Shown piece after piece: positions 1 to 64,000 of a stretch of 64,000 nucleotides of DNA; within the stretch, counting starts at the first letter, position 1; each line of letters opens with the position of its first letter. The translations under genes and the position numbers were made by a program. This DNA comes from a virus: the IMG/VR virus record IMGVR_UViG_3300037141_000243, positions 1 to 64,000 of that record. One strand, written 5' to 3'. The notes beneath the pieces are model-generated. The model was not told the origin of the DNA, made no database searches, and saw nothing but the letters and a program-made list of their open reading frames with translations.

Positions 1-898
1 TAAGGCTGGGAATAAGCGGATCGAGGCCTCGGATAAAAGCGGCCTCAATGTTATTTGAAGCACCACGCAGCCGATTATTAAGTTCTTGAAAATCCCGCAT
101 GACCTTGTCAGTCTGCGTGGCAGTAATTGCATCAGCGGCGGTTTGCTTTTTGATGTCAGAGTATTCTTTAGTGGACAACGACTTCAGGCGCACAAAATCT
201 TCAAGGCTGATGAGGCCCCCGTGCGCCTGAAGTACCGCCCCCAGCATTTGTGGGCTGGTCTGATCGGCAAGCTGTTTGTATTTATCCAGCAGCTCAAGAG
301 AAACCTGCCCGGTATCCCGTCCTTGGGTGTTAGTTACTCCCGCTGCATAAAGGCGGCTGAGCTGGGATGGATCGTGAAGGGCCGCATTAACATCGCTTAA
401 TAAAGCACTGGGGTTACCCACGATTCGGCCCATATTCAGGCCAAATGCTACGCGGGTGCCTTGGTCTATGTTAAGGCCCTGATTAGCCATGCGGGCGTTG
501 CCCACAGACCCGGCAAGACGGTCAAGGCCCCACAGGCCCCCCATTCCAACAAGGCCGCCCACGGCCCCCACAATGCCTGTCATTTCAATTAGAGATTTGA
601 CGCTTCCCAGGACCTTGTTGGAGAAGGTCCCAACATTGGTTGCTGCTTCTTTCCAATATCCCGATACAGAACGGGCGCTGTTGGCAGCTTCGGATGAGGC
701 GGTTAGGGCACGGCGGTTTAACTCACCCTGGGCGAGCAGGGCTGCGGTAGCAGTTTCGAAGCCGGATTTGATTTCCTTATTGACGTTGCCCCACGCACCG
801 GGAAGCTTCTGTACCTTGGCTTGATACTTTTCAAACAGCTCAGAAAATTCATTGAAGCTGGAAGATTCGACATCAATTTCGATGATACTTTTCGGCAA
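1..898 (-). CDS. Tail tape measure protein, N-terminal part (cut by window edge)
   Basis: The frame is open from a TTG at 896-898 to the left edge (299 codons), so only the N-terminus is present. It reads as an alpha-helical, Ala/Gly-rich tail protein with a hydrophobic glycine-rich segment near residues 95-115 (IVGAVGGLVGMGGLWG), typical of phage tape measures, which set tail length and sit inside the tube. The TTG directly follows the TAG of the tail-chaperone extension and has an AAAGGA element about 8 bases upstream, so translation is probably coupled. Position next to a frameshifting tail chaperone is the canonical tape-measure location. The identification is from context and composition, not a catalytic motif. 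Confidence 0.72.
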   Translation of the reverse strand, partial: MPKSIIEIDVESSSFNEFSELFEKYQAKVQKLPGAWGNVNKEIKSGFETATAALLAQGELNRRALTASSEAANSARSVSGYWKEAATNVGTFSNKVLGSVKSLIEMTGIVGAVGGLVGMGGLWGLDRLAGSVGNARMANQGLNIDQGTRVAFGLNMGRIVGNPSALLSDVNAALHDPSQLSRLYAAGVTNTQGRDTGQVSLELLDKYKQLADQTSPQMLGAVLQAHGGLISLEDFVRLKSLSTKEYSDIKKQTAADAITATQTDKVMRDFQELNNRLRGASNNIEAAFIRGLDPLIPSL

Positions 899-1204
899 CT
901 ACCTGATCCTTTGTTTCATAGTGGCCAAAATATACCGCTGACGGAAGCCGTGAGCGGTCTCGAATTCCATCTCAGGAAACTGCCCAAAGAATTCACCAAA
1001 GCCTTCGTTGGCTACCCAATCTAGCGCGGCACCGACGATACCGCCTTCTTGATGGAAGGGGCGGTCTCTATCGATGTCGTCAAGGAAGCGAGAAAATCCG
1101 TAAAGGTCGACGCAGTTGGTAGTGCCCCCCACAGAGAAGCCAGCCCAAGCATCAAAGCCCGGTTTTCCGACTTTCGATACATCGACGAAGCTACAATAAA
1201 AAAA
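899..1204 (-). CDS. -1 frame extension of the tail assembly chaperone (GT-type product)
   Basis: This frame has no good start of its own but is open from the slippery site at 1198-1204 to the TAG at 899-901. A -1 slip after residue 137 of the upstream chaperone adds 101 residues and gives a product of about 238 residues. The extension reads as ordinary protein (FVDVSKVGKPGFDAWAGF, then an acidic helix) well upstream of the first alternative start, the GTG at 1132, which argues it is translated by frameshifting. In lambda, the equivalent G/GT pair coats the tape measure during tail assembly. It ends one base before the tape-measure TTG. Confidence 0.72.
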   Translation of the reverse strand, partial: FFYCSFVDVSKVGKPGFDAWAGFSVGGTTNCVDLYGFSRFLDDIDRDRPFHQEGGIVGAALDWVANEGFGEFFGQFPEMEFETAHGFRQRYILATMKQRIR

Positions 1205-1614
1205 GCGAGGGCATTTTCCACCTCGCTTGATTCATCCTCATCCAACAGCTTTTTTGTTAGCGCCTCGGCAAGGGGGAGCTTTTCCCATCCCCCCTTACCC
1301 ATAAAGGCAAACATGGAGAGGCGATTGATTTCTGTTTGAAGATTGGTAGCAGCAGCTTCGTCGCCCATTTCCTTTGCCGTCGCACGCATGAGCATGGCAG
1401 CGGTGCGAGGACCGGCAACAGTACCAAAGCCCCCTGTTGTTATTTTGGTAAAGGTACGGGCGATGAGATTATAGTTGATCTCGAAAGCAGGTTGGCTGAT
1501 AGGAATGGAAAAAACATAGGCGGCAACGTTTGGTGTAACAGAACCGTCATCCTTGATGACAGGGTCACCCCTCTCTATGGGGATTACCAGATTCAGTTTC
1601 TTGTCAAGTTTCAA
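1021..1614 (-). CDS. Tail assembly chaperone (G-type product)
   Basis: 197 residues read without frameshifting. The TTG start at 1612-1614 is chosen because AAGGAGG lies seven bases upstream. The protein is mixed alpha/beta with no catalytic motif. Its place between the tail tube and the tape measure, and the slippery heptamer at codons 137-139, identify it as the short product of a G/GT tail chaperone pair that binds the tape measure and recruits tube subunits; it is normally absent from the virion. The last 60 residues are replaced by the 101-residue -1 extension in the long product. Confidence 0.7.
   Translation of the reverse strand: MKLDKKLNLVIPIERGDPVIKDDGSVTPNVAAYVFSIPISQPAFEINYNLIARTFTKITTGGFGTVAGPRTAAMLMRATAKEMGDEAAATNLQTEINRLSMFAFMGKGGWEKLPLAEALTKKLLDEDESSEVENALAFFIVASSMYRKSENRALMLGLASLWGALPTASTFTDFLASLTTSIETAPSIKKAVSSVPR
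1198..1204 (-). promoter_or_regulatory. Programmed -1 ribosomal frameshift site (T TTT TTT)
   Basis: On the minus strand seven T residues are read in the zero frame as GCT TTT TTT ATT (codons 137-140 of the chaperone). T TTT TTT fits the X XXY YYZ slippery heptamer exactly: both tRNAs keep full pairing after a -1 slip. The -1 frame is then open for 101 codons and ends just before the tape measure. No downstream pseudoknot was modelled. Confidence 0.75.
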
Positions 1615-1651
1615 GGCCGGACCTCCTTGGGGTTAATGGGGATTAAGTCAA

Positions 1652-2092
1652 TTACTGATAGAGCCCACCGTTGATTTCGTAATATCCACGAATGGAGACT
1701 GTCCAACCGGCATCACGACCAGAATAGTCTTGGGCCGCAATACCCACTAATGAGCAGTTGGTTAGATCATAAGGGGTAAGACCAAAGCTGACATCAGGAC
1801 GGACGGTCATGTTGCCAAGTAGAACATTGGTTTCGTATTGTGCTTTATATTGAGCGGAAAGCGGCTGAGTCTTCAAAAGGTAGATGGTAACATTGCAAAT
1901 CTGGTAAGGCTCGGGCGACGGCACACCACCCGTCATGGTGTTGATGTAGGTTGCCGCTTCACCTTCCAAAGCAAGTTTAATGCCTTCCTTGCCTAGATAA
2001 GATGCGGTGACATTTAATTCAGGGAAATTATCAAGGGTAGTTGATGCTACTAAACGCGAGAGGACGCCTTGGTCCACCAGGGGATTGCTCAT
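1652..2092 (-). CDS. Tail tube protein
   Basis: 146 residues, beta-rich, starting MSNPLVDQG. Length, position directly downstream of the sheath gene and upstream of the tail chaperone, and a tube-like pattern (an N-terminal strand, LALEGEAATYINTMTGG, then NVTIYLLKTQPL) fit the inner tail tube of contractile phages. Tube subunits stack as hexameric rings that DNA passes through. The ATG at 2092 follows GGAGCCCC. No sequence motif is decisive, so the call leans on gene order. Confidence 0.7.
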   Translation of the reverse strand: MSNPLVDQGVLSRLVASTTLDNFPELNVTASYLGKEGIKLALEGEAATYINTMTGGVPSPEPYQICNVTIYLLKTQPLSAQYKAQYETNVLLGNMTVRPDVSFGLTPYDLTNCSLVGIAAQDYSGRDAGWTVSIRGYYEINGGLYQ

Positions 2093-2106
2093 TTGTTAGG
2101 GGCTCC

Positions 2107-3750
2107 TTAGACGATGAGGAAATTGGTAACTGTGATATTGAACAGGATATGGATGAACCCGTTCTGTGTGATGTAGAGCAGGGTCAGGCCATCATATTCA
2201 CCGGTTCCGTAATCGCTGGGACGTTCGGAAACGTAAGCAAGGAACGGCACAGCATTAACTACAACCTTACCGTTATAAGTTCCCGCATCGATGGCGTCGG
2301 TAAAGGCCGGGCCATCTAGGCCGGTTGATATTACCTGACCATTAGCCATGCCAAAGGTCACCGCATTTTGGGCCGTAGTCAGGGCAACGCGTTGCAGCCG
2401 ATTGATGCCCACCTGGTTGTAATAAAGCGGGTTAGTTTTGTTATTGGAGCCGTTGATGATAGCGTTATCAATTTCCAATTGTTCGTTGATCTGAATCCAG
2501 TCAATCGAGTACCAATAGGTCATCTGATTGCCGTCTGCCGTGGTGCCCCAGAACAAGGTGGCCGTGCTGATGCCCCCCTGTGCCCCGGTGCCCACCACAT
2601 TGATGTTGGCGGCTTTAAGGGTGGAAAGCAGGGCGCTGTTGCCTTTGGTGGGATAGGATGTCACCCCATACAGGAAAGTGAAAGCAAAGGGTGGCACCTT
2701 GTTGGTCGCGGACGGGTTCTGATTCAATAGGTTGTAGAAGGCCGACGCTTGACTGAATTCAGTAGGCGTCGTTGCCGGCGCTTCAATAAGGGCGAAGACA
2801 TCCTTCATGGTCTTGGTATAGTAGTGATAATTTGAAAGCGTGGTAGTCACAAAGAAGTAGGTCTGTGCCGTATTGCTTTCATAGTTGGCCAGGAAGGAAA
2901 CAAACGAGCCAACACCATCCCATGAGCGCGGAATCAGGTAAGCGTAGAAATAACCATCCGCCCCCGCCGTATACGCGCTGTTGGGATTGGCAGTAATGTA
3001 GGTGATAAGCGCCGTCACACCGGCGGCGGCTTCACCAGCTCCAAGCTCCAGCACACAAACCCCAATGCTCGACCCCTGAGCAAAGAAGGTTGTCACCATC
3101 TGCACCAACTCGTTTATCCCGCGCGGGGTATAGGTAATGGTGCCGGTAGCCGGCGAGGTTAGCCCGCTGGCAACGGCGTAAGTAAACGTGGTGGCTGTGG
3201 CAACGGTTGCCAAAACCGTGCCGTTGTACCCCGCTATAGTTGACCCTGCGACGGTGGTCCAAAAGGTATCAGCAACGGTACCGAGATCGATTTGGGCATT
3301 ACCACCTGTGATAGTCATGGTCAAAGCCGGGGCAACAGTGTACTCCAGCGTAGTGCCGGCTGAGCCCACCGCCGCGAGGAAATTACCTTCAATAGCAGTA
3401 TGGCTGCCCGTACCCGCCGAGGCACTAATTGAAACCCAGGTATTTGGCCCTTCCCCAAGGCTGGCGGTAAGCGTAAGAACCACCAAGCCCGAGGTCGAGT
3501 TATAAGTACCGGAAGCGATGGTGGTTGTTGCAATGGTTGCAGTCGCGACTGCGCCAGCCGATGTTAGGCTGGAAAGGGTGATCGCCCCCGCCAGCAAAGG
3601 CGTCAGATCAGCAAGCTGGGTCAGCAACGCGCTGTTGCCGGCGGTCAGCGTGGTTCCCCCCTGGCTGATAAGTGCCCCGGTTTCCTGGAGCGTAGCCGGT
3701 GCTGGGGCAACTAGTACGCTGACCTGGACCGTAGTGATGTTATTTGTCAT
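2107..3750 (-). CDS. Tail sheath protein with inserted beta domains
   Basis: 547 residues. The C-terminal third (roughly 300-547: TLLYIT near the end, IDWIQINEQLEIDNAI, VGINRLQRVALTTAQNAV) is typical of contractile sheath subunits, as is the RGINELVQMVTTFF segment. Residues about 78-157 form an inserted beta domain (SGTYN, GTGS, TITGG) that is also present in the decoration protein at 9037-9915. Residues about 165-215 form a second one (TIAGYNGT, TTFTYAVASG). These insertions probably project from the sheath surface. Start ATG 3750 with AAGGAAC seven bases upstream. Its presence defines a myovirus-type tail. Confidence 0.85.
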   Translation of the reverse strand: MTNNITTVQVSVLVAPAPATLQETGALISQGGTTLTAGNSALLTQLADLTPLLAGAITLSSLTSAGAVATATIATTTIASGTYNSTSGLVVLTLTASLGEGPNTWVSISASAGTGSHTAIEGNFLAAVGSAGTTLEYTVAPALTMTITGGNAQIDLGTVADTFWTTVAGSTIAGYNGTVLATVATATTFTYAVASGLTSPATGTITYTPRGINELVQMVTTFFAQGSSIGVCVLELGAGEAAAGVTALITYITANPNSAYTAGADGYFYAYLIPRSWDGVGSFVSFLANYESNTAQTYFFVTTTLSNYHYYTKTMKDVFALIEAPATTPTEFSQASAFYNLLNQNPSATNKVPPFAFTFLYGVTSYPTKGNSALLSTLKAANINVVGTGAQGGISTATLFWGTTADGNQMTYWYSIDWIQINEQLEIDNAIINGSNNKTNPLYYNQVGINRLQRVALTTAQNAVTFGMANGQVISTGLDGPAFTDAIDAGTYNGKVVVNAVPFLAYVSERPSDYGTGEYDGLTLLYITQNGFIHILFNITVTNFLIV

Positions 3751-3784
3751 GTAATGAGTTCCTTGTGTTTGCGGTCAGGCATTA

Positions 3785-4318
3785 TCAGAACGCATTGGTG
3801 ACGGTTGCCCCGGCTGCAATCGGGCGATAACGCATGTAGTGCTTCCATGTGCCGGTCGTGGAGCCTACGGCAATGGTCAGGTTGATCGCACCCGCTTGGA
3901 CGACAATAGATCCAGGAACCGCCGTGATGCCCACGCCAGTCGCTTCCAGTAGTAACGCCGTATTTAGCGCCGTGCCCTGAAGAACGAGCATCTCGCCAAT
4001 TGCAGCAGAGGCGAGGGACGCGGACGCGGCAGAGATAGTGCCGGCAAGAGCGCCCAAGGTTGACAGCGTCGCCCATTGCGCGGTTGAAGCGGTTGAATCA
4101 TTCGCCGTCTGGCAAATTGAAACGAGGGAAAGAATCTGGATCGGGCCACCAATCACGCTGAAGACGTGGAGGGCGTTCGACATGACAGCGGCCCCCGTGA
4201 CTACTAGAGCGTCGCCGCCGCTACCAATGACGTCGCCGTTGGCATCGGTTTGAATGAGGACGGCGGCTTTGGTCGGGCTGGTACCGTAGGCAAGGGCGGG
4301 AATCGGGTTCTGAGACAT
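3785..4318 (-). CDS. Virion-associated protein of unknown function, Ala/Ser-rich
   Basis: 177 residues from the ATG at 4318, which has AGGAG about nine bases upstream; an in-frame start 14 codons further up lacks a ribosome site. Low-complexity Ala/Ser/Thr/Gly-rich protein that looks beta-structured: SLVSICQTANDST, an IGEMLVLQGTAL segment, and a C-terminal TGTWKHYMRYRPI. It sits directly before the sheath. It could be a tail-completion or decoration protein, but I do not recognise the family. Confidence 0.6.
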   Translation of the reverse strand: MSQNPIPALAYGTSPTKAAVLIQTDANGDVIGSGGDALVVTGAAVMSNALHVFSVIGGPIQILSLVSICQTANDSTASTAQWATLSTLGALAGTISAASASLASAAIGEMLVLQGTALNTALLLEATGVGITAVPGSIVVQAGAINLTIAVGSTTGTWKHYMRYRPIAAGATVTNAF

Positions 4319-4331
4319 TAACTTATTCTCC

Positions 4332-5408
4332 TTAGATGTTGTAGGACAGGTTGGAACCAAAGATGTAGGATGGGATTGCCCGTTTGATCAGTTGCCGGGC
4401 AATGTTGCGGGCTTGCGACTGATTATATGTTACATCAAACAGAATTGACTTCTTTTGGGCGATGGCGAGCAGCTCTGTCTGTTGTCGTTTTTCGTCGCGC
4501 ATAACCGGCATGTTGGTAATACCCAGCGTGCCGTAGTTGGTGCTGAACTGGTTGACAAAATCCTGGAAGCCCAACGCGGTATTGTTATTCAGACCGTAAA
4601 AAGTGATCCGGACCTTGTCTCGGCAAAGCTGGCTGTGCGAATAGGTCGGCCCCAGCGTAGGAAAATCCTGCAACGCTTCGGTATCCTCTTCCCCAATATG
4701 GACCGTGCCAAAGGGTGGGCGCAGGTTTTGCTGGGCCAAAAAGGACGGGAACAGCGGGACATCATTACCAAACGCATCCCAAGGCATTTGATCCCAATTG
4801 TTCATTGACAACCAGATCGGCAGGCTATTGGAGACAATCTGTTGGCTGGTATTGATCTGTTCTACTTCGTCGATGATCTGGGTTTCCATGTCGGCGTAGA
4901 TCGCCTGACCGGAATAATGGTACAGATTGGCCTGCTCGTAGTACGGGGCGCGCTGTGAGAAAGCAAAGCGGATGCCTTCCAGCGGCGGGTCCAAAGGCTC
5001 TGCAATATACAGGACATTGGGGCCAATCTGATTGAAGGCGTCGATCTTGCTCTCGGCGGTAAACACCACCTGATTGATCGAAAAGTTCTCAGCGGACTCT
5101 TGCTGCATCATCGTGGCGTAATGCAGCGAGCCTTGGATCGTGATCGACAGGGTCGAGGGATCGGGGGGCGGTAAATACGGTGCGTTGTAATTGGCCTCGT
5201 TATAGAGCGAGGTATTGTAAAGGGCTGAATGGGTCGATGCGACCAGACCGGCTTTGACCCAAAAGACGAAACCATCCAAAGGCAGGACCAGGCGCACGTA
5301 TTTGTTGAACGTGATCGTCTGGTCAAGCGAAAGGGTGTCCAGCCCCAGCTTGATGGCGGCTTCTAGCGGTGTCCCTTGTGTGCCGGACGCCTCGGCAACG
5401 CCAACCAT
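4332..5408 (-). CDS. Hypothetical structural protein upstream of the sheath
   Basis: 358 residues, start ATG 5408 with AAAGGA upstream. No transmembrane segment or catalytic motif. Many aromatic and Asn/Gln residues (SALYNTSLYNEANYNAPYL, YHYSGQAIYADMETQI) suggest an extended virion protein. It lies between neck-type proteins and the sheath, where T4-like and Mu-like phages encode tail terminator or neck components, but the length is larger than a usual terminator. Family not recognised. Confidence 0.6.
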   Translation of the reverse strand: MVGVAEASGTQGTPLEAAIKLGLDTLSLDQTITFNKYVRLVLPLDGFVFWVKAGLVASTHSALYNTSLYNEANYNAPYLPPPDPSTLSITIQGSLHYATMMQQESAENFSINQVVFTAESKIDAFNQIGPNVLYIAEPLDPPLEGIRFAFSQRAPYYEQANLYHYSGQAIYADMETQIIDEVEQINTSQQIVSNSLPIWLSMNNWDQMPWDAFGNDVPLFPSFLAQQNLRPPFGTVHIGEEDTEALQDFPTLGPTYSHSQLCRDKVRITFYGLNNNTALGFQDFVNQFSTNYGTLGITNMPVMRDEKRQQTELLAIAQKKSILFDVTYNQSQARNIARQLIKRAIPSYIFGSNLSYNI

Positions 5409-5732
5409 TTATTTAGCGGGTCCTTTATAGGTCCAGCCTTGTTTGCCAAAATACTCAGGCCCCCAAGCCATGCGGTTACCAGCCCTGATTGAGGTAGGAT
5501 GCCACCACGCGCCGCCGCGCCAGCGCATGACCGTGTTTGTCCCGTAAGCGTTGGTCAGATTGTGCAACGATTCTTCCTTGGCTTTCGGTCCAGGACGACA
5601 CGCTTTAAAAGCGGGGAGCATCCTTTTCCCCCCGACCTCTTCGCCGTGGTCAATGTAACCCAACCCAGGAATAAATTGATGGGACGTGGGGTTCTGAATG
5701 GCTTTGTCTTGGGTCGATTTCATGGGTATCAT
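5409..5732 (-). CDS. Small hypothetical protein of the neck region
   Basis: 107 residues, basic and Gly/Trp-rich (MRWRGGAWWHPTS, GPEYFGKQGWTYKG). The start may be the ATG at 5732 or the next in-frame ATG at 5723; neither has a strong ribosome site. It begins one base after the stop of the upstream gene and ends one base before the downstream gene, so it belongs to the structural operon. Confidence 0.5.
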   Translation of the reverse strand: MIPMKSTQDKAIQNPTSHQFIPGLGYIDHGEEVGGKRMLPAFKACRPGPKAKEESLHNLTNAYGTNTVMRWRGGAWWHPTSIRAGNRMAWGPEYFGKQGWTYKGPAK

Positions 5733-5733
5733 G

Positions 5734-6219
5734 TTACGAAATCCATGCCTTAAAATTTGTCATGTACTGGCCCGTCGCAATAAAAGAAGGTCGGCGTGGA
5801 TTGCCTTTGGCATAGGGATGGGCAAGGCGCGGGTTGACCCCTTTCAGCGCGGCCATTGTTGGCACGCCGGGGTAGCCAATCTGCTCCATCTCCTGATTGC
5901 TGAGGAATTTCTTGAAGCCCGTCTCGATCTTATCTGTGGCCCCAGCGAAAGGGTTGGTGGGGATTGGCCCACCCATCATGACCCTGTCCAGGGAGCTTTG
6001 CAGCTTTGCAGTCAGATCAGCCACAATAGGCTTTTCGTTTAGCTGGAAATACACTTCCATCACGTGATATTTCCGTTCCAATATCTCAGCCACCTCACCA
6101 GTAGTCGTCGTGCTGACACCCTTCTTTGGGCGGGCAGCCTTTCCCTTGCGGGCCTTGGCTTGCGTCTTGGGTGGGTGTTTGTAAGGTAAATCTAAAATTC
6201 CGAGATGTAAGATTGGCAT
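5734..6219 (-). CDS. Probable head-tail joining or tail completion protein
   Basis: 161 residues from the ATG at 6219, two bases after the upstream TAG with a GGGGA element about 11 bases before. An upstream in-frame GTG at 6237 lacks a better site. It has a basic, Lys/Ala/Pro-rich N-terminus (KTQAKARKGKAARPKKG), then a helical segment (LTAKLQSSLDRVMMGG) and NPFAGATDKIETGFKKFL, reminiscent of minor tail or neck proteins. Call from context only. Confidence 0.5.
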   Translation of the reverse strand: MPILHLGILDLPYKHPPKTQAKARKGKAARPKKGVSTTTTGEVAEILERKYHVMEVYFQLNEKPIVADLTAKLQSSLDRVMMGGPIPTNPFAGATDKIETGFKKFLSNQEMEQIGYPGVPTMAALKGVNPRLAHPYAKGNPRRPSFIATGQYMTNFKAWIS

Positions 6220-6221
6220 TT

Positions 6222-6716
6222 CTATGACAGTCCCCACAACGACCCAAATCGCATCGCGATTGCAAGGTACGCGCGACCATACGGAGTTTTCAAATTCTGA
6301 AGGTCCGACAGAAGGAAAGTCTTAGCCGCCTCAATCACCTCAAGGCTCTCCGATGTACTCTGATCCGACGTGCTGGAAATCACCCCAGCAACAAACGCGT
6401 TGATCTTGAACTGCGCTCGGAGCATAGCCCAATAGGTGGGCGGGGTCGTTGTTCCTGTGTCGGGGGCATAGTTGATCAGGTTGTCCCCACCCAAATTATA
6501 AACCGCTGCGGTATACAAAGGACCACTATAGAACGATCCTGGATAACATGGCCCCCACGATTGCCCAGCCAAGGCCGGGTTAACAATTGCGATTGCAAAG
6601 TCGTAGGCGAAAGCCAGGGCAGGGGAGTTGGTGGGGAGTGCCGATACCGGCACCCCCATCACACCGTATACCCAACTTGAGAAGCCCGCCAAGGTCGGCG
6701 GGTCAGTGATACTCAC
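6222..6716 (-). CDS. Neck-region protein of unknown function
   Basis: 164 residues. The GTG start at 6716 overlaps the upstream stop as GTGA, indicating translational coupling. Hydrophobic N-terminal half (FSSWVYGVMGVPVSALP, LAFAYDFAIAIVNPAL) without a clear transmembrane helix, then a helical C-terminus. Small proteins of this type between the capsid and tail genes are often head completion or adaptor proteins; that is inference from gene order. Confidence 0.5.
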   Translation of the reverse strand: MSITDPPTLAGFSSWVYGVMGVPVSALPTNSPALAFAYDFAIAIVNPALAGQSWGPCYPGSFYSGPLYTAAVYNLGGDNLINYAPDTGTTTPPTYWAMLRAQFKINAFVAGVISSTSDQSTSESLEVIEAAKTFLLSDLQNLKTPYGRAYLAIAMRFGSLWGLS

Positions 6717-7282
6717 CGGCTACGTGCCTTGCGGGCTTGACGCTTGCCTTGCGGCTCGTTCTCTTCGCGGGCATCCTTGGAGACCACCACGCCCTCGGCC
6801 AAAGTCGGCTCCGGGTTTGATTTGGTTTCCTGCTCCACGATAGTCATTTCCAGCTCATCAATATTCGCCCCCATACGCTTCAATTCCGGGCTGCTTTCCA
6901 GCGCGTTATTGGTAGCGATGGCCGCCGCCTTGCGAATTTCCTGACCTCTTTCCATCAGCACCTCGTCGTTGTGCTTGATGGTAAATTGCAGGTTGGCGAC
7001 GCTGACTGGCTTGTTGGTTGAGTAGATCAGGCCAATGAACGGGCGGGTGTGGTCAATTTCATCAACCGATACCAACCCATACTTGCGGTGCTGTTTGACG
7101 ATCTGTTCGATCTCCATGCCAGTCAGCCCGTTGCGGCCCCCGATATTAACTTGGGTTAGCGACGGAATCGGGTAACGCCTTGGGGTCTTTTGACCGCTCA
7201 GGCGGAATTCAAAGAGATGATCTTGTTTGCGGGCGTTGGCAATGTACAGCGCCCCGGTTGCTGTAGTGGAATTGAATTGCAT
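6713..7282 (-). CDS. Hypothetical structural-operon protein with a charged C-terminus
   Basis: 189 residues, start ATG 7282 with AGGAGG five bases upstream, one of the strongest ribosome sites in the operon. Residues 1-100 look like a compact beta-rich fold (ALYIANARKQDHLFEFRLSG); the last 45 are acidic then basic (EENEPQGKRQARKARSR). It probably followed the capsid gene directly before a GIY-YIG gene was inserted between them. Function not recognised. Confidence 0.55.
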   Translation of the reverse strand: MQFNSTTATGALYIANARKQDHLFEFRLSGQKTPRRYPIPSLTQVNIGGRNGLTGMEIEQIVKQHRKYGLVSVDEIDHTRPFIGLIYSTNKPVSVANLQFTIKHNDEVLMERGQEIRKAAAIATNNALESSPELKRMGANIDELEMTIVEQETKSNPEPTLAEGVVVSKDAREENEPQGKRQARKARSR

Positions 7283-7303
7283 TTGGACCTCCTGTTAGAT
7301 GGT

Positions 7304-7909
7304 TTAAGTAGTAAGTAGTTCTAGTGCTTTTCTTAGTTTGGCAGCACGTACCCATTCAGATATTCGTTTACCTTGTGCTTTACGTTTTGCTGGTGTCCAA
7401 AAAGCCTTTTGAGCCGTGACAATTTCTGCACGTCGTTTCTTATCGGCCCACATCTCTAAAGATGCTTTTGAACGAATTGCATCTGCTTTGCGTCGAACTT
7501 CGGGGTCTTTCGATCCACCAACAGCGTATTGGTTACCCAACCCGGCTTGACTAATTTTCTTTCTGGCAGATTTGGAAAAAATCATATTTGTAGGGCCTTC
7601 CCCACCATCCGTTCGATTAACAAGCGGGCCTGTTCCTAAATCTTCCCGACCTATTACTTTAATCAAAGCCATTTCCATTTCAACGGCTTCTTTACGCGTT
7701 AAGCCAGTTCTAATTACACAAACAGGTAGCTTACCTTTTGTTCCACGAATAATGCGGGCCAGATGAAGATTAGTGTGTTGACCTCGTAAAGCTCTTTTAA
7801 TGTGCTTAAAAGGTCGGTCTTTATTTCCTTGTCCAACATAACAAGGAATTCCAGTCAAACGAAAATAAATGTAAACACAGAACGCGCACCACGGTATTCT
7901 TTTTGCCAC
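7304..7909 (-). CDS. GIY-YIG homing endonuclease 1
   Basis: 201 residues. The N-terminal GIY-YIG nuclease domain shows VYIYFR followed by GIPCYVGQG (the GIY and YIG strands), then Arg/Lys helices and TRKEAVEMEMALIKVIG with the conserved glutamates, ending GTGPLVNRTDGGEG. The rest is a basic DNA-binding tail with modular repeats (SARKKISQAG, RKAQGKRISEWV). The GTG at 7909 is preferred over a TTG at 7927 because GGGAGG lies five bases before it; the TTG lies inside the leader hairpin. It sits directly after the major capsid gene and shares its 5' leader with the GIY-YIG gene at 49.1-50.0 kb. Such genes spread by cutting alleles that lack them. Confidence 0.88.
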   Translation of the reverse strand: MAKRIPWCAFCVYIYFRLTGIPCYVGQGNKDRPFKHIKRALRGQHTNLHLARIIRGTKGKLPVCVIRTGLTRKEAVEMEMALIKVIGREDLGTGPLVNRTDGGEGPTNMIFSKSARKKISQAGLGNQYAVGGSKDPEVRRKADAIRSKASLEMWADKKRRAEIVTAQKAFWTPAKRKAQGKRISEWVRAAKLRKALELLTT

Positions 7910-7911
7910 AA

Positions 7912-7989
7912 GAACCTCCCGGTTCAATCCAAAGTGAAGACACGGCAGGTAGGTGGATAGCCTACTCTTCGGGGTATCCCCCTAGCCGG
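7912..7989 (-). ncRNA. Conserved structured leader of GIY-YIG gene 1
   Basis: Between the capsid stop and the nuclease start, the minus strand holds in order: CGGCTAGG, a GGGG/CCCC hairpin, CCCCGAA, a GTAGG/CCTAC hairpin whose loop contains ATCCA, TGCCG (pairs with the first CGGC), TGGAT (can pair with the ATCCA loop, a pseudoknot), then GAACC-GGGA-GGTTC, a hairpin with a GNRA loop that contains the ribosome binding site. The same blocks in the same order occur at 49997-50077 before another GIY-YIG gene, with compensating changes in the stems. Function unknown; translational control is the simplest idea. Confidence 0.6.
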
Positions 7990-8000
7990 ATCTAACTACG

Positions 8001-9023
8001 TTATTCGTAGGTCGCTGATAACACAGTTACAGCTTCCGGGCGGACGGCCCAGCCGGAAGAGATGCGCCATTCGGACAACACATCGATTGCGCCGCCGGGG
8101 ATGGGCGTCGGAATCTCACGCGGGGCTGCCATGTCATTGTACTGAAGGGTGCAGGCGTCGAAGCCCGGCTCCAGCTTGGCGAACTCGTTGGTGTTGATCT
8201 TGCCGCCATCCGGCTTCTGGACTTCTGGCATGGTGATGATAATGGCATCCGCACCGCCGCTGCCAGCACCGATCAGGGTGTCGTCATAGCACCACAGAAT
8301 TTCATCATCATTGGTATCCAGAACTTCCTTGACCACACCGGCGGTCGAGGTCGTGCCGGCACCCACGCGTTGGAATTGCGTAAGCTGGACGATGTTGGGG
8401 TATTCCATCTGGCCCAGATCACGCTGCGGTCCCAGGATGGTAAACTTGCGGCCAATACCCAGGGTATTGGTACGGGTCTTGATCGCAAGAATCTGGCTGA
8501 GAATGTAGAAAGCCAGTTGACCGTTGTCGTAGGTGACGATGGTATCGTTGTTAAACGCATCCGGGGGCAGGCTGACGGTGGTCGCTCCAGATGCGTGGAG
8601 CAAGCCCTCGCCGTTGGCCGGATTAAAGCCAGAGAGAAGGCCCGTGCGGGCAAGCTGGAAATGACCCTGCCGCATACCGAGGCGCTGGGCCTCGACAATG
8701 CTGACGCCCCATCGGGCGTTGGCAGCGGTATCGTGATGATCGTATTCCGCGCGCACCCGGAGCAGATAGGTGGGCGTGGATACCAGCGAGATGGTGGTGC
8801 TGATCGACGGCAGGTTGTTGTAGGCGGACTGGCCGGCAGCAACCTTGTTGCGGACGTCCATGCGTTTTACATAAGCATACAGATCGCCGTCCGACAGGCG
8901 GGTCTGCATTTCCCCGCCATAGAGAGTATCGAACGCACCGCTGGCCTGGGTATAGGGCAGGATGATCCGGGGCTCCATATAGTGGGGGCTAACGGTAACG
9001 AGGGCTGGTGCAAGACTTGACAT
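8001..9023 (-). CDS. Major capsid protein
   Basis: 340 residues, ATG 9023 with GGAGA upstream. Pattern typical of the DUF2184-type major capsid family (HK97 fold): an N-terminal arm, then RVRAEYDHHDTAANARWGVS, EAQRLGMRQGHFQLARTGLLSG, GLLHASGAT, GPQRDLGQMEYPN, and a beta-rich C-terminus. It is flanked by the decoration protein upstream and neck genes downstream. Family membership is recalled from sequence pattern, not from a search. Confidence 0.82.
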   Translation of the reverse strand: MSSLAPALVTVSPHYMEPRIILPYTQASGAFDTLYGGEMQTRLSDGDLYAYVKRMDVRNKVAAGQSAYNNLPSISTTISLVSTPTYLLRVRAEYDHHDTAANARWGVSIVEAQRLGMRQGHFQLARTGLLSGFNPANGEGLLHASGATTVSLPPDAFNNDTIVTYDNGQLAFYILSQILAIKTRTNTLGIGRKFTILGPQRDLGQMEYPNIVQLTQFQRVGAGTTSTAGVVKEVLDTNDDEILWCYDDTLIGAGSGGADAIIITMPEVQKPDGGKINTNEFAKLEPGFDACTLQYNDMAAPREIPTPIPGGAIDVLSEWRISSGWAVRPEAVTVLSATYE

Positions 9024-9036
9024 GTTTTATGTCTCC

Positions 9037-9915
9037 TTAGATCAGAATGATGGCCGCGCAACTATTCCGATTCCACGAGGCATTACCCGTAGTCGCGTTA
9101 TAGGTGACGGTCATGTTGTTGGACGAAATGACTTCCAGCACTCGGGCATTCAGGGCATGTGATGCGCCCGAACCCAAAGTCAGCGATCCGCCGGTAATCG
9201 TGGAAGCGCCCACACCTGCACCGGCATTGTAAACCACGGTTGATCCCGTAGTGCCGGCCAAAGCGGTAAACGTGCCATCAAGGCCCGCGTACGAACCGGT
9301 ACCTGTCAGGGCTGACACAATGATCGAATCGCCGGGACCGAAAGCAATCGGGGCCGACATGGTCAAGGTAACAACGCCAGTCGTGTTATTGTAGGTACCG
9401 GAGCTGATGGTCAGCGTGCCCACGTAAGGAACAAGGAGCTGATTGACCAGGTCCCAGCTTACATTCGGGTTGATGACGCCGGTTTCGAGATCGACCAGGG
9501 TTGGATCGCAAGCCACCGCGATGCGGGCGTTGGAGCCGTAGCGGTAGAAGTTGACCATCCCGCCAGAGCCCACCAGACCCACTTCCGAGGTCGGGGTGGT
9601 AATGGCGGAGTAGTTCTGATCGAAGACCGAGAAGCCGGTAATGGCCGCTACGGTCGTCGCCCGGATGATGGAATTCCCCAGGGCGGTATTGAACGGTCCG
9701 CCTGCTGAGACCGGCTGGGAAATGTACTCGGTAATGGCAACGCCGCCCCACATGGGGAGGGTTTCGGTGCTTGCCAGGATACCGCCGGCAAGCTGATAGC
9801 GGACAGCGGGATCGCCGTAAGCCGTGCCCTGAATGACGCCGCCGGTAGACGGATTCGGAAATGAACCCGCTGCATTGGTCGTCAGATTGGGCTGAATGTT
9901 GATAGTCGCAACCAT
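9037..9915 (-). CDS. Head decoration / structural cement-like protein with inserted beta domain
   Basis: 292 residues, ATG 9915. Gly/Ser/Thr/Asn-rich. Residues 1-165 form the core (DPAVRYQLAGGILAS, YISQPVSAGGPFN, FYRYGSNARIAVACDPTLVD), in the position where phages of this type place a capsid decoration or cement protein. Residues about 167-248 are a beta domain with the same landmarks (SGTYN, GTGS, GTF, TITGG) as residues 78-157 of the tail sheath. It lies between the scaffold-like gene and the capsid gene. Confidence 0.65.
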   Translation of the reverse strand: MVATINIQPNLTTNAAGSFPNPSTGGVIQGTAYGDPAVRYQLAGGILASTETLPMWGGVAITEYISQPVSAGGPFNTALGNSIIRATTVAAITGFSVFDQNYSAITTPTSEVGLVGSGGMVNFYRYGSNARIAVACDPTLVDLETGVINPNVSWDLVNQLLVPYVGTLTISSGTYNNTTGVVTLTMSAPIAFGPGDSIIVSALTGTGSYAGLDGTFTALAGTTGSTVVYNAGAGVGASTITGGSLTLGSGASHALNARVLEVISSNNMTVTYNATTGNASWNRNSCAAIILI

Positions 9916-9928
9916 GATTTTGTTCCTC

Positions 9929-10786
9929 TTAGTTCAGGGTGTTGTTGCCGTTGGGCCGGGCAACAATACGTGCCTTGCGACCCGGACCGGAGAATGAACC
10001 CATCCAATCCTTCGAACGACCGTAGAAGGTGCTGATCTCACGACCGGTCTTGTCGCGATTCTTGATTTCCCGCAGGACACCAACCGGGATGTCCGTGGGA
10101 TTCAAAGCCACGCCCATGCTGTCGGACATGATCTGGTTTTCCGCGATGTCAAAAGCTTCGTCGCTCTTGATGGTATCCAGATCGACGCCTTTCCAGACCG
10201 CGCTGTGCTTTTTCAGATCGGTCGTGACACGGCGGCGGTACGCAAGTAGGGCCTCGCCGTCCAGGAAGCGCGGGGCTGCATCGCCAAACGCTGCGTAGAC
10301 GGTATCAAACTTGGCCTGGCTGGCGATGAGCGAACGGTAATCCGCGTCGGAGCGGGGAACCATGCGGGCCTTGAGGGAATTGATTTCAGCCATAAGGGCG
10401 GCGGAGTCAGCCTTGGCCTCTTCCTTCTTTTCGTCCTCGGCATCGGCTTTTTTGTCGGCCATCTTTTCCTCTTTGTCGTCTTCAGCGTCAGCCTTTTCTT
10501 CCTTGTCGTCCTCGGCATCGGCTTTCTTGCTGTCCTTGCGGGCTTTCTTGTCCGCAGCAACACGCTTGGGTTCATCCTCTTCCATGTCCTCGTCGGCGTC
10601 GGGCTTGGCCTTCTTCATGTCCTCGATGGAGTCCATGCGCCCGTCCATTGCGTCCATGCGTTTGCTAAGGCTGTCCATCGCAGAGCACGCGCTGTCTACA
10701 CCTTTCAAGATTTTGTCGAGCATCTGGCCGCCATCCGCGTCCGCCTTCTCGGCATTCTCTTTGTCGGCATTATTAACGTCTGCCAT
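9929..10786 (-). CDS. Scaffold-like head morphogenesis protein
   Basis: 285 residues from the ATG at 10786 (GGAG about nine bases upstream). Residues 20-140 are extremely charged, with repeated KADAEDDKEEK blocks and an amphipathic helix (DSLSKRMDAMDGRMDSIEDM), typical of scaffolding coiled coils that are removed on capsid maturation. The C-terminal 150 residues are a compact domain (EALLAYRRRVTTDLKKHS). In some related phages such a region appears, as I recall, as the C-terminal part of the DUF2213 prohead protease; here the protease is a separate gene upstream and a GIY-YIG gene lies between them. Confidence 0.6.
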   Translation of the reverse strand: MADVNNADKENAEKADADGGQMLDKILKGVDSACSAMDSLSKRMDAMDGRMDSIEDMKKAKPDADEDMEEDEPKRVAADKKARKDSKKADAEDDKEEKADAEDDKEEKMADKKADAEDEKKEEAKADSAALMAEINSLKARMVPRSDADYRSLIASQAKFDTVYAAFGDAAPRFLDGEALLAYRRRVTTDLKKHSAVWKGVDLDTIKSDEAFDIAENQIMSDSMGVALNPTDIPVGVLREIKNRDKTGREISTFYGRSKDWMGSFSGPGRKARIVARPNGNNTLN

Positions 10787-10881
10787 TGTATTCGTCTCCT
10801 TGGTTTGAGTGGTATTCCGCAAATAGTAATGGGTCCGGCCAACAAGTGCGGGCAGGCTGGTCCGGGTTAGGAAAAGTAGAA

Positions 10882-11715
10882 TTAAATAGCGGCTTGTTTG
10901 TTCTTCTTGGCGCGTCTTTTATTAGACGCGATTACCGCTGCGATTGTTCTGGCACGCGTAACAGGGTCAGACATTCGATCTTTAGCTGCTTTGCGATTAA
11001 TTTCTGTTTGTTTTGCGCGATAAATTGGATCGGCCCAATTCTTGTTATTGCGTTTTGTAGTAGCTTCACGCGCTGTAGCCGGCGGGGGTCGCCCATACAT
11101 CGGACTATTCTTTCCAGACATCGAAGCCCGGTATGCTTCATCCGCCCAAAGTTTCTTAGCGGCTTCGCTTGGTTTGCTGCTTGCCAAGCGGCCCCGGCTT
11201 ATACTGTCGCGATGCTCTTGGGTAATTGGTATACCTTTCCTTGGGGAAGGCTTACCTTTATTCCACGCAGGAATACCTTTCTTCCCCGCACTAATAGCAG
11301 CACATTCTTCCAGGGAGCGTTTACGACCTGTTAAGGAAGCTCGTCTTTTTTCATTGGTTTCTTTTGAAGGAATATGACCGGACATACCCTCACCACCATC
11401 AGTGAGATTAGCCAAGCGGCCCGTACCGTTATTAATCCTACCAAATTTAAGAATTAGTATGGATTCATACGCAAGGGCGTCTCTTTCCAAAAGACGCCCG
11501 CGAATAATTTTTCTTGGTACAAACCCCAATTCACGGATACGTTTTCTTATTGCATTTCGCTTGCGGATATTGGTGCAATGCTCATCAACATTTTCAGCGG
11601 CGGAGAAGTTTATACGACGACGCTGCCCTTTTCCAATATAAAAAGGATCAAGCATTTTTACATCCCGGTAAAGACCGTAAACGTAATATATTCTTTTTGA
11701 AACCTTAACTTTCAT
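10882..11715 (-). CDS. GIY-YIG homing endonuclease 2
   Basis: 277 residues. GIY-YIG domain: YYVYGLYRD then PFYIGKGQRRRI, RKRIRELG and YESILILKFGRINNGTG with the catalytic Glu, ending ANLTDGGEG. The C-terminal two thirds contain NUMOD3-like DNA-binding repeats (AWNKGKPSPRKG, SGKNSPMYGRP) and a basic helix. The ATG overlaps the stop of the NUDIX-protease gene as ATGA, so it is translated by coupling rather than from a leader like the other two GIY-YIG genes. It is inserted between protease and scaffold-like genes. Confidence 0.88.
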   Translation of the reverse strand: MKVKVSKRIYYVYGLYRDVKMLDPFYIGKGQRRRINFSAAENVDEHCTNIRKRNAIRKRIRELGFVPRKIIRGRLLERDALAYESILILKFGRINNGTGRLANLTDGGEGMSGHIPSKETNEKRRASLTGRKRSLEECAAISAGKKGIPAWNKGKPSPRKGIPITQEHRDSISRGRLASSKPSEAAKKLWADEAYRASMSGKNSPMYGRPPPATAREATTKRNNKNWADPIYRAKQTEINRKAAKDRMSDPVTRARTIAAVIASNKRRAKKNKQAAI

Positions 11716-12842
11716 CGTGAGCGGGTTACCACGTTTTTAGAGTGAATATGTAAAAGAGTAAAGGCACGACCAAGCTGTCGATCATTATAAAGTGGACGAC
11801 TTTCCTCTTCAACAGCATCCGCAGCAATCTCTTGGTTAAGAACACCAACAGGATCGCCACCTTTATCCCAGACCCCGGCGCGAACGACCGCAATATGATC
11901 GTAAAGACTTGGCAAGCCCTCAATCAACAGTTTGCTACCATCTTCCAATTCAACGGTATTGTTAACCGTGGGATCGCGGAAGACGACACAGGGTGATGTA
12001 GATAATTGTTCATCCCGCATCATGGTGGCGGCTTCGTCATCGTAAATGGCGATGATGCCCCAAACCTCCTGCTCGACCTCTTTCAGGTAAGGCAGCACGG
12101 TTGTCCCGATGATGCGGTCGGCAAATTCCTTGCTATTCAAAAAGCCCTTCTTAGGGTGCTCCATGATGACTGGCTTACCATTACAGCGGGCCAAGAATTC
12201 AGGGGTCATGTAAAGGGCGGGATCGCGCCAGACAAATTCCTTGTGCTTGTGGCGGTAGGCAACCCCGGTTCCTGTAATACGAATGGCAAAGAGCCACATG
12301 TTGTCGTAATGCTGCGGGCTTGTAAGTCGACCATCGGCAATGGCCTGGGCCACCCCGGTCTCGTTCATGGTAAGACGATCAATCGCAATCTGGCAGCCTG
12401 GATGTAAAGGCTGGGGCGGGTTATTCAGTGGTGCCCAGCACCAGCCTACATGTTCCCCGTCCAGCTTTACCATAAACTCATCATCGACCTGCTGTATAAA
12501 CGTGGTGAAGTCCGTCTGTTCCTGGGGCGGGGTCGCAACGAGCGGGGCTGTGGTGGGTTGTGGCGGGCTTTCCAGGGCTGCTATGGGGGCAGGGGCCGGA
12601 ATAGGGCTGGCAAGGGCCTGTGGGGCGCTAATGGAGCGGGTCCAAGGGGTCAAATCCCCCTTGGGGATAGAACCACATTCCTCTTTGGCTTCGCGGACAG
12701 CGCATTCCTCTAGGGTCTCATCGCCTTCCTGCTTGCCGCCGGGGAAGCACCAGTAACCCGGCATGTCGCCTTTGTCAGAACGCTTTAATAGTAAGCAGTT
12801 GCCGTTGGGCGCGATGAAGAGGATTCCGGCGGCGGTAATCAT
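11712..12842 (-). CDS. NUDIX hydrolase - prohead protease (DUF2213-like) fusion
   Basis: 376 residues. Residues 1-90 form a NUDIX domain with a complete box: G36, E42, R50-E51 and E54-E55 followed by G57. A Pro/Ala-rich linker (about 75-110) leads to a second domain with CNGKPVIMEHPKKG (candidate catalytic His), DEQLSTSPCVVF (candidate Ser) and DHIAVVRAG, as in DUF2213-type phage prohead proteases. Such proteases cleave scaffold and capsid during maturation. The role of an attached NUDIX hydrolase, which normally cleaves nucleoside diphosphate compounds, is unclear. Start ATG overlaps the upstream stop (ATGA). Confidence 0.72.
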   Translation of the reverse strand: MITAAGILFIAPNGNCLLLKRSDKGDMPGYWCFPGGKQEGDETLEECAVREAKEECGSIPKGDLTPWTRSISAPQALASPIPAPAPIAALESPPQPTTAPLVATPPQEQTDFTTFIQQVDDEFMVKLDGEHVGWCWAPLNNPPQPLHPGCQIAIDRLTMNETGVAQAIADGRLTSPQHYDNMWLFAIRITGTGVAYRHKHKEFVWRDPALYMTPEFLARCNGKPVIMEHPKKGFLNSKEFADRIIGTTVLPYLKEVEQEVWGIIAIYDDEAATMMRDEQLSTSPCVVFRDPTVNNTVELEDGSKLLIEGLPSLYDHIAVVRAGVWDKGGDPVGVLNQEIAADAVEEESRPLYNDRQLGRAFTLLHIHSKNVVTRSR

Positions 12843-14017
12843 TTACCCCAAGCATCCAAATCTTTACGGCTGAATTTGTCATTCAGAATTTGGCTGATCA
12901 AATCGGATTTGGATGACCCTTTAGTATCGTAAATGCGGTGATTGCGCTTGACCTCGCCTTCAAGGTATTGGCGACTGGCCGCCTTGAGTTGTTTGTATTC
13001 TTTGTCAATGTCCGCTGGTTCGGCGTCCGCCCCAATCCGCAGCCCGACGCGAGCTTTGACCTTGGTATCGGTGCTGTCGCCACGGGCAGCAACATGCCTT
13101 ACAGAATACACACCCCCAACCTTATCAATTCGATTACCACGATTGGCTTCCTCCTTAGCTGCCTTTTCAGACGAATACCGTTTTGACCCATTCTTATTGT
13201 CGTTGGGCGACTCTTTATTACGGTAATCAATTACCCAGTATTCGGGGTCAGCAGCATCGGCCCTCGCCTTCAAGCTATCGGTGCGGTCCAGTATCTTACG
13301 CAACTTTTCGCCGTCCGGCTTAACCGCATCATTCCGAAAGGAATTAACCGTTTTCCACTTTCCAGCTTCTTTATCGCCCATCCGTTCGTGAGCGATTCGG
13401 ACAGCATCTTGTTCGTTTGTGGCCCTGACGCGATGTTCTTTACGGTCATCACCCTTTGATAAAGTAACAGTCCAAGAGCGTAGGGCTGCGTCCGGCCTGG
13501 GACCGATGCCAGGCTTTTCCGCAATGCCCTTGACCACGCCGGCTGTCGTCTCGCTGTCGGCTTTACCGCTATTGACAATCTTTTCGTATTCTCTGATACG
13601 CTTTTTTATTGTGGTAATACGATCAGGATCTTCTTCGCCTATAAGCTCTTTCTTTAGGCGAGCAATAGAGGCTGACGGATTTGGTTCCGCATCCGCCCTA
13701 GCCGCTACCGCTTGCAGCTTGTCGATCTTGGCGTTGATCTCGCGGATGTAATCGTCGTAGGTCCATTTTTCAGGGCCTTGGACCTTGCGCTGTTCGGCCC
13801 TCACCTTGGTCAGCTCATCGCGGAGCATGGACAAGGATCGCAGGGCGGCATCGGTGGCGTCGTCTTTAGTAGAGCCTTTGGCAGACTTCTCAGCCACCTT
13901 AGCTTCAGCATCATAGCCCCTTTGCCACTCCCCGTTAGCCTTGGACCCGGCAGGATGCGGATTGCTTTTGGCCTTGCCAGACTTCCACGCGTCCCGTCCT
14001 GAAGCAGTTTCAGACAT
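12839..14017 (-). CDS. Large hydrophilic protein of the head operon, unknown function
   Basis: 392 residues from the ATG at 14017 (AGGAG ten bases upstream; an in-frame TTG six bases further up is too close to the ribosome site). N-terminus SETASGRDAWKSGKA, then long Lys/Glu/Arg-rich helices (LSMLRDELTKVRAEQRKVQ) and two short alpha/beta repeats. Residues about 174-200 (SWTVTLSKGDDRKEHRVRA) look like a small beta-grasp unit. Probably virion-internal or a morphogenesis factor. Family not recognised. Confidence 0.6.
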   Translation of the reverse strand: MSETASGRDAWKSGKAKSNPHPAGSKANGEWQRGYDAEAKVAEKSAKGSTKDDATDAALRSLSMLRDELTKVRAEQRKVQGPEKWTYDDYIREINAKIDKLQAVAARADAEPNPSASIARLKKELIGEEDPDRITTIKKRIREYEKIVNSGKADSETTAGVVKGIAEKPGIGPRPDAALRSWTVTLSKGDDRKEHRVRATNEQDAVRIAHERMGDKEAGKWKTVNSFRNDAVKPDGEKLRKILDRTDSLKARADAADPEYWVIDYRNKESPNDNKNGSKRYSSEKAAKEEANRGNRIDKVGGVYSVRHVAARGDSTDTKVKARVGLRIGADAEPADIDKEYKQLKAASRQYLEGEVKRNHRIYDTKGSSKSDLISQILNDKFSRKDLDAWGK

Positions 14018-14023
14018 GTACAA

Positions 14024-14146
14024 TTAACTCCTTATACCGGATACATACTTCATCAGCTTTTCCCAAAAGGATAACGGGGGCGGGGGCGGTTTCATTGGTA
14101 CGGGCGCAACGACGGGCTTGCGCTTCTTGGGTTTAGGTTTGGTCAT
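14024..14146 (-). CDS. 40-residue proline-rich basic peptide
   Basis: Short frame with ATG at 14146 and TAA at 14024-14026. It begins MTKPKPKKRKPVVAPVP, has five consecutive prolines, and ends LSFWEKLMKYVSGIRS. Its last codons contain the AGGAG of the next gene, a typical tight phage arrangement. Upstream GGCAGG is a weak ribosome site. Coding is plausible from the fit between neighbours; function unknown. Confidence 0.4.
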   Translation of the reverse strand: MTKPKPKKRKPVVAPVPMKPPPPPLSFWEKLMKYVSGIRS

Positions 14147-14165
14147 GCGTAAGCCTGCCGCCCGG

Positions 14166-16955
14166 TCACGGCGCTACGTCGTAGGCGTACCGCGCCCCGA
14201 CGATATAATTGCTTGAGTTGTGGAGCATCGTTGCAACATAACCGGCGTAGGTCTTGGTGTTTGCGTATCCGAGTTGTGAAGCCCCAGCCAAGACGCCAAA
14301 CGGGTAGCAGGTATAGTCCACTGACGCAGTCAGTCCGACTCGATACCCACCATTAAACTGGTCAATAGCAAGCGCGTCTATCATAGCTTGGGTTAGGGCA
14401 GCCGTGTTGTACCCCTGGGCATACATTGTGATCGGACTTCCAGAACTACCCACTGTCTGAGAGGTGTCTACGGTGTAAGTCCCGACTTGCCCTAACGGAG
14501 AACCCCCCTGCGTAGTAATATGCGTACCGATTGTTACACCCGCCCCAGAAAGCGGCCCGGGATTGATGCTGCCAAAGAATGGCGCGCTTGCCCCAAACGT
14601 AGCACTTGCGGCTGCAAGTTCAGACGCATCAGTAGATATGGCGGTTACAGTTAACGTCGTCCCACTTATGTATCCTGTGAATACTGAGCGGCACAGCGCG
14701 GCTTTATTCCAGTGATAAACTCCCCAGGCTCCAGTAGTCGAAGCATCTCCGGCAGACTGTAAGTAATAATCTCCCGCAGGCAACAATCCGTTACGCGGGG
14801 GCGGTCCGAGGTCTTGATAGAGATAGTCGTTGGCTAGGAAGTAAGGACCACAGTATGCCACGGGCCAACCCGATGTTCCGTTCGTTCTCCAAAGCGTGTT
14901 GTTTAGCGCAAAGGCGAACAACGTAGTAAGACCTGTCGAGACTCCAGCAGTCGTCTCAAGAAGCTGCCCGAGCATCATAGAGGTATTGAAATAGTCATTC
15001 TGCCAGTTCTCGTTCTGTCCTAGCCGTCCTATGTTTCCAGAGAACGCCGGGAAAACGTTGGCCCCGGTCACTCCGGGCTGTGTGATGAAGATTTCTGTAA
15101 AATACGCACAGTTACTTTTCAATAAGGTTAGAAACACCGAGGACGGAAGAAGCCACGCAGGAACCGCACCGTATGTCTGCTCGTAGGTATGGGTGACAAA
15201 CCAGGCGTTGATGAGGGATCGAAAGGCCCAAGCTGCGTCGCGCGTTATTTGCGGTTGTATGACAGGACTGTTCCCAAAGCCGAAGTGGTTAAAATTTCCA
15301 TATAGACTATAAAAATTATAATACTGCGTCTCCATGAAGCCGTCATTGCAATCTTTTTGGGCAGCTTCTATAAAACACGGGTCCCATGTCGCCAAAGCTG
15401 CGATACTTGCAGTATTCGGATAGTGACTCTCATCCATAACTACAGGACTGAGAACTATCGTATCCATGGACTGGCTAGTAATGGGGCTGGGATATCCAAA
15501 TAGGCCATCTATTGCGTATGTACCGATCCCGCCAGGCGTTCCGCTAAGTTGGCTTAGTATCGATCTGCTTTGGAGGGCACCGTTAGGAAATTGCTGGTAA
15601 GGCCCAACAACACCGGAGGCAACGGCGGTTACATTCATCACGCCTGATTGTGAGGACATTGTACAACTGGTTAGATTTCCGGGATTGGCCGCGCCAGACA
15701 TTTGGAACGTCGCTCCAGGAGAGCCGCCAGGGGTTCCTGTTAGCTGGCTGACGATTGTGACGCCAAAATAAATAGTATTTGTTCCGTCAGACCCGGTTAT
15801 ATAATCCCCCGGCCAGAGTGTGCCAGTAATGCCAGACCCCATTATCATAGTGGTGCCAGAGGTCGTGCTTCCGCTGAATGCCCCGGCAACCTCGGCAGTA
15901 AAGATTGCGGCGGCGGGTGAGTTGCTCGCGAGCCACCCGATGCCCTTAACAAAAGGGGTAAGGCCACCTTGACCGTAAGCCCCGTAAGAGTTTGCCCCCG
16001 GATAGGTCGTTAAATTTATCAGTGTATCCCCAGATGACGTCTCATCTCGATACCAATTCGGGATGGCATTTGACCCTTCAGCCCAGTCAAGAAACGCATT
16101 AGCGTAAGTTACGCTTCCGTATGTCGGAGAACCAACACCGCTTGGGTTGATGAGCCACTGGCCCTGAGACTCGGAAATAGCCCCGAGGTCATCGCGTTCG
16201 CCGGTGGCCCCCATTGCCGGATAAATCCCGGCGAGGCTCATCGGGCCGGTGTAAACAACAGGACCACCAGGGCCACCTTTACCTGGGTCCCAAGTGGAAC
16301 CAGAACTGTTGTTCGTGAACGGGTAGGTGATCCCAGTGTAGGGTGTCTGGCTCATTGGGAGATGCCAGCCGTTACTCATTATCGTAGCCGGGGTGTTGGC
16401 TATCGGACGGCGTGCCGACTGATACCGCCAGCGTGTCCACCAATAATGGACAGGAACATTCTGAGTCAGAATTGTTGTGCCATTTTTCTTTAAGACAACG
16501 CTGTATGCGTAACTGACGCTTGGATCATAAATTAAATTATAGGGGCTACCGCTGAAGGCGGTCCCGAACTCGACCATGAGTTCAATTCGACCAGAATATG
16601 CTGGGCTTGCTGCGTCCGGATTGAAGTAAAGTCGGAGGGGACACCCGGCCACCATCAGCCGGTAGTGGTGCATCGTGAAGCTCGGCCCGACGAAATCCCC
16701 GAGGTTCGTCGCGCTCGCCATGTCGAAGGTATAGACACCCCCGCCATTTGCCGGAGCCATCGTAACCGTAGCGACAAGGCCGCCAACAGGAAAGCCGACC
16801 GGCGGGATAACACCCATGTTAAGGGCCTTGACCGGCTTAGGCATTGCCGTGCAGGAGACGGCAAGCGCGAGCCCCACCATAAACCTCCTGCGCGATGGGT
16901 TTGTGCCGTCTGCCGCAATGGTAGTGGCCAATAATTTCGCGCGATATTTAGTCAC
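14166..16955 (-). CDS. Large exported virion protein with Tat-type signal (tail fibre region)
   Basis: 929 residues. The N-terminus has a twin-arginine export signal: SRRRFM at residues 21-26, a hydrophobic core VGLALAVSC, and a likely cleavage after VKA (residue 44). The mature part is Gly/Ser/Thr/Tyr-rich, with an N-terminal beta region, three inserted short repeats of the form LSGTPGGxGTY (around residues 410, 470 and 820), and a middle helical region with many Trp/Tyr (YYNFYSLYGNFNHFGFGN). No known hydrolase motif was identified. It is first downstream of two further exported proteins. Export of a fibre-like protein is odd because tails assemble in the cytoplasm. Confidence 0.65.
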   Translation of the reverse strand: MTKYRAKLLATTIAADGTNPSRRRFMVGLALAVSCTAMPKPVKALNMGVIPPVGFPVGGLVATVTMAPANGGGVYTFDMASATNLGDFVGPSFTMHHYRLMVAGCPLRLYFNPDAASPAYSGRIELMVEFGTAFSGSPYNLIYDPSVSYAYSVVLKKNGTTILTQNVPVHYWWTRWRYQSARRPIANTPATIMSNGWHLPMSQTPYTGITYPFTNNSSGSTWDPGKGGPGGPVVYTGPMSLAGIYPAMGATGERDDLGAISESQGQWLINPSGVGSPTYGSVTYANAFLDWAEGSNAIPNWYRDETSSGDTLINLTTYPGANSYGAYGQGGLTPFVKGIGWLASNSPAAAIFTAEVAGAFSGSTTSGTTMIMGSGITGTLWPGDYITGSDGTNTIYFGVTIVSQLTGTPGGSPGATFQMSGAANPGNLTSCTMSSQSGVMNVTAVASGVVGPYQQFPNGALQSRSILSQLSGTPGGIGTYAIDGLFGYPSPITSQSMDTIVLSPVVMDESHYPNTASIAALATWDPCFIEAAQKDCNDGFMETQYYNFYSLYGNFNHFGFGNSPVIQPQITRDAAWAFRSLINAWFVTHTYEQTYGAVPAWLLPSSVFLTLLKSNCAYFTEIFITQPGVTGANVFPAFSGNIGRLGQNENWQNDYFNTSMMLGQLLETTAGVSTGLTTLFAFALNNTLWRTNGTSGWPVAYCGPYFLANDYLYQDLGPPPRNGLLPAGDYYLQSAGDASTTGAWGVYHWNKAALCRSVFTGYISGTTLTVTAISTDASELAAASATFGASAPFFGSINPGPLSGAGVTIGTHITTQGGSPLGQVGTYTVDTSQTVGSSGSPITMYAQGYNTAALTQAMIDALAIDQFNGGYRVGLTASVDYTCYPFGVLAGASQLGYANTKTYAGYVATMLHNSSNYIVGARYAYDVAP

Positions 16956-16958
16956 GGG

Positions 16959-17933
16959 TCAGCAGCCCAATGCGTTTGCTTGCCACGATGCGCAAGACCA
17001 ATAGCGGAAAGATTGGATATACATATCAATAGCGCTGGGTGGCGAACCACAGTTCGGCTGTCCCCCGCCGCATTGTTCGGCCATCCACATATTAACAATG
17101 TGAAGCTGGCTTTCTGTGTCTGCGGTAGTTGAGCCACTGGTCACGACACTATGATCGTAATACCAGACAATCCCCGGCCCTCCGCCACATGCCCCTGATC
17201 CCACAAATGTTCCGCACCATAAAATTCCGATTGTGTGAAACACTGTTGGGTCGCCGGGCGATACTGAGCCAGACGCACCAGAACTGTTGGTCGTCCCATT
17301 GCACTGTGCATCGCCGGGGCCGTTTGTCTGATGCAAGGTCACATGCAACGTGCTGTCGGTATTGTAGCTCCACTCGTTGTCTATTTCGCTATACGGTGGC
17401 GCTGTTCCAGATACGGGTAATGTGGGAAAGCCTTGTGCCAGACAATTTTTCCCGGTCGTGAGCCCGAGTAACCATTCTGCACCCCATGCGGCAGTGTTGT
17501 TCGGCGTGTATCTTACGACCCACTCATAATAGCCATGACCAAAAGCGCGGTAGGTCGAAAGCGATCTATCGCCGGACGAAATTGTAGGCAACGGGCAAAG
17601 CGTTCCGGGGTTTGTAGTCGGTAGTGGGCATCCAGTTGTTGCAAAGGCTGTTACCCATTGCAGATGAATATTCCCGCTTGCGTCAACGCTGATGTAAGAA
17701 GATGGCACCGAATAAAAGCTCGGCGCTCCTTGCCACAGTCCATTGTGCCACATATGGCCGGCGGCTGTTCCGGTTTGGTCAATGTCAAAGCCGGTAGCTG
17801 CGTCCTGATTGCTGGCAAGCGTTGAGAATAGATTGGCGCTGGCTTCAATCGGCGGGGTTAGGTTTTCAGTCGGAACAACGCCGCCAAAGGCGCAGAGGCT
17901 TGCCCATAGGGCGACGACGATAGTTAGTCGCAT
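16959..17933 (-). CDS. Exported GH16-like glycoside hydrolase (candidate depolymerase)
   Basis: 324 residues. Residues 1-18 form a Sec-type signal (MRLTIVVALWASLCAFGG). The body has the layout of family 16 glycoside hydrolases: GYYEWVVRYTP, AAWGAEWLLGL, then EIDNE at 183-187, matching the GH16 active-site pattern E-x-D-x-E, followed by a His in LHVTLHQT, and FHTIGILW near 235 with YYDHSVV. GH16 enzymes cut beta-glucans and galactans with a retaining mechanism. A role in breaking host surface polysaccharide is likely but unproven. Cys-rich C-terminus suggests disulphides outside the cytoplasm. Confidence 0.7.
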   Translation of the reverse strand: MRLTIVVALWASLCAFGGVVPTENLTPPIEASANLFSTLASNQDAATGFDIDQTGTAAGHMWHNGLWQGAPSFYSVPSSYISVDASGNIHLQWVTAFATTGCPLPTTNPGTLCPLPTISSGDRSLSTYRAFGHGYYEWVVRYTPNNTAAWGAEWLLGLTTGKNCLAQGFPTLPVSGTAPPYSEIDNEWSYNTDSTLHVTLHQTNGPGDAQCNGTTNSSGASGSVSPGDPTVFHTIGILWCGTFVGSGACGGGPGIVWYYDHSVVTSGSTTADTESQLHIVNMWMAEQCGGGQPNCGSPPSAIDMYIQSFRYWSCASWQANALGC

Positions 17934-20312
17934 TTAATTCCCGCCGCGATAATCGTACCAACCAAGCGTATTGAGAGCGACACCTGCCTCCGTTCCATTG
18001 GTATTTATGTCAATTTGCGAAGATGTGTTTGTGCCGACTTCTGCAAAAGCAACTGTGGATGGCACGTACGCATTCGTGTAGCACTGATAATTATTATTCC
18101 CATTGGTGGTGCTGCCTGCGGTTGGGTCGAATAAGACAGTGGCTATAGCAAGTGACGATCCGCAATAGTAATTGAACTTTGCTATGACATTCACGCCAAG
18201 AGGAACTGTTAAAGTTGTGGCAGTTGTTCCAGAACTTAATGTCGCGCTGCTTAAATCTCCAACCGGCGCTGTCCAGATGAAATTTCCGCCTCGTTGCGTG
18301 TAGGCAATGATATGCGCAGAGCCGTCCGTCTTGAACGAACCAAGCCGTCGATATTCTGACCCGGTAATACCGCTTGGCTTGTTGGCGCATGTTGCCGAAG
18401 TGTCGAACGAATAATCCGTTGTCCCGGCGTTTTTCCATTCGCAGACGTGATACCAAGTCGAATTAGCAATCGTGAGGCCGTTCCCCATGCCATTGCTGCC
18501 AGAGCCCGATGCCCAAGCGCCAGCGGTTGATTTGGTGAAGGCTGCCGCCGTCAGTTCATCGGTATTAGTGCTGTCAGCCGCTTGGCAAGCTGCAATGTCA
18601 AGAATGCTGTTAGGTGTGCCGCCATCATTCGAGAGGGTGCAACCGCCGATGCTGTTATAGACAACAGATGATCCGCCGCCGCCCGATGAATTTATCGTGC
18701 AAGATATGGACGAAGAACTGTTGCAGGTACCGGAAACCGTAACGTTGGTTCCGGCGATAATGTCAACGCTCGAAACGCCGCTGCCAGCACCTGTGTTGCA
18801 ATTAATGACCGTGCCGGAAGATGTGTAAGTGCAATAATCGCCATTGGTCAGCGTGCCAAACGTAACGGTCGCGCCAGGCATCTGGGCGGCGGCAACTGCT
18901 CCGCTGATATTGGTGAACGCAGGCTGCGCCGAACTCCACACACCATTGGCGCTCAATCCAGTAAGGAAATTGTTCGTGACTGGCGTAAAGGCCGGAACGA
19001 TGTTTGCCGAGATCGCTGACCATGCGCCGGTCCCAACCTTTTTCAGAATGTACCAGCCGTAGGTATTGTCTACCTGGATGGAGGCATTGACGCCGTTGAT
19101 CGTGTCGGTGCCGTTTGGAGCGACTAAAAGATGATAAGTGGCTCCAACCGCGCCGCAATCGCCAACCACAATCTCCTGCCCGGTCGTGTAGCTGGTCGTA
19201 GCCAGCAGCGAGAGAGTGCGATTTGCGGTGAACGTGGTCGAGAAGCAAGCCGCCTTATCGGTACTCGCCATCGTGTAATTGCTGTCGGCGGCGTGATTGG
19301 TAAGCTGTGCTTCGGTGAATGTGGCGCTGCCCGCGCTGCCGCTTACCGTAAAGCCAAGGCCAGCCGATAGTGTTGCGGTATTGGTAACGCTGTTGCCGAG
19401 AAGGTCTTGGGTAGTTAGGGGTGAACCGCTACTGGTCGATGTAATAATACCCCCCGTGCAGGTGATCGTAGTCCCGTCGCACTTGACGCCGCCGAAGGCC
19501 GCCGTCGTGGCCAACGGAAGGATCGAAGGGGTGAGGAGGCCACCGCTTGTTGTCTCAACGATGGTGCTGTTGCCGGTCAGGCCGTAAGGAAGCTCCTGGA
19601 GAACACCGCTCGTGTCGATTTCCACGCGCCCGCTCGTACCGGAAGTTATGGTCGTCGATCCAACCGTTAGGCCGCCGGACCCGGCGGGGGTGGACCACGT
19701 ATTGTCGCCGCGAAGATACGTTGTGCTGCCGGGCGTACCAGTCGCTGTCGTTCCGGTCGAAGCTACGAGCCCGCCCGCATTCGTCAGCGTAAGCGAAGAC
19801 GGAGTTCCACCAGCACCGTTGAATAGAACAGGAGCGCCGGCTGAGCCAACGTTTACCCCAAGGGCTGTAAGAATACCGGTCCCGGTTGTAGTAGTCGATG
19901 GCGCTGATCCAGCCCCGCCACCAATCACCAAGGCGCTCGTCGCAAGCACCCCGCTGGAAAGCCACGTGCTGCTGCTATTGAAATACGGGATACCGCCGCT
20001 GGTGCCGGCAACCGTAAACGCCAAGGTACCCGTGCTTGTAATCGGGGAGCCGGCAATTGAAAGCAGGCCGCCAACAAAAGTCGCGCCAACATGGGTAACT
20101 GTTCCGCTACCGGTACCGCCACCGGTACCGCACGCATTACCGTTCGCATCCATCGTGCCTTGAAGCAAAGACCCCACCGTATAGGTAGGCGCTCCGCATG
20201 ACGCGACGACCCGGTATTGCGGGCCAGCACCAGAGCTGATCCCTTGTGAAACAGCAGGGCCAATAAACGCAAACGCAAATAGCGGTGCGGCAAAGAGTAA
20301 TTTTCTGATCAT
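17934..20312 (-). CDS. Tail fibre-like repeat protein with Sec signal peptide
   Basis: 792 residues. It starts MIRKLLFAAPLFAFAFIGPA with probable cleavage near AVSQG. The mature protein is built from Gly/Thr/Ser-rich repeats (TYLRGDNTWSTPAG, GVWSSAQPAFTNISGAV), characteristic of phage fibres and adhesins, with long beta stretches and a C-terminal domain about 560-792 (SDGGTPNSILDIAACQAADS, FKTDGSAHIIAYTQRGG). The start overlaps the stop of the next gene upstream as ATGA. Likely receptor-binding fibre. The signal peptide is clear to the eye and unusual for a fibre. Confidence 0.7.
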   Translation of the reverse strand: MIRKLLFAAPLFAFAFIGPAVSQGISSGAGPQYRVVASCGAPTYTVGSLLQGTMDANGNACGTGGGTGSGTVTHVGATFVGGLLSIAGSPITSTGTLAFTVAGTSGGIPYFNSSSTWLSSGVLATSALVIGGGAGSAPSTTTTGTGILTALGVNVGSAGAPVLFNGAGGTPSSLTLTNAGGLVASTGTTATGTPGSTTYLRGDNTWSTPAGSGGLTVGSTTITSGTSGRVEIDTSGVLQELPYGLTGNSTIVETTSGGLLTPSILPLATTAAFGGVKCDGTTITCTGGIITSTSSGSPLTTQDLLGNSVTNTATLSAGLGFTVSGSAGSATFTEAQLTNHAADSNYTMASTDKAACFSTTFTANRTLSLLATTSYTTGQEIVVGDCGAVGATYHLLVAPNGTDTINGVNASIQVDNTYGWYILKKVGTGAWSAISANIVPAFTPVTNNFLTGLSANGVWSSAQPAFTNISGAVAAAQMPGATVTFGTLTNGDYCTYTSSGTVINCNTGAGSGVSSVDIIAGTNVTVSGTCNSSSSISCTINSSGGGGSSVVYNSIGGCTLSNDGGTPNSILDIAACQAADSTNTDELTAAAFTKSTAGAWASGSGSNGMGNGLTIANSTWYHVCEWKNAGTTDYSFDTSATCANKPSGITGSEYRRLGSFKTDGSAHIIAYTQRGGNFIWTAPVGDLSSATLSSGTTATTLTVPLGVNVIAKFNYYCGSSLAIATVLFDPTAGSTTNGNNNYQCYTNAYVPSTVAFAEVGTNTSSQIDINTNGTEAGVALNTLGWYDYRGGN

Positions 20313-20680
20313 TGGAATTGCCCCGTCAAGATTTGCATGTTGGTCATATTCGCGGTCGATCCTGTGGTGTTGGCAATGGCAGCTACAAAGGAAAGGTAAG
20401 GCACCTTGTCTGTAGTGCCGACAGACCCCGGCGTTGCAATAACCAAAGCCTGGGTCGATACATCAATCAGGATAGTCCCGGCCAGATCGGCGTAGCGGGT
20501 AACCGTAAGAGTTACCGCCTGATCAGATGTTGCGTAGAAAACTATCCCGCCAAAACCTGCCGGCATAAGATCAGATGACCATGTCCCGGTAGTGGCTACC
20601 AAGCTCGCGGGAAATGGAATAGGTGGCACAGCGGGCATCGTCCCACAATTTGGGTAAGATTTCAGAGGCGTAAGAGCCAT
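20309..20680 (-). CDS. Small beta-rich protein of the fibre cluster
   Basis: 123 residues, start ATG 20680. It looks like a compact beta sandwich: WSSDLMPAGFGGIVFYATSDQAVTLTV, RYADLAGTILIDVS, and VPYLSFVAAIANTTGSTANM. Such modules in phages are often attachment or head-fibre proteins. It overlaps the downstream fibre gene by four bases, so the two are co-translated. Precise role not recognised. Confidence 0.55.
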   Translation of the reverse strand: MALTPLKSYPNCGTMPAVPPIPFPASLVATTGTWSSDLMPAGFGGIVFYATSDQAVTLTVTRYADLAGTILIDVSTQALVIATPGSVGTTDKVPYLSFVAAIANTTGSTANMTNMQILTGQFQ

Positions 20681-20695
20681 TCGGGTTTGTCCTTT

Positions 20696-20773
20696 TCAGG
20701 GGGAAAGGAAATAGGCAAAAGCCAAAGCGGTAATGCCAATCAGGATCATCCACGTGATGAAACTGTAAAACAT
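20696..20773 (-). CDS. 25-residue membrane peptide
   Basis: Frame starting ATG at 20773, one base after the stop of the minor head protein, encoding MFYSFITWMILIGITALAFA and ending at TGA 20696-20698. It is almost entirely one hydrophobic helix. No clear ribosome site, so translation would rely on coupling. One of several microproteins of this type in the window. Confidence 0.35.
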   Translation of the reverse strand: MFYSFITWMILIGITALAFAYFLSP

Positions 20774-20774
20774 C

Positions 20775-21611
20775 TTAGGCATTCTGTTGTTCGCGCACAG
20801 CCTTGAGGGCGTCGCGACCCTTAGCCGTTATCATGGACGCGGGGAGGTCCGAGATTGAGTATTGATACTCGTAATGGCAAGAACAGTAAATTAGCTCCCC
20901 AGGTTTTTCAATGCTATCCGTGTAACCATTGGGACCTTTGTTCATAAACCCCGCCTTCATCGCCCAATTGTTCTTGACGGCGTAAATCTTACCCTCGCGG
21001 GCAATATGCTCAGGCCGCGGATCATAGCCGGCGCGTCGTCCTGTGTGACGCCAGATGGCAGCAATAGCCCCGCCATCGGTTGCGATGATCTCGTTGATCG
21101 CAGACACCAGCTTGGCGTTCTGGTCAATGAGTACCCGGCGCTCTTCAAAGGGCAGGCCCTTAACCGCTTTCTTGATGCCCTTCTTGGCGTCAACCTTATC
21201 GGTCGCCTTGCTGCCGCCCTTGGGTATGGATGTAGCCCAACCCTGGAAGCGGCGTAAGGTGGCTTCCGTCATCTCCTCGCGATTCAATTTGATCAGGCTG
21301 GCGCTCGCCATGATGCGGCGATCCAGCTCGGCGCGAAGGTGGGGTGCGATGCGGTCTATTGTAAAGCGTTCCACGCCTTGGTGGAATTGTGCGATGTTGC
21401 CTTGCTCGATCATCTTCTTGTAAGTCAGGGTCAGCACCTCACGCAACATTTCATCTAATTTGTAGAGTGGCACAAAGCTGGTATCAATTGCGTCACGCAG
21501 GCGCTTGGTCCAGTAGGCCACGCGAGCGGGATCGTCGTAGCCATGCTCCGCCATATTGGCGACTGCCTCATTCAAAATTGAATAGAAGTCGTCCCGTTTA
21601 TTGGGGGGCAT
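20775..21611 (-). CDS. Minor head / head morphogenesis protein (Mu F-like)
   Basis: 278 residues. The C-terminus carries the pattern of the Mu F / SPP1 gp7 minor head family: IWRHTGRRAGYDPRPEHIAR, EGKIYAV, GYTDSIEKPGELIYCSCHYEYQY. The N-terminal part is helical. These proteins enter the prohead near the portal and are injected or aid assembly. It is two genes downstream of the portal, the expected order. The ATG overlaps the upstream stop as TAATG. Confidence 0.75.
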   Translation of the reverse strand: MPPNKRDDFYSILNEAVANMAEHGYDDPARVAYWTKRLRDAIDTSFVPLYKLDEMLREVLTLTYKKMIEQGNIAQFHQGVERFTIDRIAPHLRAELDRRIMASASLIKLNREEMTEATLRRFQGWATSIPKGGSKATDKVDAKKGIKKAVKGLPFEERRVLIDQNAKLVSAINEIIATDGGAIAAIWRHTGRRAGYDPRPEHIAREGKIYAVKNNWAMKAGFMNKGPNGYTDSIEKPGELIYCSCHYEYQYSISDLPASMITAKGRDALKAVREQQNA

Positions 21612-22084
21612 TATTTCTTCAAACGCCGCGTGCGCTCAGCGTAGTCTACTATATCCCCGCTGGGCACCATGCGAAACTTTCCATCACCGAGAGGATCAGA
21701 ACCGTAATCCCCCGGTCGATTTGTATTTATTGCCCGACGAATTGGGGTAAGTGTTTTACGATCAAGTTCATAAGCGCCCATAACTGTGGGGCGCTCTTGA
21801 TCCCGTAATTTATCAGAACCCTTTGCATCGCTACGCAGCTTACCATTCAGGCTAATTTTTGCTTCTCTATACCCCAGGCCAAGCGGATCGGGGGAGGGCC
21901 TAAGACGTTTCAATTGTTTTTCTGCCGCCTCACGTGTGCGCTCAATCGAACTAGTACGCCCATCGGAACCAATAACGTGGAAAAACACACCGTTATTATT
22001 GTGCTGTTGGATAAAGGGCGTAATCGCGTCAGCCTTTGCCTTTAGGCTATCCAGCCGCGCGGCAATGTCCTGAAGCTTTCCCAT
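21611..22084 (-). CDS. Hypothetical portal-region protein
   Basis: 157 residues from the ATG at 22084, which forms TAATG with the upstream stop; an in-frame start 14 codons upstream has no support. Helical N-terminus (LQDIAARLDSLKAKADAI), then a small alpha/beta region with FFHVIGSDGRTSSIERT and many Arg/Lys. The first 20 residues resemble the DSLKARADA motif of the 12839-14017 protein, suggesting a shared short helix. Function unknown. Confidence 0.5.
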   Translation of the reverse strand: MGKLQDIAARLDSLKAKADAITPFIQQHNNNGVFFHVIGSDGRTSSIERTREAAEKQLKRLRPSPDPLGLGYREAKISLNGKLRSDAKGSDKLRDQERPTVMGAYELDRKTLTPIRRAINTNRPGDYGSDPLGDGKFRMVPSGDIVDYAERTRRLKK

Positions 22085-22299
22085 TAGAATCCATTTCCCA
22101 TCAAGCGATGTACCGATGCATAGCAATCCAGCAAACCCTCCAGAGCGGTAATGGTCTGGAATCTCTTATCATCAAGAATCTGCCAATCGCAGCGCCTACA
22201 GGCATCCTGGTACTCAGACATACCCGTGTTAAAGGCCATGGTGGCCCTTTCGGTCTGCAAGGAGGCTTGCTTAAGGACCTCGGCAGAGATGGCCGCCAT
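22084..22299 (-). CDS. Small helical protein after portal
   Basis: 71 residues, coupled to the portal stop by TAATG. Helical, with two Cys (ACRRCDW). It lies between portal and morphogenesis genes; often such proteins are unannotated in related phages. No family recognised. Confidence 0.5.
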   Translation of the reverse strand: MAAISAEVLKQASLQTERATMAFNTGMSEYQDACRRCDWQILDDKRFQTITALEGLLDCYASVHRLMGNGF

Positions 22300-23798
22300 T
22301 AGCCCGCTGTGCCCGCCTCACGGCGATCCTGGAGCAGGCGCAAGAGCTGGCGGCTTTCAATCCGGCCCCGCGTGCTGTCCTTGGAGCTGAACGGGGCTTC
22401 CGGCTTCTCTTGGCCAAGGGCCGCTTGTTGGGGCGGCTCGTAATCAGCAATGGCTTGGTAATCCATAACAAGCGGGGCAGAGAACAGCTTCTTGAGGTCG
22501 TTGATATTATCCGCAGCCCACTGAATCAGTACCGCTTTGTTGTCTGGATCAATTTCGGGGATCAATACCTCGAGGATCGCGATGATGGCTTTAAGCTGTA
22601 CATCGTCTTTCTTTACAAGTTCCGATTCAGGCTCGGTAAGCAGCGATGGCCAGATTGCGCTGAAGCTGTTCTGCCATTTGTAGAACGCTTCTTCGTAGCT
22701 GGTCTTACCGTATTCCTTGGGGAAGAGATTCTGGATGGTGGCGTAGAATTCTTGATTCCAAGCGCGGTGCATCACAATGCGGTCAAAGAAAGCGTAAAGG
22801 GGCTGCATCTGAACGCGGACCTTGTCGATGTACCGGGCCACATATTTGGCGTCCTCGGTGCCTTCGCCAAAGCCTTCCGCAAAGGTTTCCGCATTCAGTA
22901 TCTTGGCCGGCATGTCTGCACCGCTGGCAATGTTCTCCAAGATGTTCTTGCGGCTCTCTGACATGGCAGTATTGACGTTCTGCATGTTGAGCGTCTCGAT
23001 GTCTTCGTCAGGCGTGATACCGATCACATTGCCGGTTACCGCTTCCTTGACAAAATTACGCTTAAGGCCAGCCAGGAACGCCATCGCCTGATCCACCACC
23101 GATCCAGGCTGCTTCATCTTGGCAACAATAACGCCGGCCTTAAGGCTTACCAAATCGTCCGTCACCATGGTCTGGATAAAAGACTTCAGCGGGTAGAGCG
23201 GGCGCTGGTAAACAGAGCGGCCCACATAACCAAAGGCGGATGTGGTATACCCGATATAGATTGGCTTTTCGTTCAGGATAGTCACTGTCCGACTGCGGTG
23301 GTAAGGCACGCCGCTTACGCTAATGCTCCGCACCTTCTGGAAATCAAGATCATTGGGATTTTGATTGAGGACCAAGCTGCCGGATGTGTTCAGCGGATCG
23401 TATACATTGAAGCTGATGTCGGCCTTTGCCAGCCCCTTGAAATCCATCGGCTTAGTCGACACCCAGCCATCAACTAGCATCGCAATGCTGGCAATACCGT
23501 AAACCCGTGACCACCCCATCGTATCCGCAATATGACCGTCGGCCCCGATCTTGTCCCATTCCCGCTTAAAGGCTTCGACGACCTTTTCCTCAGGGCTATC
23601 GGGGCAGGTAATGATGCGGGGTTTGAATTGCGCCATGTCGATAGGCGTGTCAGCAAGCTTCTTACCCAAAGTGTGGTATTGATAAATTACCTTACACATC
23701 TGATAGCTGGGATCAGACCCCGGAAGGATTTGGTCACAGGCCATGATGTCCCATAACGGATTACCTATATTGGACCCGTTAAACTGGATGGTAGCCAT
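22299..23798 (-). CDS. Portal protein (DUF1073-like)
   Basis: 499 residues, ATG 23798. Pattern of the DUF1073 portal family: WDKIGADGHIADTMGWSRVYG, AMLVDG, NVYDPLNTSG, YHRSRTVTIL, GRSVYQRPLYPLKSF, ENIASGADMPAKIL, EGTEDAKYVARYIDKVR, RIVMHRAW. The portal is the dodecameric ring at one capsid vertex that DNA enters through and where terminase and the neck bind. It sits next to terminase upstream and minor head protein downstream. The C-terminal 40 residues are charged and probably flexible. Confidence 0.85.
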   Translation of the reverse strand: MATIQFNGSNIGNPLWDIMACDQILPGSDPSYQMCKVIYQYHTLGKKLADTPIDMAQFKPRIITCPDSPEEKVVEAFKREWDKIGADGHIADTMGWSRVYGIASIAMLVDGWVSTKPMDFKGLAKADISFNVYDPLNTSGSLVLNQNPNDLDFQKVRSISVSGVPYHRSRTVTILNEKPIYIGYTTSAFGYVGRSVYQRPLYPLKSFIQTMVTDDLVSLKAGVIVAKMKQPGSVVDQAMAFLAGLKRNFVKEAVTGNVIGITPDEDIETLNMQNVNTAMSESRKNILENIASGADMPAKILNAETFAEGFGEGTEDAKYVARYIDKVRVQMQPLYAFFDRIVMHRAWNQEFYATIQNLFPKEYGKTSYEEAFYKWQNSFSAIWPSLLTEPESELVKKDDVQLKAIIAILEVLIPEIDPDNKAVLIQWAADNINDLKKLFSAPLVMDYQAIADYEPPQQAALGQEKPEAPFSSKDSTRGRIESRQLLRLLQDRREAGTAG

Positions 23799-23819
23799 TT
23801 GGGGTGTTGGGTATTTCCT

Positions 23820-24290
23820 CTAATGCCTGTTAGCCCGCCCGGACATTAGTTCCTGGGGCGTTAGCTGGCGGATAAATGTAGACGGTTCATAAGTCGATTT
23901 GCTGGCCCGGTCAGCCTTGACGGCCCTGACCATACGCATCTCGTCCTCAAGGCGGGCGAAATGCTTTTTCAGGGTTTGGGGCACAACATCGTATCGGTTT
24001 GCCAGGCTCTCAAGGCTTTCGCCTGATTTGTGCCGGCTGTAGGCGTCAGTGACCTGCCCCATCGTCATGTGGTATAGGGTAGTCCGATGAATACGTCCTA
24101 TAGCGTCAACGCGGTGCCCATCGTGGGGCTGGATCAGCTTGCGCCGTATCAACAATTGGTAAAGGGCTTGGCGAGTAACAGGGACACCAAATTCCTGGAT
24201 GATGTCCTCAAGCGGCACCTTGGCGTTGTAGCGGTCAGCCATCTTAACGGCCAGCTCGTAGCTGCACCATTTCATCCGTGGGCCGCCCAT
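23820..24290 (-). CDS. Helix-turn-helix protein between terminase and portal
   Basis: 156 residues with two possible HTH units: YNAKVPLEDIIQEFGVPVTRQALYQLLIR near the N-terminus and SGESLESLANRYDVVPQTLKKH in the middle. It could be an accessory packaging or regulatory DNA-binding protein. A separate small terminase candidate lies upstream of the large terminase, so this is probably not the small terminase. Start ATG 24290, or the in-frame ATG at 24275. Confidence 0.55.
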   Translation of the reverse strand: MGGPRMKWCSYELAVKMADRYNAKVPLEDIIQEFGVPVTRQALYQLLIRRKLIQPHDGHRVDAIGRIHRTTLYHMTMGQVTDAYSRHKSGESLESLANRYDVVPQTLKKHFARLEDEMRMVRAVKADRASKSTYEPSTFIRQLTPQELMSGRANRH

Positions 24291-24312
24291 TTCAAACTAC
24301 CAGAATAATGTT

Positions 24313-24432
24313 CTAGATGACCCAAACCACAAAACGCACAACGTATACAAAACCAAGCCCCATCAAGACAACTGATCCAACAACGAGGTAAACCGCAAAG
24401 ACGGGGCCGGCAAGATCGGAAAAGGATCGCAT
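24313..24432 (-). CDS. 39-residue membrane protein
   Basis: ATG at 24432 with GGGAGG about eight bases upstream; stop TAG at 24313-24315. One hydrophobic segment, VFAVYLVVGSVVLMGLGF, followed by VYVVRFVVWVI. The strong ribosome site supports coding. Function unknown. Confidence 0.55.
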   Translation of the reverse strand: MRSFSDLAGPVFAVYLVVGSVVLMGLGFVYVVRFVVWVI

Positions 24433-24445
24433 GACAAAGTCCTCC

Positions 24446-25741
24446 CTAATATCCATCAGTATTTCCCAAGGCTAACGCGATACCGTAACAAAACACGTCC
24501 AAAAGGTCATCCTCGCGCCCTGGCGTTTTATCACCAATCCTAAAGCCACAGACTTGTGACAGGAAATGATTACGCGTTGCGCCCTTATAGCTCACAGTCT
24601 TGTCATACGCGTGGGCAGATAGCTTTACCTTTTCCTGGAAGAAGTACCCGGACGCATTGATCGCCCGCTCATCCTTACCCATTGCGGTAAGGTCTGACTC
24701 AATTTCATGCACGTTTTGCCCACGCCGCTTGGCCTGTTGCAGGAGAATGGAGCCGGACGACTTGTCCTCGATGTAGGCCCCAATTGATCCTGACCTTGCG
24801 TGGGTAAGCTGGGCTAATTCTTCAAGCCGGCGAAATACGTTTGGTAGCCAGGTCTCAAGCAAGGCCCCCTCGATCTGCTGGATGTCCCAATCAAGCAATA
24901 CAAGCGGGTAGCCTTTACCAAACTTGGACCGGCTAAAGTAGCCAACCGCCGTACCATCGTTATCCTTGCCGGTCTTGACCGCCGTATCGATGACCGCAAA
25001 GACTGAATCGCATTGTGCGGGCATAGCGACAGGCTGACCATTGACCAACATCTTGTCCTTGGCAAAGAACGCCACCCCGGACCAATCGACAAAGTCGGCT
25101 AATATCTCTTGAGCGTAAACCAGGGGGTGCATGGTCTTGGCCCACGCTTCCAGGTCCTCGCGCGGCAGCAGCGGGTTCTGCTGGCTTGGGGCGTGGTATT
25201 CCTTAAAACCGTGTTCCGGCTCGTTACATATCTTCCAGAAGAATTGATCCGGGTCAGCGCCGTTGGTATTGGACAGGACCAAAGCTGATCCACGGTAATC
25301 AAGTAAAGTCGGCTTGATCGCCTTGGACCAAATGTCCATCATGTTAGGCTTGGTAAACGCAGCCTCATCGATGATGACTTTGTGGTACTTGCGCGAACGA
25401 CCGGCGGATAAGTCTTCCAGGGTCCAGAAGTCTAAGCGGCCCCCGGTAATGGTCCGGATAATGTCGCGGCCCCCGCTTGGGTATTTCCTTACCGGCTCAA
25501 TCACTTCCGATATTTCGTTAATGATTTCTGTGAGGCGCTTGTAGTCGGGGGCGAAGTAACCGACCAGCTCCGACTTGATCAGAGCGTCCTCAGCAATGAT
25601 GCTCCCGAAGGTGCTCTTGCCCCAGCGCCGGCCACAGCGGACCGCGTAGTAGCGGGAGCGGTTGTCAAAGCAGCTTACCTGTCCTGAATGCAGGGTCGGG
25701 AGGTCTACCTCGATTTCCCGATGCTTTCCAGCGGCACTCAT
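24446..25741 (-). CDS. terL: Large terminase subunit (packaging ATPase-nuclease)
   Basis: 431 residues. Walker A CGRRWGKS at 36-43, Walker B KVIIDEA at 121-127, coupling-type SALVLSNTNG following, then an RNase-H-like nuclease with AVIDTAVKTGKDNDGTAV, IGAYIEDKSSG and DDLLDVFCYG carrying the expected acidic residues. It powers DNA translocation into the prohead and cuts concatemers. Gene order small terminase, one small gene, large terminase, HTH gene, portal is standard. Confidence 0.92.
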   Translation of the reverse strand: MSAAGKHREIEVDLPTLHSGQVSCFDNRSRYYAVRCGRRWGKSTFGSIIAEDALIKSELVGYFAPDYKRLTEIINEISEVIEPVRKYPSGGRDIIRTITGGRLDFWTLEDLSAGRSRKYHKVIIDEAAFTKPNMMDIWSKAIKPTLLDYRGSALVLSNTNGADPDQFFWKICNEPEHGFKEYHAPSQQNPLLPREDLEAWAKTMHPLVYAQEILADFVDWSGVAFFAKDKMLVNGQPVAMPAQCDSVFAVIDTAVKTGKDNDGTAVGYFSRSKFGKGYPLVLLDWDIQQIEGALLETWLPNVFRRLEELAQLTHARSGSIGAYIEDKSSGSILLQQAKRRGQNVHEIESDLTAMGKDERAINASGYFFQEKVKLSAHAYDKTVSYKGATRNHFLSQVCGFRIGDKTPGREDDLLDVFCYGIALALGNTDGY

Positions 25742-25743
25742 GG

Positions 25744-26229
25744 TTAGGTAGTCGGACCAGCGTGGCCTGCCGGGATACCGCTAGACCCCACAAAGCCGTG
25801 CCAATGGCAGCCCTCGGTAGGCTTTCGTTTGGCATCAAGCAGGATGGAAGGCGTCAGGACCAAATTGTCGATCGTGGTGCCGCTGGCGGTCCATCGGGAC
25901 GGTTTACCATCAGCGTCGTGGCTGCTTGCCTCGTCTGGAACGTTGCGGCCAGCAAACGTCACCATAACGGCGTGCGTCCCTACAGACCCCCCGTTTTTGG
26001 TAAAGCACTTGGGGCACAGGAACATGATGTGGTCCGCTTCGGCAACGGTCGCAACGTCGTGATGCCCGTACCGGGTAGGCGTCGGGCTCCACATGAACTT
26101 GCTGCCGTCGTCCTCCCGGAAGAGGTACATCCCCTTACAGTCGCCCTCCTCGGTCTCGATCTCGGACGTGGTAACGGCCACGGTCTTTTGCAAGTCCGCT
26201 TCAAGCTGCCGCAGGGGTATTGATGTCAT
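25744..26229 (-). CDS. Cys/His protein resembling DUF6527
   Basis: 161 residues, coupled to the small terminase stop by ATGA. FLCPKC, WTASGTTIDNLVLTPSIL and GCHWHGFVGSSGIPAG resemble the DUF6527 pattern (CxxC, a TPS strand, then CxxH and a short beta turn), which occurs widely in phages near terminase genes and may bind a metal. Function unknown. Confidence 0.5.
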   Translation of the reverse strand: MTSIPLRQLEADLQKTVAVTTSEIETEEGDCKGMYLFREDDGSKFMWSPTPTRYGHHDVATVAEADHIMFLCPKCFTKNGGSVGTHAVMVTFAGRNVPDEASSHDADGKPSRWTASGTTIDNLVLTPSILLDAKRKPTEGCHWHGFVGSSGIPAGHAGPTT

Positions 26230-26801
26230 TTGCCGGTAGGCAATCCGCCCTTGACGATGATCTTCAACGGCTTGTCAGGATCGAAGCCGGTCTCGCTGCG
26301 GTCTTTCCAGTTCTCAGGGTCACGATTGGTAAGCCAGAACTTGATCTGATTGTCCGAAGGAGGCACGTGTTCCATTGTGGGCACACGCACGACTCGCTTG
26401 CCGACGACCACGATCTTCTCGCTCGGATAGCTGTACCCTGTCGCCTTTGCATAGCCGGCACGGACGACACGCTCGTCCGCAGCGTCCTTACCTCTACGAC
26501 ACGCATTAAAGAACTCTTGATGTCTTGTACCCCAATTCCAAATGGTAACCACTGTTACCCCAAAGAATTCAGCCAGCTCAGCGTCCGTCGCCCCCATTTC
26601 GCACAGCTTCTTCGCCATTGTGCAGAAGGCCGGATCATAGGTGCTGGGTTGGCCCCCGTTCTTTTGGATGTCCTGGGCTACGCGCTGCACGTCTTTGGCG
26701 TGTTTGCGGCGCTGCTTCTTCGATCCCTTGACGTTGGCTGGGTAGGTACGCTTTTTCTTCCCCTTCTTCGAGGCTTTGCGTACGACCTTGGCTTTCGGCA
26801 T
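26226..26801 (-). CDS. terS: Small terminase subunit (DNA recognition)
   Basis: 191 residues. Very basic N-terminus (about 40 residues with KKGKKKRTYP), then an HTH, LCEMGATDAELAEFFGVTVVTIWNW, and EFFNACRRGKDAADERVVRAGYAKATGY, ending PPSDNQIKFWLTNRDPENW, a hallmark of many phage small terminases. It recognises the packaging site and activates the large subunit encoded two genes downstream. Confidence 0.8.
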   Translation of the reverse strand: MPKAKVVRKASKKGKKKRTYPANVKGSKKQRRKHAKDVQRVAQDIQKNGGQPSTYDPAFCTMAKKLCEMGATDAELAEFFGVTVVTIWNWGTRHQEFFNACRRGKDAADERVVRAGYAKATGYSYPSEKIVVVGKRVVRVPTMEHVPPSDNQIKFWLTNRDPENWKDRSETGFDPDKPLKIIVKGGLPTGK

Positions 26802-26802
26802 C

Positions 26803-27135
26803 TTATCTGCCGGCCATCAGCTGTTGTTTGGTAAGGCTGGGAATGCAATTGGGTGGGGGGCATTGCCTGTGCGGGACAGGGCCGTAGAATGATTCGTCCT
26901 GGTATTTAAGCGATTCCCTTGGCTTAGTGTGCTTGACAACGCGCTCAGGCTTGAATCGGTTATACCCGGCGGTATCGCCGTATTCAGAGCGAAACAAACT
27001 GTAATACTTTTGCGCGATCCTTTCGCTGCAATGTACCAAACCTGCGGCAAAGCTGGGGCGCATACCCTTACGCCACACATCCAGAAGGATGTTCAATTCT
27101 TCCTCATTTAGGTGCTGTGCGCGAGTGCGGGTCAT
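26803..27135 (-). CDS. Small putative DNA-binding protein
   Basis: 110 residues, start overlaps the GcrA-like stop as ATGA. N-terminal helix pair NEEELNILLDVWRKGMRPSFAAGLVHCSERIAQKYYSLF looks HTH-like. The C-terminus KHTKPRESLKYQDESF and PPNCIPSLTKQQLMAGR ends like that of the HTH protein at 23820-24290 (LTPQELMSGR), suggesting a shared C-terminal tag. Function unknown. Confidence 0.5.
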   Translation of the reverse strand: MTRTRAQHLNEEELNILLDVWRKGMRPSFAAGLVHCSERIAQKYYSLFRSEYGDTAGYNRFKPERVVKHTKPRESLKYQDESFYGPVPHRQCPPPNCIPSLTKQQLMAGR

Positions 27136-27596
27136 GCTGCCTTCTGTTGTCTGTTGTAGATTGTGTTGTCTTTATGCCACTGACACCAGCGGTCGTGGTA
27201 ATCGCCTGTTGGATGCCCACACATTTGAAATCCCTTCGCAGGATCATCGTGGGTATATTGACAATGTCCTGGGGCAGGGAAATCATTCTGTGGGCCTACA
27301 AAAGTAGGCTCGTGGATGATGGAGATTATGGTGGGGGGTGGGGGTATCGGGGTGGTTTTGACACGCTGGATACGACAGCTTAAATCGCGGTTGTTGGTTG
27401 TTCTTAGCCTAGCCCATTCTTGGCCGGCTGCCCTGGCCCGGCTTACAATACCAACAACAACCTGTCGCGTTATGCTTGGGTAATTGTGTATCATCTTACT
27501 CGCAATGACCTGGGCGCTGTCGCCCTTAATCCATAGCTGCTGAATAAAACGCTTACCCGCGTCGTCGACACACGATTTTAGCCCGAAGTGTATCAT
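27132..27596 (-). CDS. GcrA-like cell-cycle regulator
   Basis: 154 residues. The N-terminal helix-turn-helix FIQQLWIKGDSAQVIASKM, followed by SITRQVVVGIVSRARAAG, matches GcrA (LWxxGxSAxxIA, then TRNAVIGKVHRLGL). The C-terminus has the GcrA zinc-like cluster: C-QYTHDDP, QMCGHP, DRWCQWHKD. GcrA in alphaproteobacteria binds sigma70 and activates promoters carrying GANTC sites methylated by CcrM. A phage copy may redirect or mimic this switch. Start ATG 27596 with AAGGGG upstream; it heads the packaging operon. Confidence 0.75.
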   Translation of the reverse strand: MIHFGLKSCVDDAGKRFIQQLWIKGDSAQVIASKMIHNYPSITRQVVVGIVSRARAAGQEWARLRTTNNRDLSCRIQRVKTTPIPPPPTIISIIHEPTFVGPQNDFPAPGHCQYTHDDPAKGFQMCGHPTGDYHDRWCQWHKDNTIYNRQQKAA

Positions 27597-27924
27597 TATT
27601 TCCCAACCCCTTAAGAATGATGTGCGGGACTCTCCCCGCTTGTCATGGTTGCGCTACCATTTGCGACTAGGGCGCTACCCTAATATTGCTCGGTCTGTTA
27701 CGTCTCCAGCCCCCTAATCGGGGCAAGGGTATCAGGCGCTACCGCTGCTCGGAATACGGAGTATTCCATCCACGCAACTACAATCAGATCATGGAAAGCG
27801 GGTCAATTCTGACAGCCTTCTGTCAAACGTAACAGTGAAAGGATCATTACCCCTAGCTCGGGCGATGAAGGGCTTGGGACACACATTCCTTTGATAAAGG
27901 TAATGATCCCATCACTGCTGCGTT
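27597..27924. other. Intergenic region rich in hairpins, no gene
   Basis: 328 bases without a credible frame. Visible inverted repeats: ATGGT/ACCAT, TAGGG/CCCTA, CCCC/GGGG (27711-27723), GGAATAC/GTATTCC (27751-27767), TGACAG/CTGTCA (27810-27825), CCTTT/AAAGG (27888-27900), and a long-range GGATCATTACC/GGTAATGATCC pair (27841-27851 with 27899-27909). GCGCTACC occurs three times (27651, 27672, 27736). It lies between an HNH gene and the GcrA-like gene and could be a leader or a non-coding RNA. No tRNA cloverleaf fits. Confidence 0.55.
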
Positions 27925-28371
27925 TCAATAATAACATACGGGCCGGGTCTTCAGCCAATACCCATCCGCCAAGGCCGCCAAGTCTATTTCAGACAATGGC
28001 GGAGCTTTACCGTATTTCCTGGCGTGTGCTCGTTGTAGATTCAACAACTTGGAAATGACTTCCAGGTGCCAAGGCTGAATACAATTTCGTTTGTAACAAA
28101 GATGATCAGGTTCGTGATCTTTTTGTATCGGACCATAATGATGGTGGGCAACCCATCTATGCCCACCCCAAAACTTACGCGTCTTGCGTGGGCCTATGCT
28201 CCAAACCACGTAACCATATTGGTCCCTGGCCCCCTGCCAAAGCCAACAGGGGCCGTCCAGCTTGGGGTCGGGGCTTTCCTCGACCCTGATCTTGGGAAGC
28301 CACGAGGCCCGGAAATAGGGCATCAGGGCTAGGTCTGGACCGCCCCAGCGCCAATCCAAAGCGGGATCCAT
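27925..28371 (-). CDS. HNH endonuclease 1
   Basis: 148 residues from the ATG at 28371 (AGAGG upstream); an in-frame start 22 codons earlier lacks support. CWLWQGARDQYGYV then GGHRWVAHHHYGPIQ, EPDHLCYKRNCIQPWHLEVISKL and NLQRAHA form the HNH_3-type zinc-containing fold common in phages, with His and Asn of the catalytic core. It is free-standing between a structured intergenic region and the MazG-like gene; probably a mobile homing nuclease. Confidence 0.8.
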   Translation of the reverse strand: MDPALDWRWGGPDLALMPYFRASWLPKIRVEESPDPKLDGPCWLWQGARDQYGYVVWSIGPRKTRKFWGGHRWVAHHHYGPIQKDHEPDHLCYKRNCIQPWHLEVISKLLNLQRAHARKYGKAPPLSEIDLAALADGYWLKTRPVCYY

Positions 28372-28481
28372 GGTGGCCTCTTTAGCTAAAGGCTTGAAAT
28401 AAGGGGTGTTTTGGGCGTGGTGGGGGTAACTGAGCAATACGCATAACTAGCTTTTTATTTCCCCGCAACACCTTTTTATAC

Positions 28482-28508
28482 CCAGGCCAGCTCGCTACCC
28501 TTTTTGGT
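28482..28508. repeat. 27-bp direct repeat, copy 1
   Basis: CCAGGCCAGCTCGCTACC plus CTTTTTGGT. It matches 28821-28847 with one mismatch in 27. The two copies bracket the MazG-like gene. Copy 1 spans the end of that gene; copy 2 encodes the last residues of the SbcC-like protein. Confidence 0.85.
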
Positions 28509-28818
28509 CTTTAAGGTAATCTGTAATCATTTGATGCCATTCCCGCTTCATCTTAACCTTACGATTTATCCGTTCATCCATGCGGTCGCTGTCAAGGCCA
28601 AAGCGTTCAACCACCAATTCCATCATCGCGAGAACATCAGCAAGTTCATCCTCCAACCATTCCTTGTTGGACTTTCGAGTGACCGGTTCACTTTCGGCAA
28701 TGCCCTGAATGATGCAACGCGACACCGCTGCGCCACATTCGTTCAATTCCTCACCCAGCTTCCCCAGATGGGCAAGGTCGACCAGATTTGTCGTGGGTAT
28801 CCACAGGCTTGGTTTCAC
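28495..28818 (-). CDS. MazG-like nucleotide pyrophosphohydrolase 1
   Basis: 107 residues. GKLGEELNECGAAVSR and WLEDELADVLAMMELVVERF supply the E-E-x2-E and E-x3-D acidic pairs of the all-alpha NTP pyrophosphatase fold (MazG/dUTPase-2). These enzymes hydrolyse (d)NTPs or ppGpp and in phages may clean up or signal nucleotide pools. The gene is bracketed by a 27-bp direct repeat and overlaps the SbcC stop by four bases, as if inserted as a cassette. Confidence 0.72.
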   Translation of the reverse strand: MKPSLWIPTTNLVDLAHLGKLGEELNECGAAVSRCIIQGIAESEPVTRKSNKEWLEDELADVLAMMELVVERFGLDSDRMDERINRKVKMKREWHQMITDYLKDQKG

Positions 28819-30662
28819 ATCCAGGCCAGCTCGCTACCTTTTTTGGTTTTTGTAATCAACATGGTCCCGTCAAACGATCCTTTGTCTAACGAATGGTGGT
28901 CTACAAAGAAAATTGCCCGGCCTAATTCCAAAGCCCTATCGCGTAAGTGATCGAGAAGATCATCAACCCCGACAGCAGACAAACCTCGAGTCGGTTCATC
29001 AAGCACCTCCATGCTGGGTGAAACACCGGCCCGCGCCAATAGTACTTCTGATAAAGCAAACGATGTTGCAAGCTGCCAGCGTTGTGACTCACCACCAGAA
29101 TAGGACTCAAATCTGATTGGCTCATCCTGTCCCGGTGGGTACAGCATAACCGTAAAGCCTGCTGATACTTTCCCGCTTGCTGTTTCCCTTTCGGTTTCGA
29201 AGCGAATACCCCAGTCCTCTAACCCCAGCATAGACGCGTGCCGGGATGCGCTCATTTCCAATTCAACCAAAGTCTCATCAATGATAGACAGGCGCAGCTC
29301 TCTAAAGCCGTCTACCCAATACTTAGCTTGTTCCTGCAAGCCTTTTTGTTCGTCCAGCGCCTTGACCGCCTTGGCCTGTTGTTCCTTTACTTTATCCCGA
29401 CGTGCGCGCTGGTTGATCAACAACTCGCGGTGATGATTTACCGTGGCCTTTTCCCGCTTCAGATTGCTCATGGCGGCCTTAAGGGCTTCGCCGGCAATAC
29501 CTGATTCGCGTATTCCCCTAATCCACACCTCGTGTTCGTTTTCATACGCCCTCTGCCTTACCTTAAAGGCGTCATCTGCACGCTGTAATGTCTTTTGCAG
29601 GGCGTCGATGTCTCCAGCTATCTTAGCCGCTTCGCCCTTTTGCTTGGCAATCAGATCGTCCAGCGTCTTCGCCTTGGCCTCAATTCCGTCTGTTTGTTTA
29701 GCGGCTTCCTTGCTGCTGATCTCTTGCCCGCATTCCTTACACATCTTCTTGGGCTTTTTGGCCTGCTCATCAATCCAGTCCAATTCGTCCTGCAAGAGAT
29801 TACGCTTTTCCTTGTTGGACGAAATATCGCGAGCCAGAACCGCCGCGTTCCTTTGGCGGGTATTAATATCATTATGGATTTTGTCCGACGCATCGTTGAT
29901 CGGGGCCACAGGTTTATCGACGGTCAATACACCTCTGACCGCTTTCTCGGCAGCGGCTAAAGCCTTGGTCAGCTTTTCGACATTGGCTTGTTTGGTCTCG
30001 TCAAATTCATCGGCGGCTTTAATTGTATTGCTGATGTCATCACGCAAGGAATCCAGCAAGGCTGCACTGGCGGCTTGATCCTTTTCGATCTCACGTATCT
30101 GGGCTTCGGCGTTGGTGGTCGCTGCCTTGGCCTGATCAACCGCTTTAAGCCAAACGTCCAACGACAGGGCTTCGGTAAACATCTGCGATTGTTGCTCGGG
30201 GCGCAGGTCCAGGAACATGGTGCCGAATTGTCCTAGCACGATTGTCCTGCGGAACATTTCCTCCGTCATACCAATCAGCTTGGGGATTTCCTCTTGCGCT
30301 ATTTCCTTGCCATCCGTTGACCCGGCATAAACCACGATACTGTTGGGGTTGCGGGTTCGATCAATGATATAATTTTCCTCACCACGTTCAAACTCAAGGC
30401 TGACTTTCGTCTTGCCTTTACCAACCCAAGGCTTGATCGAATCGGCGGGACGGTTGTCACGGCCCGTTTTCCCAAACAATACCCAAATAAGCGCATCAAA
30501 GATTGTGCTTTTACCAACACCGTTACTCCCTAATTCAGGCTCGACCAAATTACGGCCCTGGATGAAATATAACCCAGGATCACGGTCCAGCTTTACCTCG
30601 TGCGATCCTGAAAACGTCTTAAAGTTCTCCAGCGTCAGGGAAAGGAAGCGTAAGTCACTCAT
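28815..30662 (-). CDS. SbcC/Rad50-like recombination nuclease subunit (T4 gp46 type)
   Basis: 615 residues from the ATG at 30662, which overlaps the upstream stop (ATGA). Walker A GSNGVGKST at about 45-53, long coiled coils either side of a zinc hook CKECGQE in the middle, ABC signature YSGGESQRWQLATSFAL, and Walker B/D-loop MEVLDEPTRGLSAVG near the C-terminus. With the SbcD-like nuclease three genes upstream it forms the SbcCD / gp46-gp47 complex that resects ends for recombination-dependent replication. Confidence 0.88.
   Translation of the reverse strand: MSDLRFLSLTLENFKTFSGSHEVKLDRDPGLYFIQGRNLVEPELGSNGVGKSTIFDALIWVLFGKTGRDNRPADSIKPWVGKGKTKVSLEFERGEENYIIDRTRNPNSIVVYAGSTDGKEIAQEEIPKLIGMTEEMFRRTIVLGQFGTMFLDLRPEQQSQMFTEALSLDVWLKAVDQAKAATTNAEAQIREIEKDQAASAALLDSLRDDISNTIKAADEFDETKQANVEKLTKALAAAEKAVRGVLTVDKPVAPINDASDKIHNDINTRQRNAAVLARDISSNKEKRNLLQDELDWIDEQAKKPKKMCKECGQEISSKEAAKQTDGIEAKAKTLDDLIAKQKGEAAKIAGDIDALQKTLQRADDAFKVRQRAYENEHEVWIRGIRESGIAGEALKAAMSNLKREKATVNHHRELLINQRARRDKVKEQQAKAVKALDEQKGLQEQAKYWVDGFRELRLSIIDETLVELEMSASRHASMLGLEDWGIRFETERETASGKVSAGFTVMLYPPGQDEPIRFESYSGGESQRWQLATSFALSEVLLARAGVSPSMEVLDEPTRGLSAVGVDDLLDHLRDRALELGRAIFFVDHHSLDKGSFDGTMLITKTKKGSELAWM
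28821..28847. repeat. 27-bp direct repeat, copy 2
   Basis: CCAGGCCAGCTCGCTACC plus TTTTTTGGT, one mismatch to 28482-28508. On the minus strand it encodes the C-terminal KKGSELAW of the SbcC-like protein. Confidence 0.85.
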
Positions 30663-31063
30663 TTCGGTTGCTCTTCTAAAAGCGAACGGACTAAAGCAAG
30701 ACACAGGGCAAGAGCCGGATTATATGCAACGGCATCCCGTGCTATTTTTCCATGCGTACCAACAACCGCCTGATAGACACGCACCCGAGTTCTAAATGAA
30801 TTGTACATTGTAGGAGTTGCCAAAGACCAATAAACACCCGGCAGCAAGCGATCAACCAAAGCCACGGCAGCATCAAGCGATGACGTCATATGTGGGGCTT
30901 CCGTAGACCAAACCTTATCTCCAGTTTTCCAGGCCACCAAATGGGGGTATTCATCAATCGGGGTTTTCTCTTTGTAGCCGAGAATTGTTAGCTTTTCGTC
31001 CAGAGCACGATTCGGGACAATCTCTTTGGAAAGACGGTATTCTAAATCTACAAGGTCAGCCAT
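30659..31063 (-). CDS. Phage ABA-sandwich-like protein
   Basis: 134 residues from the ATG at 31063. The C-terminus SLDAAVALVDRLLPG, YWSLATP, HGKIARDAVAYNPALALCLALVRSLLEE resembles the phage ABA sandwich domain (an N-terminal DAA helix, then A-x(n)-NPALALC). Such proteins are common and functionally uncharacterised. Located between gp46- and gp47-like genes with overlaps on both sides. Confidence 0.6.
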   Translation of the reverse strand: MADLVDLEYRLSKEIVPNRALDEKLTILGYKEKTPIDEYPHLVAWKTGDKVWSTEAPHMTSSLDAAVALVDRLLPGVYWSLATPTMYNSFRTRVRVYQAVVGTHGKIARDAVAYNPALALCLALVRSLLEEQPK

Positions 31064-31259
31064 CAATTGACTCCAGACCTCGAAGCAGCCCGGCGATGAA
31101 TTCGTCACCCTTCATCTTGGGATCGTTAACAAATTCATAACGCACGATAGCAATTATCTTTTCCTTTGGATCATTCAGTGGATCATCCAGGGCCACGTCA
31201 AAATTAACCTCTTTCAAGTAGACTGTATGGCCGCTCTTTGTGATAACGGTATAATTCAT
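31056..31259 (-). CDS. Small hypothetical protein within the SbcCD operon
   Basis: 67 residues, beta-strand N-terminus (YTVITKSGHTVYLKEVNF), acidic turn DDPLNDPKEK, and a C-terminal helix. Overlaps both neighbours, so it is part of the operon. No family recognised. Confidence 0.5.
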   Translation of the reverse strand: MNYTVITKSGHTVYLKEVNFDVALDDPLNDPKEKIIAIVRYEFVNDPKMKGDEFIAGLLRGLESIDG

Positions 31260-32272
31260 CGACTGGCCGCCTTGAGGAAGCTTTCCCCGGCCTTTAGGAG
31301 CGGCCCGTCCAGGCCCTTTGCCCCGGCGAAGGCCGCTAGGGCATCCATCGGCCCGGAAGCCCCTGTGACGGCCCCTGTGCGGCCCTTGGCGGGCTTTTTG
31401 GGCTCAGGCAGGGCCAATAACTCTGGTCCCGTGAGTTCCAACCCCATTTCAGCCGCTTCCGCAATAATGTTGCGCTTGATCGCGGGCCACTCGGCATATG
31501 CGGTTCTGGGCATATGTACCCGAACCTTGACCTGATCGCCAGCTTTCAGGATTTCCCACGCAGCCGAATCGGCCAACGGTTCTGTGCCTTGTAAATCCAC
31601 GGTCAGCTTATTCTTGGTCGGGAAATGTAAATCCTTGGTCGTCCCATCATCGCGGATCAGGAGCACGCGGGGGGTGTGGGATTCGCCAAAGCGTACTTTA
31701 TATGGGCTTCCTACGTATACGATTTGCTTAGTAAGCCGCTGGGCCTTGTGGATGTCGCCGCTGTAGATTTGAGCCTTGGTCTTACCAAAGACTGACGGCG
31801 GGATTCCGGTCAGGGCGTGGTCATTCATCTCGCTGATCGCCCCATCGAAAGTTTGATGACAAAATATGTATTCCGCTTTATTAAAGTCCAGCCCCTTCCA
31901 ATCGGTTTGATAGTCGCGGGTGTTGGGAAGCAGCCATGTCCTAATGTCCTGCAAATAGGTTGGCTCTTTGATAAAAGCCAAATTCTTTTCGCCATCCATG
32001 AACCCGAAAAATGGGGTTGCGGGATCGATGTAATCATGATTGCCACGAATGATTATTACCTCACAGGCCCTAGCAAGGTCACGCAAACCATCGACCAGCC
32101 TGTTGGTGAGGTCCGCACTGTGACAATTTTTCGCATCCGTCAAATCCCCACCAAGTATAATCGTAGCGACGTTTTGCTTACGGGCCTGTTCCTTTAGCCA
32201 CGGCAACAGCGCCCATCGATGCTCGTCCCTGGGTAAATCTGTAAAGTGTAAGTCCGCCGTAAACAGGATCAC
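31256..32272 (-). CDS. SbcD/Mre11-like nuclease subunit (T4 gp47 type)
   Basis: 338 residues. Metallophosphoesterase motifs in order: FTADLHF (D-x-H), IILGGDLTD, IIIRGNHDY (GNHD), FCHQTFDG, and YSGDIHKAQ (G-D-x-H). These five bind two metal ions in Mre11-type nucleases. The C-terminal 60 residues are Ala/Pro/Gly-rich. Partner of the SbcC-like protein; start overlaps the upstream stop by four bases. Confidence 0.88.
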   Translation of the reverse strand: MILFTADLHFTDLPRDEHRWALLPWLKEQARKQNVATIILGGDLTDAKNCHSADLTNRLVDGLRDLARACEVIIIRGNHDYIDPATPFFGFMDGEKNLAFIKEPTYLQDIRTWLLPNTRDYQTDWKGLDFNKAEYIFCHQTFDGAISEMNDHALTGIPPSVFGKTKAQIYSGDIHKAQRLTKQIVYVGSPYKVRFGESHTPRVLLIRDDGTTKDLHFPTKNKLTVDLQGTEPLADSAAWEILKAGDQVKVRVHMPRTAYAEWPAIKRNIIAEAAEMGLELTGPELLALPEPKKPAKGRTGAVTGASGPMDALAAFAGAKGLDGPLLKAGESFLKAASR

Positions 32273-32595
32273 TTCAGCCCACTCCCCGGCGTGGGCTCGT
32301 CCTCGTTTGCCGGCGGCTTTTCGCTGTCCGATTTCATGCTGCGGATATTGCGCTCGATCACAGACGAGCAGGCCACATTGAGGCTGTATTCGTGGTCGGG
32401 GATTTCACCCTTTGCCATTTTCTCAAAGACAAAGGCCCGCCAATCAACACAGGCGCGAGCGGATGCTTCCAGGGCGTCGTCCTGGATAAATTGTAGCTTT
32501 TCAGCAAGGTAATTTATTTCCTCATCGTCATACCCTTCAGGGCCAATCCTTTCAAGGATTTCCCTAGCAAAGTCTTCCAGCTTTGGGTTTGTCAT
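32269..32595 (-). CDS. Hypothetical acidic helical protein
   Basis: 108 residues with YDDEEINYLAEKLQFIQDDALEASARACVDW and a Pro/Glu-rich tail. Overlaps both neighbours (SbcD-like and nuclease). It may be a small accessory subunit of recombination proteins. Not recognised. Confidence 0.5.
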   Translation of the reverse strand: MTNPKLEDFAREILERIGPEGYDDEEINYLAEKLQFIQDDALEASARACVDWRAFVFEKMAKGEIPDHEYSLNVACSSVIERNIRSMKSDSEKPPANEDEPTPGSGLK

Positions 32596-33110
32596 TGGGG
32601 CGGGTCCAACTTTAGCAATTCTTCAAACAACATCATACACACCGATTCATCATTACTAAAAGCATACAAATCAGCTTGAGGACGCCAACGATCACCCAAC
32701 CACATTTCCTCGTAATACATAAACACCACGACCGGGCAATTGTTCTGTTTGGCGATCAGCAGGGGGCGTTTGCCGGCCTTGGCAGCATCACGGCTGACCT
32801 GCTTCCAGTATTCCACCAGCGGGCCTTTGCCTTTCATCAAGGCAGCTTGCAGGTTGAGGTCCTTTACGAATTTGCATTCAATCGAAAAGTAATTGACCAA
32901 CGCGTGGCCCTCGGGGGCGACGGCAGATATATCACCGGATTGCGATTGGGTCTTTTTGCCCTTGGCGTGGCGAACCGTGGCCCGGCCCCCCGACATTGCG
33001 CTACGCCAGAACGCACAATCACTTTTCCCGTCGGTAACCCACAAGGATAGCTTTTCACAAACTAGCCTCTCAAACGCAGCGCCTTTTTGCTTCCCTCCGC
33101 CGGCGCGCAT
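32592..33110 (-). CDS. PD-(D/E)XK-type nuclease (resolvase-like)
   Basis: 172 residues. GAAFERLVCEKLSLW at the N-terminus supplies the first Glu, then SQSGDISAVAPEG (Asp) and YFSIECKFVKDL (E-C-K), the ordered E...D...ExK set of PD-(D/E)XK nucleases such as archaeal-type Holliday junction resolvases or phage recombination nucleases. It is directly downstream of UvsX, overlapping as TAATG, which favours junction or branch processing. Confidence 0.68.
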   Translation of the reverse strand: MRAGGGKQKGAAFERLVCEKLSLWVTDGKSDCAFWRSAMSGGRATVRHAKGKKTQSQSGDISAVAPEGHALVNYFSIECKFVKDLNLQAALMKGKGPLVEYWKQVSRDAAKAGKRPLLIAKQNNCPVVVFMYYEEMWLGDRWRPQADLYAFSNDESVCMMLFEELLKLDPPQ

Positions 33111-34135
33111 TATGTATACTTACGGCGACGTGGGAGGAAACTTGTTTCAATATCATTCCAGGCTTTCGCCACCACCTGATCCAGCTCGTCACTGCGTTTG
33201 CGGTATTCCACGTCATCCCAGTCAACGGAGTCATCAATCAGTTGCTCGGCAGCAGCAATCGACAGGCCCATATCCTTTGTACGCTTGGCCTCGATCAACC
33301 ACTCCATGCCGGCAGCAAAGCTATCGACACCAAAGCCAAAGGCCAGCGTAAACTGACACGACCGCAGCGCCACGCTGATTTTGTTCTTGGTGCATTTGGC
33401 CTTGATTAAAATCCCGGTCGTCCGCTTCTGCCCGTTGATGGTCTGGTTGATGCTTTTCAAATGGGCCAGCTTTACAACTTGAGAAGCGTAGAAATCCAAC
33501 GCCCGACCACCCGACCTTGTAGTCTTGTCACCAAACATCGCGCCAATGTTGTCGCGGATTTGGGAAATGATGATGACCGCCATATCGGTTTTGTTGATCT
33601 TGCGGATCAGCCGGCGGAATAGCTGACTCATCTGCTTGGCCTTATTGCCGCCATAGGACGGGGCATCAATCTTGCGGGCCAGCTCAGCGCGGTCAGAAAG
33701 CGCGTCAAGGCTATCCAGGATATACAACCCCGGCTGGCCCGGCTTGGCCTTGTCGAGGATGGAATCCAGGTCCTCGTAAAAGTCCTCAACCGAATCAAAG
33801 TTTACATCATCATCAAGGAAGCTGATTTGGCTGACCGGCATCCCCAGGGCTTTGGCATAGCTTTTGTCGAACGCGGACTCAGCCTCGCGGTAATAGATTT
33901 TGCCCTTGGGGTATTGTTTTAGGAAATTGGCGCACGCTTCAATCGCCAGCAGCGTCTTACCGGTTGACTTGTCACCGATGATATTGGTCAAGCGGCCAAG
34001 CACGTAGCCCCCGTTGCGACGCCCAGATATTACAAGATTCAGGAGCGTGCAGCCGGTGCTGATAAACTTCAGATCGGAGGGTGGGTCATAGTAAACCCCA
34101 CCCTCCTTCTTATCCAGCTTTAAGCGGGGAGCCAC
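33110..34135 (-). CDS. uvsX: RecA/UvsX-like recombinase
   Basis: 341 residues. Walker A GDKSTGKT at 54-61, catalytic Glu in YREAESAFDK, Walker B GLYILDSLDALSD, and AVIIISQIRDNIGAMFG with TRSGGRALDFYASQVV (L2 and the DNA-binding segment). It promotes strand exchange during recombination-dependent replication. It follows the ssDNA-binding protein gene by one base, as UvsX and gp32 cooperate in T4. Confidence 0.9.
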   Translation of the reverse strand: MAPRLKLDKKEGGVYYDPPSDLKFISTGCTLLNLVISGRRNGGYVLGRLTNIIGDKSTGKTLLAIEACANFLKQYPKGKIYYREAESAFDKSYAKALGMPVSQISFLDDDVNFDSVEDFYEDLDSILDKAKPGQPGLYILDSLDALSDRAELARKIDAPSYGGNKAKQMSQLFRRLIRKINKTDMAVIIISQIRDNIGAMFGDKTTRSGGRALDFYASQVVKLAHLKSINQTINGQKRTTGILIKAKCTKNKISVALRSCQFTLAFGFGVDSFAAGMEWLIEAKRTKDMGLSIAAAEQLIDDSVDWDDVEYRKRSDELDQVVAKAWNDIETSFLPRRRKYT

Positions 34136-35374
34136 TTATTTCCGCCTTACCTTACGCGGCGGCTCGTCGTCCTCTTCAGCCTTGGGCTTCAAACGCTGGA
34201 GTCGGGCTCGGGTGCTGGCGACGGCGTCGTCGGAATCGGGATCGGCGTCTCGGCTTGCACGGGCTCGACCACGGGGCTTTTCTTCTTCGGGGTCCGGCTC
34301 CGGGTCGTCTTCCGGCTCGGGCTCTTCGGACCGGCTGCGGCGGCTACGCGGCGCTTCTTCTTCAGCCTCTTGGCGGCGTCCCCTGCGCGGGGTTTCGTCT
34401 TCGGCTTCTTCGCCGCGGCGCGAACGACGCGGGCTTTCTTCTTTGGTTTCTTCTTCGGCATTGTCATCCTCATTGTTACGCCCACGCGATCCCCTGGGCT
34501 TGGGTTCATCTTCAGGCTCCGGCTCTGAACGGTGATTTCTCGCAGAACGAGGCGTATTCGCTTCGGTGTCATCTTCGCCTTCCTCAGAAGACCGATTACG
34601 ACTTGAACGAGTCGGCTTTTCTTCTTCCGCATCTTCTTCACGATCCTTCTTGGACCCCTTCTTGCCACGGTAAATCTTATCCAAGTAATCGTAATCGTGG
34701 ATGATCAGCATGTCAGGCAACGGATTCTCAACAATGAAATCCATCCACTTATCCTGCGTCGATTGCTTTTCGTGCAGGGGCGAAGGGTCGCGGTCGATGT
34801 CCTCGTTGATGTAACGAGTATTTAGCATCTTGCCTTCACGGCGGAAGCTAATGTCGTGGCCGTTGTCAGGATCATCAATCGCCAGCACAGCCCCGGTTTT
34901 CTTGTTCTGCATACGAAGCTGCAAGGCTTTCTCAAGCTGCCAGCCAAGCCGCCAGACTTTGGGGCCTTCCTTTTCGGCGGAGCGGTCGATGATATAGGCC
35001 AAGCGTTCCTGCTTGGCTTTGAGGTCCTTGATGGCCTTTTCATCCTCGTCCTCGTCCATGCCGGCAACCGCCTCGCAGATTGGGCAAGCGGTATCCTGAT
35101 CGAACAAAGCCCCCATCTTGGCCGGGCAAAGATAGACGCCGTTGTCAGGGCCGACATTACGGTGGACCCAGGTATCCAGGCACCAATTATTACCCCAATC
35201 GGATTTGAGATCCCAGGTCGGCGGCAGGATACGGTAATTGTTTTCGCCTTCCTCGACCTTCACAAACTGGACCAGATCATTAAGATAGCTATCGTAGGTG
35301 CTACCGGATTGCGTAGCCCGTTTCTTGACATCCTCCGGGCTGCGTTCTTGGTATTTGAATTTACTTGCTGCCAT
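34136..35374 (-). CDS. gp32-like single-stranded DNA-binding protein with long charged tail
   Basis: 412 residues. The N-terminal 235 residues resemble the T4 gp32 core: NNYRILPPTWDLKSDWG, a zinc-like cluster (YLCPAKM, ACPICEA), and ESLPDMLIIHDYDYLDK-like C-terminal strand. The remaining 175 residues are very low complexity, alternating acidic runs with Arg-Ser and Arg-Gly groups (EEEKPTRSSRNRSSEEGE, SPRRSRRGEEAEDE). The tail is much longer than the acidic C-terminus of T4 gp32 (about 50 residues), which binds partner proteins. Confidence 0.72.
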   Translation of the reverse strand: MAASKFKYQERSPEDVKKRATQSGSTYDSYLNDLVQFVKVEEGENNYRILPPTWDLKSDWGNNWCLDTWVHRNVGPDNGVYLCPAKMGALFDQDTACPICEAVAGMDEDEDEKAIKDLKAKQERLAYIIDRSAEKEGPKVWRLGWQLEKALQLRMQNKKTGAVLAIDDPDNGHDISFRREGKMLNTRYINEDIDRDPSPLHEKQSTQDKWMDFIVENPLPDMLIIHDYDYLDKIYRGKKGSKKDREEDAEEEKPTRSSRNRSSEEGEDDTEANTPRSARNHRSEPEPEDEPKPRGSRGRNNEDDNAEEETKEESPRRSRRGEEAEDETPRRGRRQEAEEEAPRSRRSRSEEPEPEDDPEPDPEEEKPRGRARASRDADPDSDDAVASTRARLQRLKPKAEEDDEPPRKVRRK

Positions 35375-35516
35375 TAGTCTCGTCTCCTTCTGCGATTTTA
35401 ATCACTCGTTTTAGATGGGATTCCTTTTCACTGAAATACAGGCGCATGAAACCCCACACGAATACACCTACGGCCAGCAACACGCAGCCAACAATAATTA
35501 CGTCCCTCGATGTCAT
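35361..35516 (-). CDS. 51-residue membrane protein upstream of gp32-like gene
   Basis: ATG at 35516 with AGAGG six bases upstream; TAA inside the first codons of the downstream gene. One transmembrane helix VIIVGCVLLAVGVFVWGFM, then a charged cytoplasmic tail (YFSEKESHLKRVIKIAEGDE). The good ribosome site and exact fit between neighbours favour a real gene. Function unknown. Confidence 0.5.
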   Translation of the reverse strand: MTSRDVIIVGCVLLAVGVFVWGFMRLYFSEKESHLKRVIKIAEGDETNGSK

Positions 35517-35519
35517 CGA

Positions 35520-36044
35520 CTACCTCTTGTTGCGTGCTTCGCGCTGCTTACCGGCAATCTCGCGGATGTCGGCTACCTTGCGGTCGCCCGCCTCATCCCG
35601 CGCTCGGCTACCCGTGGAAACTGTAAAGTAATTACTGGCGAATAGCTGGGCCAACTCGCGCAAAGCTCCGGAACGGTCACGATAGGATTCCTTCATCCCC
35701 GCCAACAGATCGGCTTGCAGACAGGCGCGTGCATACTTCTTGCGGTAGTCGATGATCTTGGGCGACAGGTCGATCTGGCTCTGCAACGACTTCTCGGTCA
35801 GCTTGTCCCCGGCCTTTTCCGCTTCCTGGCGGAATTGCCTGTCCAGCTCGGCCATTGCCTGATCACGCTCCATCTTGATCTCATCGCGGCGGGAGCAAGC
35901 CATGACATAGGCTTCACTGACCCGCCAATAGGCGTCCGGTTGCTCCATCAAAGCGGTATCCAGATCGTTGCGGTCGATCTTTAGGCCATCCCGCAGATCG
36001 TCGAGCAAGCTGTTGGTTTCGTCTTCGTCACGTGTTTTTGGCAT
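35520..36044 (-). CDS. Helical protein of recombination operon (possible mediator)
   Basis: 174 residues, nearly all alpha-helical with high Arg/Glu/Asp and a coiled-coil segment (DEIKMERDQAMAELDRQFRQEAEK). Located upstream of the gp32-like and UvsX genes. A role like T4 UvsY (recombination mediator, 137 residues, helical) is possible on position and composition, but no sequence signature confirms it. Confidence 0.5.
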   Translation of the reverse strand: MPKTRDEDETNSLLDDLRDGLKIDRNDLDTALMEQPDAYWRVSEAYVMACSRRDEIKMERDQAMAELDRQFRQEAEKAGDKLTEKSLQSQIDLSPKIIDYRKKYARACLQADLLAGMKESYRDRSGALRELAQLFASNYFTVSTGSRARDEAGDRKVADIREIAGKQREARNKR

Positions 36045-36053
36045 TTCAATTCC

Positions 36054-36302
36054 TCACTTAGACCAATGTTTATTCGGATGCGGGCAAACGTTCCGCGCGG
36101 GGCAATCGTCGCAATACCATTCCCGGTCCAATGTCAGGATGCACTCCCACACCTTGCCTTTGTACCAGCCCTTAGCGACCGGCACGGTGTTGGCGATCAT
36201 CGTGCAGAACTCTTGCAGCTTCGCCGTTGTCGGAAGATAACGAAACGTATCCAGCTTTTGCCGGTTTGCGTCCATTTCCTCTTGGCTGAGAATGTATTGC
36301 AC
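36054..36302 (-). CDS. Small Cys-rich protein
   Basis: 82 residues from GTG at 36302 (AGGGG five bases upstream; an in-frame GTG at 36308 is too close). The C-terminus has WYCDDCPARNVCPHPNKHW, a compact cluster CxxC-x5-C likely binding zinc or iron. Function unknown. Confidence 0.45.
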   Translation of the reverse strand: MQYILSQEEMDANRQKLDTFRYLPTTAKLQEFCTMIANTVPVAKGWYKGKVWECILTLDREWYCDDCPARNVCPHPNKHWSK

Positions 36303-36342
36303 AGGCACCCCTAGTGATGAATCATGTTAATAACATACGGCC

Positions 36343-38340
36343 CTACCCACCCAGCACTAAAGTACCGCAGGCCAGCACGAGAGGGCTGATCCCATCGCCT
36401 TGCGCGAAAGGCTGCGCGAAGGCTTCCAGCACGGCGAACAGGCTACCTTTGGGCTCGCCCTTGGTGCCCATAATGACCGAAGTCACATAGCCGCGTACAA
36501 CGTGGCGAATTGATTCCGGATTGACATCCTTTTCCTTCAGACCAACCAGGATATCCCTGATTTCACCCCAGGGCCGTCCCGCTACCAAGGCACGGGCCAA
36601 ATCGACCGCCTCGGTGCTTTCCTCGGCGCTACGGAGCAGATCACGGGCTTCCTCGATGGTCTTGGCCCCGGCACACGCACCCAGCGCAACAAGGCCAGCA
36701 CGCGGGCTGCCGTGCGCCTCCTTGGCGCAGAGCGATACGATTTGACGGCCCGCACCCGTCTGAAGGATTTTCTCGGCAACGGCTACGCTTTCTAACAGGT
36801 CGATGATCAGGTTGGTTGGTACATCTTTTAAGTTGTAAGCCGTGCAGCGGGTTTTGATATTGGTGGGGATTTTCCCCAGCTCGGTCGTGCAGAGGCACCA
36901 CCACGTATCTGGCGGCGGCTCTTCCAATGATTTAAGCAGGGACGCCCATGCCGGCGCTCCGAGGCGATGGCAATTATGCACCAATACATTATTTACAAAA
37001 TATGACGGATGCTTTTCAATCTCTAAATCGTAGAACGTGACATAGCCATCACACAACGCTTGATCTCGGTTACAACTTGCGGGCAAAATTTCAATACCTG
37101 CTCGTTGGTAACTCGTAACACTGTCCACCCTAAAGATTCCAGTTTCTTTTCCTTTTTGCGATCCTTCGCTTGATTTCGTTCCGAATTGTGCCCTTTCCCA
37201 TCTACTTCTATTGCTAATTTTATATGCGGAAAAGCCAAATCCACTTTGTAATTTGTAGGGTATCCGGGTAACCTTTTCCCCAAAGAAACAGCAAACTCTA
37301 CCGCACAGTTCAAACGCTTTAGTAACATAACCTGGGGCTTCGTTAGTTTTCCATTCCCACCCCGATTTTCCGGAAGAATTAAGTTCGTCCCATTTTTTAT
37401 TCTGGTAGCTATAATTTTGTCGATTACATCCCGTCGTTTTGTGGGGTTGTTTTTCTGCATCCGTTTGGAAGACAAACGGTCCAGCTTTTTGTAATACTCC
37501 GGGGAACGAATACGAGATTCCAAAACCCCACGAGAAACAGCTTCTTTCCAATAATCTGGACGCGGCCCAGTTCTTTTTGATGCCCCCAACTCGTCTCCAC
37601 AAACTTTCGAACAAGTCTGAATTCCCAAACCATTTGAACGCACATAAAAAGGCTCCCCACAAACCGGGCACTGCCTTCGCAGGCAAGTGGTGCAAGTTAT
37701 TTTGTTTGGCGCTCTGGCTTGAAAACTTATCCCACATGAGGAGCAAGTTTTGGTCCAACGTCTTTTTGCTCTGTAATTCATCACCAATTTGTAGATCGCA
37801 CGCGGCAACCCACCCCCTAGCTGTAAAAAACAAATGCTCTTTAGAGCAACAAATAGAGGATGATCCTATGCTTATTTGCATAACCCTTGCAAGAGGAATC
37901 TTGGACCGAAAAACAGAACTAACCCGCGACAACCCAAGCCCGCACACAATTTCTTGCCCCACACCAATCTGCTCAATTGGCAAAAACCCATTACCAACAT
38001 CAATCAACGTTCCTGGAGCAAAACATTCATCTACAATAATCACGCGGGCCTGGCTGCGACCGTGCATTTTGTAGCCCAAGGTTTCGGTAATCCGCCTCAT
38101 GTCATCGATGCTGGTAAAAGTCGCAGCGTCGATCTCCTGAATGGCGTGGTCCTTGGCCCCCACTTCGGTAGCAAGGATGCGGGCCAACGTGGTCTTGCCC
38201 GTACCCGATGGACCGGAGAACAAAAAGGTGTGGTTGCTCTTGGATTTGAGGACACGCCGCAAGGATGTAACCACGGCGTCCTGACCGATCACATCTTCAA
38301 AGGTCTTGGGACGGTATTTAAGGTAGAGGGATTCGGTCAT
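36343..38340 (-). CDS. Clamp loader ATPase interrupted by an intein
   Basis: 665 residues as read. Exteins: residues 1-105 with the AAA+ N-terminus (LYLKYRPKTFEDVIGQ, Walker A GPSGTGKTT at 43-51, VIIVDE Walker B) and 457-665 (CHRLGAPAWASLLKSLEEPP, KIPTNIKTRC, C-terminal helical domain). Joined, they make a 314-residue DnaX/RFC-like loader with the DECH box restored. The intein is inserted inside the DECH box, exactly between E105 and C457. The loader opens and loads the sliding clamp (candidate at 43337-44356). Confidence 0.88.
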   Translation of the reverse strand: MTESLYLKYRPKTFEDVIGQDAVVTSLRRVLKSKSNHTFLFSGPSGTGKTTLARILATEVGAKDHAIQEIDAATFTSIDDMRRITETLGYKMHGRSQARVIIVDECFAPGTLIDVGNGFLPIEQIGVGQEIVCGLGLSRVSSVFRSKIPLARVMQISIGSSSICCSKEHLFFTARGWVAACDLQIGDELQSKKTLDQNLLLMWDKFSSQSAKQNNLHHLPAKAVPGLWGAFLCAFKWFGNSDLFESLWRRVGGIKKNWAASRLLERSCFSWGFGISYSFPGVLQKAGPFVFQTDAEKQPHKTTGCNRQNYSYQNKKWDELNSSGKSGWEWKTNEAPGYVTKAFELCGRVCCFFGEKVTRIPYKLQSGFGFSAYKISNRSRWERAQFGTKSSEGSQKGKETGIFRVDSVTSYQRAGIEILPASCNRDQALCDGYVTFYDLEIEKHPSYFVNNVLVHNCHRLGAPAWASLLKSLEEPPPDTWWCLCTTELGKIPTNIKTRCTAYNLKDVPTNLIIDLLESVAVAEKILQTGAGRQIVSLCAKEAHGSPRAGLVALGACAGAKTIEEARDLLRSAEESTEAVDLARALVAGRPWGEIRDILVGLKEKDVNPESIRHVVRGYVTSVIMGTKGEPKGSLFAVLEAFAQPFAQGDGISPLVLACGTLVLGG
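36973..38025 (-). mobile_element. Intein in clamp loader Walker B, 351 residues
   Basis: Residues 106-456 of the clamp-loader frame. Block A: Cys1 in CFAPGTLI. Block B: CSKEHLFFT with its conserved His, then GWVAACDLQIGDEL. Blocks F/G: FYDLEIEKHPSYFVNNVLVHN, with His-Asn at the end and Cys as the +1 extein residue. These are the residues for class 1 protein splicing. The frame is open throughout, yet the middle 215-250 residues look like no endonuclease and instead lie over a different, out-of-frame nuclease gene. Confidence 0.85.
37023..37781 (-). CDS. Vsr/DUF559-type (EDxHD-like) homing endonuclease nested in intein
   Basis: 252 residues read in the +1 frame relative to the intein; start ATG 37781 (TTG at 37808 also in frame). 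N-terminus has three Cys clusters (CSSCG, CTTCLRRQCPVCG, CSKVCG), probably zinc fingers for DNA binding. The C-terminus YKVDLAFPHIKLAIEVDGKG, then ERNQAKDRKKEKKLESLGWTVLRV, is a Vsr/DUF559-like nuclease fold, as in the I-Bth0305I family found with introns and fractured inteins. The whole gene lies inside the intein coding sequence (36973-38025). Confidence 0.75.
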   Translation of the reverse strand: MNYRAKRRWTKTCSSCGISFQARAPNKITCTTCLRRQCPVCGEPFYVRSNGLGIQTCSKVCGDELGASKRTGPRPDYWKEAVSRGVLESRIRSPEYYKKLDRLSSKRMQKNNPTKRRDVIDKIIATRIKNGTNLILPENRGGNGKLTKPQVMLLKRLNCAVEFAVSLGKRLPGYPTNYKVDLAFPHIKLAIEVDGKGHNSERNQAKDRKKEKKLESLGWTVLRVTNEQVLKFCPQVVTEIKRCVMAMSRSTI

Positions 38341-38660
38341 GTATGCCTCAAGGTCCTGTATTCAATGGGACGCCCCGCAACTTTTGCAGCAGCTATTCCG
38401 TACTCCATACCCCGCGATATTCCACGATCCGTATAAACTACCGTAGCAGCGGCAACAGCGCCCCAAGCCAAACCGGCATCAATACCCCATTGGCGCTCTT
38501 CAATTACTTCATCGCGCAGGATACCTGGCTGGGTGTAAAGCAAATGAGATGCGAACGGAGCTTCGCCCTTTAACAAGCAATCACACAGGGCCGACCGCGC
38601 ATATTTTAGATTAGCCTCAACATCTCCGGCGTATGGGCTTTCCACAATCACCAATCTCAT
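38337..38660 (-). CDS. SLOG-fold DUF7768/DUF4406-like protein
   Basis: 107 residues. VIVESPYAGDVEANLKYARSAL, ASHLLYTQPGILRD, ERQWGIDAGLAWGAV and YTDRGISRGMEYGIAAAK match the pattern of small SLOG/nucleoside 2-deoxyribosyltransferase-like proteins widely carried by phages (nucleotide-binding, possible ligand sensor). Overlaps the clamp-loader start by four bases. Confidence 0.65.
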   Translation of the reverse strand: MRLVIVESPYAGDVEANLKYARSALCDCLLKGEAPFASHLLYTQPGILRDEVIEERQWGIDAGLAWGAVAAATVVYTDRGISRGMEYGIAAAKVAGRPIEYRTLRHT

Positions 38661-38661
38661 A

Positions 38662-39699
38662 TCAATTACCGCTTTCCTTTATTGCCGCGACAGCTTTATC
38701 AGCGGACCCTTTAAGAAATATGAGTACGTGCTGATGAGTTCGACCTAGCTTGCGCGTGGCGTTAAAAGGACGACCGGCCCGGATACTAAGGCTGCCCAAC
38801 ATCGTCAAACGGATTGCATCGTTGTAAAGATGCAGCCCGGCGCGTTGGAAAGCATTTATCGTCCCAGGAACAAACCCCACACAATTACCATCCTTGCCCC
38901 TGACTTCCCCAACTACAAAAATAGCAAAGCGGTTTAGTTTCAATCGAGTAACGACACTTTCTATGATGCCAGAATACTCGGGCTCAAACTTGTCCCATTT
39001 CAACGTGGAGATATCTTGTGGATCATTACTATATTGTTCGAGATCAACGTACGGAGGACAACTGTAAATACAGTCCAATGATTCAGGCTTTACAACCTTT
39101 GCTGAACTTCGCGCATCGCAAACCACGTATTTGGGAGTATTGGTTTTACAAATCCTTTGAGCCTGTTCGTTGTTTGCCTCGACCTGCTCGGGTCGGATAT
39201 CCGTTCCCAAGTATTTGTAACCCAACTTAGATGCCACAATACCGGCACAGCAACCACCCACAAACGGGTCAAAAACAAACCCACCCTTCGGCACAAACCA
39301 TTTATACATCAGCTCGCAAAGCACGGGGTCAAACGACGACGTGCCTGTTTGGCCAGAAGTGTTTATCTTTCGGGATACCGGATCATCCCTAAGGGTAGCG
39401 CCTTCGGCGCTACCCTTAGCCTTCCCGTTCCCACCTCGCGCCTTATCGCGATTTTGCTGATCCACCTTTTCCTTGAAATAACGAGGGTCTTTGGCAGCGG
39501 CACTGAATCGTAAAAGATTCTCCGCCCGACCCAGCACCCGATCCATCCCCAAGGATAACCACGCAGCCTTCCGATCTTGCCATTCACCCTGCCGCGCATC
39601 CAGCACTGAAAACGGCGGTATCCCAAATTTATCGACGAGTCCACCCCCGTGGGTTTCAAACACGGCGTCCTTCTCGAAGAGACTTTTGTATTTTGCCAT
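38662..39699 (-). CDS. DNA methyltransferase 1 (SPPY-type variant SCPPY)
   Basis: 345 residues from the ATG at 39699, just after the polymerase stop. VFDPFVGGCCAGIVASKLGYKYLGTDIR is motif I plus the SAM-binding strands, and YSCPPYVDLEQYSND is motif IV (S/D/N-x-PPY), placing it among N4-cytosine or N6-adenine enzymes. GRTHQHVLIFLKG ends the catalytic fold. A 14-bp perfect hairpin is embedded at residues about 95-104 of the coding sequence. It may protect phage DNA from host restriction. Confidence 0.8.
   Translation of the reverse strand: MAKYKSLFEKDAVFETHGGGLVDKFGIPPFSVLDARQGEWQDRKAAWLSLGMDRVLGRAENLLRFSAAAKDPRYFKEKVDQQNRDKARGGNGKAKGSAEGATLRDDPVSRKINTSGQTGTSSFDPVLCELMYKWFVPKGGFVFDPFVGGCCAGIVASKLGYKYLGTDIRPEQVEANNEQAQRICKTNTPKYVVCDARSSAKVVKPESLDCIYSCPPYVDLEQYSNDPQDISTLKWDKFEPEYSGIIESVVTRLKLNRFAIFVVGEVRGKDGNCVGFVPGTINAFQRAGLHLYNDAIRLTMLGSLSIRAGRPFNATRKLGRTHQHVLIFLKGSADKAVAAIKESGN
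39389..39419. repeat. Perfect 14-bp hairpin inside methyltransferase gene
   Basis: CTAAGGGTAGCGCC, loop TTC, then the exact reverse complement. It is in frame within the methyltransferase and encodes AKGSAEGATLR. The core AGGGTAGCGCC also occurs in the hairpin-rich intergenic region near 27.67 kb. Confidence 0.85.
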
Positions 39700-39700
39700 C

Positions 39701-42265
39701 TTATTTTTTCCACGTGTTAGATGCGTACTTACCAATCTCGTCCATATCACAGAGATTAGGACCGATGGACATTTCCACCACCAGCGGCACATTCAGGAAC
39801 GGGTAGGTCTTAGTCAGCAAGGTATCAATCTTTTCCTCGGCATAATCATCAAAACCCTTAACTGGAAAGATACTGGTAAGATCATCATGGATATTACAAA
39901 TGGGCTGGAAATACCAGTCTTCCTTTTCCGAAAGTGCGTTCATTCCGTCGATCACAATTTCACTCGCTAGATTTTGGATAGGGGCATTGATAAGCTGGTT
40001 CGGTGAGATTGGGGCGCGGCGTCGTATTCCCATTGCATTCTCAACATACCCCTGCTCCTTGAAGTCAGCGATGATGCGTTCCTGCCATTCCTTGACCCCT
40101 GAAAAGGTCTTCCAAAATTCCTTGTAAAGCCTACCCAGAGATCCCTCAGGCAAACCCACTTGTCTTTCGGCGGTCGATTGCTGCGCGCCAAAGAACAGGG
40201 CGAAAACCCACCCACCCTTAACCGTCTGGCGAAAACCCTTCATGACGCCTTTGTCTTTTATGTATTTCTTACCCCCAACAACAACAGGAAATTCGTAAGC
40301 AATCTGCTCGGCCCAATCCATGTGCACGTCATAATCTTCCCAGAGCATTTTAGCGTAAACTTTGTCCTGTGACTCCATCGCTATACAACGACCCTCAATC
40401 TGCCCGTAATCCACGGAGCAAAGCAGATGGCCCTCAGGGGCGGCGATCTGACGACGGATTTCTTTTCCATCATCAGTTCTCTTGGGCAGATTTTGTGAAT
40501 TTGGGTCCTCTGAACTCGACCGACCTGTAACCGTACTGAATCCATTCAATATCGGATGCAGCTTTCCATCAGGGTAAACGTATTTGTGACCCTTGGGCCA
40601 TACATAAGTTGACGCCAGCTTGGACGGCGCGCGCCAGTCCAACACCTTTTTGGCAATCGGGGCGTCGATCTTTTCCAGCACGGATTTGGTTACGGAATAG
40701 CTGGCCTCGCCGCCGTTGTAGCCTTCGCTCTTGCCAGCATCCGACCCCACAATATCGCGGAACATCTTGACACAGTCGGTATCCGATCCGGGCTTAAAGT
40801 CCTTTTTGTATTTCTTACGGAAGGCTGCCACATCCGGATCGGTCGCGATGGCCTTTGTCGCCTTGGCAATGGCCGTGCTCAATTTGTCATCGAGGCGGTC
40901 GGCCTGCTCAAAGTCGACCGGCATCCCCTTGATTTGTGTTAGGACAAGCGTAGGAATACGACGAATGCGGCGCTGGTATAGTTTAGTCAGTCCATCCAGC
41001 TCCAATTCCTCGGCCTGGTTCCAAAACAGCTCGAGACAGTATTTGGCGTCCACCGCGTTGTAGGGTAGGATCGCTTCCAGCGGTTCGCTTTCCATGTTTT
41101 TAGTATCGACATTAGACAGCGTCTTGATGTTAATACCAAAGCGGTTGAGTGTGATGAAACCCAACCCAAGGCAACTCGTATCCTTTGATGCCTGCTCTTG
41201 ATCCGGCTTACCACCCACCCTTTCGTCCAGGGTATAGGCTTGGACCATCGAGTCACCCCATTGGGTACCGCGCAACAATTCCTTACCAAATTTGACCGCC
41301 GTCCATTCCATCTCGAATGCCAAATTGTGGGCTATCTTGCGGACAGGGGCTTTCAGGTACGCGAGGAAAGCCTGCCGGATCATTTCCTTGGCCGGCTTAC
41401 TCCATTTGGCTTCTGGGTGGTCGTAGGGGAAGGCAATCGCCTTACCTTTGATTGCAATCCCAATGGACAGGATTTTGGTTTCGGGGCGGTAAGGGCGCAA
41501 ATGACTGGTTTCATAGTCAAGCCCGGATTCAGGCTCGCTGGCGGCCTTTTCCAGAAAGCGGACAATGTCCCCTGCCGCCCGTGGATCGCACCAGTCGACG
41601 CTTGTGAGGCCCGTGAACGCCTTTTCCCGGCTATGGAAAGGGGGCGGGGGCAGATCGTTGATCTCAGCAAAGGCCCGGCGCAGGTCAAGGCGGAAAACAT
41701 GCTCCTCCTTGGATTCCCCGCTGCGGCGGGCTGAGCGGGCCACAAAGGTGGGGTCCAGCATGGGGAAATACCAGCAGACGTGGTTACCTATCTTGACGGG
41801 TATTTTCCTGCCACGCCATTTGACAATACCATTCTGTTGGAGCGCCCAATGTAGGGGCACATTCCCCATACCGAAGATCGCTAGGGGCTGAGCAACAATG
41901 ATGTCTTTTTCAACACGCGGTCTGCAACACTCTCTCTCGATAGGTTCAGGATCACGTCCGGCTGGCGTTCTACAATTGATGACATTGTTAAAGCGTATTC
42001 GGTCGCGCCACTTCTTAGGAATCTGTTTGAGCAAAAGCTGGCCCGATGTGCCGGCAAAATGCTCGCCCTGTTTATCATCCTCGGCGGTAGGGGCTTCCCC
42101 CAATATGTAGATGTCAGGCTGCTTATCGCCCGACGCTTTCATCTTGGGGTGGTCAAGGTCGGCTGTATTCAGCGGGCATCCACGGCAACCCAACCTGCGA
42201 TACAAATCAACAGACCCAGAATCACCGCTGGCTTTTGCTAACGTCTGTGCCCCAAAAAACCCCAA
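39701..42265 (-). CDS. DNA polymerase I with N-terminal uracil-DNA glycosylase domain
   Basis: 854 residues. Residues about 25-200 match family 4 UDG: CRGCPLN, GEAPTAEDDKQGEHFAG, NVINCRTPAGRDPEP and ECCRP, giving the four-Cys iron-sulphur pattern. Then a 3'-5' exonuclease (DYETSHL, IAHNLAFEMEW, YNAVDAKYCLEL) and a family A polymerase: motif A SVDYGQIEGR, motif B KGFRQTVKGGWVFALFFG, motif C NIHDDL. The start is TTG 42265, with AGGGG nine bases upstream lying in the 3' end of the HNH gene. A UDG-Pol I fusion is known from SPO1-like phages. Confidence 0.9.
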   Translation of the reverse strand: MGFFGAQTLAKASGDSGSVDLYRRLGCRGCPLNTADLDHPKMKASGDKQPDIYILGEAPTAEDDKQGEHFAGTSGQLLLKQIPKKWRDRIRFNNVINCRTPAGRDPEPIERECCRPRVEKDIIVAQPLAIFGMGNVPLHWALQQNGIVKWRGRKIPVKIGNHVCWYFPMLDPTFVARSARRSGESKEEHVFRLDLRRAFAEINDLPPPPFHSREKAFTGLTSVDWCDPRAAGDIVRFLEKAASEPESGLDYETSHLRPYRPETKILSIGIAIKGKAIAFPYDHPEAKWSKPAKEMIRQAFLAYLKAPVRKIAHNLAFEMEWTAVKFGKELLRGTQWGDSMVQAYTLDERVGGKPDQEQASKDTSCLGLGFITLNRFGINIKTLSNVDTKNMESEPLEAILPYNAVDAKYCLELFWNQAEELELDGLTKLYQRRIRRIPTLVLTQIKGMPVDFEQADRLDDKLSTAIAKATKAIATDPDVAAFRKKYKKDFKPGSDTDCVKMFRDIVGSDAGKSEGYNGGEASYSVTKSVLEKIDAPIAKKVLDWRAPSKLASTYVWPKGHKYVYPDGKLHPILNGFSTVTGRSSSEDPNSQNLPKRTDDGKEIRRQIAAPEGHLLCSVDYGQIEGRCIAMESQDKVYAKMLWEDYDVHMDWAEQIAYEFPVVVGGKKYIKDKGVMKGFRQTVKGGWVFALFFGAQQSTAERQVGLPEGSLGRLYKEFWKTFSGVKEWQERIIADFKEQGYVENAMGIRRRAPISPNQLINAPIQNLASEIVIDGMNALSEKEDWYFQPICNIHDDLTSIFPVKGFDDYAEEKIDTLLTKTYPFLNVPLVVEMSIGPNLCDMDEIGKYASNTWKK

Positions 42266-42267
42266 AC

Positions 42268-42987
42268 CTATTTACCCCTACAAACATGCTTCCACGTCTG
42301 ACCAGAACAGATAAGGCTTATGGTTGCTTTACCAACCCCAAACCTTTTTGCTAACGCTCCCCCGCCAAATTCTTGATGATACGGTTTATAGTTCTCAATA
42401 ATAAAACGAACATCATCTTCAGTAAGTTTTGACGAACTACTTTTACTACCCCTAAGTGAATCACCGACTTTTCGATTATGCTCGGCAGTGTGGGGTTTGC
42501 CGCGCAAAGCTATAGATATTTTTTTCTTATGCACTTTAGACAATGGTTTTCCACCTACCCATATTTTTCTACCATTTCTATGTGCATCACGAATATTGTC
42601 TCCTTTTGTTCCCCACGCAAGATTTTCCAAATAATTATTTGTACAATCATCATCCAAATGACGAGCAAGACTGCATCCTTTTCCTGATCCATATTTAGTT
42701 GGTGGTGGTCCCCTAAACGCCAGCAAAACAACAGCAGCCACAGCAATCTGTTTATCTTTGCCAATCTTTGCATAAGCTCTAACTTTTCCTGAATGTTCTA
42801 CTATAGATTCAGCCCACACGCGCCCATCAGAAGACATAAACGATGCCCGTTTTGTACGTCCATTATTACTCGCACATAGCCCATCAGACCCAGGAACGGG
42901 CTTCCATATTTCAGGGCGATGATAAAGGTCATTTGATCCGGCCTCGCCTTGTGCCTTGGCGAGAGTCTGCGCCCCAAAGAATCCCAT
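42268..42987 (-). CDS. HNH homing endonuclease 2, fused to a copy of the polymerase N-terminus
   Basis: 239 residues. Residues 1-24 are a near copy of polymerase residues 1-24 (19 of 24 identical, first 12 all identical). Then NUMOD4-like EIWKPVPGSDGLCASNNGRTKR, an HNH core GCSLARHLDDDCTNNYLENLAWGTKGDNIRDA, and a C-terminal HTH (GGGALAKRFGVGKATISLIC). The last codons contain the ribosome site used by the polymerase. The gene has therefore inserted at the 5' end of the polymerase while keeping a polymerase-like start. Confidence 0.87.
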   Translation of the reverse strand: MGFFGAQTLAKAQGEAGSNDLYHRPEIWKPVPGSDGLCASNNGRTKRASFMSSDGRVWAESIVEHSGKVRAYAKIGKDKQIAVAAVVLLAFRGPPPTKYGSGKGCSLARHLDDDCTNNYLENLAWGTKGDNIRDAHRNGRKIWVGGKPLSKVHKKKISIALRGKPHTAEHNRKVGDSLRGSKSSSSKLTEDDVRFIIENYKPYHQEFGGGALAKRFGVGKATISLICSGQTWKHVCRGK

Positions 42988-42993
42988 GTGATG

Positions 42994-43335
42994 TTATTTT
43001 ACTTCTTCAGGTTGAAACACCCAATACTCGCTACACAAATCACACAGCATTCCCCACGAAGGCCACCCGTGAATATAAGAGCTATCGGGGGCGGCCATCC
43101 ACGCCTTCTCAAAAAACGAATGCAAGGTTTCGTGATCCTTTTCTGCCTTGGCGTCCTCAAGAGTGCGGATCATTGTCTTTTCGTGAATTACAGGCTCTAA
43201 TCCAATACCATCAGACCACCACAAGCCTTCAGGACCTCGACTCATTGGGGCGCCACATCGATCAAAAATATCAAGGATATTAGACCAATGCGAATCAACA
43301 GCCGCCCACCAATCCCCCTGTGTTCTAATTTCCAC
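42994..43335 (-). CDS. Hypothetical Trp-rich protein
   Basis: 113 residues from GTG 43335, one base after the clamp-like gene stop (an in-frame TTG at 43359 overlaps that gene). Rich in Trp/Cys (WWAAVDSHWSNILDIF, GLWWSDGIGLEP, GWPSWGMLCDLCSEYW). Not recognised. It was probably adjacent to the polymerase before the HNH gene entered. Confidence 0.5.
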   Translation of the reverse strand: MEIRTQGDWWAAVDSHWSNILDIFDRCGAPMSRGPEGLWWSDGIGLEPVIHEKTMIRTLEDAKAEKDHETLHSFFEKAWMAAPDSSYIHGWPSWGMLCDLCSEYWVFQPEEVK

Positions 43336-43336
43336 G

Positions 43337-44356
43337 CTACACCATTCCGCTGACAACAAACCCCGAATGGTTACCCATCGTCATGATGACGCAGTTATCG
43401 GTAAACAAAATCTTGTCCATTTTGGAAAGACCCTTCTTGACCAGCGCCACATCAAACGCTGATTCGGCTTTATAGCTCGCGCCTTCCAGCGGCACCTTTT
43501 CTCGCAACTCGCCGGCATTGGTATCCAGCTCAAGAGAAAGCATCGCATCAGCCACGGTATGCTTAACCCCTATCGGCAAAACGCCACAAAGCACCAGCAC
43601 ACGGTCATACGCCAAGGCCAAGCGTCCGGGGATTTCGGTGACCTTTTTATGGTAATTTTCCGGCAGGACATTTGCTAAGGCACTATCATAATCAAGCGGC
43701 TTTTCGCTATGGATCAGGCGGGAAAATATGGCGGTGCCGTTCTCGGCTACGGCCATGACCGCATCTTCCTCAAGGTACAACTTACCGCCAGCAGCGCAAA
43801 GCTCAAGCACCTGTTGGCAAAAGGCGGGCGGCACTTCCATCCGCACCTTCGGCAGATCGGTGCCGTTAACCACCGACCAGGCCAAGCTGCGGTCGTTGGT
43901 GGAGTACAATCGCAAGCGGTCCTTTTCACTAATGAAGCTGACCCCGGTTTCATCCGTGGCGCTGATCAGGACATGTTGGATCGCATCCAACAGCTTTTGA
44001 TCCAACTTGATGTGTTTTTTGGGTAGCTGTGGGAATTCCCAGACCGCACTATCGGGTGGCAGAGACGGAAACTTGGCTTTCGATCCACCCAGCTTCAAAA
44101 GGAAGTCGTTACCATCCAAAGTGATCTCAGCCTGCTTGGCGAGGGAATTGCTGACCATGCCGTAAAGCAACGCGCCCTGGACGCCACCCTTAAAGTCAGT
44201 CTCCAGCGGCACGTCTATTCCGATGATATTATTGTAGGCGAAGAGCGATTCCCCTGTGAAGTAGTAACACAACAGTTGCGTTAAGGGGTTTTTGTCCGCG
44301 AGAGCGGGTTTGCAGTTTTTAAGAGCGGTGAATAATTCACGGCGGTCAAATTTCAT
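43337..44356 (-). CDS. Sliding clamp-like protein (DnaN/beta-type, divergent)
   Basis: 339 residues from the ATG at 44356 (GAGGG five bases upstream). MKFDRRELFTALKNCKPALA, then repeated alpha/beta units (LPKKHIKLDQKLLDAIQHVLISATD, PKVRMEVPPAFCQQVLELCAAG, ILFTDNCVIMTMGNHSGFVVSGM) match the threefold beta-clamp fold. It lies near the clamp loader and polymerase, as expected for their processivity partner. Divergent, so moderate confidence. Confidence 0.65.
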   Translation of the reverse strand: MKFDRRELFTALKNCKPALADKNPLTQLLCYYFTGESLFAYNNIIGIDVPLETDFKGGVQGALLYGMVSNSLAKQAEITLDGNDFLLKLGGSKAKFPSLPPDSAVWEFPQLPKKHIKLDQKLLDAIQHVLISATDETGVSFISEKDRLRLYSTNDRSLAWSVVNGTDLPKVRMEVPPAFCQQVLELCAAGGKLYLEEDAVMAVAENGTAIFSRLIHSEKPLDYDSALANVLPENYHKKVTEIPGRLALAYDRVLVLCGVLPIGVKHTVADAMLSLELDTNAGELREKVPLEGASYKAESAFDVALVKKGLSKMDKILFTDNCVIMTMGNHSGFVVSGMV

Positions 44357-44428
44357 AGGTACCCTCAAAAAGAAAAGGCTCGCTAGATAAGACATACCCA
44401 GCGAGCCCAAGGTAGAGGAGTAATAGGT

Positions 44429-45130
44429 TTAGATGTCGGCGGCTTTTTTCCCGGACGCCGTGATCTTGTAATGACCGCGCTCGGCCCGCGCCAGATAACC
44501 AGCCCGGCAAAAGCGCGCGTAATGCAGCTTGACATCATTCTTTTCGCACTCGGCAGCAATGCCGGCGACCGGCATCCCGGCATCGCCCTTCTTGGCAATG
44601 GCCTTGAAGATCGCCTTCCAAGGGGCCGACACCGATTTAGTCCCAGTCTCGTAGCTGGCCGACTTCCCGTTGGATGCTTTCTTCGCAGCACCATTAGTTT
44701 TGGGCTTAGCGACCTTGGCGACCTTGGCGGCCTTGACAACTGGTACCTTGGCTTTCTTGGGGGCGGCGACTTTCTTCACCGCAGCCTTCTTGGCGGTTTT
44801 CTTGGCAGGCATTTCAGGTTCGCTTTCTTCACCAAAGACAACATCTTCAGTAATAACATTCGGTTTCTCAGTATCGACCGGGTCTTGCCAATCGAAGTCA
44901 GGGTAATCCTGATCCTTCTTCATGGCTGCGTTAGCGGCATTGATCCAGTCCTGCGCTAGGCCGGTCAGACCGTCGTAGGTCTTGTCCTTGTCCTCATCGG
45001 ACATGTCATTGACCTTGGCCGCCAGCTTCTTCAGAAAGGCTTGACGCTTTTCCTTTGCGCCGGGCTTTAGACCCGTGACCTCGCGCAATTCCGTCTCGAT
45101 TGCAGATATTGTACTCTTTTTAATTGCCAT
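44429..45130 (-). CDS. Histone H1-like protein with C-terminal winged-helix-like domain
   Basis: 233 residues, ATG 45130 with AGGAGG nine bases upstream. Residues 1-70 helical, 105-155 an H1-type Lys/Ala/Pro/Val-rich tract (AKKTAKKAAVKKVAAPKK), and 160-233 a compact alpha/beta domain (WKAIFKAIAKKGDAGMPVAGI) that may be a small DNA-binding HTH. Proteins of this kind compact DNA or coat nucleoids in bacteria. In a phage it could bind replicating or host DNA. Confidence 0.6.
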   Translation of the reverse strand: MAIKKSTISAIETELREVTGLKPGAKEKRQAFLKKLAAKVNDMSDEDKDKTYDGLTGLAQDWINAANAAMKKDQDYPDFDWQDPVDTEKPNVITEDVVFGEESEPEMPAKKTAKKAAVKKVAAPKKAKVPVVKAAKVAKVAKPKTNGAAKKASNGKSASYETGTKSVSAPWKAIFKAIAKKGDAGMPVAGIAAECEKNDVKLHYARFCRAGYLARAERGHYKITASGKKAADI

Positions 45131-45191
45131 TTGGGGTGGACCTCCTGTGTAGGCAATACTTATACGTACGGAATGTAATACGTCTAATATG

Positions 45192-45905
45192 TCAAGTGCT
45201 TACCATAGTGAAACGGAAAGCATAACGCTCGGTTTGGTAGACCTTGCGCTTACCGTACTTCTTAGGCTCGGGGGCGGCATAAACGCGGGGCGCGCGTTTG
45301 CACTCTTCAAGGTCACCCCCATAAGTAAACCCGGTTGTATATTTAGGCTGGCCCGGGTCAAGACCCAGCAAGCTGCGGAGCTGGCCTTCAAAGTCGTGGC
45401 CGCATGTACCCAAGAGGGCGTTCAGTTTCTCGTTCGTAGTAAGCCTTAGCCCGGCGGTGATCACCTTGGGGGCGGTCGGCTCTTCCGTGATGACCCGCAT
45501 CAAGGTCCGGATTTCCTCTGACGCTGATTTCAGAGTCGCGATCATTTCGGCGTCCCCACATTCAGACCCGCCGACCATTTCCAGCAAATCCGCATCTGAT
45601 GTAGCGGGGTTCTTGCGGGCAAATTGAGAGATGGGGGTTTCCTTGGGGGCTTTGGTTCGCGCGTTTGCAAGGTCAGTGATGTGGTTGCTGAACACTCGCT
45701 GGCAAAGGCTCATAAAATGTTTTTGATTCTCGACCTTGTAGCCGTAGCGTTCCCGACATATTGCATAGGCCAAAAATCCATCTTGAATGAGGTCGCTGAG
45801 TTCGTAGAAGGCGGCTACCCGCCACAGGTTCTTTCTGGCCTGTTTGTAAATGTATTGTTTGAGTCCGCGATCTAGATATTTCGGCGGCGGTCGTCTCTGT
45901 GCCAT
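45192..45905 (-). CDS. Sigma-70 region 2-like protein (candidate late sigma)
   Basis: 237 residues. ELSDLIQDGFLAYAICRERY and FMSLCQRVFSNHITDLANARTK follow the region 2 pattern (core-binding D-L-x-Q-x-G and a -10 recognition helix). The middle is acidic (GGSECGDAEMIATLKSASEE), and the C-terminus is basic without an obvious region 4. T4 gp55 is a comparable minimal phage sigma factor. This protein could direct host RNA polymerase to late promoters. Confidence 0.6.
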   Translation of the reverse strand: MAQRRPPPKYLDRGLKQYIYKQARKNLWRVAAFYELSDLIQDGFLAYAICRERYGYKVENQKHFMSLCQRVFSNHITDLANARTKAPKETPISQFARKNPATSDADLLEMVGGSECGDAEMIATLKSASEEIRTLMRVITEEPTAPKVITAGLRLTTNEKLNALLGTCGHDFEGQLRSLLGLDPGQPKYTTGFTYGGDLEECKRAPRVYAAPEPKKYGKRKVYQTERYAFRFTMVST

Positions 45906-46040
45906 TGGTTCCCAGCCCTTTCGATTGCCCTGATAAAAGTCCGTGGTTGCAAACGGGACGCCACGGTCGCCCGGAAACGAAACACGAGTCTGCGAGGGTA
46001 CACAGAGCCGGTTTCCGTCGGTCTGCTCGACGATTAGACG

Positions 46041-46298
46041 CTAGGGGGCTTTCCCCTCTTTTGCAAGGCTCATGCTGCCCCAATCAAGAGCTAATTCAGG
46101 AAACTGATCACTTTTCTTTCCTGATATATAACCATTCGGTCGCCACTGACCCTCAGTCCGCGCGCCAGTACAATCTAAATAAAATCCGCAAATACGATAA
46201 TTATAAGTGTGGGCATACTCAAACTTTGCACCATTCCGTAAGCGTGTTACTTTACTAGGATCACGCCCCAGCGATTGCATAGTTTCCCACGCATTCAT
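46041..46298 (-). CDS. Small hypothetical protein
   Basis: 85 residues, coupled to the primase stop by ATGA. Aromatic-rich with RNGAKFEYAHTYNYRICGFYLDC. Its 3' end contains GGGGAAAGCCCCC, a small hairpin at about 46043-46057. Not recognised. Confidence 0.45.
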   Translation of the reverse strand: MNAWETMQSLGRDPSKVTRLRNGAKFEYAHTYNYRICGFYLDCTGARTEGQWRPNGYISGKKSDQFPELALDWGSMSLAKEGKAP

Positions 46299-47296
46299 GA
46301 CGCCCTCATCTCCTTCAGCATTTGCTTAATTGCTGACCCCGACATTTCCCCAGGATCGCAATCGCCGTCCGTAGTCCAAGTTTTAATCCCCAAGGCGGTA
46401 AGCGATCTAGATACCGCCAGAGAGTCAATCGAGGCATCGGGGTCGAGCAGCAAGAATACCTTTTCGTAGCTGTGGCGAAGGTCAGCCAACAAATCAATCT
46501 GGGCCGCGCTCACCGCCTTGCCAAAAATACATGTGGCGCGCGACCCCGTTGCGCTGGCGTGCAGCGACAGGTTCATGGCATCGAGCGGACCTTCTGCGAT
46601 GACGAGTATTTCCCCACCCTCCGACAACGCGGGGTAGCCCAACAGCGTGTCGGTAATTGGACCCAGCGCCAAAGGGCCGTCGCCCGCTTTTTCAGAGTGG
46701 CGGGTCAGGGTTTTGTATTTCGGTTTGGCGTCGTCTGCGATTGACCGCGCGGTCCATGTAAACAACGCCCCAGCTTCGTCCCTTACCGGAATTACGATTC
46801 GATAGGTATAATCGCCCCTCATGGCAAAACGCAGATCGTAGTCCTCGATCAAGCGGTCGATCTGGCGCGCGGTAAAGCCCCGGCTAGCTAGGTAGATAAG
46901 GAAAAGGTGGGCACTCTTGCTTCCCCAAGCCCGACAGAATTCAGGGGGCATTTTCAGGGGGGCGCGGGCCTGGGCGCTATCTATCCCCTTCAGGGCCTCT
47001 AAAACCCCATCCAGGCCGCTTGTGGGGGCCGCTGACGGGCCTTTAGCCCCCTCGCCGCATAGGCGGGCGGCCTCGGCATAGGAACAGCCCACAAGGGCCT
47101 GAATCAAACGGATCGGAGACCGACCCCTATGATTACTCGACCGCCAACAACCCCAGCCTTTTCCACGCAGGGAAACGCCAAGATGCTTACCAGAATCGGA
47201 TGAACCGCATAGGGGGCAGTGAAGATACAAATCATAACCCTTACGGTCAAATTCAATTCCCCTTTGCACCAAAAACGATTCCCACGAAAAGCTCAT
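46295..47296 (-). CDS. DnaG-type primase
   Basis: 333 residues from the ATG at 47296 (ATGA overlap with the upstream gene). N-terminal zinc ribbon CPLCGSSDSGKHLGV, then WGCWRSSNHRG, typical of primase-helicase families. The TOPRIM core follows: EILVIAEGPLDAMNLSL (catalytic Glu) and FLLLDPDASID (D-x-D). It makes RNA primers; partner of the DnaB-type helicase at 57506-58939, though 10 kb away. Confidence 0.82.
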   Translation of the reverse strand: MSFSWESFLVQRGIEFDRKGYDLYLHCPLCGSSDSGKHLGVSLRGKGWGCWRSSNHRGRSPIRLIQALVGCSYAEAARLCGEGAKGPSAAPTSGLDGVLEALKGIDSAQARAPLKMPPEFCRAWGSKSAHLFLIYLASRGFTARQIDRLIEDYDLRFAMRGDYTYRIVIPVRDEAGALFTWTARSIADDAKPKYKTLTRHSEKAGDGPLALGPITDTLLGYPALSEGGEILVIAEGPLDAMNLSLHASATGSRATCIFGKAVSAAQIDLLADLRHSYEKVFLLLDPDASIDSLAVSRSLTALGIKTWTTDGDCDPGEMSGSAIKQMLKEMRAS

Positions 47297-47505
47297 TTCT
47301 TTTTCTGCACGCAAATTGGAACAGGGCCAAACCAATCGAATGCCCCGATAGGCGTCAGTCCTTTACCCATCTGCCGTTTAACTTGATGCGAACCTGTTAC
47401 CCAAACAGGGTGGATATTTGCCCACGGCGTATCTTTCCATTGAGCGTAATACCACCCGCTATCAATCGGCGGATTAGTCTGCAATCGACGAACTACATCA
47501 ACCAT
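47293..47505 (-). CDS. Small hypothetical protein (Trp-rich)
   Basis: 70 residues with DSGWYYAQWKDTPW and AFDWFGPVPICVQKKK. It is coupled at both ends (TAATG and ATGA). Of the type that often encodes small phage regulators or host-takeover proteins. Not recognised. Confidence 0.45.
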   Translation of the reverse strand: MVDVVRRLQTNPPIDSGWYYAQWKDTPWANIHPVWVTGSHQVKRQMGKGLTPIGAFDWFGPVPICVQKKK

Positions 47506-47768
47506 TATCCTTTACCACACACAGACCCATGTTCCTGCACAAATTGAAACAGGCTTTTCCTGACCACCGTGCATTTCTTCCGACCCAGCTTGGTTACCAT
47601 ACCCTTAACCGATTTGGCCTCTTCGCCAGCGTAATGCTCATGGCAACGCAAAGTATCATCGAGGCCGTGGGCGCTGACCTCAACCTCGTCCTGAGTCCGG
47701 TTCATTGCGACAAGTAATTCCTGCCATGACTCATCGCTGCATTTGATCAGTTTCAGGCGCGGGCTCAT
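47505..47768 (-). CDS. Small hypothetical protein
   Basis: 87 residues, basic C-terminus with Cys (RKKCTVVRKSLFQFVQEHGSVC). Coupled to its neighbours by overlapping stop/start codons. Function unknown. Confidence 0.45.
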   Translation of the reverse strand: MSPRLKLIKCSDESWQELLVAMNRTQDEVEVSAHGLDDTLRCHEHYAGEEAKSVKGMVTKLGRKKCTVVRKSLFQFVQEHGSVCGKG

Positions 47769-47980
47769 TTTACAATTTCATCCTCTCGTAAATTGAGGAT
47801 GTCTTTCCGGGGGGCAAACCGATGCCATTTCCCCACAGCGAAAAGCACTATAAACAAAATCACCAACCCAATATTATTCATGATCCAGGCCAAAGCCGCC
47901 ACAATCCCCAGGCCGGCAAACAGTATGCCTAACCAACCGAACATCATGAATAGTAGGATCAGGGCAAGTAGCGTTCTCAT
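47765..47980 (-). CDS. Two-helix membrane protein
   Basis: 71 residues from the ATG at 47980, which overlaps the upstream stop (ATGA); the upstream in-frame codons belong to the neighbouring gene. Two hydrophobic helices (LLALILLFMMFGWLGILFAG and IMNNIGLVILFIVLFAVG), then a charged tail RFAPRKDILNLRED. Holin- or antiholin-like topology, but far from any lysis gene. Function unknown. Confidence 0.5.
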   Translation of the reverse strand: MRTLLALILLFMMFGWLGILFAGLGIVAALAWIMNNIGLVILFIVLFAVGKWHRFAPRKDILNLREDEIVK

Positions 47981-48111
47981 GGCAAAACGAGCGCGACGAA
48001 CGCCCCCAACACCGCACCCACGAAACAAGCGGCAATTAAAATATGCCAGAACGGGGCCGGGCGTTTGCGATGGCCAAAAAGCACATCATGCGGATCAATG
48101 TAATTTTTCAT
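47977..48111 (-). CDS. 44-residue single-pass membrane protein
   Basis: ATG 48111 immediately after the upstream TAG; TGA overlaps the next ATG. MKNYIDPHDVLFGHRKRPAP then a hydrophobic helix HILIAACFVGAVLGAFVALV. Coupling at both ends supports translation. It pairs with the two-helix protein downstream. Confidence 0.5.
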   Translation of the reverse strand: MKNYIDPHDVLFGHRKRPAPFWHILIAACFVGAVLGAFVALVLP

Positions 48112-48315
48112 CTACACCACCATCAACAAAAGTTCTTCGGCCCCGTATACGCACCTGCGTCCACAACATTCGCATTCGTAGCCGCGTGCATCGGGCTCGC
48201 AGCCGTCAGCGTCTTCCCCGCAAGCAATACAAAATCCCGGATTGTCCATGACTGTATCGCGGCGCTCGCACGCTTCCATGATCCGATCAGCGGTAATTGA
48301 TGGGTGAATCTTCAT
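48112..48315 (-). CDS. Small zinc-ribbon protein
   Basis: 67 residues. MKIHPSITADRIMEACERR, then FCIACGEDADG and YECECCGRRCVYGAEELL form two CxxC pairs of a zinc ribbon. Very similar small proteins (ending YGAEELL) are common in phages of proteobacteria; function unknown. Confidence 0.65.
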   Translation of the reverse strand: MKIHPSITADRIMEACERRDTVMDNPGFCIACGEDADGCEPDARGYECECCGRRCVYGAEELLLMVV

Positions 48316-48593
48316 GGCGTTTCTCCTCTAGCGATTAACAGGCGCTCGTAATCCTTGGGGCTGATCATGACGCTTCTTCCCGCTTTGTGTACAGCATACA
48401 CCAGCGGCTTGGCTTTGCCCTTGGCCGCGTCAATCGCTTGGCGCAGGGAAGGGTATTCCTCACGGATGCTTTTGCCCCGCGTGCGGTAGTCAATCACGGA
48501 AAAGTAATCAGCGGCGAGGACAATTTCATCTTCCCACTGTTCGCGGGTTATGGGGGCGCTGGGCAGGCCGCAGGGGCCGAGGGTGGGGGTCAT
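48312..48593 (-). CDS. Small hypothetical protein
   Basis: 93 residues. SIREEYPSLRQAIDAAKGKAKPLVYAVHKAGRSVMI looks like a small alpha/beta unit. Overlaps both neighbours. Not recognised. Confidence 0.45.
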   Translation of the reverse strand: MTPTLGPCGLPSAPITREQWEDEIVLAADYFSVIDYRTRGKSIREEYPSLRQAIDAAKGKAKPLVYAVHKAGRSVMISPKDYERLLIARGETP

Positions 48594-48757
48594 TGCTTTG
48601 CCTGCCTTTCCCGCAAACGGCGAATAAATTCAGGATAAGGGATCATTTCCTTTGGCGGATTTGCTTTCGCGCGCCTTTCTAATTCGTCGGCGCGATCCAA
48701 AATCTTGCCAATATCGGCTAAGATTCCATCGTCATTGTTTTGGGGGGCGCAGGTCAT
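48590..48757 (-). CDS. 55-residue charged helical protein
   Basis: ATG 48757 and TGA 48590 each overlap a neighbour as ATGA. ILADIGKILDRADELERRAKA then IPYPEFIRRLRERQAKQ is strongly helical. The exact fit of both overlaps is the main evidence. Confidence 0.5.
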   Translation of the reverse strand: MTCAPQNNDDGILADIGKILDRADELERRAKANPPKEMIPYPEFIRRLRERQAKQ

Positions 48758-49002
48758 ATATTGCGTCCGTGATAATCGCCCATCAAATCGGCTTTATTGT
48801 AACCATCATTCCAAGCCGCCCGCCGAATTTTAGCGTGCTCGGGATATGGATTGGTATAAAGGCGCTTCGGAAGGGCTGATTTAGCACAAGCGTATTGCGC
48901 GGCGGTCTGCCCAAGCTCGTAGGCTTCATAAGTCGCATAATTCATCGGGCCATGACGCCACATCTGGTCAAAGCCCCTCTTTTCCCGGCGATAATTGGTC
49001 AT
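48754..49002 (-). CDS. Small hypothetical protein
   Basis: 82 residues from the ATG at 49002 with AAGGGAA upstream (an in-frame start 32 codons earlier runs through a hairpin). MTNYRREKRGFDQMWRHGPM, YELGQTAAQYACAKS and RRAAWNDGYNKAD suggest a ribosome-modulation-factor-like small basic protein; this resemblance is weak. Confidence 0.45.
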   Translation of the reverse strand: MTNYRREKRGFDQMWRHGPMNYATYEAYELGQTAAQYACAKSALPKRLYTNPYPEHAKIRRAAWNDGYNKADLMGDYHGRNI

Positions 49003-49131
49003 CTGATTTCCCTTTCTATTGCAGCGCCCGAGCCGTTTCCGGCGGCCTGGGTCGCAGGGGAATAATGGGCTTTTCCGGGGGCCTTTGCAAGCCCCCAAAG
49101 GGCAAGTTGTAAGCCCTTGTACATATTAGTA
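49003..49131. other. Short intergenic region with a GGGGGC hairpin
   Basis: No gene seen. GGGGGC-CTTTGCAA-GCCCCC around 49077-49096 forms a strong hairpin just downstream of the GIY-YIG gene. No T-run follows it on the minus strand, so it is not a classical terminator. Confidence 0.4.
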
Positions 49132-49995
49132 CTATTTGGGCTTAGGGGGTTTACCATGCTTTTCCCGCCATTTGACCCAGCCAGCACTCATGGCAGCACA
49201 AGTCTTTTTACGAAAATCTAAGTCATTCTCCCAGCGGGCAGAATACCTAATACCGGCGGCTTTTAATTTTGCCACTACATCTGACCGCCCCATAGCCTGT
49301 TTAACAGCGACCTTTCTCCGTTCCTTCACACCAGGTTTTGCATTAGCCGCTTTAAGAATTTTACCTAAATTAGCACGCCACTTTGGATCGGCCCTTGTCG
49401 CTTTGTGTTTAGCTTTCACTTCCGGACGACTATACGCTTCCTTTGCTTTGGTGCTTTGTCCTTTACGCCAAACTACATCCGCGTGGGCTACCCTACATCT
49501 TTCCTTCACATCAGGCCGAAGATGAGCCGCTTTAAGAATTTTATTTCTTCTCTCTAAGAAACCCGGTTTCCGTAAAGTTGCCAAAGCAGCTTCTCTTTTC
49601 TTTGCTTTTACCTCCGGTTTTGCCAACGTCTCTTTAAGTACCATCGCCCTTCTCTTTCTGGCATCATCAGAAAGGGCTACTAAACCATCACCCCCGCACG
49701 TCATATTTGCTAAAGTACCAGTACCAAGATCAAGTCTACCATATCTAGTAATTAATCTTATTTCTAAAGCAACCGCCTCTGATTTAGTCAGACCCCCGGC
49801 AAAAACTTCATACAAAAGATTTTCAGCACCGTATTTACGAATGATGTTTCTAAAAATATTCTTTCGCTTTGCGGGTCGCTTTGCTGCTCTCAAATGTTCT
49901 TCTTTACGCTGTTTTCTTTTGCTTACCCCAATATAACACAGCACGCCATTAGGACGGCGGAATTGGTAAACGTAATATATGCCTAAACGTTTCAT
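49132..49995 (-). CDS. GIY-YIG homing endonuclease 3 with repeated DNA-binding modules
   Basis: 287 residues from ATG 49995, five bases after GGGAGG in the leader hairpin. GIY-YIG domain: YYVYQFRRPNGVLCYIGVSKR, RNIIRKYG, LEIRLITRYGRLDLGTGTL, ending MTCGGDGLVAL. The C-terminal half has about six copies of a short basic unit around xPxVKxRxxxA (for example PEVKAKKREAAL, PDVKERCRVAH, PGVKERRKVAV). It is placed immediately after the SNF2 helicase gene and shares its leader with GIY-YIG gene 1. Confidence 0.87.
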   Translation of the reverse strand: MKRLGIYYVYQFRRPNGVLCYIGVSKRKQRKEEHLRAAKRPAKRKNIFRNIIRKYGAENLLYEVFAGGLTKSEAVALEIRLITRYGRLDLGTGTLANMTCGGDGLVALSDDARKRRAMVLKETLAKPEVKAKKREAALATLRKPGFLERRNKILKAAHLRPDVKERCRVAHADVVWRKGQSTKAKEAYSRPEVKAKHKATRADPKWRANLGKILKAANAKPGVKERRKVAVKQAMGRSDVVAKLKAAGIRYSARWENDLDFRKKTCAAMSAGWVKWREKHGKPPKPK

Positions 49996-49996
49996 C

Positions 49997-50077
49997 AAAA
50001 CCTCCCGGTTCGATCTATCCTGGGAAAAAGCGCGGCAGCCAGTTGGATGGACTGGTTTTCGGGGATCAACCTAGCCG
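49997..50077 (-). ncRNA. Conserved structured leader of GIY-YIG gene 3
   Basis: Same ordered blocks as at 7912-7989: CGGCTAGG, GAT, CCCCGAA, a CCAGT/ACTGG hairpin with CCATCCA loop, CTGCCG closing on CGGC, GGAT able to pair with the ATCC loop, then AACC-GGGA-GGTT holding the ribosome site. The hairpin stem differs in sequence from that at 7.9 kb but is paired in both, which supports a conserved RNA structure. It begins ten bases after the helicase stop codon. Confidence 0.6.
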
Positions 50078-50087
50078 CAAACAGACC

Positions 50088-51644
50088 TTATATTACTTTG
50101 CCGGGATCACGCAAGAGCGCCCTGAAAACATCCTCACCCTGCTTGTGGAAATCGAGAATGCGTTGGTCAACAGTACCCTTACATACCAAATCTATCAGAA
50201 AACCAGGAAGCGTTTGTCCTTCCCTAAACGTCCTACGCTCAGATTGTTCTCTATCAACCACACCCACGGGACTCTCGTAATATATACAATAGTTAGCGAC
50301 CTGAAGGTTAAGGGCCATGCCGCCAACCCGCCAGTTAGTCACCAGAACCGTCATTCGCGGATCATCATCAAATTGCTTTTGCAGGGCGCGACTATCTTTG
50401 GTCCCGCCATATAACCACCCAGCTTTAATCTTGGCCTTTTCCAGCGCCTTGCAAATTTCCCTACCGCTGTGAACAAATTCGTGAAATACAACAGCCTTCC
50501 GGTTAACGGGCAATTCCATCAGTAATTCAACCAAGCGGTCCAATTTTGGATTTGAAGGAAATACCAACTCAGCCTTTTCCCCCGTCTCATCGTTTTTCCA
50601 TCCTAAGAAACCCCCACTAATTTGTCTCATGCGAAGAAACATATTTCGTATTTGTATACTGTCGCCTCTTGCAACGCGGAGAGCAAACAGGGCCTTGTCA
50701 TAATAAGCCCGCGCGTCTTCTGGCAACGATACCTTTTCTATAATACGGGTAACTGATGGGAGATTTTGACATTCGGCAGAGGAATAGGTAATTGATCTAT
50801 TCTCTAAAATTTCCCTCAACACATTCTCTTTATCTTTACAAAAAACATATTCATAACCGCCCCAGTAATTCTTCTTCTCTGTAAAGAACGCGGCGCGGAA
50901 GAGCCCTAGCGTGTCCCCGAGGGTTTCACCCCGGTCAACTAAATACATTTGCGACCACAACATCGTTGGGTCACGCCCAAACGGTCTGCCGGCCAGGGCG
51001 TAGCGATACTTAGCCTTCTTGGATATGGCGCGGCAAATGCGAAAAGTCAGCGACCCCATATTCCCAAGTTTTGTCGATTCATCGTAAACCACAGCCGTTA
51101 TATTGGCAGCAAAGCGATCAACCGCTTTCTGATTCAGGGCCAGCTTGATCTTGCCCTTTTTGTTGACGGTCTTCTTGGACAGCAACGAGGCAATCCCTGG
51201 GTATGTCAGAACGAGGAATCCGAAATCTAATTCAGCAAAGGTAAGCCATTTTTGGTCGCTGGAGGAATTGCCAATCACATCGTAAGGAAGAGTCATCTTC
51301 CATTTCTTGATCTGATCTTCCCAATTGTAGACAGCAGATTCAGACGGCACCAGAATCAGGATCGTGGGGTTGGCTTTGGTCTTGCTGAAAAGGTGGTGCA
51401 TCACCTCCAGCATAATCCGCGTCTTGCCTAATCCCATATCAAGCCACAGGGCGAGCTGAGGGTAGGCCAGGCACAACAGGATGCAGGCTTTTTGATGTTT
51501 GCGTAAAGGCTTGGATCGATCCGCCGGCCTGAACCCAATTGCCTTTAATTCATCGTCAAGGGTCTGTTCGGATAATTGCTTTACCCAGGCCAACGATGTA
51601 CGGGGTTGGCGGAAAAATTCCTTGACGGCATCAGGGTGGAGCAT
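50088..51644 (-). CDS. SNF2/UvsW-type helicase
   Basis: 518 residues. Walker A DMGLGKT at 69-75, TILILVPSESAV (motif Ia), VYDESTKLG (DE box variant), YALAGRP (motif III-like), then the second RecA domain AVVFHEFVHSG, VLVTNWRVGGMALNL and ending near RRTFREGQ (variant of the SNF2 arginine motif). Superfamily 2 translocase, probably acting on branched recombination intermediates like T4 UvsW. Start ATG 51644. Confidence 0.8.
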   Translation of the reverse strand: MLHPDAVKEFFRQPRTSLAWVKQLSEQTLDDELKAIGFRPADRSKPLRKHQKACILLCLAYPQLALWLDMGLGKTRIMLEVMHHLFSKTKANPTILILVPSESAVYNWEDQIKKWKMTLPYDVIGNSSSDQKWLTFAELDFGFLVLTYPGIASLLSKKTVNKKGKIKLALNQKAVDRFAANITAVVYDESTKLGNMGSLTFRICRAISKKAKYRYALAGRPFGRDPTMLWSQMYLVDRGETLGDTLGLFRAAFFTEKKNYWGGYEYVFCKDKENVLREILENRSITYSSAECQNLPSVTRIIEKVSLPEDARAYYDKALFALRVARGDSIQIRNMFLRMRQISGGFLGWKNDETGEKAELVFPSNPKLDRLVELLMELPVNRKAVVFHEFVHSGREICKALEKAKIKAGWLYGGTKDSRALQKQFDDDPRMTVLVTNWRVGGMALNLQVANYCIYYESPVGVVDREQSERRTFREGQTLPGFLIDLVCKGTVDQRILDFHKQGEDVFRALLRDPGKVI

Positions 51645-51682
51645 GATTTAAGACATACCCCGACCACACCCCTTACTTTGCG

Positions 51683-51817
51683 TTAGATAATCATCAGGAC
51701 TAAAAACATCGCAGCGCCGGATACGCATACGACAACCCATGCCAGCAAAAGCCAGAGTGCCCATTTAGGAAGTTGGGACAACCCACGCAATCGCTTTCCG
51801 GTGATCGGGATAATCAT
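51683..51817 (-). CDS. 44-residue membrane protein
   Basis: ATG at 51817 with AGGGAGA about six bases upstream; TAA 51683-51685. A basic N-terminus (ITGKRLRG) then one hydrophobic helix WALWLLLAWVVVCVSGAAMF and LVLMII. Strong ribosome site. Function unknown. Confidence 0.55.
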   Translation of the reverse strand: MIIPITGKRLRGLSQLPKWALWLLLAWVVVCVSGAAMFLVLMII

Positions 51818-51829
51818 GCCGTGTCTCCC

Positions 51830-51946
51830 TTAATTATGTGTAGCGCTGTGCGCCAAAGCTTCGTATCGATTTTGCGCTGCCCGACTTTGGTTGTGTTCTC
51901 TTCGAGAAGAAAGATTAGGCCGGACGGCAACAACCTCAACCCCCAT
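51830..51946 (-). CDS. Possible 38-residue peptide
   Basis: Frame from ATG 51946 to TAA 51830 encoding MGVEVVAVRPNLSSRREHNQ and a short helical end. It overlaps the upstream small gene by 11 bases and fills the gap to the next ribosome site. GGTAGC is only a weak ribosome site, so it may not be translated. Confidence 0.3.
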   Translation of the reverse strand: MGVEVVAVRPNLSSRREHNQSRAAQNRYEALAHSATHN

Positions 51947-52127
51947 TGCTACCGAGCGAAGCGAGGACGCGAGAGCCATTTGGAGCATCATAACGCTGGA
52001 GAATATCAACCTCGTTGAGCATATAGGCATCAACAGGGTATTTCTCAGCGCGAAGTTGACCGAGCGCAGTGCGCAGAGCTTCTGCCAATTCATCTGCTGT
52101 CGGCTTTTCTGCCATATCTCGACTCAT
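51936..52127 (-). CDS. Small helical protein
   Basis: 63 residues; the ATG forms TAATG with the upstream stop. MAEKPTADELAEALRTALGQLRAEKYPVDAYMLNEVDIL. Probably a small accessory protein. Function unknown. Confidence 0.5.
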   Translation of the reverse strand: MSRDMAEKPTADELAEALRTALGQLRAEKYPVDAYMLNEVDILQRYDAPNGSRVLASLGSNGG

Positions 52128-52312
52128 TATTTGTTGCCGATCGCCAACCGCCCGGCGTCAGTGATCTTGGCAAAATACTGTTTTCCGGTAGATCGCGTTA
52201 TCACAAATCCGCGCCTGCAAAGTGCAAGGGCAGATTGCCAGTAATGGGAACTAATCTGGCGTTCTTTCCCATCGCGCAAGCGTTCCAGAACATTGAACAT
52301 CATTGGCGTCAA
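52127..52312 (-). CDS. Small winged-helix-like protein
   Basis: 61 residues from a TTG at 52312 that lies six bases after AGAGGAG; ATGs at 52303 and 52300 are too far. FNVLERLRDGKERQISSHYWQSALALCRRGFVITRSTGKQYFAKITDAGRLA is a short winged-helix (MarR-like) unit. The in-frame codons upstream overlap a better gene and are not used. Confidence 0.5.
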   Translation of the reverse strand: MTPMMFNVLERLRDGKERQISSHYWQSALALCRRGFVITRSTGKQYFAKITDAGRLAIGNK

Positions 52313-52323
52313 AAGAAACTCCT

Positions 52324-52500
52324 CTATTTCTTCTCTAGTGCTGGCGTAATATTTTCCCAGACTTGGAGCGCAGCCTTCACACCGCGCGGAAAGCCCTTGC
52401 AGTTGCATGTTGGGTAGGAACATACCAAGTGAATTTCGGCAGCATCGCATCCAGCACGGACCGCAACGGCGACACGATTAGGATATTCTGTAATGTCCAT
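52324..52500 (-). CDS. 58-residue Cys protein
   Basis: ATG 52500 with TAGGAG five bases upstream. MDITEYPNRVAVAVRAGC, then LVCSYPTCNCKGFPRGVKAAL with a C-x4-C-x-C cluster. The stop TAG provides the ribosome site of the next gene. Function unknown. Confidence 0.55.
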   Translation of the reverse strand: MDITEYPNRVAVAVRAGCDAAEIHLVCSYPTCNCKGFPRGVKAALQVWENITPALEKK

Positions 52501-52508
52501 CCCTGCTC

Positions 52509-52676
52509 CTATTGTGGGGTGAGAAGTTCTGGAATCTTGGAGATGCGCGCGCCAATCTCCATCAGCTCCTGATAATCTTTTGCGCGTTCAAGTTGACGAA
52601 GCAACGTCACCGCAGCATCGAACACCACGGCCTCGAACCCATCACGGCGCTGTTCGTAGGTTATATTGTCAGACAT
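52509..52676 (-). CDS. 55-residue helical protein
   Basis: ATG 52676, TAG 52509-52511. MSDNITYEQRRDGFEAVVFD, then a leucine-rich helix and KIPELLTPQ. Fits exactly between neighbours; ribosome site AAGAG is modest. Function unknown. Confidence 0.5.
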   Translation of the reverse strand: MSDNITYEQRRDGFEAVVFDAAVTLLRQLERAKDYQELMEIGARISKIPELLTPQ

Positions 52677-52684
52677 TCCGGCTC

Positions 52685-52783
52685 TTATGTTTCACGGCGC
52701 GAAAACGCGCCCATTAAGTTAAGCCCGGCAAGAATAAAAAGAATGCCGAGGAAAATTAGAACCACGTCTGTTTCCCAGTCCAT
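52685..52783 (-). CDS. 32-residue membrane peptide
   Basis: ATG 52783 with TAGGAG ten bases upstream. MDWETDVV then a single hydrophobic helix LIFLGILFILAGLNLM and FSRRET. Function unknown; one of several such peptides here. Confidence 0.45.
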   Translation of the reverse strand: MDWETDVVLIFLGILFILAGLNLMGAFSRRET

Positions 52784-52796
52784 CAATCCGATGCTC

Positions 52797-52997
52797 CTAT
52801 CTTTCAATCTTCACGAATAGACTTTTGCCGCCCGGCGCGATTTTCACATCTACAATTCGGTAGTCTGTACGATAGCCACGGTACAACTCCCATAATTTGC
52901 CGCCACCTTCACCGACTTCTTCCCAGCCTTTTCCAAGAAGATCGCGCGCCATCTTGCGATAGGCATGTGCGCGGCGGGTTAGGTCAGTGACAAGCAT
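52797..52997 (-). CDS. Small hypothetical protein
   Basis: 66 residues, ATG 52997 with AAGGAG upstream. RAHAYRKMARDLLGKGWEEV then beta strands YRIVDVKIAPGGKSLFVKIE. Possibly a single alpha-beta unit. Not recognised. Confidence 0.5.
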   Translation of the reverse strand: MLVTDLTRRAHAYRKMARDLLGKGWEEVGEGGGKLWELYRGYRTDYRIVDVKIAPGGKSLFVKIER

Positions 52998-53009
52998 CTC
53001 GGCGTCTCC

Positions 53010-53231
53010 TTAATTGTTGGTTCTGTAGAATGGACAGGCCGCCCCACCAGTCGGTTCAACGCGCGTCCGCGATGGCGGCCATGAAAATCCATAAGCCTTT
53101 GTAATGCAGTCAGGGAGCAAAACACTCGGCACCTCGACATTGCAGCAATACGTATTTCCCTTGCGAGGAACGCGCTTGCCAGCGGCGTTCGGCATCACCG
53201 CTAAAAATCTGCATGTCCGGCACGAACGCAT
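53010..53231 (-). CDS. Small Cys-rich protein
   Basis: 73 residues with SCRTCRFLAV at the N-terminus, YCCNVEVPSVLLPDCIT in the middle and ACPF near the end; four or more Cys could bind a metal. Pattern resembles small phage zinc proteins. Function unknown. Confidence 0.5.
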   Translation of the reverse strand: MRSCRTCRFLAVMPNAAGKRVPRKGNTYCCNVEVPSVLLPDCITKAYGFSWPPSRTRVEPTGGAACPFYRTNN

Positions 53232-53239
53232 CTTCGCTC

Positions 53240-53497
53240 CTATGTTTCAGCGCCAGCGCGCGGAAGGTTTCCATAAAATTCCTGTCGGCCTTTGTCGGTC
53301 AAGCCGTAGATCACAAGCGATGAACCATCACGGGCGATAAATGGCTGCTTCCCAATCGCAGAAACAAAACCATCAATCTCAGCTTCGTGCAGCGCATCCA
53401 TTGAACAAAGCCATACTGGAATGTTGGTGGCTTTACCGGGGTGCTCGCGCTCGCAATGCTCGATCCATCCCAGAAGCTGTTGGCGCGTCGTGGTCAC
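53240..53497 (-). CDS. Small hypothetical protein
   Basis: 85 residues from GTG 53497, which has AAGGAG six bases upstream. A longer in-frame reading up to 53833 runs over two other small genes and is rejected. RQQLLGWIEHCEREHPG, then IPVWLCSMDALHEAEIDGFV and VIYGLTDKGRQEFYG. Not recognised. Confidence 0.5.
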   Translation of the reverse strand: MTTTRQQLLGWIEHCEREHPGKATNIPVWLCSMDALHEAEIDGFVSAIGKQPFIARDGSSLVIYGLTDKGRQEFYGNLPRAGAET

Positions 53498-53510
53498 AGA
53501 TGCTCCTTCG

Positions 53511-53699
53511 TTAGAATAGTGTTTCGCCGGAAGGCATCGCATTCTTGTCCGATACCTTCCGCAGCTCGTAAGTGCCGGGGTTGAACCGAACACCGTCAAA
53601 GAAAAACTCTGTGCCCCGAAAGAAGCGAACAACATGGCCCGCATCGGCTCCACTGGCGAAGCCAAGCTGATCGCTGATGCTATCAAAGTCTTTCGGCAC
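53511..53699 (-). CDS. Small hypothetical protein
   Basis: 62 residues from GTG 53699 with AGGAG upstream. Sequence FRGTEFFFDGVRFNPGTYELRKVSDK suggests a small beta unit. Function unknown. Confidence 0.5.
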   Translation of the reverse strand: MPKDFDSISDQLGFASGADAGHVVRFFRGTEFFFDGVRFNPGTYELRKVSDKNAMPSGETLF

Positions 53700-53708
53700 G
53701 GATCGCTC

Positions 53709-53873
53709 CTAAAATGTTGATGACAATTCTGGATTGATTGCGAACAGCCTGTCAATTTGTTCCCATATTTGAACTGAGGTTCGGCGAGACCCAATCCACT
53801 TTTTACCAACGTACCCGTCCCACAAAACAACATCGCCGTCTTTATCTAGCACGGGGATAATTTTAACCAACAT
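53709..53873 (-). CDS. 54-residue protein
   Basis: ATG 53873, TAG 53709-53711. MLVKIIPVLDKDGDVVLWDG and SRRTSVQIWEQIDRLFAI; a small beta-alpha unit. Stop leaves the ribosome site of the next gene. Function unknown. Confidence 0.5.
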   Translation of the reverse strand: MLVKIIPVLDKDGDVVLWDGYVGKKWIGSRRTSVQIWEQIDRLFAINPELSSTF

Positions 53874-53888
53874 AGCCGCGCGCCCTTT

Positions 53889-54101
53889 CTATAGGTGGTG
53901 AAGTTTGCCAGCGCGGCCATCACGGAAGACGCGTTGGGCGAATTTATATTGAAGATATTCTTGCTTCTGCTGCTTTGTCATTTTGGTAGTGGGGTCGGCG
54001 TCGGCGTGACATGGGGTACACCACAAATTCCAGTTATTGTATTTGCTGCCCGGCTCGATCCGGTTGTGGCAACCTGTGGTGTAGCATTTGACCGTCGCCA
54101 T
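53889..54101 (-). CDS. Small zinc-binding protein
   Basis: 70 residues. VKCYTTGCHNRI then WCTPCHADAD gives two CxxC-type pairs (C-x4-C, C-x2-C-H), followed by a basic helical tail QQKQEYLQYKFAQRVF. Possibly an HNH-like remnant or a small zinc finger. Confidence 0.5.
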   Translation of the reverse strand: MATVKCYTTGCHNRIEPGSKYNNWNLWCTPCHADADPTTKMTKQQKQEYLQYKFAQRVFRDGRAGKLHHL

Positions 54102-54112
54102 TGTCCCGGCTT

Positions 54113-54289
54113 CTATTCTTTAGGTTCAATTTTCTGGATGATTCCAGACTGTAGCTGTGAGACGTATGGATTGTGGCTCGACACCACGAACGGACATTGC
54201 GGGTGCATGTGGTCCCACCTTTCGGTAATCAGGTAGTTTCCATCGTTCATATCAACAACCGTGCGAGAGATCAGTGCTGGATTACCCAT
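54113..54289 (-). CDS. Small hypothetical protein
   Basis: 58 residues from the ATG at 54289 (AGGGGGC upstream), overlapping nothing coding upstream of itself except the last codons of the previous gene's region. NYLITERWDHMHPQCPFVVS and SGIIQKIEPKE. Function unknown. Confidence 0.45.
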   Translation of the reverse strand: MGNPALISRTVVDMNDGNYLITERWDHMHPQCPFVVSSHNPYVSQLQSGIIQKIEPKE

Positions 54290-54299
54290 GCCAAGCCCC

Positions 54300-54611
54300 C
54301 TAATCCACGCCGCTGCCGCAGAACATTGTTGCCGGGGGCACCGCAAAGAAGTGTGGCCCATGCGTTAGATCGACAGATTCACTGTCCCCGAAATAGACCT
54401 GCTTGCCATCGCGCTCTTCAAACATCTGGTAAAGCGGAGTGGCGTCCGCTAGCCTCTTTACTTCCATAGCCCGCATTGACGGTTCCATCGTGATGTATTT
54501 CCGCATGTCGAACCAGAAGGTATGCGGTCCAAGATGGTTTACCCGCAAATGATCCTGCTCGTAACCCTGCGGCACTTCCCGCTTACAGACGATGCACATT
54601 CTCATTCCCAT
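54300..54611 (-). CDS. Hypothetical protein with N-terminal zinc finger-like pair
   Basis: 103 residues, ATG 54611 with GAGGAG upstream. MCIVCKREVPQGYEQDHLRVNH resembles a C2H2-like finger (CxxC...HxxxxH). The rest is FWFDMRKYITMEPSMRAMEV and VPPATMFCGSG. May bind nucleic acid; unproven. Confidence 0.5.
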   Translation of the reverse strand: MGMRMCIVCKREVPQGYEQDHLRVNHLGPHTFWFDMRKYITMEPSMRAMEVKRLADATPLYQMFEERDGKQVYFGDSESVDLTHGPHFFAVPPATMFCGSGVD

Positions 54612-54621
54612 GACCGGCTCC

Positions 54622-54822
54622 TCAGTTTGCCCGAAGGCGTTTGAACAGATTGCGGAAAAATCTTATCGGGCTGTAAGTGGACCAGACCATATCTGCGCCA
54701 AGAAGGTTTCCGTCAGCGTCACGATATTCTTTGACCACGGCGAGCAGCGGCAGTTGGTGCTTACCCTTGAAGCCGATGATGAGGCTTTCGGTGAAGTCGT
54801 CGTTGTTGAAAACAATCTGCAT
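54622..54822 (-). CDS. Small hypothetical protein
   Basis: 66 residues from ATG 54822 (AAGGGGAG upstream); the upstream in-frame codons overlap the MazG-like gene. IVFNNDDFTESLIIGFKGKH and a basic C-terminus SPIRFFRNLFKRLRAN. Function unknown. Confidence 0.5.
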   Translation of the reverse strand: MQIVFNNDDFTESLIIGFKGKHQLPLLAVVKEYRDADGNLLGADMVWSTYSPIRFFRNLFKRLRAN

Positions 54823-54835
54823 GGCTTCGCTCCCC

Positions 54836-55195
54836 TTATAGTGAACGGTTGAATAGAACATTCTCGTAGCCGATCTTGGCAGAAGTGATATTGAACTTCT
54901 CGATCACGGCGTCTTCCAAGCTGAACCCCGCGCGCTGCGCCAACAGGTCGAGATAGACAAACGTATCCGCGACCTCACGCCGAAGGGCGGTCTGCAATTC
55001 TTCCGGTGTCTCTTTGTTGCCGGGAATGCCGTCGCGCACGCGGTTCAACTTCTTGGCGATGTTCGCCGCTTCGCCAAGCTCGCCCAGCGTAGCCGTGAAC
55101 CAGTCGGACAGCGACCAGCTTTCCAACTTGTGATTGAACCCGTTGACCGCTTCGCAGCGGCGGCGGTTGAAAACACTGAAATCTTGAAACTGCAT
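54836..55195 (-). CDS. MazG-like nucleotide pyrophosphohydrolase 2
   Basis: 119 residues from the ATG at 55195 (GAGGAA upstream). WFTATLGELGEAANIAKKL and LRREVADTFVYLDLLAQRAG supply the E-x2-E and E-x3-D pairs of the all-alpha NTP pyrophosphatase fold. It is a separate family member from the one at 28495-28818, giving this phage two. Confidence 0.7.
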   Translation of the reverse strand: MQFQDFSVFNRRRCEAVNGFNHKLESWSLSDWFTATLGELGEAANIAKKLNRVRDGIPGNKETPEELQTALRREVADTFVYLDLLAQRAGFSLEDAVIEKFNITSAKIGYENVLFNRSL

Positions 55196-55199
55196 TGGG

Positions 55200-55430
55200 C
55201 TATTCCTCGTCAGCGTAAAGGTTGGAAAGCGTCTTCTCGAACACATGGGCGGCGGCATAGCGCCGGGCTTCACCCAAGGTTGTGGCCTCGATGCCAACCC
55301 AACGCTTGCCCCAGTCATCTTTCAATCCGCCCTGATCGCGGAAGAAATTGCCCTCTTTGACAAATACGGTGGCAGCATTGTCCACGCAGTAGAATGGCGC
55401 GGCGTCTCTGTTCTTTGCTATGGCGGGCAT
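55200..55430 (-). CDS. Small hypothetical protein
   Basis: 76 residues, ATG 55430 with TAGGGAG upstream. FYCVDNAATVFVKEGNFF and TTLGEARRYAAAHVFEKTL. A mixed alpha/beta unit. Function unknown. Confidence 0.45.
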   Translation of the reverse strand: MPAIAKNRDAAPFYCVDNAATVFVKEGNFFRDQGGLKDDWGKRWVGIEATTLGEARRYAAAHVFEKTLSNLYADEE

Positions 55431-55439
55431 GGTCGCTCC

Positions 55440-55946
55440 CTAATTATATCGTTCCACGGTGCAGAGAGTATCATTTCGGTTGCCGCCGTGGCTGACAATC
55501 AAAATCTCCACAATCTCAAAACCGCGCTTCTTGCCGATACCGACCGTGTTCCAGCCGAACGAAATTACATGGCCGCCCATCTTGATTGTGCGCGCAACTT
55601 CATCCCTGACTTTCGGGAACCCGCCCGTCGGGTTTTCTTTCCCTTTGAACTTGTAGCCCATGTCCTCGTAGGAGCGGCTCACTTGGGTCAGAGAATACGG
55701 CGGGTCAAAAATCACGCCGTTCAAAGACGCGCCAGGAAGGTCAAGCATGAACTCGTAGGCTTCCTTTTGCGAAGGCTGGCCGTTCCCTGGGTTCAAGTCA
55801 TTCCGAAATTCCGCGAAGGTGCTTTGCCCCGCGAACGGGTCAGCCCAGCCGACACCGTTCCCGGCATACTTCACCAGTAGGTCTTTGATGGCCGGTATCC
55901 CGAACGTCCACTTGTTCGGCATGGCCCATGTGCGCGTTATCAACAA
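55440..55946 (-). CDS. DNA methyltransferase 2 (DPPY)
   Basis: 168 residues read from a TTG at 55946 with AGGGGGG eight bases upstream; ATG 55922 is an alternative. VGWADPFAGQSTFAE is motif X/I-like, and GVIFDPPYSLTQVSRSYED is motif IV (DPPY) of N6-adenine or N4-cytosine methyltransferases. RTIKMGGHVISFGWNT completes the fold. It is short but complete for this group; no target domain is obvious. Second methyltransferase in the window. Confidence 0.75.
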   Translation of the reverse strand: MLITRTWAMPNKWTFGIPAIKDLLVKYAGNGVGWADPFAGQSTFAEFRNDLNPGNGQPSQKEAYEFMLDLPGASLNGVIFDPPYSLTQVSRSYEDMGYKFKGKENPTGGFPKVRDEVARTIKMGGHVISFGWNTVGIGKKRGFEIVEILIVSHGGNRNDTLCTVERYN

Positions 55947-55956
55947 AATCGCCCCC

Positions 55957-56142
55957 CTATTCTTGAGTGGTTACATCAACGCGGCGAACGTCTTGATATT
56001 TCTCGCGCGCCGCTTTGCGGGTAGCAAAGATTGCGGGCATGAGAGTGAGTTCGCCATTGCCGTAGCCGCCCCAGCCAGTATCAACCGCCAGCTTGTCCAG
56101 ATTGCCTTCGACAAAGCCGCCCCAAAATGTTTTTGCGTACAT
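55957..56142 (-). CDS. Small hypothetical protein
   Basis: 61 residues, ATG 56142 with GGGGAG upstream. FWGGFVEGNLDKLAVDTGWGGYGNGE then a helical end. Function unknown. Confidence 0.5.
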   Translation of the reverse strand: MYAKTFWGGFVEGNLDKLAVDTGWGGYGNGELTLMPAIFATRKAAREKYQDVRRVDVTTQE

Positions 56143-56153
56143 ATCTGGCTCCC

Positions 56154-56606
56154 CTACTGACTTTTGTATGCGATAGACGTAATCGCGCTGATGATTTTGC
56201 GGATAAGGTCGGCAGCGTGTTCTGGCTCAATCCAAAATCGCCCTTTCTTTTTGTCGAGCATCCCGCCGCATTCTTTCCATAGCTCGCGGATGCGCCCGGC
56301 GCTCACTTCCTCGCCAAGGCTGGGAACGCCTTCGAGCATGTAACGAACCATCGCCTCGGCTTGCGTGGCGCTCAATAGATTCGTACCCACGGGTTCGTGC
56401 CGCTGCGGCGGCTTGCCTTGCTTCGCGTTCCATTCCTTGTTGAACTCCGGCTCAAAGGAAACGCCCGCGTCAGGATGAAAGTCTTGCGGCAGTTTCCAAC
56501 CGAGGAAGCGGTTCACCATAAATTCGATTTGCTCACTCGCCATCGTCTTGGCCTTTCCAGTTTTATCCTGAAACATTCCGCTCAGGTCGTTGAAGTCATC
56601 TTCCAC
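56154..56606 (-). CDS. Hypothetical protein
   Basis: 150 residues from GTG 56606 with AAGGAG upstream. MASEQIEFMVNRFLGWKLPQDFHPDAG, then VGTNLLSATQAEAMVRYMLEGV, RIRELWKECGGMLDKKKGRFW. A pattern met in several phages of alphaproteobacteria without known function. Confidence 0.5.
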   Translation of the reverse strand: MEDDFNDLSGMFQDKTGKAKTMASEQIEFMVNRFLGWKLPQDFHPDAGVSFEPEFNKEWNAKQGKPPQRHEPVGTNLLSATQAEAMVRYMLEGVPSLGEEVSAGRIRELWKECGGMLDKKKGRFWIEPEHAADLIRKIISAITSIAYKSQ

Positions 56607-56618
56607 GAAATCGCTCCT

Positions 56619-57158
56619 TCAGTCTGCTAAGTGTTTCGGTGGACGCCCGACGCCAACGCCGCGCGGCTTCAAAAGCTGATATGCCAAGCTGCGGGTCAGG
56701 CCGATCAGGGCCAACACTTCCGCCAGCTTCAATTTTGGATTGCGCCAGTGAACCATCATTTCGCGCTCGGACATTTTGGCGCGGTCCACTATCTCTTGGC
56801 GGCGCTTCTCTGCCAGATATGCCGCCGAAGGCTTCTCAGGCTCCAGTGCAGCATCGCGCATTGTGACGCCGTGGGTTTTGCTGTCCTGGCCGGTCACAAT
56901 GTCCACGATGGTCACGCCCTGACCGTGGAAGCGTTCCAGCGCCTTGCGGATCGCCACCTTGCCGCCGAAGCTGCGAAGGCCGTCCACGGTGCCAAGGCGC
57001 TCGCCGCTCTTGAGCGTGATCTTCGACCAATGCTCGGACGGCTCCCAGCCTTCGTAAATATCCTTGCCGCGAATGCCCATGTCCACCATGCGGGCGAAAA
57101 CCTTCTTGGTCCCGGCGTAGTATCTAATTGGTTTCGGGGCTGGTTTTTGTGATTTCAT
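56619..57158 (-). CDS. Protein with C-terminal helix-turn-helix
   Basis: 179 residues, ATG 57158. The C-terminus LKLAEVLALIGLTRSLAYQLLKPRGVGVGRPP is a recognisable HTH with a basic arm. The N-terminal half is mixed alpha/beta (YAGTKKVFARMVDMGIRGKDI). It could be a regulator of the accessory block, which it heads. No strong ribosome site, and a promoter-like region lies directly upstream. Confidence 0.5.
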   Translation of the reverse strand: MKSQKPAPKPIRYYAGTKKVFARMVDMGIRGKDIYEGWEPSEHWSKITLKSGERLGTVDGLRSFGGKVAIRKALERFHGQGVTIVDIVTGQDSKTHGVTMRDAALEPEKPSAAYLAEKRRQEIVDRAKMSEREMMVHWRNPKLKLAEVLALIGLTRSLAYQLLKPRGVGVGRPPKHLAD

Positions 57159-57177
57159 GGAAACATTCCATAAGCTA

Positions 57178-57206
57178 TGGACAATTACCCGTCAAGGGGC
57201 TATAAG
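57178..57206 (+). promoter_or_regulatory. Candidate sigma70-type promoter for rightward gene
   Basis: TGGACA (57178-57183), a 17-base spacer, and TATAAG (57201-57206). It points rightward to the small gene at 57298. The -10 context GCTATAAGC recurs in the candidate at 60457-60485. Confidence 0.45.
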
Positions 57207-57297
57207 CTGGTTTTGCTGGTGCGTGGGCATTGTGAGCCAACCGGGCGGGAGTACCCCACAATTCCCCGTCCACCTGAATAACGAGGGCCGCAGGACA

Positions 57298-57495
57298 GTG
57301 AGCGAGCTGGACGATTTTGAAAACTGCGGTTTTGGAGATGAAAACTCTGGGAAGCGTACGCGCCGAAGGGTGCCGTTCCGGTGCCAAGGAGTAAAGAAGA
57401 ATGGCGAGCCATGCACTGTCCGAAGCGGCCGCCTAATCTTTGTTGATCGCGTTCCTTATTGTGGCAAGCATGTGCCTAACACTGAAAACCTATAA
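57298..57495 (+). CDS. Small zinc-type protein, rightward
   Basis: 65 residues from GTG 57298 to the stop at 57495. VPFRCQGVKKNGEPC, then GRLIFVDRVPYCGKHVP, an ordered C-x8-C...C-x2-H set like small phage zinc proteins. It is the only rightward gene inside the leftward block and lies under the candidate promoter at 57178-57206. Earlier in-frame starts are possible but run through low-quality sequence. Confidence 0.5.
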   Translation: MSELDDFENCGFGDENSGKRTRRRVPFRCQGVKKNGEPCTVRSGRLIFVDRVPYCGKHVPNTENL

Positions 57496-57505
57496 GAAAG
57501 GCCGG

Positions 57506-58939
57506 TCAATCTTCCTGCTCTTCAACCCCTGACGCATTCTTGACCATCTTCCAATAAGTTTGATGGGGCATAAATGCACTCTGAACGCAGAATTGTCCGG
57601 TCTTGTAATTCTGTGAAATCAGAACAGAGAATTTGTCCTCATCGCCTCGCGCCTTATCGACGAAAATCCGGGCCAGCCCAAGGTCGCGCTCAAGCGCAGT
57701 CTGGTTATAGGTCAGCACCACATCCGCCGTCTGCGACTTGCTGTAATCCTCACCAATCAATTCCGACGTAACCAAGCGGGCACTCTCCCCCTTGCGGTTA
57801 GTTTGTATAGGCACGATACCGGCCACATTCCTGGCACCAAAAATTCCGCGCAGCTCGACGTATAACCGACCAAGGGCGATGCGATGATCTTGCCGGTCGT
57901 CAATGCTCATCAAATCTGGATAATCAATAATCAAAACATCAGGGGTGAACTTATGCGAAGCTTCCAGGCCATCCAGATACGCCTCAAGCTGGCCCACGGT
58001 CAGCATCCCGGATGGAAACGATTTGACCACAAGCCGGCCAAAACGCTCACCCCACTCGTCCATCTTGCGGGCCAGCTTCTTGTCAATACGCGGGTCAGCA
58101 AAATACAATTCAGGCTTCTGCGTTTCACGGGCAAAATCCGTGATGGTATTTTTCTTATCCAGCACAAACTTGGTAATCTCAAATTCCTCATTGCGCTTTG
58201 CCACCGCAAACAGACGTTGCAGATAGCGCGGCATAATACGATCCTCCGACATCTCCAGGGTGATGTGGACTACTTTCTTACCCTGGAGCAGCGCCATCAC
58301 CCCGGCATGGATGCAAAAAAAGGTTTTTCCACGCCCTTTAGCTGCCATGAACGCCATCATCTCACCGGGAACAGGTCCTATACCACGTCGATCCAATTCA
58401 GGGATACCCAAGGCAATGCTGGTAACCTGATGATTGAGAAAACCCAAGATACGCTTTTTATCTAAAAGAAATACCCCGCTATCCAACGGCTCCTGTTTCA
58501 GCTTCAGAGCCTTGTGCAAGATCAGCTCGACGTCTGTGATTAGCGTGGGGCCGCCCTGTTGGTAACGCTCGCCAGCTTGTATAACCGCAGCCTTCAAATG
58601 TTGTTCTCGTGTAAAGGCGTTCAGGCGGGAAAGAATATAGGGGGCGTTAATGCTTTTGCTGTGCTCAACGACACCGCCGAGAATCTGTTGGTATAAATGT
58701 AAGCGTTTGTGTTTTGGATCACTGAGAATATGGTCAAAGAGATCATCAACATGGGCGATTCCGGGCGGCTTACCATATTGCTTTCGGTAGGCTATCGCAC
58801 GGTCGGCAAGATCGTCAAAAGGTGGCTCCAGTAAACTTGTGTCTAGAATTCCCGCCGCGATCTTGCCCTGCTCCTCGTTGAAGCAAAGCAACGTGACGAG
58901 TCCTTCCTGGATATTAGTCGTCAGCTTTCCGGCGGTCAC
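57506..58939 (-). CDS. DnaB/gp41-type replicative helicase
   Basis: 477 residues. N-terminal helical domain, then ALGIPELDRRGIGPVPGEMMAFMAAKGRGKTF with Walker A at about 199-206, VVHITLEMSEDRI (motif 1a), VLIIDYPDLMSID (Walker B-like), VPIQTNRKG and YSKSQTADVVLTYNQT, ending in an arginine-finger region (KARGDEDKFSVLISQNY). RecA-fold ring helicase that unwinds the fork; works with the primase at 46295-47296. Confidence 0.85.
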   Translation of the reverse strand: MTAGKLTTNIQEGLVTLLCFNEEQGKIAAGILDTSLLEPPFDDLADRAIAYRKQYGKPPGIAHVDDLFDHILSDPKHKRLHLYQQILGGVVEHSKSINAPYILSRLNAFTREQHLKAAVIQAGERYQQGGPTLITDVELILHKALKLKQEPLDSGVFLLDKKRILGFLNHQVTSIALGIPELDRRGIGPVPGEMMAFMAAKGRGKTFFCIHAGVMALLQGKKVVHITLEMSEDRIMPRYLQRLFAVAKRNEEFEITKFVLDKKNTITDFARETQKPELYFADPRIDKKLARKMDEWGERFGRLVVKSFPSGMLTVGQLEAYLDGLEASHKFTPDVLIIDYPDLMSIDDRQDHRIALGRLYVELRGIFGARNVAGIVPIQTNRKGESARLVTSELIGEDYSKSQTADVVLTYNQTALERDLGLARIFVDKARGDEDKFSVLISQNYKTGQFCVQSAFMPHQTYWKMVKNASGVEEQED

Positions 58940-59136
58940 TGGCTGGGTTCACCCTTGGACCCGCACCAGAATGCTTCGTTCAGTTCGTCACAAACAGCGT
59001 CGGCCTGATCGCGCGTCAAATTCATTTTAAGGAAAAGCTGTTGCCCGGTCGCGGCATTCAAAATTACATAAAACCGGCGCACCCCGTCATGGTCAGACAA
59101 CGGGGCTTCCATTAAAACTGTGTATCGATCACGCAT
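58936..59136 (-). CDS. Small hypothetical protein
   Basis: 66 residues, overlaps the helicase start by four bases. Beta-alpha unit VRRFYVILNAATGQQLFLKMNLTRDQADAVCDELN. May be a helicase accessory factor by position only. Confidence 0.45.
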   Translation of the reverse strand: MRDRYTVLMEAPLSDHDGVRRFYVILNAATGQQLFLKMNLTRDQADAVCDELNEAFWCGSKGEPSQ

Positions 59137-59165
59137 GGTTTCTCCCTCAGCCTAACATACGCACC

Positions 59166-59657
59166 CTATTGATCGACCTTCGCTACAATAAACCCAAACA
59201 GACCAGCCGATACATATCCTGGGTATTGTGAATCGAGCGCTTCTGGTATCCGATCAATCTGTGACAGCATGGTCGACACCCCAAAGATACCCATCGCCTT
59301 CAGATGCGTTTCCAGCGCCTTGGCGCAGAGGAAAGAAAGCTGCGGCTCATGGCGCTTACCCATCTTGGACTTGTTCTTGAGATCGGTCAGAAAACACATC
59401 AGGCCCGGCAGTTTGGAAAGGTACGCATCCTTGTAGGCGTTGCGCCTTTTGATATCAAAGTACGCCCCCTTGGCCGCCAACACGTTTTCACGGATCAACA
59501 GGGTTACAATTCCTGACAGCACCCAATCGGACGGTATCAGATCAGGCTGAGACGCTTTGGTTGGTAAGGACCGTGCGCCCTTTATCCATTTGGCGACCTC
59601 GTCCAGATCGGCGGACGACAACTTTGGCAGAGCAGCGATGATGTCGTTGCGGTTCAT
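59166..59657 (-). CDS. Hypothetical helical protein
   Basis: 163 residues. MNRNDIIAALPKLSSADLDEVAKWIKG, then a hydrophobic/helical core (GIVTLLIRENVLAAKGAYFD, CFLTDLKNKSKMG). The N-terminal SSADLDEVAKWIK motif resembles small helix-hairpin units seen in DNA-binding phage proteins. Between HNH and helicase genes; a helicase loader is possible by position, not by sequence. Confidence 0.45.
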   Translation of the reverse strand: MNRNDIIAALPKLSSADLDEVAKWIKGARSLPTKASQPDLIPSDWVLSGIVTLLIRENVLAAKGAYFDIKRRNAYKDAYLSKLPGLMCFLTDLKNKSKMGKRHEPQLSFLCAKALETHLKAMGIFGVSTMLSQIDRIPEALDSQYPGYVSAGLFGFIVAKVDQ

Positions 59658-59664
59658 GGCGTTG

Positions 59665-60120
59665 TCATACGCGCCAATCGGTTTGGTCCCAAGTTCCTTT
59701 ACCTAAGTTACAATCTCTGCACAAAACCTGTAAATTGTTTATATCCAGCGCCAACTTTGGGAATTTACTACGCGGCTTGATGTGGTCAATGTGGAGCGGC
59801 CCCAGCGACCCACAGCATTGACACTTACGCCCGTGCAAAAGAATTGCCTCGTAACGTAATTCCAACCAAGCCTTAGAAAAGAAAAACCCATTGTTCTTAC
59901 AATGCTTAACATAAAACTCTTTCATGGCGATCAAAGCCCCAGCAGGTCCCATAGGCTGCCCGGTTAAAGCTGTCCCTAATCGGGCGTAACCCCAATTCAA
60001 ACTCGCCGGTAACCCACGAGTCCTCAATGTTTCAACGGTAAACCTAGCCCACTGATATTGTAGGTTTACTTTAGCTCTGATCTCTCTCTTCTTCATTGTC
60101 ATCAGTACTTTCTCTACCAT
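59665..60120 (-). CDS. HNH endonuclease 3
   Basis: 151 residues read from 60120 (ATG at 60096 also possible). C-terminal HNH: GRKCQCCGSLGPLHIDHIKPRSKFP, then DINNLQVLCRDCNLGKG, with both CxxC pairs and the H-N-H residues. The N-terminal half is basic and helical. It lies at the promoter-proximal end of the leftward helicase block; a free-standing mobile nuclease or a packaging HNH. Confidence 0.82.
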   Translation of the reverse strand: MVEKVLMTMKKREIRAKVNLQYQWARFTVETLRTRGLPASLNWGYARLGTALTGQPMGPAGALIAMKEFYVKHCKNNGFFFSKAWLELRYEAILLHGRKCQCCGSLGPLHIDHIKPRSKFPKLALDINNLQVLCRDCNLGKGTWDQTDWRV

Positions 60121-60456
60121 CTCTGGTACCTCTCTGGTATTTGTATCCCATCACCCACAACCCCGTCCCCGTCTCCCTGCCTGCCCCGTTTTGGGCGCGC
60201 GGACGAACCTGGGGGCTGCCTTGAGAACGTTTACCAGAACCACCCAGTATCGTTGGGCCAGACGCCTGCCTGCTAAAGTAACCGTAGCAGCGGTATTTAA
60301 TTAGGCACGAAGGTCCTGTATATCCTAAGCACGACAGCAAACTTTAGTAGGAGCGGGGCACTCCCGTTCTATCCCTTTGAAAACGGTCAAAGGATTCCGA
60401 TCCTGAAAATCGCAGGATACCGGGCTGACGCTCGCACTTTTCTCTGAGGGTGATGT

Positions 60457-60485
60457 TTGCGGGATGCGGGTGCTTATGCTATAAG
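60457..60485 (+). promoter_or_regulatory. Candidate promoter of the rightward operon
   Basis: TTGCGG, a 17-base spacer, and TATAAG. The -10 lies inside GCTATAAGC, shared with 57178-57206. It points to the gene starting at 60782 about 300 bases on. Confidence 0.45.
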
Positions 60486-60520
60486 CCGCCTCGCATGTGC
60501 CGGGAACTACACCTTCCCAT

Positions 60521-60553
60521 CCCCAAGTGTGCCGCGTCAAACGGCCCTTGGGG
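60521..60553. other. Stem-loop in the divergent region
   Basis: CCCCAAG paired with CTTGGGG, with a second inner stem GCCG/CGGC around CGTCAAA. No T-run follows, so it is not a clear terminator; it may be an operator or a leader structure for the rightward operon. Confidence 0.45.
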
Positions 60554-60781
60554 AATTGCCTTTAGCAAATTACTTAACTCAATCGGTTTTTATTCCGGGT
60601 ATTGTAATAGCTTAATCGGCAACTTCTTCATTTGTCGGGGGTTAAATGCGAGCGGCGGCGGTGCAATACCAAATGCCTAATGCGATCCCGGACACGACTC
60701 CCATAGCATACCGCCCCTTTGCCCGCAAAGCATTTTTATGGCCCGTATGCTAAGGTCAGGGAAACCAAGGTTAGGGCTGGG

Positions 60782-61651
60782 ATGACCATACAAGACAAAC
60801 CCACTACCGAGAAAAAGCTTCACAAGGTGACCAGCAAATTCGCGGCTCTGGAAGCTGAGCTTCAGCTTATTGTGCCCCCCAAGGTCTTCGATGCGCTCAC
60901 CCAGCTATGCCGCCTCTATCTTGCCGCTGCCGGCGATAGTGATGCGGCCCGCGACTACATCGCCAAGCTGGCCTTTATTTTCCGTCAGGAGGCTTACCAA
61001 CGCTTTGGACACGAATCGCTCGAGACCTTCGCCTTAGCAAAGCTGATGCGTCAGACCGAATCCAAGTGGACGCCCAAGCTACCGCGCCTGGATTCAATTT
61101 CGTGGATACGTGCTTACCGCAACAAGGACGCGCGGTTGGATTCATCGCAAGAAGAGGCGGCGGAATGTATCAAAAGGGTCTGGACGGCGTTTGGGAGATT
61201 TATGGGGATTGCGGGGCGCGGCTTTGAGGGTGGTGGGGGATCGCGCGGGCGGGTTTTAAGTCCGCTGGATGTCATGGATCAATCACAGTGGGAAGATTAT
61301 AACAAGATTTACATTCCATGGTACGAACGGGCCAAGATTACCCAGGTCGACCGGCGCAGGGGCAACAGCCACATTTCCCTGGCTGCCATCGTATTCAAGA
61401 TTCTTGTAGACGACCTTTACCCAGAGGAATTGGACTCATCCTATTGCCTGGTTCGTGGATCATCCCTGAAGGCCCTGAAAGCGGCTTTGAGTTGTTATTG
61501 GTCGCCTGAGGCCCTGGCGACCTTTGGAGCCCCCCAAACCCCGGCCCCGGTCTTTGATTCTAGGGGCCACAGGCTTGCCGTGGCGGGCGATCCGGCCCCT
61601 GCCCCTATCCTAGCCCCATCCGACCCCAAACCCGGCCTGGCAAGGGCCTAA
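60782..61651 (+). CDS. Hypothetical protein heading rightward operon
   Basis: 289 residues from ATG 60782 (AGGG seven bases upstream; a TTG at 60719 is less likely). Helical N-terminus (FAALEAELQLIVPPKVFDALTQL), a middle helix-rich part with many Arg, and a Pro-rich tail (APAPILAPSDPKPGLARA). No family recognised. As the first gene of an operon facing away from structural genes, it may act early in infection. Confidence 0.55.
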   Translation: MTIQDKPTTEKKLHKVTSKFAALEAELQLIVPPKVFDALTQLCRLYLAAAGDSDAARDYIAKLAFIFRQEAYQRFGHESLETFALAKLMRQTESKWTPKLPRLDSISWIRAYRNKDARLDSSQEEAAECIKRVWTAFGRFMGIAGRGFEGGGGSRGRVLSPLDVMDQSQWEDYNKIYIPWYERAKITQVDRRRGNSHISLAAIVFKILVDDLYPEELDSSYCLVRGSSLKALKAALSCYWSPEALATFGAPQTPAPVFDSRGHRLAVAGDPAPAPILAPSDPKPGLARA

Positions 61652-61668
61652 CCATTAAAGGAACTTTA

Positions 61669-61899
61669 ATGAAACAGAAATACTGTAGGCACCTAATCCG
61701 CGAAGAGCGGCCCAGCTTGGACTCGCGCTCGAACGAAATAGTTTGCCGGAATTGTGGTACGCCCCTTGGCCTGATCGCAAAGGCGGATGCTGACCCAATT
61801 GTTGAGGACGATGATGAAAGTTTTGCAGATCGTGCAATCGAGGCCAAAATTGATCGGACTTGTGGAATTTACAATCCTGATTCCGAGTGGTTGTTTTGA
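61669..61899 (+). CDS. Small zinc-ribbon-like protein
   Basis: 76 residues, ATG 61669 with AAAGGAAC upstream. IVCRNCGTPLGLIAK gives one CxxC, and YCRHLI another Cys-His near the N-terminus. The rest is acidic (DADPIVEDDDESFAD). Function unknown. Confidence 0.5.
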   Translation: MKQKYCRHLIREERPSLDSRSNEIVCRNCGTPLGLIAKADADPIVEDDDESFADRAIEAKIDRTCGIYNPDSEWLF

Positions 61900-61912
61900 G
61901 AGGGGATACCAA

Positions 61913-62071
61913 ATGCTCCTGATCTGGCTCTGGGTTTTACCTGGGATGGTTGCCGGCGCAATGCTGGACGCATCCGAGGGTGGTAATCTCGGTGTGTTGG
62001 TAGGGGCAATTCTGGGTCCGCTGATGGTCTTTGTATGGGTTTGCAACGGGTTCAATCGAAACGTAAGGTGA
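61913..62071 (+). CDS. 52-residue membrane protein
   Basis: ATG 61913 with AGAGGGG upstream. Hydrophobic helix IWLWVLPGMVAGAMLD then GVLVGAILGPLMVFVWV; two short membrane helices. Longer in-frame reading upstream overlaps the previous gene. Function unknown. Confidence 0.5.
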   Translation: MLLIWLWVLPGMVAGAMLDASEGGNLGVLVGAILGPLMVFVWVCNGFNRNVR

Positions 62072-62075
62072 GCTG

Positions 62076-62216
62076 ATGTGTGATCATCCTACCACTTACC
62101 AAGAATCCACTCCCAGCCCGAATGTAGACCAAGTCGTATGTTATGAGTGTGGAGAAATTGTACGCTTGGTAAATAGGGAGATAAAAGATGTTAATGAGCG
62201 ACGCACAGAAGATTGA
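62076..62216 (+). CDS. 46-residue Cys-pair protein
   Basis: ATG 62076 with AAGGTGAG upstream. Begins MCDHPTTYQE, then VVCYECGEIVRLV (CxxC). Its stop lies inside the start of the next gene. Probably a zinc-binding small protein. Confidence 0.5.
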   Translation: MCDHPTTYQESTPSPNVDQVVCYECGEIVRLVNREIKDVNERRTED

Positions 62217-62529
62217 TCTGTTAAAATCCATCAATCTACAGGGCTGGGGTCCGGCTTTCGTTTGCGGGCGTATTTTGGAGTGTGCCCGATCTGCCTCTTA
62301 TTATCGAAGTCTGGAGCGAATCTCCGCTATTGCAACTGCCGATCTTCATCAGGAGGAAGCCATTTGGTATTATAAATACTTGGTGGAAAAATCTCGCAAT
62401 GACCTGAAGTCTGATAAGTCTTGGGGCAGGCCGTGGACGTTGGCGTATACAAAGATGCTGACCCTGCTTTCCCCGGAAGAAATGGAATTGCTCGATACCG
62501 CTTTACGTCATATTGGTGTGCATACATGA
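62188..62529 (+). CDS. Hypothetical helical protein
   Basis: 113 residues, ATG 62188 with AGGGAG eight bases upstream. Tyr/Leu-rich helices: AFVCGRILECARSASYYRSLERI, EEAIWYYKYLVEKSRNDL. Overlaps both neighbours. Function unknown. Confidence 0.5.
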   Translation: MLMSDAQKIDLLKSINLQGWGPAFVCGRILECARSASYYRSLERISAIATADLHQEEAIWYYKYLVEKSRNDLKSDKSWGRPWTLAYTKMLTLLSPEEMELLDTALRHIGVHT

Positions 62530-62789
62530 GCCGGATTTTTACTCGCGTGCTTACGGACATGGGGCCGCGTACAACGGTCTTTTCAGTTCATGAGGGTATG
62601 GCTCGTCTGCTTTCAGAAGCGCAAGTCTATGATGCCATCGTGATTTTACCCGATGTGGGGCCTTACCAAACCGTTGATCAATTGGCAAAAGCGCGGGGGC
62701 GCACCCTGGATCGGGAAATATCTCGCAGGCGGAAGCGTAGGCCAGTGTTGGTTCAGCCGGCGCGGCTTCGGATTACCAAAAAGCCATAG
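62526..62789 (+). CDS. Basic hypothetical protein
   Basis: 87 residues from ATG 62526, which overlaps the upstream stop (ATGA). Alpha/beta N-terminus (RVLTDMGPRTTVFSVHEGMA, YDAIVILPDVG) and a very basic tail (ISRRRKRRPVLVQPARLR). Last gene of the rightward operon. Function unknown. Confidence 0.5.
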   Translation: MSRIFTRVLTDMGPRTTVFSVHEGMARLLSEAQVYDAIVILPDVGPYQTVDQLAKARGRTLDREISRRRKRRPVLVQPARLRITKKP

Positions 62790-62795
62790 ACATGA

Positions 62796-62830
62796 AAAAG
62801 GCCCGCCAGCCTTTTGAGGGGCCAGCGGGT
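62796..62830 (-). terminator. Intrinsic terminator for leftward transcription
   Basis: On the minus strand a CCCGC/GCGGG stem with inner GCC/GGC pairing is followed directly by CTTTTT. It lies after the leftward gene 62872-63123 and in the convergent gap with the rightward operon, so it probably ends the leftward transcript. Confidence 0.6.
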
Positions 62831-62871
62831 CAAGTTACTCAGGGGACCGAGGGAGAGTAATCCCCGGAGGT

Positions 62872-63123
62872 TTACAGAAAAAATCGCTTACCTAACGAGC
62901 ACATCAGTACCATCGCGCTATCGGTCAGATGAAGGGGGCTGTTTCGGACACCTAAATCTGAGCCCACCAACTCGGTATACGCGCGCCGAAGATAGACCCC
63001 CCACATAGTATCAACTTTAATCTGTAGTGTTGTTAGCTTTACGCCGACAAAATACACCACCCCCAAGATGGAAATCGTCGATAAGGTCATGCTCATGATA
63101 ATCGCAAGACTGTTGATGGTCAT
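62872..63123 (-). CDS. Small membrane protein of the lysis-like cluster
   Basis: 83 residues, ATG 63123 with GGGA upstream. One N-terminal hydrophobic helix (LAIIMSMTLSTISILGVVYFVG), then an amphipathic region VDTMWGVYLRRAYTELVG. It may be an antiholin, spanin or other membrane partner of the holin-like gene two genes upstream. Not recognised. Confidence 0.5.
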   Translation of the reverse strand: MTINSLAIIMSMTLSTISILGVVYFVGVKLTTLQIKVDTMWGVYLRRAYTELVGSDLGVRNSPLHLTDSAMVLMCSLGKRFFL

Positions 63124-63199
63124 TTATTTTCCCAGGTTTGTTTAACATCAATAGCGCGGCTTCGACCCCGAGCTGTCAGTCGCCTTTTTTCCTCAAGCC

Positions 63200-63475
63200 T
63201 TAAGCGGCCTGCGTACCTGAAAAGCTCTTGTTGAAGAACCACCCGTACTTTAGCGCGCCAGTAATATCGTTCCCTGCTACCGTCGCGCTGAAGTCGGCGT
63301 CATAACCGTCGAGACTTACATTCCCCGAGAGTGCCGGGCCGTTTGCCTTCCCGTTCGCAATCTCGCCGGTCCCGTAGTCGGCGCTGACGACGGTTCCCGA
63401 GAAGCCGCCCTTTGCGTCCATCTCGATGTTGACCTCGGCCTGATGGCCACCTTCGACCGTGATGTTGTATTTCAT
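63200..63475 (-). CDS. Small beta-structured protein
   Basis: 91 residues. Repeated beta pattern: NITVEGGHQAEVNIEM, GGFSGTVVSADYGTGEI, NGKANGPALSGNVSL, YDADFSATVAGNDITGALKYGWFF. Similar small beta proteins (ending YGWFF) are seen next to holins in phages and prophages; function unknown. Overlaps the holin-like gene by four bases. Confidence 0.5.
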   Translation of the reverse strand: MKYNITVEGGHQAEVNIEMDAKGGFSGTVVSADYGTGEIANGKANGPALSGNVSLDGYDADFSATVAGNDITGALKYGWFFNKSFSGTQAA

Positions 63476-63927
63476 GGATTAGGTTTCTCCGTGTGAACGT
63501 TGATGTCTGTGGCAGGCTGCGACTGGGATGGGAGTGCTGAGACGGACCGTGCTGTAACCATCCGAACGACTGCCTGCTGCCCTTCCTCAGTCGTGACGTC
63601 GAACCCGAGCTTCTTAAAGAGATCCGGCGACTGCATAATTGCGTAATTCGCTGCCTTGGCCACAGTTGGATCGGAGACGTTTATCGTCAGCTTATTGATA
63701 CCGTCGTCCGCCGCTGTCGTCGCGTACTTCTGGCCGTTCACGATAGTCGCGTTGACGCGGTCTACGATGACCGACATCGCAGCCTGCGACGCGGCGATCC
63801 CGTGGTTCCGGAGCCAGACGACGACGTAGTAGGCGATGACGGGCGTCGAGGCCGTTATGATGCCCGCGACCGCGACGATCATCCCGTTTATGGCTGGGAT
63901 GAGCGGCGCGAAATCTATTCCAATCAT
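63472..63927 (-). CDS. Holin-like protein (LLH superfamily-like)
   Basis: 151 residues. One N-terminal membrane helix (INGMIVAVAGIITASTPVIAYYVVVWL), followed by a helical soluble region (GIAASQAAMSVIVDRVNATIVNG, GQQAVVRMVTARSV) and a Pro/Gln tail. The layout resembles phage LLH-type holins, which have an N-terminal membrane helix and a long soluble tail. No endolysin gene lies in the window. Confidence 0.5.
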   Translation of the reverse strand: MIGIDFAPLIPAINGMIVAVAGIITASTPVIAYYVVVWLRNHGIAASQAAMSVIVDRVNATIVNGQKYATTAADDGINKLTINVSDPTVAKAANYAIMQSPDLFKKLGFDVTTEEGQQAVVRMVTARSVSALPSQSQPATDINVHTEKPNP

Positions 63928-63936
63928 TCATGTCTC

Positions 63937-64000
63937 CTATTCGTGTGGATCAGCGATGACGGCAGAACCGTCCTCGGCGGTTTCTTTAGCAAGGCATCGA
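63937..64000 (-). CDS. C-terminal end of an unidentified gene (cut by window edge)
   Basis: Open frame ending at TAG 63937-63939 with a tail read as ACLAKETAEDGSAVIADPHE-like residues. AGGAGAC between it and the next gene is a good ribosome site for the holin-like gene. Only about 20 residues are visible, so no identification. Confidence 0.4.
   Translation of the reverse strand, partial: RCLAKETAEDGSAVIADPHE

Follow-up and report, generated by a model that had tools for sequence, protein, structure and literature searches.

The Shine-Dalgarno hairpins of two phage endonuclease genes form the 3' end of a widespread structured RNA that probably governs translation of the next gene

Why should two endonuclease genes of one virus carry the same hairpin over the site at which ribosomes bind, and to what larger structure does that hairpin belong? 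In the window (the whole 64,000-nt stretch of viral DNA that was analysed), AACCGGGAGGTT occurs exactly twice, both times on the minus strand (49999-50010 and 7913-7924), where 0.35 matches would be expected by chance with up to one mismatch allowed. Both occurrences form 5-bp hairpins in which GAACC pairs with GGTTC or GGTTT around a GGGA loop of the GNRA type (Table 1), with folding energies of -4.0 kcal/mol (z -2.2) at 49998-50011 and -6.7 kcal/mol (z -2.4) at 7912-7925, each in a 16-nt fold. The Shine-Dalgarno (SD) sequence GGGAGG, made up of the loop and the 3' arm, lies 5 nt 5' of ATG 49995-49993 and of GTG 7909-7907. The earlier note had described this arrangement, in which the ribosome site coincides with the loop and its 3' arm and precedes both starts by five bases, and the two exact copies in the window bear it out. 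As set out below, the SD hairpin of both genes forms the 3' end of a folded leader that occurs widely and was until now an orphan RNA family, and this leader probably governs when the gene that follows is translated.

Table 1. Positions in the window of the two leaders, their parts and the genes on either side
Feature	Coordinates	Strand	Details
SD hairpin, copy 2	49998..50011	-	GAACC GGGA GGTTT; SD GGGAGG at 50001-50006
SD hairpin, copy 1	7912..7925	-	GAACC GGGA GGTTC
Three-way-junction RNA, copy 2	50018..50081	-	P1 50081-50074 with 50036-50029; L3 loop CCATCCA 50050-50044
Three-way-junction RNA, copy 1	7925..7992	-	P1 7992-7985 with 7946-7939; L3 loop CTATCCA 7960-7954
Strand A, copy 2	50017..50020	-	GGAT; 4-bp pseudoknot with L3; 5 nt before SD hairpin; from L002, an identical copy
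Strand A, copy 1	7927..7931	-	TGGAT; 5-bp pseudoknot with L3; 1 nt before SD hairpin; from L001, an identical copy
GIY-YIG endonuclease ORF, copy 2	49132..49995	-	287 aa from ATG 49995; PF01541 23.2 bits, cut-off 22.6
GIY-YIG-like endonuclease ORF, copy 1	7304..7909	-	201 aa from GTG 7909; PF22945 25.3 bits, below cut-off 27
Gene upstream of copy 2	50088..51644	-	518 aa; helicase-like (sequence reading); stop ends 6 nt before RNA
Gene upstream of copy 1	8001..9023	-	340 aa; phrog_6671, unknown function ('capsid' is a context label); stop ends 8 nt before RNA

An identical copy of the shorter endonuclease ORF matches the homing endonuclease family phrog_314 (E 1.5e-6). The longer ORF contains a direct repeat (49307-49363 and 49487-49543; 57 nt, 75% identical), the units of which look lysine-rich and DNA-binding-like by eye.

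The 'adjacent pseudoknot' to which the same note had pointed proved real in kind, as the stretches 50018-50081 and 7925-7992 match the Rfam family RF02996 (int-alpA), with 30.8 bits (E 5.7e-6) and 34.9 bits (E 5.0e-7), respectively, over the 72,849-base virus record. Neither copy reaches the gathering cut-off of 35.8, and a scan of the whole window at that cut-off gave no match. A second covariance model, R2, was built from 60 leaders from which L001-L003 (the window copies and near copies of them) had been left out. It recovers 7907-7992 (50.9 bits, E 9e-13) as well as 49993-50081 (37.5 bits, E 7.8e-9), with no further match worth mentioning. Because the Rfam scores fall below the cut-off, yet a model that left these copies out finds both, we call them divergent and int-alpA-type. 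They share with RF02996 the three-way junction and its near-invariant bases, including the hallmarks CUAG, GA in loop 2, CGAANA and CUG; in copy 2, P2 is shortened and has two non-pairs. Folding restricted to nested pairs did not cleanly recover the junction in either window leader (z 0.59 and -1.19). No riboswitch family of Rfam matched the window RNA, and HDV-like, twister, hammerhead and group I intron RNAs were ruled out by eye together with this lack of an Rfam match. On balance, we favour the view that both leaders are diverged copies of the int-alpA RNA acting in cis to control translation.

Searches with a core pattern matched at least 119 stretches of viral contigs; in bacterial genomes, mostly Proteobacteria by record title, they matched 79. 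Among the viral matches listed, 124 pattern matches in 181 loci gave 101 distinct stretches, 93 of them with a P3 stem and a start codon; 90 of these 93 passed the P1 filter and were reduced to 54 at 80% similarity. Fifty-three of the 54, combined with the bacterial leaders (72 of 76 past the filter), gave 97 non-redundant leaders, and the 89 with a start codon 34-52 nt after CTG (47 viral, 42 bacterial) made up the test set, the remaining eight being out of range or missing a feature. Both scans selected by core pattern, so that the conservation of CTAG, GA, CGAA and CTG is partly imposed; the pairings tested lie outside the patterns. Likewise, the rule for choosing start codons rewarded the presence of an SD, not of a hairpin. 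Re-scoring of 37 loci with the RF02996 model itself placed every one of the 17 from bacteria, and 18 of the 20 from viruses, above its cut-off. The junction comprises P1, P2 and P3 with near-invariant UA, GA, GAAAA and CU. In an alignment of 63 hand-picked leaders out of the 89, 15 of its 17 pairs vary on both sides, and 90.8% of junction cells are paired, as against 61.2% when shuffled and 35-46% when slid.

The same order is repeated in the 89 phage and bacterial leaders: the junction, a pseudoknot between its loop L3 and strand A, the SD hairpin directly after, and then the start codon, 34-52 nt past the junction (a range that was itself a selection criterion). In 64 of the 89, strand A abuts the SD hairpin (gap of -1 to 1 nt). 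The 26 nt before RNA-led starts have a mean fold z of -1.40 (n=89), whereas the controls, 400 of 471 further starts with an SD at these loci, have a mean of -0.09 (Mann-Whitney P 1.6e-20). Moreover, the arms of the SD hairpin co-vary (11.6 versus 9.07 permuted, 0/20,000; 89 leaders, with permutations that ignore relatedness). These findings support selection across the whole family for a hairpin that hides the SD. What is kept is where the SD lies, namely across the loop and the 3' arm of a hairpin that closely precedes the start; a GNRA loop as a conserved feature had to be given up, as the loops range from 4 to 10 nt across the family. In all eight E. coli loci compared, where the RNA has an integrase gene on one side and a 'hypothetical protein' on the other, the end of the R2 model coincides with the RefSeq start codon. 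Because of the near-fixed distance to the start codon, the SD hairpin and this coincidence with RefSeq starts, the RNA is probably a 5' leader rather than a free-standing RNA, and control of translation in cis is likely.

The loop L3 appears to have two partners. Its complementarity to strand A is 13.8 versus 9.1 permuted, and that to the SD stretch 13.0 versus 10.5, with 0/20,000 permutations in each case (89 leaders; permutations ignore relatedness). Both signals persist in sets of 41, 25 and 13 mutually dissimilar leaders (0/10,000 each), and the same test on upstream and coding stretches gave no signal. A slight excess over permutation remains when A and B are reversed (z 3.9 and 2.3), which indicates a small share of base composition in the signal. 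At least 4 bp can form between L3 and A in 87 of the 89 leaders and between L3 and the SD stretch in 84, the latter helix spanning three or more nucleotides of the SD itself in 74, and the mean predicted duplex energies are -6.9 and -7.1 kcal/mol, respectively. Identical runs common to A and the SD stretch amount to 4.6 versus 3.7 (89 leaders). The clearest cases of dual pairing by eye are L082, L126, L164, L181 and L245; the window copies are weak examples, with 5 and 4 bp between L3 and A and -3.3 and -5.5 kcal/mol for L3 with the SD. Such complementarity of L3 to the SD itself, as strong as that to A, suggests a two-state switch.

If so, L3 would be an anti-SD loop that exchanges between strand A and the SD. 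The state in which L3 pairs with A, leaving the SD only in a weak hairpin, would most likely be the permissive one and that in which L3 pairs with the SD the closed one, although both this direction and the trigger are guesses. Because the SD would be partly covered in both states, output is expected to be low or conditional, and initiation would stay low until one state is fixed. This could come about in two ways. First, a ribosome terminating at the upstream stop could reach P1, because that stop often lies no more than 20 nt from it (in 25 of the 47 viral leaders and in 28 of the 42 from bacteria), and translational coupling to the upstream gene is thus possible. Second, a ligand or protein could be held by the near-invariant junction. 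Taken by itself, the exchange of L3 between A and the SD is somewhat on the improbable side. As a tentative proposal, to which we give a little less than even weight, int-alpA would be a phage-borne switch in which L3, a mimic of the anti-SD, moves at equal predicted energy between the SD and a decoy, strand A, which nearly duplicates the SD stretch of the same gene. Whether the cargo genes of a phage or integrative element are translated would then depend on a factor bound to the junction or on a ribosome departing from the upstream gene.

The strongest competitor of this switch is a static leader, in which junction and hairpin would merely set or lower translation, or couple it to the upstream gene, with neither switch nor ligand, and in which the pairing of L3 with the SD would be a by-product of an SD-like A. 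The closeness of the upstream stop to P1 agrees with it equally well, and the downstream genes are too varied for one regulated pathway. Against this, the covariation of L3 with the SD, leader by leader, exceeds what a common SD motif would give (0/20,000, and 0/10,000 with the 13 dissimilar leaders), and the near-invariant unpaired bases of the junction go beyond the needs of a plain roadblock. We regard a static leader as possible but rather doubtful.

A further reading follows from the Rfam entry, which types the family as 'Gene; sRNA' where we see a 5' leader, and from whose structure line both the L3-A pseudoknot and the SD hairpin are absent. A trans-acting small RNA would use its L3, anti-SD-like in many copies, on other mRNAs. 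However, such an RNA would leave unexplained the fixed distance to the start codon, the SD hairpin and the covariation of L3 in cis with both A and the SD, and a scan for the sigma-70 consensus gave no promoter match on the minus strand in 49900-51700. Action in trans is accordingly unlikely, and translational control in cis is the reading that we follow here.

The genes beside the leader bear on the question of whether it belongs to endonucleases. Downstream of 51 viral leaders lie HNH, GIY-YIG, DUF1376/primosomal, primase-like, ParB-like and other genes; Pfam assigns HNH_3 to five of these genes, HNH to four, GIY-YIG to two and LEM-3_GIY-YIG to one, and individual HNH PHROGs match up to seven of the 51. 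The 66 bacterial downstream genes are mostly unrelated to one another by eye. On the upstream side, 15 of 40 bacterial loci have a gene that matches the phage integrase family, whereas the viral loci have genes for head and tail proteins, among others. Among relatives of the GIY-YIG genes, 18 of 19 loci have no leader, the one exception being the identical copy, and a third GIY-YIG ORF of the window (10882-11715, minus strand) is likewise without one in the R2 search. This third ORF has no Pfam match and was read as GIY-YIG by motif; its tail looks NUMOD-like by eye.

The site of copy 1, the capsid site, was compared across 80 relatives of its upstream gene. At L267:3532-3628 the RNA is found there before the next structural gene, with no endonuclease; at L300:3520-3640 a related GIY-YIG gene is preceded not by the RNA but by a long 9-bp hairpin and a T run; and Klebsiella phage RothC has neither RNA nor endonuclease. 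These three cases contradict a leader that always moves with its endonuclease. A possible empty site is seen in L265 (Caldibacillus phage CBP1), which matches L089 over the last part of the upstream gene but not over the leader and HNH gene that L089 carries.

Hairpins that sequester the ribosome-binding site have been documented for the T4-type homing endonucleases I-TevI, I-TevII, I-TevIII, segB and mobE, where, as in the window copies, the hairpin covers the SD of an endonuclease gene, there on a polycistronic mRNA (accessible part of PMC2988022). The hairpin could therefore be a repression hairpin of the I-TevI/mobE type that lies beside an unrelated RNA by chance, especially considering that many of the viral downstream genes are endonucleases. 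In those T4 genes, however, a late promoter frees the SD, and the accessible part of that source mentions no conserved junction or pseudoknot (PMC2988022). The window element, in contrast, is common to unrelated genes, before many of which the junction and hairpin follow each other in the same order and at a constant spacing, and the leader is missing at 18 of the 19 GIY-YIG relative loci and at L300, all of which makes a chance neighbour very improbable. Because the downstream genes are diverse, GIY-YIG relatives lack the leader and L267 has the leader with no endonuclease, the leader is not endonuclease-specific. Thus, of the earlier note's proposal, the masked ribosome site gains support from the family-wide selection on the hairpin, whereas the reading that ties it to homing endonucleases gains none. 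A transcription terminator or attenuator formed by P1 and a U-rich linker is just as improbable, for although T makes up 41% of the linkers that follow P1 and G 5%, a run of at least four T occurs in only 16 of 82 and one of at least five in three, a rarity that rules it out as a conserved element, and no terminator was called at the copy 2 leader.

Pairing of a loop with a downstream strand at or near the SD is known from the preQ1-II and preQ1-III riboswitches and from the pseudoknotted leaders of ribosomal protein genes and T4 gene 32. The leaders described here resemble these in that respect, but gave no match to the Rfam families concerned; what would set their putative switch apart is that L3 has a choice between A and the SD. 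The int-alpA family was reportedly described in 2017. In the literature searched, most of it outside subscription papers, RF02996 is named nowhere and int-alpA in a single paper, as a table entry and a note. As far as these searches show, the reading as a leader is new, as are the hairpin over the SD, the pseudoknot of L3 with A and the alternative pairing of L3 with the SD. An orphan but widespread RNA family thereby gains a testable role, that of a leader acting in cis and carrying its own copy of the SD as a decoy. The genes concerned encode endonucleases, replication proteins and cargo of unknown function in phages and integrated elements. If this is true, one translational gate would be common to many phage accessory genes, and a signal from phage or host, the same for all of them, may be bound by the core of the junction.

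Two further observations concern variation within the family. In E. coli, the leaders beside yicC (L261-L263 and L355-L359) are well conserved while the downstream gene varies by strain, as if one leader served exchangeable cargo; between L356 and L263, P1 is swapped for a different, fully paired stem and the core is unchanged. The viral leaders L065, L066, L070, L101 and L135 share a compact sub-layout, in which the start codon lies 27-34 nt past the junction and the pseudoknot adjoins a bare SD; they mostly precede a protein of about 940 aa that looks primase-like by eye.
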